DNA from: a virus
Virus record (IMG/VR): IMGVR_UViG_3300025897_000086
Span: 1-24,504 of that record
Reading direction: 5' to 3' (one strand)
DNA length: 24,504 bases
Shown: positions 1 through 24,504 of the stretch, in pieces
Layout: every line of letters begins with the position of its first letter
Position numbering within the stretch: position 1 is the first letter of the stretch
The notes under the pieces: generated by a model
What the model was told of the DNA's origin: nothing
Seen by the model: the letters and a program-made list of their open reading frames with translations, nothing else
Database searches by the model: none
Made by a program: the position numbers and the translations under genes

Positions 1-1
1 T

Positions 2-340
2 TCTGGAATATTCTCTATTACTGATAACCAAGTTAACTATGCAAACACTAATACTACTTCCGGTAACACTAATTCACAACCTCTTAATATGAGTGGTACT
101 TCATCATTATCGGAAATATATTTTATAATTCAAGGTAATAATACTCCGACCGGAGGTATTGATGGATTTAGTAGTTTAAAAATAACTGACGGTACTAATA
201 ACTACAATGGTGTAGGAACCGAAGAATATAATGATAAGTATAGAGTTACATTTAATATTGGTTCCGCAAAAGGAAGAACCTTCTATTGGGGACAAGCTGC
301 TTCGGCAACCATAGGTGTGCTTGAGATAGAAGACGCTTAA
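2..340 (+). CDS. 3' end of a probable phage structural/fibre protein (partial, 5' end outside window)
   Basis: The reading frame is open from the first bases of the window to a TAA at 338-340, giving at least 112 residues. An in-frame ATG at 89 is probably internal, because the same low-complexity composition continues upstream of it. The protein is rich in Asn, Thr, Ser and Gly, with short alternating hydrophobic stretches (YFIIQGNN, YRVTFNIGS) that suggest a beta-structured domain. It ends with GVLEIEDA. This composition is typical of tail-fibre, tail-spike or head-decoration C-terminal domains, but I recognise no specific family. The next gene starts after a 48-nt A-rich spacer. That the partial gene is structural is an inference from composition only. 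Confidence 0.5.
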   Translation, partial: SGIFSITDNQVNYANTNTTSGNTNSQPLNMSGTSSLSEIYFIIQGNNTPTGGIDGFSSLKITDGTNNYNGVGTEEYNDKYRVTFNIGSAKGRTFYWGQAASATIGVLEIEDA

Positions 341-388
341 CAGAACTTCTTATAAAATTAAAGTAGTAAAATAGAAAATTAAAAAGTT

Positions 389-802
389 ATGTGGTTGTAT
401 AAGGATAAGGTTGTAGAGAGTATTCAAGATATGCCCGAAAATACTTACGGGTTTATTTATAAAGTAATACACCCACCAACCGGTAAACAGTATATTGGTA
501 GGAAGGTACTACAATTTAATAGAACTCTTCCTCCTCTAAAAGGAACAAAACGTAAACGTAAAATAATTAAAGAATCAGATTGGCTTAAGTATTACGGTTC
601 ACATAAAGATATCTTATCTTTAGTAAAAGAAGGTAAACAATCTGAATTTGAAAGAGAAATAATACAATATGTACCCAATAAAAAGCTTTTAACTTATTTT
701 GAATGTAAATACCTATTTATATATGAAGTTCTAGAAAAACCAGACCTTTATATTAATGATAATATTTTAGGTAAATTTTACCGTAAAGATTTTACACAAT
801 GA
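389..802 (+). CDS. GIY-YIG nuclease-like protein (Seg-like homing endonuclease family)
   Basis: The 137-residue protein begins with a GIY-YIG-type core: G21-F-I-Y24 and, after a short turn, Y35-I-G37 followed by R38-K39. A basic stretch (KGTKRKRK, about 51-58) follows, then the D64-W...Y-Y-G-S71 motif found in phage Seg-like proteins, and E105 in FECKYLF as a candidate metal-binding glutamate. GIY-YIG enzymes cut DNA with a tyrosine and a metal-binding glutamate. In T4-like phages such genes can be freestanding homing endonucleases, though many relatives seem to be stable residents of the genome. The last four bases overlap the next gene's ATG (ATGA), so it is built into the operon rather than being an obvious insertion. 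The fold is fairly clear; whether it is an active homing enzyme is not. Confidence 0.6.
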   Translation: MWLYKDKVVESIQDMPENTYGFIYKVIHPPTGKQYIGRKVLQFNRTLPPLKGTKRKRKIIKESDWLKYYGSHKDILSLVKEGKQSEFEREIIQYVPNKKLLTYFECKYLFIYEVLEKPDLYINDNILGKFYRKDFTQ

Positions 803-1587
803 TCAAACTTAAAGACGTAATCGGATACCCCTCTCTAAAGTACCACTTAGACAACAAACTCTCTTTACATGAGCATGTCTACCGTTATAGCTCTGAAGCC
901 TTTATACAGTTGTTTAAAGAAGCAAGAGAAGCCCTTAGCGACAGGGATATAGAGTTAGAAGAAGAGGATAGAGAGCTTCTAGAGACAACAGACATTGGTG
1001 AATACGGAGATTATAATGGTATGAGAGTTCCTTTAGATCTTCCAATGGCATCATCAAAGTATAATCCTTTATTTGAAATCGGAGCATATATTGATGAAAT
1101 GATGGAAAATGAAGCTCTTTTAGACGAAGGTGCTTCTTTAGATGAATTAATTAACTTTGAAGAAATCAAAGAACTAGTAGAGTCTATAGGTGCAAAGATA
1201 AATATGGATAAGTTCAGACAAGCTGTTTCCCTAAACAAAGAAGAGCTTGACTATAACGGTTACGATATGATAAAAGCATCAGTCGACTATATAGCAGAAT
1301 TAGAGTACAAAGGAAAAAAAGTACAACTAAACAAACCAAAACGTGGAGGTTCTAAAAAGTTTTACGTTTATGTTAAGAATCCAAAAACAGGTAATGTTAA
1401 AAAAGTTTCTTTCGGTGACACTAATCTTTCTGTAAAATTTAAACAACCAGGCGCCAGAGCATCTTTTGCCGCACGCCATAAATGCTCTACTAAAAAGGAT
1501 AAAACTAAAGCAGGTTACTGGTCATGTAATATAGGCCGGTATTGGAAATCCCTCGGTGGAAGTGCTAACTTCTCAGGATATTGGTGA
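799..1587 (+). CDS. phage protein of unknown function with a C-terminal KKFYVYV / SFAARHKC domain
   Basis: This protein has 262 residues. An N-terminal half of about 100 residues is helical and acidic (YRYSSEAFIQLFKEARE, then a run of Glu/Asp). The middle is also acidic. The basic C-terminal domain (about 178-262) contains KKFYVYVKNPKTGNVKKVSF and then SFAARHKC...YWSCNIGRYW. I recognise this C-terminal module from uncultured T4-like marine and freshwater phages, where it is repeatedly attached to different N-termini; its function is unknown. The His/Cys pattern could bind a metal, but there are too few Cys to call a zinc finger. The N-terminus MIKLKDVIGYP resembles the capsid-targeting tag of other genes here but has no L/I-x-E site nearby, so I do not count it. 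The start overlaps the preceding stop by four bases. Confidence 0.6.
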   Translation: MIKLKDVIGYPSLKYHLDNKLSLHEHVYRYSSEAFIQLFKEAREALSDRDIELEEEDRELLETTDIGEYGDYNGMRVPLDLPMASSKYNPLFEIGAYIDEMMENEALLDEGASLDELINFEEIKELVESIGAKINMDKFRQAVSLNKEELDYNGYDMIKASVDYIAELEYKGKKVQLNKPKRGGSKKFYVYVKNPKTGNVKKVSFGDTNLSVKFKQPGARASFAARHKCSTKKDKTKAGYWSCNIGRYWKSLGGSANFSGYW

Positions 1588-1595
1588 TAAAATAA

Positions 1596-1850
1596 ATGGC
1601 TAGACCGTATATAGAACAGGAAGACATTAGAACTTTCCTAGCTGCGTCCCCCAGTGCCGAATTTGTTTGGCATAGAGATAGAGAAGATAGATGGATTAAA
1701 TCGTTAGACAATACTGATTGGAAATTTCAATTAGATAATAAAACTCCTACTACCCTAAATAAGGAGAAACTATTTATACCCAAAGAAACGTATCACCGTT
1801 TAATAAAAGGAACTGGTGATTTAAAATTAAAAGTAATAAAAGTAAATTAA
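1596..1850 (+). CDS. small hypothetical phage protein (84 aa)
   Basis: The ATG follows the upstream stop by 8 nt (GATAAAATAA), an A-rich leader without a Shine-Dalgarno sequence, as elsewhere in this genome. The product is a small soluble protein with a Trp/Arg/Asp-rich centre (VWHRDREDRWIKS) and a Lys-rich C-terminus. It has no membrane segment, Cys cluster or recognisable catalytic motif. It lies between the 262-aa protein and a 45-aa basic protein in one tight operon, so it is likely co-expressed with them. I do not recognise the family. Confidence 0.55.
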   Translation: MARPYIEQEDIRTFLAASPSAEFVWHRDREDRWIKSLDNTDWKFQLDNKTPTTLNKEKLFIPKETYHRLIKGTGDLKLKVIKVN

Positions 1851-1852
1851 AA

Positions 1853-1990
1853 ATGGCAAAAGCTACAGCAGGAGGTAATTTTTTACGTACAGAAAGAAAA
1901 AAAAGACCGGGAGTACACGCAAAAACTAAAATTTCTGTACACAAGACCGGTAAGAACTATAAAAAACCCTATGTGGGCCAAGGCAAATGA
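1853..1990 (+). CDS. very small basic phage protein (45 aa)
   Basis: This short frame fills the gap between two larger genes: ATG two bases after the upstream TAA, stop TGA at 1988-1990, overlapping the next ATG by four bases (ATGA). The product starts MAKATAGGNFLRTERKKRPG and ends KPYVGQGK. Thirteen of its 45 residues are Lys or Arg, with one Glu and no Asp. The complete filling of the gap, the coupled start/stop junctions and the strong composition support a real gene. I recall similar small basic proteins from uncultured T4-like phages. A nucleic-acid-binding or head-internal role is possible but not shown. Confidence 0.7.
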   Translation: MAKATAGGNFLRTERKKRPGVHAKTKISVHKTGKNYKKPYVGQGK

Positions 1991-2484
1991 TAAAACTATC
2001 AAAAATATTACTAGAAGAACCTGTTGCTCAAGCAGCTGCTAAAGCAATTGACGCAGCAATTAACAGTGTAGATGAAAATATGAGCTACGGTGACTTCGCT
2101 AAAGCTGTTTCTATAATTATACTTGATCAGTATGGTTCACATAATATTGATCCTTTTATGAAAGATCTTCATAATCATCTCGGCATTAACGAAGCATCAA
2201 AAAATAACTCATCTCTAAAAAGTATTGAAAGCATCAGTATATCATACACTGACTCAGGAAAATACTACGGCACATACGTTCATTATAAAAAAGAAGGATC
2301 TTCAGCCCCTATACTCAACCGCAGTAAACTTTGGATAGACGAAGCAAACAAATTGTTAAACATGCTTGAAATAAATGGAGAAATTGATATGAGGTATGAT
2401 GAAGAAAAACTAAGCAAGATAGTATCACAGCTTGAATCAAAAGGTATCCAAGCAGACTTTGACGATGCAATGGATGTAAGCTAA
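1987..2484 (+). CDS. tagged phage protein of unknown function (N-terminal capsid-targeting-like sequence)
   Basis: The 165-residue protein starts MIKLSKILLEEPVA. Residues L8-L9-E10 form an L-x-E site after a short Lys/Leu/Ile-rich segment, like the T4 capsid-targeting sequence cut by the gp21 protease. The body is a helical domain with DFAKAVSIIILDQYGSHNID (about 36-55), followed by a beta-rich segment (SISYTDSGKYYGTYVHYKK) and an amphipathic C-terminus. I recognise the YGSHN...PFM region as recurrent in uncultured T4-like phages, without a known function. It overlaps the upstream stop by four bases and the downstream ATG by one base, so translation is probably coupled. Delivery into the head is inferred from the tag. 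Confidence 0.6.
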   Translation: MIKLSKILLEEPVAQAAAKAIDAAINSVDENMSYGDFAKAVSIIILDQYGSHNIDPFMKDLHNHLGINEASKNNSSLKSIESISISYTDSGKYYGTYVHYKKEGSSAPILNRSKLWIDEANKLLNMLEINGEIDMRYDEEKLSKIVSQLESKGIQADFDDAMDVS

Positions 2485-2915
2485 TGAAACTTTTAAACAT
2501 ACTCCTTAACGAAGTTCTCGATGCTACTCCTGAGTTTAATCAGGAGGTTTCTAAGTTAAAAGACCAAGGAGCAACATTTATTGGCCAAGGAGACTATGGA
2601 AAAGTATTTAAACTTGGAGATAAAATAGTAAAAATCACATCAGACTCTGATGAAATACTTCACGTAAAACTCTTAAAAGGTAAGAAAACAAATAATTTTG
2701 TTTATATTTACGATATAAGGGTGATAAACGATCGCCTTGCTGTTATTACAATGGAAGACCTAGAAGAATTTAAAGGTGAAGTACCTCAAAAATTTATACA
2801 AGCTGCAGAACAAGAAGCAGAAAAATACGGGATAGACTCAGAGGAACTTGATTTTATTGGGGACAACATAATGATTGACCCTATAACAGGTAACTTAAAG
2901 ATGGTTGATGTATAA
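2484..2915 (+). CDS. minimal protein-kinase-like protein with capsid-targeting-like N-terminus
   Basis: The 143-residue protein starts MKLLNILLNEV, with an L8-N9-E10 site fitting prohead-protease cleavage. The rest reads as a pared-down protein kinase fold: glycine loop G34-Q-G-D-Y-G39-K-V, lysine K50 in KIVKIT (the VAIK position), hinge-like AVITMEDLEE (about 86-95), catalytic-loop-like D123-F-I-G-D-N128 with the D-x4-N spacing of HRDxxxxN, and D142 in KMVDV at the DFG position. The protein stops one residue after that Asp, so there is no activation loop or C-lobe helix set. It could phosphorylate a small molecule or a protein, or be a binding-only pseudokinase. It is translationally coupled to the previous tagged gene and is followed by the only intergenic gap in this part of the operon. 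Confidence 0.6.
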   Translation: MKLLNILLNEVLDATPEFNQEVSKLKDQGATFIGQGDYGKVFKLGDKIVKITSDSDEILHVKLLKGKKTNNFVYIYDIRVINDRLAVITMEDLEEFKGEVPQKFIQAAEQEAEKYGIDSEELDFIGDNIMIDPITGNLKMVDV

Positions 2916-2925
2916 GTAACATTTA

Positions 2926-2977
2926 GTTGCTTTTCTGAATAAAAGTTCGTATATTTAAGTATTAGTTACGGACTTTT
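2926..2977 (+). promoter_or_regulatory. Bacteroidota-type promoter candidate with overlapping inverted repeat
   Basis: In the 64-nt gap before the primase gene, GTTG at 2926-2929 is followed after 20 nt by TATATTTA at 2950-2957. This fits the Bacteroidota consensus TTTG, 19-20 nt, TAnnTTTG apart from the first and last positions. An 11-bp inverted repeat overlaps it: AAAAGTTCGTA (2941-2951) pairs with TACGGACTTTT (2967-2977), with one G-U pair and a 15-nt loop, ending three bases before the primase ATG. It could be an operator, a weak terminator for the upstream operon, or an RNA hairpin close to the start codon. Confidence 0.4.
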
Positions 2978-2979
2978 AT

Positions 2980-3906
2980 ATGGATTATACATTTTTACTA
3001 GGCTCTATTGAAGGCATACTGGGCAAGGGTCAAAAGAGAGCAAGAGATAATTATGCTTTCCATTGTCCTTTTTGCAATCACCGTAAGCCTAAGTTAGAGA
3101 TCAATATGGCTCCTAACAGTGAAGGCTTCAATCCTTGGGAGTGCTGGGTTTGTGAAACCAAAGGTAAGACTATTAGGTCTTTCCTGAAGCAATTAAGAAT
3201 CCCTTCCGACCAATCACAAGAAATTTTAAAATATATCCCTAAAGGATCCTATATAGATTACAATCCTGTAACTATTGTTGAACTTCCAAAAGAATACCAA
3301 CCCCTCTGGAATGCATCAACTACATCCTATATTGTAAGAAACGTAAAAAAGTACTTATATGACAGAGGACTTAACGACAATGATTTTATTAAATATAGTA
3401 TTGGATACTGTACAACTGGAGAATATGGAGGACGAATTATATTTCCAAGTTATACTTCATCCAATCAACTCAATTTCTTTGTTGCAAGAAGCTATGATAG
3501 CAGCTACTTTAAATACAAAAACCCAGAAACATCAAAAGACATAGTCTTCTTTGAAAACCTAATTAACTGGAACCAGCCTATAATAATATGTGAAGGAGTA
3601 TTTGATGCTATCGCTATTAGAAGAAATGCTGTTCCTGTACTAGGAAAATCTATCTCCAAAGCGTTACTAAAGAGAATTATAGTCTCAGGAGTAGAAGACA
3701 TATACATTGCATTAGACAAAGATGCATTTAAAAAAGCTATACAATACTGTGAACAATTTATAAAATTAGGCAAAAGGGTCTACCTAGTTGAATTAGATGA
3801 AAAAGATCCAAGTGAGATGGGCTTTCAAGCCTTTACTAAATATATTCAATCAGCTCAGGAGTTAGATTTAACTACCTTGATGCAACATAAGATTTATGCT
3901 ATATGA
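2980..3906 (+). CDS. gp61: DNA primase, DnaG-type (T4 gp61-like)
   Basis: The 308-residue protein has an N-terminal zinc-binding domain (C29-x2-C32 and C55-x2-C58) and a C-terminal TOPRIM domain with IIICEG (E205) and ALDKDA (D246, D248), which coordinate the catalytic metals. These domains synthesise RNA primers for lagging-strand DNA synthesis, the zinc domain reading the template. The length is slightly below T4 gp61 (about 340 residues). A helicase (gp41-like) partner is expected elsewhere in the phage. This is the first gene after a 64-nt gap that carries a promoter candidate and a hairpin. Its end overlaps the next gene, a nuclease, by four bases. The primase assignment is solid; equivalence to gp61 rests on architecture and phage type. 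Confidence 0.85.
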   Translation: MDYTFLLGSIEGILGKGQKRARDNYAFHCPFCNHRKPKLEINMAPNSEGFNPWECWVCETKGKTIRSFLKQLRIPSDQSQEILKYIPKGSYIDYNPVTIVELPKEYQPLWNASTTSYIVRNVKKYLYDRGLNDNDFIKYSIGYCTTGEYGGRIIFPSYTSSNQLNFFVARSYDSSYFKYKNPETSKDIVFFENLINWNQPIIICEGVFDAIAIRRNAVPVLGKSISKALLKRIIVSGVEDIYIALDKDAFKKAIQYCEQFIKLGKRVYLVELDEKDPSEMGFQAFTKYIQSAQELDLTTLMQHKIYAI

Positions 3907-4685
3907 TAAGACAAGGTACTAATATTTTAAAAGAGAATTCTAGAAAACGATTAGAATTTAATCCGGATTTAAAACAGATTAATTTTCTAGACAGAAGAGT
4001 CTATAAAAGATCGGACGGAGTATACTATCCATCCGTAACTACTATACTCCAGTATATGCCCAAAAATAAGTTCTTTGACAACTGGTTAAAGGATGTTGGG
4101 CATAACGCCGATCTAATTTTAATAAAAGCAGGTAAAGAAGGTACTCAAGTTCACGAAGCAGCTGAAAAACTAGTTTTAGGCGAAGAAGTTTCCTGGATGG
4201 ATGATTTCGGTAAGGCTAAGTATTCTCAAATAGTTTGGGAAATGATACTTAAGTTTTATGATTTTTGGACCACACATAAACCGGAACTAATTTCTACCGA
4301 ACAGTTTGTCTGGTCTGATGAACACAAATATGCAGGTACAGCCGACTTGGTTGTTAAGATGGATGGTGAAATATGGCTACTGGATTTAAAAACTTCAAAT
4401 GCTTTACACCGTTCTTACGATTTACAGCTTGCAGCATATGCTAAAGCAATGGTAGAAGTTAAAAATCAAAAAATAGACAGAACCGGCATTATATGGTTAA
4501 AAGCAAATACTAGATCAAATTCTAAAAAAGAAGGAGTTTACCAAGGAAAAGGATGGCAGATTAAAGTTACAGACAACATAGATTATAACTTTGATTTATT
4601 TCAAACTATATACAAGCTTTATAGACTGGAGAACCCAACAACCGAACCTATTTATAATAGTTACCCAACAACCTTAAAACTATGA
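3903..4685 (+). CDS. PD-(D/E)XK nuclease, RecB/Cas4-like exonuclease
   Basis: The 260-residue protein carries the signature residues of RecB-family nucleases in order: G80-T-Q-V-H84-E85 in a helix, AGTAD148 in the first core strand, LLD161-L-K163-T-S as the D-x-K metal and catalytic pair, and Q175-L-A-A-Y179 (the Q-x3-Y motif). Such enzymes cut single- or double-stranded DNA ends in recombination and repair or during host DNA degradation. No Fe-S cysteine cluster of the AddB/Cas4 type is visible. It overlaps the primase by four bases and the next gene by four bases (ATGA), so it probably belongs to the replication/recombination set. It has no capsid-targeting-like N-terminus, unlike the following gene. 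Confidence 0.8.
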   Translation: MIRQGTNILKENSRKRLEFNPDLKQINFLDRRVYKRSDGVYYPSVTTILQYMPKNKFFDNWLKDVGHNADLILIKAGKEGTQVHEAAEKLVLGEEVSWMDDFGKAKYSQIVWEMILKFYDFWTTHKPELISTEQFVWSDEHKYAGTADLVVKMDGEIWLLDLKTSNALHRSYDLQLAAYAKAMVEVKNQKIDRTGIIWLKANTRSNSKKEGVYQGKGWQIKVTDNIDYNFDLFQTIYKLYRLENPTTEPIYNSYPTTLKL

Positions 4686-5611
4686 AACTAATTAGAGTGC
4701 TTTTAGAAGCTACACAAAAACCAAAAGCTGTAATTATGGCAGGAGGTGCCGGTTCAGGTAAATCGTACCTTCTAAAACAATTAGATTTAGGAAGCCTTGA
4801 ACAATTTAACCCAGATAAATATATAGAAGATCCAAACAGCCCTGCTCATAATAATTTATCAGCAGCTACAGCTCAAACAAATAAAGATGTATTACAAGCT
4901 ATAGAGAATAAAACTAGCTTTGTTTGGGATACTACAGCATCTAATTCTTCAAAGGTTAAAGATATAATAAAAGCAGGTTACGATGTCTATATGGTGATGG
5001 TATACACACACCCTATGATATCATATATTTCAAATTTTCAATCTAGAGAAAGAAATGTACCAGCATCGGCTGTATTCTCAACTTGGCGTAACGTATACCA
5101 GCTTATCTCCGACTACTCCAAAATGACTGGTGGTAACTTATCTATATTTATTAACGATAGGGATGGGAAGTACGGTAAAGAAATAGAAGCTTTTAACACA
5201 GCAGCAAAAAACGGAGCATCTGGTATAGCAGACTACTTAGCTTCCTATAACAAACAGAACGACATTGGGGCATCTTCTTTTAGAAAACCTATTGAAATGT
5301 CTAAAGAAGATGAGCAAGAATTTAATAAGGCAGCCCAAGGCATAGATTACGATAAAGGTTCATACGGAGAGGACAGGGCTATAAAGAACGCTTTTATAAA
5401 GGCATACCAAAAGAACGGAGCAGGACCTGGGGCTGATAAGTTAAAAGACTCCATAAAAAAGTATAGAGAGAATAGGGATAAGCAGAATCAAAGAGAAAAA
5501 GAAGTTTTAGATAATATCGGAGAAATGTTGTTTTCTTCTGAGTTTCAAGAATTACTTAAACATTCTACACCCTCTGAGATTGATTCTGCAGTGCAAACAT
5601 TTCTTACATAA
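4682..5611 (+). CDS. zeta-toxin-like P-loop kinase with capsid-targeting-like N-terminus
   Basis: The 309-residue protein starts MKLIRVLLEATQ. L7-L8-E9 followed by A10 matches the T4 prohead-protease site, including the Ala. A P-loop kinase domain follows at once: Walker A G21-G-A-G-S-G-K27-S28, NPD45K in the position of the zeta-toxin Asp, and FVWD83-T-T-A-S-N resembling the ETT strand of zeta toxins and polynucleotide kinases. RNVPASAVFSTW (about 129-140) could hold the Arg residues of a lid. The C-terminal 100 residues are charged and helical, and contain D231-R-A-I-K-N-A237, close to a motif in the 553-aa head protein (381-387). Zeta toxins phosphorylate UDP-N-acetyl-sugars; related enzymes act on nucleic-acid ends or small metabolites. 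The substrate is unknown. Both junctions overlap neighbours. Confidence 0.65.
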   Translation: MKLIRVLLEATQKPKAVIMAGGAGSGKSYLLKQLDLGSLEQFNPDKYIEDPNSPAHNNLSAATAQTNKDVLQAIENKTSFVWDTTASNSSKVKDIIKAGYDVYMVMVYTHPMISYISNFQSRERNVPASAVFSTWRNVYQLISDYSKMTGGNLSIFINDRDGKYGKEIEAFNTAAKNGASGIADYLASYNKQNDIGASSFRKPIEMSKEDEQEFNKAAQGIDYDKGSYGEDRAIKNAFIKAYQKNGAGPGADKLKDSIKKYRENRDKQNQREKEVLDNIGEMLFSSEFQELLKHSTPSEIDSAVQTFLT

Positions 5612-6813
5612 TGGCCACAGTATTATATCCAGGAGCATTTAAACCACCCCACCGCGGTCACTTTGAACTTATAAAAAGTTTAATAAAAGGTAATCATAGA
5701 GGAGTAGTATATGATATAGATACTGCTCAAGATGCTTTAGGTAGAGTTCTAAAAGGTGAAAGAGATAAAGTAGAACCTATAAATAAAGTTATTATATTTT
5801 TAGGAGGAGGTGAACGAAACGGAATTACTAAAGAAGAATCAAAAACTGTTTGGGATATATACAATAAGTACCTATCTAAAGTAGAAATAATAATAGGAAG
5901 TAAAAATCCAATGTCTGCAGCAAAAGACTACGCTAAGGAACACCCTGATCAGAAATTTTATGCTGTAACAGGTGTTAGAGGAGAAGAAGATGCTGTAGAT
6001 TTGAGAAGAGTTTCTACTTTTAAAAATAGACCAAATGTAGACGGACTTGCTGTCCCGGCACAAGGTAATCAAATCAGAGCTACTGATTTTAGAAAAACTA
6101 TATTAACAGGAAGTTTAGATGCAGTTATAGATTTTTTTCCAAAAGAACTTTCGAGAGAAGAAATATTACATATTATGAAGATACTTAAACAGAGTATTAT
6201 TGCTGAAACGATGTTAAATAACATTAACAACGTAATGGATAATTTATTTGAAGTAGAAGAAGGTTCATCTGGAACAGCAATTGCTCCAAAAGGTACTATG
6301 AGATCCTTAGATAGAACTAATCTACAAGATACATATACAAAACTCAGAAGACTTCTTGGAGATCAAGAGTACCATGTAACATATAATACCGATCACATAG
6401 AAATCAGAGTCAAGCAAGAAGGTGATGCCCCTGGATTTGATTATACCTCATATATGGCGTCTATTTTAGAACACATGATTGATCAGGGAATGAAAATTAC
6501 ACCTTTACCTGAGATTAAAATTAAGAAAGATTTAGCAGAATCTTTAAACTTCTTTGGTAGAACTGCATACTATAGCCCGACATTAAAAGAAGTTGCCATT
6601 TACACAGAAGGCAGACACCCAAAAGATGTTATGAGATCATTTGCTCATGAGATGATACACCATATGCAAAATTTAGAGGGTAGATTAGTAGAATTCAATA
6701 CAACAAATACTAATGAAGATGAAAATCTACTTGAATTAGAAAAAGAAGCTTACCTAAAAGGTAATATAACTTTTCGTAATTGGGAAGATAAAATTAAAAA
6801 TGAAAATAAATAA
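5611..6813 (+). CDS. fusion of a HxGH nucleotidyltransferase and an HExxH metallopeptidase-like domain
   Basis: The N-terminal half (about 1-185) is a cytidylyltransferase-fold nucleotidyltransferase: PGAFKPPH14-R-G-H17 is the HxGH motif and QIRATDFR (about 150-157) is the ISSTxxR-like signature. This family includes NMN, FMN and pantetheine-phosphate adenylyltransferases; the substrate is unknown. The C-terminal half (about 230-400) has a zincin motif H346-E-M-I-H350-H in a helix, preceded by a beta segment, as in gluzincin-type peptidases. Between them lies M189-K-I-L-K-Q-S-I-I-A-E199-T, a near copy of a T4-type capsid-targeting sequence with an I-A-E cleavage site. This suggests that two genes fused and that the peptidase half could be freed in the prohead. 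The ATG overlaps the upstream TAA by one base. Confidence 0.7.
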   Translation: MATVLYPGAFKPPHRGHFELIKSLIKGNHRGVVYDIDTAQDALGRVLKGERDKVEPINKVIIFLGGGERNGITKEESKTVWDIYNKYLSKVEIIIGSKNPMSAAKDYAKEHPDQKFYAVTGVRGEEDAVDLRRVSTFKNRPNVDGLAVPAQGNQIRATDFRKTILTGSLDAVIDFFPKELSREEILHIMKILKQSIIAETMLNNINNVMDNLFEVEEGSSGTAIAPKGTMRSLDRTNLQDTYTKLRRLLGDQEYHVTYNTDHIEIRVKQEGDAPGFDYTSYMASILEHMIDQGMKITPLPEIKIKKDLAESLNFFGRTAYYSPTLKEVAIYTEGRHPKDVMRSFAHEMIHHMQNLEGRLVEFNTTNTNEDENLLELEKEAYLKGNITFRNWEDKIKNENK

Positions 6814-6818
6814 AGGTT

Positions 6819-7367
6819 ATGGGAAAAAGTATAAAAGACTTAATAGGAGAAGGCTACCCGCTCAAAACAGAAAAAAAATTACCACCGTATAAGATATACT
6901 GTGACATGGATGGAGTGTTAACAGATTTTGAATCAAGATTTGAACACTTTACTGGAATGTCTCCTAAAGACTATGAAGCTAAACACGGAAGAAGTCCTTT
7001 CTGGCAGTTAATAGATGTTACTGTAGGAATAAAATTCTGGTCAGAGATGGAATGGATGCCCAATGGTCTACAACTTTGGAGCTTTATACAATCTTATAAG
7101 CCTGATATTTTAACTTCTCCTTCTAGAGATAACAATTCAAGATTAGGTAAAAATTTATGGGTCAGTAAACACATAAGCCCTAACCCTAAAGTCATATTTT
7201 CTTACTCCGCAGACAAACATAGATATGCTAATGAGAACTCTATCTTAATAGATGATAAAGAATCTAATATACAAGAGTGGGCAGCCAAAGGCGGCATAGC
7301 AATACGTTGTGAGAATGGAAATGTAAATCATGTTATAGAAAAATTAAAAGTGTTAGGTTATGAATAA
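6819..7367 (+). CDS. HAD-superfamily phosphatase (5'-nucleotidase-like) with capsid-targeting-like N-terminus
   Basis: The 182-residue protein begins MGKSIKDLIGEGYPL, with an I9-G-E11 site fitting prohead-protease cleavage. A HAD hydrolase core follows: motif I YCD29-M-D31-G-V-L-T, motif II near ILTSPSR (Thr/Ser), and motif IV ILIDDKESN with the metal-binding Asp pair near residue 149. The size and the DMDGVLTDF start resemble phage and bacterial 5'(3')-deoxyribonucleotidases (NT5C type), which dephosphorylate nucleoside monophosphates. The substrate is inferred from resemblance only. ATG follows the preceding stop by 5 nt (AGGTT), one of the few starts here with a purine-rich lead. The gene overlaps the next one by eight bases. 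Confidence 0.7.
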   Translation: MGKSIKDLIGEGYPLKTEKKLPPYKIYCDMDGVLTDFESRFEHFTGMSPKDYEAKHGRSPFWQLIDVTVGIKFWSEMEWMPNGLQLWSFIQSYKPDILTSPSRDNNSRLGKNLWVSKHISPNPKVIFSYSADKHRYANENSILIDDKESNIQEWAAKGGIAIRCENGNVNHVIEKLKVLGYE

Positions 7368-7935
7368 TGAATCTCTACTAAAGAAAGAATTTAAAGAAAG
7401 TGACGTACAGAGAGTTAGAAATTTAGTTAATAAAGATTTTACGAGCAAAACTAAATTACAAACCGGATACCAGAAAACTTACATTGCCCGCAAAGAAGGA
7501 GACGTATGGGAGGAAGACGGTAGGCAGTGGACAATTAAAAATGGATTGAGACAGAACGTAACAAAGCTTGACTCTGCTAAGAAAGCAATGCAAATACCCC
7601 TTAGGTGCCCAAAATGTAAAGGCTCTATGGAACATCATCTTGCAAAAAAAATGTATAAAATACATGGTTTTTGTTTCGATTGTACCGTAGGTTATGAAGC
7701 TGATTTGAAAAAAATAGGCCTTTATGATCAGTATGAGAAAAGAATGATGACCGGAACTATAAAATCTTTTATAAAGGATATACAAGATTGGGTTTTAGAT
7801 CTTACTATAGAAAATGATACATATGTAACAGAGCATGGTGATATTGAAAGCTGGAAAAGCAATTCAGATCAAAAGAAAAAAATTCTCAGTAATGTAAAAG
7901 AATATATAGGGTTCCTAAGTGCCCATATAGGTTAA
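7360..7935 (+). CDS. conserved phage zinc-ribbon protein of unknown function
   Basis: The 191-residue protein has a central zinc ribbon: C83-x2-C86 and C105-x2-C108, with Lys/His-rich residues between. An N-terminal segment contains the motif DVQRVRNLVNKDF...GYQK (about 15-41), and WEEDGRQWTIKNGLRQNVTKLD leads into the ribbon. The C-terminal 60 residues are helical and acidic. I recognise this arrangement as a conserved but uncharacterised protein of cyanophage- and pelagiphage-type T4-like viruses. The zinc ribbon suggests binding to nucleic acid or protein. The ATG lies inside the end of the HAD phosphatase gene (8-nt overlap). A 42-nt gap with a TATTTATT sequence follows, so it probably ends a transcription unit. 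Confidence 0.65.
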   Translation: MNNESLLKKEFKESDVQRVRNLVNKDFTSKTKLQTGYQKTYIARKEGDVWEEDGRQWTIKNGLRQNVTKLDSAKKAMQIPLRCPKCKGSMEHHLAKKMYKIHGFCFDCTVGYEADLKKIGLYDQYEKRMMTGTIKSFIKDIQDWVLDLTIENDTYVTEHGDIESWKSNSDQKKKILSNVKEYIGFLSAHIG

Positions 7936-7942
7936 AAAGTTC

Positions 7943-7950
7943 TATTTATT
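7943..7950 (+). promoter_or_regulatory. TATTTATT motif, candidate phage promoter element
   Basis: CTATTTATT sits in the short gap before the coiled-coil membrane protein, 35 nt upstream of its ATG. The same CTATTTAT core recurs in most other intergenic gaps (about 8833, 15032, 16978, 20428, 24476). It is the reverse complement of a T4 late promoter (TATAAATA) with one mismatch, but the genes read the other way. AT richness makes chance matches likely. Confidence 0.25.
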
Positions 7951-7977
7951 AAAGTATTAACAGTATACCTTTTTAAG

Positions 7978-8328
7978 ATGACACAGAAAGAAGTATTAGA
8001 AAATGTCTTAAGTGAATTAACGACTATAAAAAAAGGCATGCCCAACGGCGAGCTAAAAGTTGTGATAGACGGAATGAAGGAGATGAAAGAAGATGTATCT
8101 GAATTAAAGTATATGCTTTTAAATCCAGAAGACGGTATTGTTGTTAAAACTAACCAAAATACAGAGTTTAGAAAAAGAACAGAAGATAACGAAGAGAGAC
8201 ACAGAGGTCTTATATTAGATTTACAGGTCCTAAAAAGATGGAAAGAAGGAGTTAATAAAGCACTTTGGATTTTCTTCGCCGCCATAGCCGGTATTGTTAT
8301 AAAAATGTTAATGATGATAAACGAGTAA
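7978..8328 (+). CDS. coiled-coil protein with C-terminal membrane anchor (XhlA-like)
   Basis: The 116-residue protein has a long charged helical region with heptad-like spacing (about 1-90) and a single hydrophobic segment at about 95-114 (ALWIFFAAIAGIVIKMLMMI) close to the C-terminus. This coiled coil plus C-terminal anchor resembles XhlA/haemolysin-type lysis accessory proteins of phages, which work beside a holin and endolysin. No holin or endolysin is visible in the adjacent genes, so a lysis role is only suggested. It could instead be a membrane-linked structural or superinfection factor. ATG follows a 42-nt gap with a TATTTATT motif, and a tagged basic protein begins two bases after its stop. 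Confidence 0.5.
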   Translation: MTQKEVLENVLSELTTIKKGMPNGELKVVIDGMKEMKEDVSELKYMLLNPEDGIVVKTNQNTEFRKRTEDNEERHRGLILDLQVLKRWKEGVNKALWIFFAAIAGIVIKMLMMINE

Positions 8329-8330
8329 AG

Positions 8331-8501
8331 ATGAAAAAATCACAACTTATACAACTAGTAAGAGAGATAATTAAAGAAAAGAAAAGACCGGGTCTCTGGG
8401 CTAATATAAATGCTAAAAAGAAAAGAGGAGAAAAACCATCGCACGGCAACTCTAATGCTCATAAAGATGCAGTAGCAGCAGGTAATGCTATGAAAAAATA
8501 A
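8331..8501 (+). CDS. small basic protein with capsid-targeting-like N-terminus (56 aa)
   Basis: I chose the ATG at 8331, two bases after the upstream stop. A longer in-frame start at 8265 would overlap the membrane protein by 64 bases and hide the N-terminal motif. The product starts MKKSQLIQLVREIIKE, nearly the same as the start of the gene at 17853, with I14-K-E16 as a candidate prohead-protease site. The rest (KKRPGLWANINAKKKRGEKP...) is highly basic and probably disordered or nucleic-acid binding. I recognise the RPGLWANI...KPSH pattern from other uncultured phages, without a known function. In T4, internal proteins IPI-IPIII are small, basic, tagged and packed with DNA, which is the best analogy. 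Its TAA overlaps the next ATG by one base. Confidence 0.7.
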   Translation: MKKSQLIQLVREIIKEKKRPGLWANINAKKKRGEKPSHGNSNAHKDAVAAGNAMKK

Positions 8502-8824
8502 TGAAACCAACTTTAGCACAACTCATAGGAGAGATCATAACTGATACTGAAATCATTTGTGATGACTGTGGGTGGAGCTGGAACAAAATAGAGGGAGGAA
8601 GTGATTTATATGTATGTCATAAATGTGGTCACGATAATACACCTCATGCTTTAGAAAACTACGCCGACGGTAAAGTAAAAGGAAAATCTAGACCAGGTAG
8701 AGTTAAAAAATCTGGTGCTAGTTGCAAAGGCTCAGTGACTGATCTTCGCAGGAAGGCCAAACAGTCTTCCGGTGAGAAAGCTAAGATGTACCACTGGTGT
8801 GCTAACATGAAAGGTGTTAATTAA
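8501..8824 (+). CDS. tagged zinc-ribbon protein with basic C-terminal domain
   Basis: The 107-residue protein starts MKPTLAQLIGEIITD, with I9-G-E11 as a capsid-targeting and cleavage-like site. A zinc ribbon follows (C20-x2-C23, C39-x2-C42). The basic C-terminal half contains GKSRPGRVKKSGASCKGSV and EKAKMYHWCANMK, a module I recognise from several uncultured T4-like phages without assigned function. Two further Cys in that module (C73 in ASCKG and the Cys in HWCAN) could bind a second metal. Small size, net basic charge and the tag fit a DNA-associated internal head protein. It is coupled by a one-base overlap to the tagged basic protein upstream. The DNA-binding role is an inference. Confidence 0.65.
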   Translation: MKPTLAQLIGEIITDTEIICDDCGWSWNKIEGGSDLYVCHKCGHDNTPHALENYADGKVKGKSRPGRVKKSGASCKGSVTDLRRKAKQSSGEKAKMYHWCANMKGVN

Positions 8825-8832
8825 CACATGAC

Positions 8833-8844
8833 TATTTATTTATA
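8833..8844 (+). promoter_or_regulatory. TATTTATTTATA motif, candidate phage promoter element
   Basis: Two overlapping copies of TATTTAT lie in the 40-nt gap between the tagged zinc-ribbon gene and the 781-aa gene; the second, exact TATTTATA copy (8837-8844) is 28 nt before the ATG at 8865. The placement matches other gaps in this window. The function is inferred from recurrence only. Confidence 0.3.
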
Positions 8845-8864
8845 TAGCTATACAATAAAGAAAG

Positions 8865-11210
8865 ATGACATACGAAGAAATTAAAACTCGATTAATCAAA
8901 ATCGAATCTATGCTACAATCTATCCAAGAACCTACATATCAGGTTAAAGCAGGTATAAGTGTTCAAGAGACAACTAAAAAACTTGGAGTACTCAAAGAAC
9001 AACTTCAAAATAAACTTACAATTTTAGAGTACGGAGAAAAAACTGCTTTCATAAATGGCAAGCCCACCGAATATACTGACGAAAAAGAACTTACTAAACT
9101 AAAAGACAATCAGGATATTGAATCAATTACGACAGCATCAGGTAGAAAACTTAAAGAAGCCGAAGAGGAAGGAATTAAATTCTCATCTGATGAAACCAAG
9201 ACAATTGCCAGAGAAGTTGGTAGAGCTTTAGCTAAAGCATTAAAGACCGCAGGAGACGAACTAGCTCATATGGCTATTAAGAGTTTAGAAGAAAATTCCT
9301 TTAAAATACATGTAGAATTTAAAAAAGATACTTCGGTAAAAGAGTATTCTTTTTATATAGCTGAAGATACTTTACACATAGTAGATTCATCTTATGATAG
9401 AGAACTAGTAGACGTAGGAGTAAAACCTTCCGGTGAAGCAGTAATTAGTGTTGATGTATTAACTAATGAGTTTATGAAATATTTTAAATCTATGAATGAG
9501 ACAATGTCAGATAAAGAATTTGCGGACGCTCAACAACAAGACAGACTAGAAGATCATCCTGAAAAGGATATGATTCAAAAGATACAAGCTCTAGTCGCTG
9601 CTGAAAAAAATAAAAAAGAAGTCAAAGAATCCCTTGATGGACAATTTGATGAAAAGTATGCGTTAGAAATCTCAGTCAGAGATGCTCGTCAAGCACAAGA
9701 AAGAATTAATGATGTAACTGCTTATGCCGATGCCCTACTAAACGGTACTCTAATACAGCACGGTAGTAATGTTTACACAACTAATGACGAAGAAATGTTT
9801 TTCGGATTAATTGACGATTTAAATGGCTTAGAAATAATAGATCGTACCGACACAGACGAATCAGTAAAAGAAATGGATATAAACGATCCAGTTCTAATGA
9901 AAATGAGAGATACTAAAATGAAAGCTTCTCAACCAAAACCAGAAAAAAATATTAATCCGGACTGGGATCAAGTAAAAGGTAACTCTTCTAAAAAAGCAAC
10001 AATCATAGCAAAACTAAAAACCAAAAGAGCCGAAGTAATGAGGTCTATGGAGCAAGAGGCTGAACCCGAAGGAGGTCCAATTGCAGACAAATACGGATCT
10101 GTTTTAAATAAAATTGACGCTGCTATTAACAAAGCATTAGGTAAAAAAACAATGGGTTATGATGCTGCAATAGCAGAGGATGAAGGAAACGAAAAAGAAA
10201 TCATCGGACAAGAAATGGTCGATTACATAATGCAAAAATGGAATTGGTCAGAAGAAAAGACATTACATTTCCTTGCTAAAAAGCTCGGTAATAGAAACGC
10301 AAAAGAAGAAAATTTAAATACCAATGTTTCCGAAGATACTATTAACCCAGGTGAATTTGAAGATAAAGGATATGAAGCAGGAGAAGCTGCTTTTGAAGGA
10401 GTTAAAAACTACTTTAATAATAGACCGGACTTTAAATCTTTTAAAAACGGCTTTATGCAGGGCTTTATAGACAATGCCGAAGCTTATGGTTTAAATGAAG
10501 ATATAGACGTTGGGCATCAAGATGATGAACCTAGCATGCTCCTAAAAGACGTTTATGATATTGCTCAATATGCAGCTAAGATACATAAATCTTTACAAAA
10601 ATATGATAAGTTTGATGGCGAGGTTGACTTTCCACAATGGTGGCAAAAGAAAATTATCTTAGCGAGAGATTACATCTCAGGAGCACAGCATTATTTAGAA
10701 GCTGAAGAAAAGCAACCAGCTTTAGATCAATTAGCTTTAGAGAATGTTAATGAAGAAACTACAGAATGGCCAAAAGAGGTTTTATCATATCATGGAGATA
10801 TTATCTTTAAACTAGTAAAAGTAGGACTAATCAGTGCTAAGTATGAACTAATTAATAAAGAGACAGGTAAATTACACGAACCTGGGTTTAGATTTTTTCA
10901 ATCTGTAGAAGCTTTAGAAAGAGATGCAAAAAATACTATAATCCCATCAGGCGGAACACAATCTTCTCAATTTGAATCTGCTCCAGGGTACGAACATGAT
11001 TGCGCAGCATCTGTTGTACATGAAGTATACGGTCATGGATTATGTCTTGAAGGGAAACACACTCTAATAGAAACAGAAAAAGGTAAAGGCACTGTAACAC
11101 ACTACGATGTATTTTTCAAAAATGGAAGTAAGACTGTAGAGAACGTTCCTGTAAATGAGTTAAAAATTATAACTTCTTCATCACATAAGCATGGTAAGAA
11201 AAAGAAATAA
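8865..11210 (+). CDS. large modular head-region protein of unknown function (781 aa)
   Basis: This is the longest protein in the window, hydrophilic and acidic with a basic tail. The visible modules are an N-terminal coiled-coil-like region (1-60); a mixed alpha/beta domain (about 105-210); a conserved-looking segment around ISVRDARQAQERINDV and GSNVYTTNDEEMFF (about 268-315); a low-complexity KPEKN linker; a helical domain with DAAIAE438; a DDEPSMLLKDVYDIAQYA...DFPQWW module (about 550-590); and a C-terminal HYDVFFKNGS module ending SSSHKHGKKKK. I recognise the last two modules as shared among uncultured T4-like phages in varying combinations. I436-A-E438 is a perfect prohead-protease-type site. 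I suggest a prohead core or internal protein cut during maturation, but no function is established. Confidence 0.55.
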   Translation: MTYEEIKTRLIKIESMLQSIQEPTYQVKAGISVQETTKKLGVLKEQLQNKLTILEYGEKTAFINGKPTEYTDEKELTKLKDNQDIESITTASGRKLKEAEEEGIKFSSDETKTIAREVGRALAKALKTAGDELAHMAIKSLEENSFKIHVEFKKDTSVKEYSFYIAEDTLHIVDSSYDRELVDVGVKPSGEAVISVDVLTNEFMKYFKSMNETMSDKEFADAQQQDRLEDHPEKDMIQKIQALVAAEKNKKEVKESLDGQFDEKYALEISVRDARQAQERINDVTAYADALLNGTLIQHGSNVYTTNDEEMFFGLIDDLNGLEIIDRTDTDESVKEMDINDPVLMKMRDTKMKASQPKPEKNINPDWDQVKGNSSKKATIIAKLKTKRAEVMRSMEQEAEPEGGPIADKYGSVLNKIDAAINKALGKKTMGYDAAIAEDEGNEKEIIGQEMVDYIMQKWNWSEEKTLHFLAKKLGNRNAKEENLNTNVSEDTINPGEFEDKGYEAGEAAFEGVKNYFNNRPDFKSFKNGFMQGFIDNAEAYGLNEDIDVGHQDDEPSMLLKDVYDIAQYAAKIHKSLQKYDKFDGEVDFPQWWQKKIILARDYISGAQHYLEAEEKQPALDQLALENVNEETTEWPKEVLSYHGDIIFKLVKVGLISAKYELINKETGKLHEPGFRFFQSVEALERDAKNTIIPSGGTQSSQFESAPGYEHDCAASVVHEVYGHGLCLEGKHTLIETEKGKGTVTHYDVFFKNGSKTVENVPVNELKIITSSSHKHGKKKK

Positions 11211-11213
11211 TAT

Positions 11214-11870
11214 ATGAAAAAAGCAGATCTTAAAAATATCATATTAGAAGCATATCAAGAAGTTCTACTAGAATCACTTATAACCGATTTATACGAGGAT
11301 GAGGAAGAAGAAACCTCTACTGAAGAAGAACCGGTACCAGAAGAAGAACCAGAACCAGATGCTCCTAAAGAGACTGTATTAGAAGATTCTACTGATATAA
11401 TTTTAAATAAATTCCCTACAGTAAAAGCTGCTATTATTAAACTACAAACAGAAGACTTTAAAGAGTTTATTACTACTGTGGATTGGGTATCACCCCGTCC
11501 TTCTTCTTTTAGAATCAACCTTAAGAACGGACAAGATTATATTTTAAAGTGGACAGGTACAGGCTTTGAAGCTCAGATACAAGGCAAAAGATATTACATA
11601 GATAAGATAACAGACTACCAGCAAGCTTTAGATAAATTAGCCGTACTCTATAAAGAAGGTCCAATGAAAGGTGCTGGTGAAGGAGATCCAGCGTCTGCTG
11701 AAGATATAGGAAGTGCCGATACAGGAGGAGGAGACTTTCCAGGAGAAGAAGGAGGAGGGTCAACCGACACTGGGTCTGAAACACCTGCCTCAGGAGGAGA
11801 AGAAGGTGGCGGAGAAGATCTATCAGCCGCACCAGTAGATTTCGAAGACGGGGAGTCACCAGAAGCATAA
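11214..11870 (+). CDS. acidic tagged protein with Gly/Glu-rich tail
   Basis: The 218-residue protein starts MKKADLKNIILEAYQEVLLE, with two candidate cleavage sites: I10-L-E12 before A13 and L18-L-E20 before S21. A strongly acidic linker (Glu/Pro repeats, about 28-52) is followed by a small folded domain (about 58-148, with SSFRINLKNGQDYILKWTG) and a long Gly/Glu/Ser-rich, probably disordered tail. The first seven residues, MKKADLK, recur inside the 553-aa head protein at residues 146-152. Acidic tagged proteins may line the prohead core like T4 gp67/gp68. The start is four bases after the preceding stop. The final TAA begins a (TAA)7 tract. I do not recognise the folded domain. Confidence 0.6.
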   Translation: MKKADLKNIILEAYQEVLLESLITDLYEDEEEETSTEEEPVPEEEPEPDAPKETVLEDSTDIILNKFPTVKAAIIKLQTEDFKEFITTVDWVSPRPSSFRINLKNGQDYILKWTGTGFEAQIQGKRYYIDKITDYQQALDKLAVLYKEGPMKGAGEGDPASAEDIGSADTGGGDFPGEEGGGSTDTGSETPASGGEEGGGEDLSAAPVDFEDGESPEA

Positions 11871-11888
11871 TAATAATAATAATAATAA
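11868..11888 (+). repeat. (TAA)7 trinucleotide microsatellite starting at a stop codon
   Basis: The stop codon of the acidic tagged gene is the first of seven consecutive TAA units, followed by AAATAAAAAC. It offers seven in-frame stops and probably arose by slippage in AT-rich sequence. The remaining gap (11889-11927) shows no clear promoter or hairpin. Confidence 0.9.
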
Positions 11889-11927
11889 AATAAAAACTAT
11901 TAACTAAACTTTATATTATACTGTACA

Positions 11928-12248
11928 ATGAAAAATTTTGACCTCAAAAAATTCTTAGTAGAAAATAAACTAACCCCTAATAGTAACCTTTTAAAAGAGA
12001 TTACCAGTAAAGGTAGTGTAAAGTTAAAAAAGCTTACTAAAGGTGGTAAAACTTATGAAATAGGAGATTTCGACCCAAATGATGATGGTAGAATAGAGAC
12101 GATAGAAAAATATACTAACGGCTATGCTATAACCGGAGGAATCTATAGCGACTACGGAGACGGAGACGCTCCAAAAGAAACGTATATATATGCTATCGAT
12201 TTTGATGGTAATGAAATGGACGAAGAAGATTTAGACGGAAGATACTAA
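11928..12248 (+). CDS. small tagged protein with EF-hand-like loop
   Basis: The 106-residue protein starts MKNFDLKKFLVENKLT, with L10-V-E12 as a candidate prohead-protease site after an amphipathic segment. D49-P-N51-D-D53-G54-R-I56-E-T-I-E60 has acidic residues or Asn at loop positions 1, 3, 5 and 12, Gly at 6 and Ile at 8, as in a canonical EF-hand calcium loop. A second, less perfect DFDGNEMDEEDLD lies near the C-terminus. A calcium-binding role is therefore plausible, though the flanking helices look short and the region between is beta-like (YAITGGIYSDYG). The stop is immediately followed by the next ATG. I recall similar MKNFDLKKFL... starts in related uncultured phages; the family function is unknown. 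Confidence 0.6.
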   Translation: MKNFDLKKFLVENKLTPNSNLLKEITSKGSVKLKKLTKGGKTYEIGDFDPNDDGRIETIEKYTNGYAITGGIYSDYGDGDAPKETYIYAIDFDGNEMDEEDLDGRY

Positions 12249-13451
12249 ATGAATATTATAGACAAAGCTATACTAGAATGGTCATATAAGACCACTAAAG
12301 GGTACCCTGACATTAATAATCAGGATGACCTAGCTTTGTTTGAATCTATATTTGGTTTTAATCTTACAGAAAACTCAATTCAATTACAAGCACGAGCTAA
12401 GATAATATCTGATAACCCCGGTATGTTTGCGGTGCAATCAAAACCAGGACGTATAATGAATGTTAACAAAATTTCTGCCCAAGAATTTGTTGACATACTG
12501 AAAACAACATTCGATATTGAAAATGTAAAAGTACATGGACCAAACACCGGACCTAATAAAAAATCTCTTACTTCTAAAGCCTCAGCAACGTTTGATATGT
12601 TTGAATTCGAATTTGAAGACAAACAGGTACTATTACTACTAGTAGGAGGGGCATCAGCAAATAAAGGCCAGCAATTCGAAGATAGAATGTTTACTGAGTT
12701 GAGAGATGCAGCAGGAATAGATATTACTGATTTAGAGAGCCCTCAAGTGGTTCAACTTCTCAACTTCCTTAAAATAGATCCTAAGAGCTACTCACAAGCT
12801 GATGTTAATCAAACAGGAGGAAAAGATACTAAAAGACCCCTAAACTTAGATATCGGAGCAGAAGATAAAGGTTCTACTATTTCGGATGTAGAAATTAAGA
12901 CTCCTGGTAAAATGCATTACCTTTCTATCAAGAATAAAAAAGGTGATAATATATACAACGGAGGTAATGTATCTGCAATAAGGTTTAATGAAGATAAAAC
13001 TAAGATTATATTAGACCAGGATTTATTCAATGCAGATAAAACTAAGGTAAGTATATTTGATATGTTTAGTATTGATCCTCAAAAAGTGGTAATCGGCCTT
13101 AATAACTATATAAACCAAACCGGAGAGGATTTAGGGCTACAATCAGTAGATTTTGATAAAGATAGAGTTTTCAAAATGATTGGATCCGCTGTAGATTATG
13201 GTTACACATATGTTAGAGAAGCAACAGATACTACTCTTAAGATAATACAACTAGATACTGCTGAAGATGCCGGTAAGTTTACAGGAATTCCAAAAGCAGT
13301 AAAAATAAGGTACCCTAACAGAGCGACTAAAAGTACAAACATAGTAGTTGAGTTAGAAGGTTCAAGAGCTGGCTACAGTAAAGTTTTAATAGAGATTAGA
13401 AACGCTGCTGGCGGATTAGATAAGCCCTCTATTAAAGCTAAAATTTTATAG
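12249..13451 (+). CDS. tagged protein, possible PD-(D/E)XK-like nuclease (400 aa)
   Basis: The 400-residue protein starts MNIIDKAILEWSYKTTKGYP, with I8-L-E10 as a candidate capsid-targeting cleavage site. A central region has NKGQQFEDRMFTELRDAAG (a helix with an acidic residue), then D213-V-E-I-K and, after a turn, MHYLS226-I-K228-N. The arrangement helix-E, D, (S/E)-x-K resembles the restriction-endonuclease-like core. The family is uncertain because the motif is short and I see no confirmatory Q-x3-Y. The C-terminal third is beta-rich (TTLKIIQLDTAEDAG, STNIVVELEGSRAGYSKVLI). It lies between tagged small proteins and the terminase, starting directly after the upstream stop. If it is a nuclease and head-packaged, it could act on host DNA on entry; that is speculation. 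Confidence 0.5.
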   Translation: MNIIDKAILEWSYKTTKGYPDINNQDDLALFESIFGFNLTENSIQLQARAKIISDNPGMFAVQSKPGRIMNVNKISAQEFVDILKTTFDIENVKVHGPNTGPNKKSLTSKASATFDMFEFEFEDKQVLLLLVGGASANKGQQFEDRMFTELRDAAGIDITDLESPQVVQLLNFLKIDPKSYSQADVNQTGGKDTKRPLNLDIGAEDKGSTISDVEIKTPGKMHYLSIKNKKGDNIYNGGNVSAIRFNEDKTKIILDQDLFNADKTKVSIFDMFSIDPQKVVIGLNNYINQTGEDLGLQSVDFDKDRVFKMIGSAVDYGYTYVREATDTTLKIIQLDTAEDAGKFTGIPKAVKIRYPNRATKSTNIVVELEGSRAGYSKVLIEIRNAAGGLDKPSIKAKIL

Positions 13452-13453
13452 TT

Positions 13454-15028
13454 ATGGCACAAGACATAAAAAAGATAATAGCACAAGAGTATATCAAGTG
13501 TGCTAAAGATCCGGCGTACTTCATGAGAAAGTACTGTTATATTCAACACCCTAAAAGAGGTAGGATCTTATTTAACCTCTACCCATTCCAAGAAAAAGTT
13601 CTACACCTATTTAGAGACGAGCAGTTTATCATAACTCTTAAATCAAGGCAGTTAGGTATCTCCACTTTAGCAGCAGGGCACTCATTATGGTTAATGTTAT
13701 TTCATAAAGACAAAAACGTTCTAGCATTAGCCACCACTCAAGCAACAGCACGTAACCTGGTAACTAAGACTACTTTTATGTATGATGAGCTACCAAGATG
13801 GTTAAAATTAACTGCAGTTGAAAAGAACAAATTATCCTTGAGGTTAAAGAATGGTTCAAAGATACAAGCTAAATCATCTAATGCCGATGCCGCACGCTCT
13901 GAAGCAGTATCTTTGCTTCTGATAGATGAGGCTGCCTTTATAGAGAACATTGAGGAGACCTTTGCTGCTGCACAGCAGACACTAGCAACCGGTGGTCAAT
14001 GTATGGCATTATCAACTCCTAATGGAATCGGAAACTGGTTTCACCAGACCTGGGAAAAAGCAGAAGTAAGAGATAATTCGTTTATACCTGTAAGATTACC
14101 TTGGACAGTTCACCCGGAAAGAGATCAAGCATGGAGAGACCAACAAGATAGAGACTTAGGCCCTAGGATGGCTGGCCAGGAGTGTGATTGTGATTTTTTA
14201 GCTTCTGGAGACACTGTATTCGAACCTGCTGATCTTTCTTTCTACGAAGAAACTTATCAAAAAGACCCTGTTGAAAGAAGAGGAGTTGATAGTAACTTAT
14301 GGATATGGGAACCTGCTGACTACACAAAAGACTATATGGTTGTAGCTGATGTTGCAAGAGGAGACGCTGCCGATTACTCTGCATTCCATGTATTTGAAAT
14401 AGAATCATGCACCCAAGTAGCAGAGTATAAAGGTAAGATTTCACCAAAAGACTTTGGTAACGTACTTGTAGGAATAGCATCAGAGTATAATGAAGCTCTA
14501 CTAGTCTGTGAGAACGCAAATATCGGATGGGCTACTATAGAGCAAATACTTGAAAGAGAGTATAGAAACATGTATTACAGTTCTACCTCTAATATGGAGA
14601 CAGTAGAATCTTATATGAATAAGTATGAGAGAGATAAACTTGTACCCGGCTTTACAATGTCTGCTAGAACTAGACCTTTAGTAATAGCTAAAATGATTGA
14701 GTACATAAGAGAGCGTTCTGTTACCATACAGTCTAAAAGGCTTATGTCGGAGATGAGAGTCTTTGTTTGGAAAAACGGTAAAGCTCAAGCTCAAATTAAC
14801 TATAATGATGATTTACTTATTTCATGTGCAACAGCTCTATACGTTAGAGATACAGCACTAAGATTAAGACAACAAGGCATGGACTTAGCAAGAGCACAAC
14901 TATCCTCTTTTACTAACCTAAATTCTAAAAATGAAGCAGTTATTAATTCAGTTGGATATTACCAAAATAATCCGTATATTGTTAAGAATAGCTACGGCGA
15001 AGAAGATATCTCCTGGTTACTTAAATAA
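13454..15028 (+). CDS. gp17: large terminase subunit (DNA-packaging motor ATPase/nuclease)
   Basis: The 524-residue protein shows the T4 gp17 architecture. The N-terminal ATPase has adenine-binding Q46 (YPFQE), a Walker A-like S64-R-Q-L-G68-I-S-T71 without the usual Lys at the GKT position (as in many T4-like marine phages), and Walker B LLLID158-E159 followed by AAF. A coupling-type motif MALSTPNG lies near 187. The C-terminal RNase H-fold nuclease has VVAD299, CE353 and NDD (452-453), which bind the metals that cut concatemeric DNA. The protein packages DNA through the portal, encoded next. It is smaller than T4 gp17 (610). The small subunit (gp16) is not visible in this window. ATG comes two bases after the preceding stop. 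Confidence 0.95.
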   Translation: MAQDIKKIIAQEYIKCAKDPAYFMRKYCYIQHPKRGRILFNLYPFQEKVLHLFRDEQFIITLKSRQLGISTLAAGHSLWLMLFHKDKNVLALATTQATARNLVTKTTFMYDELPRWLKLTAVEKNKLSLRLKNGSKIQAKSSNADAARSEAVSLLLIDEAAFIENIEETFAAAQQTLATGGQCMALSTPNGIGNWFHQTWEKAEVRDNSFIPVRLPWTVHPERDQAWRDQQDRDLGPRMAGQECDCDFLASGDTVFEPADLSFYEETYQKDPVERRGVDSNLWIWEPADYTKDYMVVADVARGDAADYSAFHVFEIESCTQVAEYKGKISPKDFGNVLVGIASEYNEALLVCENANIGWATIEQILEREYRNMYYSSTSNMETVESYMNKYERDKLVPGFTMSARTRPLVIAKMIEYIRERSVTIQSKRLMSEMRVFVWKNGKAQAQINYNDDLLISCATALYVRDTALRLRQQGMDLARAQLSSFTNLNSKNEAVINSVGYYQNNPYIVKNSYGEEDISWLLK

Positions 15029-15031
15029 AAC

Positions 15032-15039
15032 TATTTATA
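15032..15039 (+). promoter_or_regulatory. TATTTATA motif, candidate promoter of the portal-led head operon
   Basis: CTATTTATATAC lies in the 34-nt gap between terminase and portal, 31 nt before the portal ATG. It is an exact copy of the element that recurs in other gaps, and it reads as the reverse complement of the T4 late promoter octamer. The evidence is position and recurrence. Confidence 0.3.
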
Positions 15040-15062
15040 TACATATATTAAACTAACCCCAA

Positions 15063-16973
15063 ATGGCGGATACAACTTTATTTAGTAGGCTACAGAGATT
15101 ATTTTCAAGCGATGTAGTAATAAGAAACGTTGGAGGAAAGGAGCTAAAAATAGCTGACATAAACCAAATTCAAACAACCGGTAAATTTCAAACTAACTCC
15201 CTAGTTGACAGATTTAGTCGTCTGTACATCTACAATAATAAGAATATTTTCAATCCCAATCTAAATTATCAGACCTTAAGGATTCAATTATATTCTGATT
15301 ACGAGGCAATGGATACCGATCCAATTATAGCCTCAGCACTAGACATTATAGCAGATGAAGCTTCAGTTAAGAATGATCAAAATGAAGTACTTTCCATTAA
15401 GTCATCAGATGAAAATATTCAAAGAGTTCTTTACAATCTATATTACGATATATTAAATATAGAGTTTAATCTTTGGTCCTGGACTCGTAATATGTGTAAA
15501 TACGGAGATTTTTTCTTAAAGCTAGAAATTTCTGAAAAGTTTGGAGTGTATAATGTACTACCTTATACGGTATACAATATTTCTAGACAAGAAGGATTAG
15601 ATCCAGAGAATCCTGCTAAAGTTACATTTCAATTAGATCCTGACGGATTAGCTTCTACTCAAGATCCTAACTATCTACCTAAATCTGGTAAAAAAGTAAT
15701 AGAGTTTGATAACTATGAAATTGCTCATTTTAGACTAATCTCTGATACTCATTACTTACCTTACGGACGGTCTTATATAGAGCCTGCTAGAAAAATATTC
15801 AAGCAAGTTACTCTAATGGAAGATGCAATGTTGATTCACAGAATCATGAGAGCTCCAGAGAAGAGAATGTTCTATATTAACGTTGGTTCTATTCCCCCAG
15901 CCGAAGTAGATCAGTTCATGCAGAAGACTATCAATTCAATGAAGAAAACACCTTATATGGGGTCTGATGGTCAATACAATCTGAAATTCAATATGCAGAA
16001 CATGATGGAAGACTTTTACCTCCCAGTCCGTGGTGGTGATACTTCTACTCGTATTGAAACAACAAAAGGATTAGAATACGATGGTACAACAGATGTACAG
16101 TATCTACAAGCTAAAATGTTTGCTGCTTTAAAGATACCTAAAGCATATTTTGGATACGAAGGTGATCTAAACGGCAAAGCAACACTTGCTGCTGAAGATA
16201 TTCGATTTGCAAGAACAGTTGAACGTGTCCAACGTATAATGGAATCTGAATTGACTAAAATTGGTTTAGTTCATTTATACGCTCAAGGATTTACCGGAGA
16301 GTCTTTAACTAATTTTGAAATTAAGCTTACTACTCCATCAATTATATTTGAACAAGAAAAGGTTGCTCTTATGAAAGAAAAGATCGATCTTGCAAATCAA
16401 ATGAAAGATACAAAACTATTCTCATCTGATTATATTTACGAGAGTATATTTAACCTTTCTGAAGACCAGTACAATGAAGAAAGAGAACTTGTTAGAGAGG
16501 ATAGTAAGAGAATGTTTAGAGTCGCCCAAATCGAAAACGAAGGAAATGACCCGGCTAAGTCTGGTACTACATACGGCACCCCACATGATCTTGCTTCTAT
16601 GTACGGTAGACGGTCTACTTCAACACCTAAGGGAGATACACCTTTACCTAAAGGAGCCGGCACTAAAGAAGTACCAATGGGTTATTCAGAAGAACCAGAT
16701 TTTGGAGCACCAGGCCCAGAAGGCGGAAGACCTAGAGAGAAATTTTCAGTATACGGCACAAGTGAAGATCCACTAGGGGGAAGAGATAGATTAGGTACCC
16801 ATGGAATGCACGGAGGGTTTCCTTCTGATAATGAAAACGTAATGGAGAACTTAACTACACAGTCTGTTTACTATAAAAATAAAGAAATGCTAAAGAGTAT
16901 AGTATTCGAGAAACCAATTCAAGACACCTCTGAACTACTCAATGAGGAGAATATAAAAGATTTAGGTAATTAA
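15063..16973 (+). CDS. gp20: portal vertex protein with long disordered C-terminal extension
   Basis: The first 480 or so residues match T4 gp20-type portals: DTDPIIASALDIIADEAS near 80-97, EIAHFRL, YIEPARKIFKQVTLMEDAM with HRIMRAPEKRMFYIN (stem/wing region), and KIPKAYFGYEGDLNGKATLA. Twelve copies form the ring at the unique vertex through which DNA is packaged by the terminase, and on which the prohead nucleates. At 636 residues it is about 110 longer than T4 gp20. The excess is a Pro/Gly-rich, charged tail (about 495-636) with KGDTPLPKGAG and EEPDFGAPGPEGGRP, ending in a short helical LLNEENIKDLGN. The tail may contact the prohead core or neck. The assignment is strong; the role of the tail is unknown. 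Confidence 0.93.
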   Translation: MADTTLFSRLQRLFSSDVVIRNVGGKELKIADINQIQTTGKFQTNSLVDRFSRLYIYNNKNIFNPNLNYQTLRIQLYSDYEAMDTDPIIASALDIIADEASVKNDQNEVLSIKSSDENIQRVLYNLYYDILNIEFNLWSWTRNMCKYGDFFLKLEISEKFGVYNVLPYTVYNISRQEGLDPENPAKVTFQLDPDGLASTQDPNYLPKSGKKVIEFDNYEIAHFRLISDTHYLPYGRSYIEPARKIFKQVTLMEDAMLIHRIMRAPEKRMFYINVGSIPPAEVDQFMQKTINSMKKTPYMGSDGQYNLKFNMQNMMEDFYLPVRGGDTSTRIETTKGLEYDGTTDVQYLQAKMFAALKIPKAYFGYEGDLNGKATLAAEDIRFARTVERVQRIMESELTKIGLVHLYAQGFTGESLTNFEIKLTTPSIIFEQEKVALMKEKIDLANQMKDTKLFSSDYIYESIFNLSEDQYNEERELVREDSKRMFRVAQIENEGNDPAKSGTTYGTPHDLASMYGRRSTSTPKGDTPLPKGAGTKEVPMGYSEEPDFGAPGPEGGRPREKFSVYGTSEDPLGGRDRLGTHGMHGGFPSDNENVMENLTTQSVYYKNKEMLKSIVFEKPIQDTSELLNEENIKDLGN

Positions 16974-16977
16974 CCGA

Positions 16978-16985
16978 TATTTATT
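16978..16985 (+). promoter_or_regulatory. TATTTATT motif, candidate promoter element
   Basis: GATATTTATTACAG is in the 28-nt gap after the portal gene, 24 nt before the next ATG at 17002. It matches the recurrent TATTTAT core with T instead of A at the last position. The evidence is weak on its own. Confidence 0.22.
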
Positions 16986-17001
16986 ACAGTAAACGTATAT
17001 A

Positions 17002-17856
17002 ATGAGAATAAAACATAATAAACTCAGAAACACCGGTCTGATATTTGAGCTTTTAGTTAAACAGATAGCAGCAGATACGTTGTCTAAAAATGATTCTCCT
17101 TCTGTTTCTATACTTAAAAAGTATTTCACCGGAGGATCAGCTATTGCCAAAGAGTTTAAACTTTATGAGTTTATTTTAAAAAGCAAGAATGTATCTCAGT
17201 CTAAAGCTGAGACGGTACTTTCTACTATAACTGAAATTTCTAGAAAACTAAATCAAAACGACTTAAAAGATCAGAAATACAAACTAGTGGCCGATCTTAA
17301 AGCTCATTATGATCTCAATGAATTTTTTAGTATACAAGTTAGAGAGTATAAAGCCCTGGCTGCTCTTTACTGTTTATTGGAAGCTCAAAATAATTCTGAT
17401 TTAGTAGATCCAAACTCTTTAATAGAGAATAAAACTACTATATTAGAACACCTTACTTCTAACTCTCAGAACGAACAAGATGTAAAAGATACTTTAATAG
17501 AGGAGTATTCAAAATACGACAAAGATTTAAGACTTCTTACTTTTAAAATACTATTAGAGAAGTTTAATGACAAATATAAGGATCTACTTCCTGAGCAAAA
17601 AAATATACTAAGAGAGTTTATCACATCAGTTAACTCTAACGCAAGACTTAGAAACATAGTTAACGAGGAATTAACAAAAATAACAAAAGATGTATTAGAT
17701 CTAACTCCAAAGGTAAAAGACCAAGTAGTTAAGATTAAATTAAATGAAATTGCTAAATCAATTAACCCAGTATCGAACAAAGAAAAGATATCTGATTCTC
17801 ATTTAATCAATCTAATGCAATACTACGATCTAGTTAATGAATTGAGATCACTATGA
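17002..17856 (+). CDS. helical head-region protein of unknown function between portal and protease (284 aa)
   Basis: The protein is almost entirely helical and highly charged. It starts MRIKHNKLRNTGLIFELLVKQ, a conserved-looking opening that I recall from other uncultured T4-like phages, and has no Cys cluster, membrane segment or catalytic motif. EYKALAALYCLLEAQNN (about 114-130) and KILLEKFNDKYKDLLPEQK (about 176-194) are its best-defined segments. In T4 the corresponding place, after gene 20, holds the core genes 67 and 68, so an assembly role for the prohead or its core is suggested by position. It has no N-terminal tag. Its stop overlaps the next ATG by four bases. Function unknown. Confidence 0.6.
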   Translation: MRIKHNKLRNTGLIFELLVKQIAADTLSKNDSPSVSILKKYFTGGSAIAKEFKLYEFILKSKNVSQSKAETVLSTITEISRKLNQNDLKDQKYKLVADLKAHYDLNEFFSIQVREYKALAALYCLLEAQNNSDLVDPNSLIENKTTILEHLTSNSQNEQDVKDTLIEEYSKYDKDLRLLTFKILLEKFNDKYKDLLPEQKNILREFITSVNSNARLRNIVNEELTKITKDVLDLTPKVKDQVVKIKLNEIAKSINPVSNKEKISDSHLINLMQYYDLVNELRSL

Positions 17857-18095
17857 AGAAATCTGAATTAATCAGTCTTGTAAAAGAAATAATAAAAGAA
17901 GTACAAGCCCTACGTGAAGTTAATGCTACCAATGCAGGAGGTGCATCATTTACTCCAGGTACCGGAGCTCAGTATGCAACTCCAAAAGCATTTGGTAAAG
18001 ACAGTAGAGCAATAAAGACTTTAAAAAAAGATGGATATAAAGTAGTTTCTAGACCAAAAAGACCATCACATACTAAAGCATTTGATTATTTATAA
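17853..18095 (+). CDS. small tagged head protein, positional counterpart of T4 gp67/gp68
   Basis: The 80-residue protein starts MKKSELISLVKEIIKEVQAL, with two candidate prohead-protease sites: I14-K-E16 and L20-R-E22. After the second site comes VNATNAGGASFTPGTGAQYA. This is strikingly like the sequence just after the capsid protein's own predicted cleavage site (GGTFTAGAGEQWA). The C-terminal half is basic (AIKTLKKDGYKVVSRPKRPS). It lies between portal and protease, where T4 has the prohead core proteins gp67 (80 residues) and gp68. Size and place fit a minor core or internal protein; sequence homology to gp67 is not visible to me. It overlaps the previous gene by four bases. Confidence 0.65.
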   Translation: MKKSELISLVKEIIKEVQALREVNATNAGGASFTPGTGAQYATPKAFGKDSRAIKTLKKDGYKVVSRPKRPSHTKAFDYL

Positions 18096-18098
18096 CAT

Positions 18099-19760
18099 AT
18101 GAAAACCGCAACCGAAAAATATAACACAGTACTTGAAGGTACATTAAATAAGAAAGAATTTGTTCGTCAAATGAGACAGCAATTTCCTAATTTTATTTCA
18201 CAGTTTAACGGCTTTGACGACTCAGTTCAAATACTTAAAAATAAAGGTATGATCTTTGAAGTTAAAAAAGAAGAAGCTAAGTACCCGGAAGTTAATATTT
18301 CTTTAGACGTAATTGAAAGAGGTATAGATATTGAACTTGCTGCAAAAGATATAGACCCAGTAGGGTATGTTAGCAAAGAGCAGTACCTAGAAGCTAAAAG
18401 AAAAGCTGTTCATAACCTTACATTAAACCTTAATCACTATATTGACCTTATGGCAGGAGAGTCTAATAAAGTTGATAAAAATGATAAAATGAAAGAAGTT
18501 AAAAAAGGAGAAGAAATAGACGTACCCAACGGTATGAAAAAAGCTGATTTAAAAGAAAACTATACTGAAGAGCAAATACAATCAGCTATTAACAGAATTA
18601 AGGAAAGAAAAGTATCTACTCCTATAGAAGAAGTAGAAGAACCTTCATTAAGAGAGACTGTTACTTCTGCAATAGGTGCTATTCAAAGTAAATACGAAAA
18701 CATACCCGGTATTAATCAGATTATTAAAGAATTTATTAAAACACATGCTCAAGATATTATGGACGGAGCAGAACCAGTAGAAGGGTTTAATAACTATATC
18801 TCCACAAATTACGAAGCCTTAGCAGAAACTGAAACTTCAATAGAAGAAAAAGAAGGTGTTCCCCATTTTACTAAAGACGGTAAAGAATGGAAAGGCAAGG
18901 TACATAAAATGCCTGATAACTCACTAATGTCAGGTGACCCTCATGACGAAAATGGCAGCGGACCTAATGGTGAAAGTGAAAAATTACACCATAAAGAAGA
19001 CTTAAAAGAAGAAGATGTAGCTCTCACAGATCAAGTATTTGATATCATCTACGCAGCCGGCAAAGCCGCTGATGACATAGAGGGAACTGCAATGAATTTT
19101 ATGGAAGCAATTGGTCAAGAGTTTGAGATTGATTTCGAATTCGGACGTACCATGCAAGAAGCAGAAAAGAAAGCTAATAAAGATTACGACGGTGACGGAG
19201 AAATAGAATCAGGTGAAGAAGAGTATAAAGGTTCAAAAGACAAAGCTATTAAAAACGCTATGTCAGAAGCGAAAACATCTTCTAGTAAAAGCGAAGATCA
19301 GCTTAAGGAAGCTGTTAAAATGATTATTAAAAAAGTTCTTAAAGAAGAAGTAATCACAGAAGCCGCCACCGCTCAACTTTCTAAATTCGGAGAAGAGTAT
19401 TCTGACTTCGGAGGAACTAAACAAATTGTAAACCAACTAGAAAATATTGTTACCGAAGTTGAATCATTTTATGATAGAATCAACGGTAAGGTAAAAGATA
19501 TTTTTGTAAAGATGGGTGAAGTAACAAATGAAGAAGGTCTAAAAGTTGGTGGATTTATCGCACCTGCCTTAGAAGCATCATTCAGACAAGACTTAAGACC
19601 AGTTCAGAAAACTTTCTTAGTAGGTATTGAATTACCTAGAGTTAAGACTATCTCTAGAGCAGATGTTGACAGAGTGAACGCAGGAGGGGAATTAGAAGAA
19701 GAACCTAAACAGACAATATTTACTCCAGTTGTGGAAAGTAAATCAAAAAAGAAAAAATAA
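18099..19760 (+). CDS. multi-domain prohead core-like protein with EF-hand loop (553 aa)
   Basis: The protein is acidic and modular. An N-terminal domain (1-125) begins MKTATEKYNTVLEG, with a V-L-E13 site. An internal tag-like M146-K-K-A-D-L-K-E153-N shares its first seven residues with the gene at 11214. A segment HFTKDGKEWKGKVHKMP (about 264-280) follows. A canonical EF-hand loop D362-Y-D-G-D-G-E-I-E-S-G-E373 is followed by D381-K-A-I-K-N-A. Next comes a basic amphipathic helix ending V-I419-T-E421-A, and a C-terminal helical domain ending in KSKKKK. These (L/I/V)-x-E sites suggest multiple cuts by the adjacent gp21-like protease, as for core proteins that are digested during maturation. 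I recognise several modules from uncultured T4-like phages but no defined function. Confidence 0.6.
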   Translation: MKTATEKYNTVLEGTLNKKEFVRQMRQQFPNFISQFNGFDDSVQILKNKGMIFEVKKEEAKYPEVNISLDVIERGIDIELAAKDIDPVGYVSKEQYLEAKRKAVHNLTLNLNHYIDLMAGESNKVDKNDKMKEVKKGEEIDVPNGMKKADLKENYTEEQIQSAINRIKERKVSTPIEEVEEPSLRETVTSAIGAIQSKYENIPGINQIIKEFIKTHAQDIMDGAEPVEGFNNYISTNYEALAETETSIEEKEGVPHFTKDGKEWKGKVHKMPDNSLMSGDPHDENGSGPNGESEKLHHKEDLKEEDVALTDQVFDIIYAAGKAADDIEGTAMNFMEAIGQEFEIDFEFGRTMQEAEKKANKDYDGDGEIESGEEEYKGSKDKAIKNAMSEAKTSSSKSEDQLKEAVKMIIKKVLKEEVITEAATAQLSKFGEEYSDFGGTKQIVNQLENIVTEVESFYDRINGKVKDIFVKMGEVTNEEGLKVGGFIAPALEASFRQDLRPVQKTFLVGIELPRVKTISRADVDRVNAGGELEEEPKQTIFTPVVESKSKKKK

Positions 19761-19762
19761 TC

Positions 19763-20341
19763 ATGGCCCAGCTATTAGTAGACGTAACACCATTCAAATC
19801 TGTTCTTCGAGAATCCAAAACTAAACCCGGAGTATTTGAAGTAGAAGGTGTAATGCAGAGAGCAAAAGCTCAAAATCAGAATGGTAGAGTCTATGCTAGA
19901 ACAATTTTAGAAAGAGAATCTAAAAAGTATACAGAAGATTTTGTCAAAAACGGTAATGCATTTGGAGAATTGGATCACCCTGAGTCTCCCGTTGTCTCCT
20001 TAAAGAACGCTTCACATGTAGTAAAAGAGCTATGGTGGGATGGAGACGACCTTATGGGACGTGTAGAACTACTCAATACACCCTCAGGCAATATTGTAAA
20101 AGAGATAATTAAAGCTGGACATACAATCGGCATATCATCTAGAGGTACTGGCTCAGTCCAGCAATCAAATGAAGGCACTTTAGAAGTGCAGCCTGATTTC
20201 GAATTAGTATGTTGGGATTTTGTATCTAATCCATCTACACATGGAGCATTTATGAACCCAGTATCATTAAATGAGGCAAAAGCTAAAACATCTAAGTATA
20301 CTAATTTAGATTTAATCATAAACGATATATTAAGAACCTAA
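19763..20341 (+). CDS. gp21: prohead maturation serine protease
   Basis: The 192-residue protein matches the T4 gp21/herpes-like prohead protease fold. H72 lies in FGELDHP and S125/S126 in TIGISSRG, the conserved catalytic His and Ser motifs; NGRVYAR (40-46) and ELLNTPSGNIVKEIIKAG precede them. It is slightly shorter than T4 gp21 (212). The enzyme acts inside the prohead, digests the scaffold and core, and trims capsid and internal proteins after (L/I)-x-E. Its own N-terminus has L15-R-E17 before S18, a likely self-processing site. Position between core-like genes and scaffold is as in T4. A terminator-like hairpin follows 42 nt after the stop. Many tagged proteins in this window carry sites it could cut. 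Confidence 0.92.
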   Translation: MAQLLVDVTPFKSVLRESKTKPGVFEVEGVMQRAKAQNQNGRVYARTILERESKKYTEDFVKNGNAFGELDHPESPVVSLKNASHVVKELWWDGDDLMGRVELLNTPSGNIVKEIIKAGHTIGISSRGTGSVQQSNEGTLEVQPDFELVCWDFVSNPSTHGAFMNPVSLNEAKAKTSKYTNLDLIINDILRT

Positions 20342-20383
20342 TAATATTTCCCAACGGACGCTACCGACGGGCAGAAGTTGATT

Positions 20384-20415
20384 CCCTTACAGAAATGTAG
20401 GGGTTTCTTGTTTTT
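20384..20415 (+). terminator. Rho-independent terminator candidate after the protease gene
   Basis: CCCTTACA (20384-20391) pairs with TGTAGGGG (20396-20403) across a GAAA tetraloop, giving an 8-bp stem with one G-U pair, followed by TTTCTTGTTTTT. It lies 42 nt after the protease stop and before the scaffold leader. The interrupted T-tract makes it weaker than the terminator after the capsid gene. Confidence 0.65.
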
Positions 20416-20427
20416 ATAGAACATATA

Positions 20428-20435
20428 TATTTATA
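20428..20435 (+). promoter_or_regulatory. TATTTATA motif, candidate promoter of scaffold/capsid unit
   Basis: An exact TATTTATA lies 13 nt after the terminator candidate and 101 nt before the chosen scaffold start. Its place between a terminator and a new coding block is what a promoter would need. It would give a leader of roughly 80-90 nt containing two hairpins. Confidence 0.35.
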
Positions 20436-20443
20436 TACATAAT

Positions 20444-20499
20444 ATACGATCTCTATATCGTATTTAAATTAAATTCATAATTGCAGTTTTTTAACTGTA
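20444..20499 (+). promoter_or_regulatory. structured leader of the scaffold gene: two inverted repeats
   Basis: ATACGAT (20444-20450) and ATCGTAT (20457-20463) form a perfect 7-bp stem with a 6-nt loop. TGCAGTT (20482-20488) and AACTGTA (20493-20499) form a second 7-bp stem with one G-T pair and a TTTT loop. An unpaired ACAACAACAACAA tract and a T-run follow, just before the ATG. Such leaders may stabilise abundant mRNAs or control initiation. Confidence 0.45.
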
Positions 20500-20528
20500 G
20501 AAATTACAACAACAACAATTTTTTAAAA

Positions 20529-21701
20529 ATGGCAAATAAAGATTTATTCAAGCAAGCTATTGCTGAAGCTAAATCCGTAAGAGAAGCCGCTATTGCTAAC
20601 GCTAAAGAAGCTTTAGAAGAGACTTTAACCCCTCAACTAAAAGACTTATTAGCTGCTAAACTTCAGGAAATGGAAGAAAAAGAAGAAGAAGTAACAGAGG
20701 AAAAAGTAGAAGAAACTAACGGATTTATCGAAGTACAGGCTGAAGCCGAAGATGACTCAGAAGAAACTGAGGACGGCGAAGAAAAGGCAGAACCAGAAGC
20801 TGAAGAACCAGAAGCTGAAGAAGCCGGAGAGAACGAAGAGATGGAAGACATGGACCTTAAAGATCTATCAGTATCAGATTTTAAAGATCTTATTCGTGAT
20901 ATCATTGCTCAAGAAATGGATGCAGGTGAAGCAGAACCAGAAATGGGAGCTGATATGGATGCCGGCGCTATGGATGAGCCTTCTGCCGATGATTTAGGCA
21001 TGGAGCCTGAAATGGGTGCAGATGACGAAGAAGAAATCGATTTAGATGAACTTCTTAGAGAATTAGAAGGAGTTACTGAAGAAACTACTGAAGAACTTTC
21101 TGAAAAAGATTCTGGAAAAGATAAAGAAGAATCTAGTGAAGAAGTTTATGAAGAAGTTTCTGAAGAAGTAGACGAGAAAAAAGAAGAAGCTTTACCAATA
21201 ACAGCTTCTGCTGACACTCTTACTAAGATAGTTCATTCATTATTAGATAGTGGCAAGATTCAATCTGAAACTGCTGACGATTTTTTAAACGCAATCTCTA
21301 ACTCACCATCATTAGATGTGTATGAGGAGAAAGAAGCTGATAATAATCTTTCAGAAGCTTTAGAAACAGTCGAAACTTTAAAAGCACAACTATCTGAAGT
21401 AAACCTTTTAAACGCTAAACTACTTTATGTAAATAAAGTTTTTAAAGCAAACAACTTAACTGAATCTCAAAAAGTTAGCATCATTGCTGCATTCGATAAA
21501 GCCGAAACAGTCAAAGAAGTCAAACTTGTTTTTGAAACAGTATCCGAGAACGTAGTAGCTAAGAAAACAACTACTCCAATCAAGGAAAACAAATTAGGAA
21601 TGGCAAGTAAAGCTACAGGTACAACAGCTTCTAAGAAAGAAGTAATTAGTGAAGTATCTGATGCCGTCCTTAGAATGCAAAAATTAGCTGGAATTATATA
21701 A
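20529..21701 (+). CDS. gp22: prohead scaffolding core protein
   Basis: I chose the ATG at 20529 (MANKDLFKQAIAEA). A longer in-frame start at 20481 would add 16 residues of Asn-rich translation through a hairpin. The 390-residue protein is very acidic, with long Glu runs (about 45-220) flanked by helical N- and C-terminal regions, as expected for gp22-type scaffolds, which assemble inside the prohead and are digested. I11-A-E13 followed by A14 is a perfect prohead-protease site near the N-terminus. It lies between protease and capsid genes as in T4. It is longer than T4 gp22 (269), mainly through the Glu-rich middle. The C-terminal helices (EVNLLNAKLLYVNKVFKANN) probably contact the shell. Confidence 0.85.
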   Translation: MANKDLFKQAIAEAKSVREAAIANAKEALEETLTPQLKDLLAAKLQEMEEKEEEVTEEKVEETNGFIEVQAEAEDDSEETEDGEEKAEPEAEEPEAEEAGENEEMEDMDLKDLSVSDFKDLIRDIIAQEMDAGEAEPEMGADMDAGAMDEPSADDLGMEPEMGADDEEEIDLDELLRELEGVTEETTEELSEKDSGKDKEESSEEVYEEVSEEVDEKKEEALPITASADTLTKIVHSLLDSGKIQSETADDFLNAISNSPSLDVYEEKEADNNLSEALETVETLKAQLSEVNLLNAKLLYVNKVFKANNLTESQKVSIIAAFDKAETVKEVKLVFETVSENVVAKKTTTPIKENKLGMASKATGTTASKKEVISEVSDAVLRMQKLAGII

Positions 21702-21728
21702 TCAACTATTTAAAAAAACTTATTAATT

Positions 21729-23306
21729 ATGGAAATAACTTCATTATTAGAAAGCTCAAACGGATACAAAAGCCTACAGGCTGATGCTACTCGTTTAGCT
21801 ACTAAGTGGTCTGCTTCCGGTCTTTTAGAAGGACTTAAGGAGAAGGAGGCTAACAACATGGCAATGATGCTTGAAAATCAAGCAAAGCAAATTGTTGCTG
21901 AAGCTAACACAACTGGAACAGGTGGTACTTTTACCGCTGGAGCTGGTGAGCAGTGGGCTGGTGTTGCTTTACCATTAGTACGTAAAGTATTCGCTCAAAT
22001 CTCTGCAAAAGATTTCGTTTCTGTTCAACCAATGAACTTACCTTCAGGGCTAGTATTCTATCTTGATTTCAAGTACGGTACTGCTCAAACTGGACAAGCT
22101 GACGGTGCTAACATGTACGGAAATGTATCTACTGCTAACTCTAAGATAGGAGTTGACACTGATGTATCAGGTGGTCTATATGGCGCCGGAAAATTCGGAT
22201 ACTCTATCAACGAAGCTTCAGTTAACGTTACCGCTACAAAAGCTGCTGCTGATTCTGGATCTGTAAATCACGAAGTAGGAGTTGACATCGCTACATTTAA
22301 CAAAGTATCTGTTGCTCTATCTGGTCTAACAGGATATGATGCTGATGGCGTTCGTGCTTTCGGTCTTGTTTCTGCATCCGTTGCTATTCCAGTACATGCA
22401 AATTATACTAAGATTGTTGGTACAAACCTTCAGTTTGTAACTAATGCTGACGCAATTGCTGGAAGTCACACTGTTTCTGTTAAGTATCACAAAGCACCTG
22501 CTGACAATTCTAGAGGAGATTTTGAAGCTTCTGGAGCTGCCGCTGTTGATTCATCGATTACTATACCAGAAATCGACGTACAACTTGCTTCTGAATCCAT
22601 TGTTGCGAAAACACGTAAATTGAAAGCGCAATGGACACCAGAATTTGCACAAGATTTGAATGCTTATCATTCAATCGATGCAGAAGCTGAATTGACTTCA
22701 TTGTTGTCTGAATATATCTCTATGGAGATTGATCTTGAGATCCTTGACATGTTGATGAACGGTGCTGCTACTACAGAGCATTGGTCTGCTGAGAATAACA
22801 AAATTTGGGATGGTACTAATTGGACTACCTCAACTTCTGATTTCTACAACACACAAGGTCAGTGGTTCCAAACTTTAGGTACGAAAGTACAGAAGGTATC
22901 TAACAAAATTCACCAGAAAACTCTTAGAGGAGGTGCTAATTTCTTAGTATGTTCTCCAACAGTTGCTACAGTCCTTGAATCTATTCCAGGATATGCAGCA
23001 TCTACTGATGGTGATTCAATGGAATTCTCAATGGGTGTACAGAAAATCGGTAGCTTAGCTAACAGATTCAAAGTATACAAGAATCCATATATGACTGAAA
23101 ACGTTGTTCTTTTAGGATACAGAGGAGGTCAGTTCTTGGAAGCTGGTGCGGTTTATGCCCCATATATTCCTTTGATGATGACTCCATTAGTATACGATCC
23201 TGAAACCTTCACTCCAAGAAAAGGTTTAATGACTCGTTATGCTAAGAAGATGATCCGTCCTGAATTTTACGGTAAGATCTTTATTAGTGATATTACCACT
23301 ATCTAA
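21729..23306 (+). CDS. gp23: major capsid protein
   Basis: The 525-residue HK97-fold protein is T4 gp23-like. An N-terminal delta domain (about 1-58) ends at V56-A-E58 before A59, a good match in place to T4 gp23 cleavage at E65. Then come FVSVQPMNLPSGLVFYLDF (near 95) and KLKAQWTPEFAQDLNAYHSID...EAELTSLLSEYISMEIDLEIL (about 297-340), the latter nearly collinear with T4. The C-terminus has GYRGGQFLEAGAVYAPYIPLM and PRKGLMTRYAKKMIRP, also typical. A beta-rich, Thr/Ala/Val-rich insertion at about 140-280 is consistent with a surface insertion domain. Codons favour GGT, GCT and ACT more than in the neighbouring genes, as in a highly expressed gene. A strong terminator follows. Confidence 0.95.
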   Translation: MEITSLLESSNGYKSLQADATRLATKWSASGLLEGLKEKEANNMAMMLENQAKQIVAEANTTGTGGTFTAGAGEQWAGVALPLVRKVFAQISAKDFVSVQPMNLPSGLVFYLDFKYGTAQTGQADGANMYGNVSTANSKIGVDTDVSGGLYGAGKFGYSINEASVNVTATKAAADSGSVNHEVGVDIATFNKVSVALSGLTGYDADGVRAFGLVSASVAIPVHANYTKIVGTNLQFVTNADAIAGSHTVSVKYHKAPADNSRGDFEASGAAAVDSSITIPEIDVQLASESIVAKTRKLKAQWTPEFAQDLNAYHSIDAEAELTSLLSEYISMEIDLEILDMLMNGAATTEHWSAENNKIWDGTNWTTSTSDFYNTQGQWFQTLGTKVQKVSNKIHQKTLRGGANFLVCSPTVATVLESIPGYAASTDGDSMEFSMGVQKIGSLANRFKVYKNPYMTENVVLLGYRGGQFLEAGAVYAPYIPLMMTPLVYDPETFTPRKGLMTRYAKKMIRPEFYGKIFISDITTI

Positions 23307-23328
23307 GCTTACATTTAGACTTAATATT

Positions 23329-23358
23329 AAGAGAGGCCTTCGGGCCTCTTTTTTTTTT
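23329..23358 (+). terminator. strong Rho-independent terminator after the capsid gene
   Basis: AGAGGCC (23332-23338), a TTCG tetraloop and GGCCTCT (23343-23349) form a GC-rich 7-bp stem that extends to 10 bp with flanking A-T and one G-T pair, followed by a run of ten T (23349-23358). It is the best terminator in the window and closes the head cassette. Confidence 0.95.
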
Positions 23359-23364
23359 AATTGC

Positions 23365-23379
23365 TATTTACTATTTATT
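23365..23379 (+). promoter_or_regulatory. duplicated CTATTTA motif upstream of the small gene after the capsid terminator
   Basis: CTATTTACTATTTATTATATATGG holds two CTATTTA copies between the terminator and the next ATG. The nearer copy is only 12 nt from the start codon, so if one is a promoter element it is likelier the first (19 nt away), leaving a very short leader. Confidence 0.2.
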
Positions 23380-23383
23380 ATAT

Positions 23384-23608
23384 ATGGAATTAACCTGGCT
23401 ACAGTTTCGGAATCAAAATCATATTCGTATCTTGAATGAAAACGAACAGATACGTCAGTATAGATTTTATTTAGACACAGTTGCAAATCAAATAGTAAAT
23501 CAAAACAAAGGACCGCAATCTTCTAGACCAGTAACAGTGACCGGGTTTCTACTACAGGAAAATTTATTTCTAATACAGCAGGAAAACGGATCAGGAATAT
23601 ATATATAA
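23384..23608 (+). CDS. small hypothetical protein (74 aa)
   Basis: The ATG follows the capsid terminator by 25 nt with no Shine-Dalgarno sequence. The product is rich in Gln and Asn (FRNQNHIRILNENEQIRQYRF) with a short beta-like C-terminus (PVTVTGFLLQENLFLIQQEN). It has no membrane segment, Cys or recognisable motif. Its place directly before a fibre-like structural gene and after the capsid gene suggests a head-decoration, neck or fibre-assembly link, but that is only context. The next gene starts 11 nt after its stop. Confidence 0.55.
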   Translation: MELTWLQFRNQNHIRILNENEQIRQYRFYLDTVANQIVNQNKGPQSSRPVTVTGFLLQENLFLIQQENGSGIYI

Positions 23609-23619
23609 CATAGTAAATT

Positions 23620-24453
23620 ATGCCGAACCTACCAATATCTCTACTACCTCAATCTACAACTCTTCAAGGAGATGAACTTTTTGTAGACGTACAAGGAGGA
23701 GTAACTAAGTACACAACACTAAACAGTCTATCAGCATTCACTACTAGTTCTATTCAATTAGAAGTAAATAATCTTACAGCAGCTACTTCTTCTTATTTAA
23801 CTGCACATCAAGATACCGGTTCACTTATGGTAACTGGCTCTTTATCCGGTTCATCATTGGTATTTGAAAAAGGAGATACAGCTACATTTGATATTGATTT
23901 ATCTAGCACATTTATTACACCATCTCAAACAGGTTCATTTGTAAATACCTCATATGGTCTATTTAACCAAACAGGTTCGTACACAGGAGTATCAGCAAGT
24001 CTAGATGAAACATCCCTCATAGGAGGAGGAGTAGGAACATTGAGTATACCTGTTAATGGATTTAGACAAGGGGATGCATACCAAGCTACATTTAGCGGTA
24101 CTTGTTTATTTCATAATGGTGATACTTTGAGATTGAGAGTAAAAGCATCCGGTATACTTTTAGCAGATACTGGAATCATAACCTTAACACGAGCGGATGC
24201 TGAAAGATGGAATCTTACTATAGATTTCTCTATACACCAAATAGGAGCAGCAGGGGTAGCATCATTAGTTTCAACAGGAATATTTCAGTATACACAACAT
24301 GCGTCTAGTATTTTATCCGGTAAAAACTTTGGTTTTGTTAATAATTCTACATTCGACACTACTATTAGTAATGAACTAGAAGTTACAGGTCAATTTGATC
24401 ATAATGATAATGTAATTAGTACCGACATCTTTACTTTAAGAAAGATATTTTAG
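23620..24453 (+). CDS. fibre-like or head-decoration structural protein (277 aa)
   Basis: The protein begins MPNLPISLLPQSTTLQGDEL followed by FVDVQGGVTKYTTL, an N-terminal pattern (I-S-x-L-P...G-x-E/D-L-x-x-V-Q-G-G-x-T-x-x-T) that I recognise from many phage tail-fibre or appendage proteins. A Ser/Thr/Gly-rich middle has repeated TGS motifs (QDTGSLMVTGSLSGSS, SQTGSFVNTS, NQTGSYTG), suggesting a trimeric beta-structured shaft. The C-terminal region (about 130-277) looks like a beta-sandwich (LRLRVKASGILLADTGIITL). It probably forms part of a virion appendage; receptor binding is possible but not shown. A related Asn/Thr-rich structural protein ends at the other edge of the window. Confidence 0.6.
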   Translation: MPNLPISLLPQSTTLQGDELFVDVQGGVTKYTTLNSLSAFTTSSIQLEVNNLTAATSSYLTAHQDTGSLMVTGSLSGSSLVFEKGDTATFDIDLSSTFITPSQTGSFVNTSYGLFNQTGSYTGVSASLDETSLIGGGVGTLSIPVNGFRQGDAYQATFSGTCLFHNGDTLRLRVKASGILLADTGIITLTRADAERWNLTIDFSIHQIGAAGVASLVSTGIFQYTQHASSILSGKNFGFVNNSTFDTTISNELEVTGQFDHNDNVISTDIFTLRKIF

Positions 24454-24456
24454 GAC

Positions 24457-24504
24457 AGTAACTTTATTATACCTATATTTATAGATATAAACTAAATAGT
24501 TACT
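24457..24504 (+). promoter_or_regulatory. TATTTATA motif inside an inverted repeat at the window end
   Basis: AGTAACT (24457-24463) and AGTTACT (24498-24504) are perfect inverted copies flanking TATTTATA (24476-24483). The TATTTATA overlaps a smaller palindrome, CTATATTTATAG (24473-24484). The region after the fibre-like gene is non-coding up to the edge. It may be a promoter or operator for a gene starting beyond the window. Confidence 0.3.

Follow-up and report, generated by a model that had tools for sequence, protein, structure and literature searches.

A compact T7-type kinase carrying a T4-type capsid tag as candidate head cargo of a T4-like marine phage

A T4-like marine phage carries a 143-residue gene product that appears, from its predicted fold, its residues and its homology, to be a protein kinase without a C-lobe behind a capsid-targeting-type tag. 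We favour, with a probability of roughly 0.6, the reading in which a T4-like propeptide brings this compact T7-type kinase into the head, from which it is ejected alongside the DNA to phosphorylate proteins of the host or of its defences ahead of phage gene expression. The window, by which we mean the whole 24,504-nucleotide stretch of DNA that was analysed (positions 1-24,504 of IMG/VR record IMGVR_UViG_3300025897_000086), includes genes for a terminase, a portal protein, a gp21-type prohead protease and a gp23-type capsid protein. The closest isolate with a relative of the mini-kinase is Flavobacterium phage immuto (41% identity), so the host likely belongs to the Bacteroidetes. The mini-kinase gene sits between a GIY-YIG gene and a primase, with head genes in the same block, and its start overlaps the upstream ORF in an ATGA-type junction. 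The features on which the analysis rests are as follows, with the basis of each in brackets.

2484-2915, + strand: tagged mini-kinase ORF of 143 aa, ATG to TAA (relatives, fold)
2484-2513, + strand: capsid-targeting-type tag MKLLNILLNE, predicted cleavage after E10 (L8-N9-E10) (low pLDDT, relatives, T4 motif)
2583-2600, + strand: glycine-rich loop G34-Q-G-D-Y-G39, between beta1 and beta2 (sequence, model, alignment)
2631-2633, + strand: K50, the beta3 lysine, 71/71 (model, T7-type alignment, family alignment)
2652-2654, + strand: E57 (71/71), a helix C residue that may pair with K50 (model, family alignment)
2850-2867, + strand: catalytic loop D123-FIGD-N128, with D123 in 62/71 and N128 in 71/71 (alignments, tree)
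2907-2912, + strand: D142-V143, the DFG-position Asp (71/71) and the C-terminus (alignments)
19763-20341, + strand: prohead protease of the T4 gp21 type, presumed tag-removing enzyme (phrog_207, 2.5e-53)
21729-23306, + strand: major capsid protein of the gp23 type, candidate propeptide end between QIVAE58 and ANTTG (profile match; sequence)

An AlphaFold run on a 22-row family alignment yielded a model of the mini-kinase with a pLDDT of 88.7 and a pTM of 0.81, in which the elements follow the order beta1-beta2-beta3-alphaC-beta4-beta5-alphaE-catalytic loop-beta7-beta8; residues 1-10 were the only segment with a pLDDT below 50. Every one of the 50 PDB matches listed by Foldseek was a protein kinase or a pseudokinase (probability 1.00, best E 1.4e-5), and T7-type phage kinases were among the best matches to viral models (E about 2e-7). 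The kinase fold anticipated by the original prediction was thus recovered, N-lobe included, and the residues it had named, G34-G39, K50, D123-x4-N128 and D142, are all present in the 143-aa product in the order and spacing described. Aminoglycoside phosphotransferases, considered as another candidate, were not among the 50 matches listed in either the PDB or the viral fold search. The window protein therefore shows the N-lobe fold, glycine loop, beta3 Lys and alphaC Glu of protein kinases, together with the D-x4-N catalytic loop (D123, N128) and the DFG-position Asp (D142). A complete C-lobe, with its activation segment and helices F to I, is absent, the chain ending at D142-V143 as in all complete relatives; the protein has almost no C-lobe or substrate-binding surface and is smaller than the T7 kinase domain. 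Pfam Pkinase was matched weakly by 23 of 42 family members (best 0.049). The window protein alone had no kinase match in Pfam, PHROG or NCBIfam, where weak matches to JmjN and others were judged to be chance, and a Pfam Pkinase search of the window's own record found nothing. Phmmer and profile searches of PDB sequences gave only marginal matches (SteC 0.1-0.3, twitchin 0.095), which served as hints for mapping the landmarks. Fold, residues and homology together support a protein kinase, for which phosphotransfer is predicted.

The relationship to the gp0.7-type kinases of T7 was apparent in profile comparisons. The T7 kinase family phrog_15752 was matched by 31 of 42 members (best 1.7e-4), and hhalign of the family against a profile of six T7-type kinases gave an E of 3.5e-7 over residues 11-142, that is, from directly after the tag. 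Fifteen column shuffles gave E values of at least 0.065 and scores of 9-19, against a real score of 51.3, and removal of the tag columns left an E of 2e-6. The alignment paired K50, D123, N128 and D142 with T7 K93, D195, N200 and D213 and was colinear at every landmark. The kinase chain of Caulobacter phage Cd1 likewise ends soon past the DFG-position Asp and also lacks the shutoff domain. Since the homology is colinear throughout and Cd1 ends alike, the short C-terminus belongs to a T7-type plan and is not a freak truncation; an ending at the DFG-position Asp, which had been put forward as a peculiarity of this protein, is not unique to it, as T7-type phage kinases drop the C-lobe at the same point. 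These comparisons support a stand-alone, C-lobe-less kinase that is homologous to the T7 gp0.7 kinase domain. With T7 gp0.7 and JSS1_004 (phrog_15752) the mini-kinase shares the glycine loop, beta3 Lys, D-x4-N loop, DFG-position Asp and loss of the C-lobe at that point. Unlike the mini-kinase, however, T7-type kinases are early genes and have no capsid tag, and most carry a C-terminal host-shutoff domain and a longer stretch ahead of the catalytic loop. The host-transcription shutoff domain is absent from the window protein, which has no residues past V143, and its gene does not occupy the T7-type early position next to a phage RNA polymerase. T7 gp0.7 phosphorylates the RNA polymerase beta' subunit (PMC2939025). 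In vitro, the kinase domain of JSS1_004 by itself phosphorylates DndFGH and thereby inhibits it; in vivo that domain alone is insufficient against DndFGH, and the full protein also hits other defences (PMC12345140).

Relatives of the mini-kinase were gathered by scanning viral contigs, and 71 distinct sequences, which come from T4-like flavophage-type contigs, were aligned; no cellular relatives were found in genome contigs with the sequence patterns used. The sole invariant positions were G36, G39, K50, T52, D54, E57, L85, N128, M130 and D142. Five of seven glycine-loop and catalytic landmarks, a set that includes G36 in addition to the residues named earlier, fall among these 10 of 143 positions (hypergeometric p about 1e-5). 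In the tested pairs that bear D123, dN/dS was 0.04-0.10, and every complete relative stops one residue after the DFG-position Asp. The invariance of these landmarks, the low dN/dS, the shared stop and the conserved tag indicated that the named kinase residues are more than a chance pattern. The same shared stop and low dN/dS led us to reject the reading that this is a full kinase cut short by truncation or a frameshift. Eight of the 71 relatives have D or S instead of G34. Of the three residues whose conservation had been proposed as decisive, K50 and D142 held throughout, whereas D123 is replaced by S, L or R in one clade of nine sequences (100/100 support in the tree). The sister of this clade, L195, retains D at position 123, so the loss is derived, and it occurred once. 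The clade holds the only cultured branch, immuto and its relatives, and is also under purifying selection (dN/dS 0.11-0.22). The immuto-like sequences (L137-L166) have a GPGG insert ahead of the loop and retain the other kinase residues; they are a candidate natural pseudokinase.

The N-terminal tag of the mini-kinase has the general form MKLxxI(L/I)LxE, and a motif [LIVMF]xE ends at residue 9 or 10 in all 51 of the relatives first collected. The first 10 residues of T4 IPIII are enough to target it, and L/I-X-E is the motif behind which gp21 cleaves (PMC9026906). MKLLNILLNE agrees with the capsid-targeting sequence (CTS) of IPIII in length and in its L/I-X-E ending, and the mark of a T4-type CTS, a 10-19-residue N-terminal propeptide that ends in L/I-X-E and is common to unrelated proteins, is present here. 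The candidate site of the gp23-type capsid protein, between QIVAE and A, matches the tag pattern with V for L/I. The cleavage motif is short. Five orthologs at the same locus, a clade of 158-aa proteins, lack the tag stretch and start near residue 15; two of their phages, where the gene is visible, carry the tag on the zeta-like protein. Further window genes that begin with a tag or a tag-like start include the following.

1987-2484, + strand: upstream overlapping ORF of 165 aa, tag MIKLSKILLE, variable cargo-type neighbour (tag, relatives, model)
4682-5611, + strand: zeta-toxin-like P-loop protein, tag MKLIRVLLE, second candidate head cargo (Pfam 9e-12)
6819-7367, + strand: 5'-3' deoxyribonucleotidase, tag-like start MGKSIKDLIGE (PHROG homology begins at residue 23)

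By a simple rule, 11 of 29 window genes were tagged, against 4% expected from internal windows (p 7e-9). In immuto, 13 of 76 genes in the virion half were tagged (2.4% expected), and the other half showed no clear enrichment (9 of 139, 5.3% expected). The slot upstream of the mini-kinase gene is tagged in 36 of 38 relatives, although it is filled by several unrelated protein families, one of which has lost its middle and retained the tag and the C-terminal domain. Because the tag is common to unrelated neighbours and absent from same-locus orthologs whose phages tag other proteins, it behaves as a detachable module. The tag ending at E10 thus proved to be a genuine modular capsid-type tag, as had been proposed, given its presence in 51/51 relatives and shared neighbours and its enrichment. 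The untagged 158-aa clade indicates that head delivery is not needed everywhere for the role of the family.

Upstream of the kinase gene in L039-L117, small tagged ORFs of unrelated families form a rapidly changing cassette, in which recombination swaps domains while the tag in front stays the same; in L046 two families are joined. Since different families fill this slot in relatives, the idea that the mini-kinase and the upstream ORF form a conserved two-gene unit was rejected. The model of the upstream 165-aa protein (pLDDT 69.8) was too weak for a fold search. The zeta-like protein is tagged in relatives also (MKLTEALLSE, MKLIEALLQE), and from its sequence it is a candidate second injected enzyme.

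We infer the following course for the mini-kinase, from late expression through packaging, tag cleavage and ejection to catalysis on its targets. The protein would be made late, together with the head genes, and its 10-residue tag would bind the prohead core. The gp21-type protease would then cleave after E10, and a 133-aa kinase would be trapped with the DNA. On infection it would leave the head along with the genome and could, like T7-type kinases, phosphorylate host proteins such as RNA polymerase, translation factors or proteins of anti-phage defence; such phosphorylation would precede expression of any phage gene. More tentatively, a promiscuous T7-type kinase may have been turned into head cargo: T4-like phages that infect Bacteroidetes would then deliver a finished 133-aa kinase, smaller than the other kinases known to us, that phosphorylates and disarms host defences or RNA polymerase before phage expression, as one member of an exchangeable set of tagged enzymes that includes the zeta-like P-loop protein and the nucleotidase. 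The literature searched held nothing usable on virion proteomics of immuto or of the tagged-phage group. We counted in favour of a packaged kinase the fold, the T7 homology, the conserved ATP/Mg residues, the purifying selection, the modular tag, the presence of a gp21-type protease and a gp23-type capsid protein, and the in vitro activity of the lone JSS1_004 kinase domain. Against it we counted the loss of D123 in the cultured branch, the lack of a kinase match from the window protein alone, the small substrate surface, the in vivo insufficiency of the JSS1 domain, the untagged clade and the short cleavage motif.

Because a clade without D123 exists, the main rival is a packaged pseudokinase that binds ATP/Mg yet carries out no phosphotransfer and works instead by binding, as a decoy, or by allosteric partnership with another injected protein or a host protein. 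The substitution of D123 throughout that clade under purifying selection, with K50, E57, N128 and D142 invariant, and the near absence in the model of a C-lobe for substrates would suit such a protein. We nevertheless regard it as unlikely for the window protein, as D123 is kept, in LDIRPDN or LDFIGDN loops, in 62/71 sequences including this one, its absence elsewhere goes back to one derived loss, and activity is known for a T7-type kinase domain of the same plan.

Two other explanations concern the tag rather than catalysis. The tag may bring the kinase into the prohead as an assembly or core component that acts there, for example by phosphorylating core or portal proteins, and is not injected. 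The tag would work during assembly, and T4 core proteins bear similar sites (PMC9026906), but the gene belongs to the variable cassette that the small tagged ORFs form and does not lie among the conserved head genes, and one clade manages without the tag, so that we consider this role improbable. It also seems very improbable that the N-terminus is a recurring amphipathic start, for membrane or complex binding, on an ordinary intracellular phage enzyme. The shortness of the motif, the untagged orthologs and the inferential basis of packaging speak for an amphipathic start; a capsid tag is favoured by the strong tag enrichment, which in the immuto genome is limited to the virion half, by a length and an L/I-X-E end like those of the T4 CTS, and by the gp21-type protease encoded in the same genome.

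The internal cargo of T4 (IPI-III and Alt) is alike in having a short N-terminal propeptide that ends in L/I-X-E, a gp21-type protease and variable cargo behind a common tag, but it includes no kinase; Alt acts as an ADP-ribosyltransferase, and its propeptide is 7 residues long. The minimal effector kinases OspG and HopBF1 are larger, at about 180-200 aa, and keep more of the C-lobe. Their kinase fold is reduced too, and they reach the inside of a target cell by delivery (PMC9950578), although bacteria secrete them into eukaryotes. Kinases of polyvalent proteins, which lack a C-lobe and occur in stand-alone versions too, were described from (pro)phages of Bacteroidetes and Verrucomicrobia-Chlamydia, and polyvalent proteins are likely packaged when phage-encoded (Iyer et al. 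2017, PMC5512222). They resemble the mini-kinase in losing the whole C-terminal subdomain, keeping active-site residues, occurring in Bacteroidetes phages and being predicted to be packaged. Their diagnostics are a Glu just before strand 2, a Gln in the last N-lobe strand and an insert between the catalytic His and Asp (PMC5512222), whereas all three are missing from the window protein, which reads Q35-G-D-Y, carries T89 and contains no His ahead of D123. Among relatives E35 is confined to the immuto clade and Q89 to the MRLSHV/MKLSRV-type group, and the Kinase-PolyVal Pfam was not among the matches listed for the window protein or family members. Targeting also differs, being assigned here to a T4-type tag on a small protein. 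The novelty claimed for a head-packaged kinase stands in part: the literature searched (open PMC papers) contained no T7-type kinase fronted by a head tag of the T4 type, but the novelty is smaller than suggested, because packaged C-lobe-less phage kinases had already been predicted in print (PMC5512222).

T7 can disarm host proteins only once its kinase has been transcribed and translated, whereas a kinase delivered from the head would be at work within the first seconds, the time at which restriction and other defences strike. The family is a very small natural kinase, and its clades with and without the catalytic Asp allow comparison of what a minimal kinase needs; tagged and untagged orthologs at the same locus likewise offer a comparison for what head delivery adds. 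The tag is also a simple sequence rule for finding further injected enzymes of marine T4-like phages.

Several minor observations concern other starts in the window. The immuto ortholog of the deoxyribonucleotidase at 6819-7367 starts MKKVMGNLADLLLE. The protein at 799-1587 starts MIKLKDVIGYPSLKYHL, with no clear tag, and a protein of matching position and GYW end (L156:471-1259) begins MIKLLNLLVETTPGLNYHL with a tag, possibly reflecting tag gain or erosion. A second tag style, MKKxxLxxLVKE/IILE, occurs at 8331-8501, 11214-11870 and 17853-18095 and in immuto too (MKKSELVKLIKE, MKKSQLRQIIKE). The protein at 5611-6813 joins a nucleotidyltransferase-like start (YPGAFKPPHRGH) to a weak metallopeptidase-like match (SFAHEMIHHMQN), and its immuto counterpart is longer, at 907 aa.
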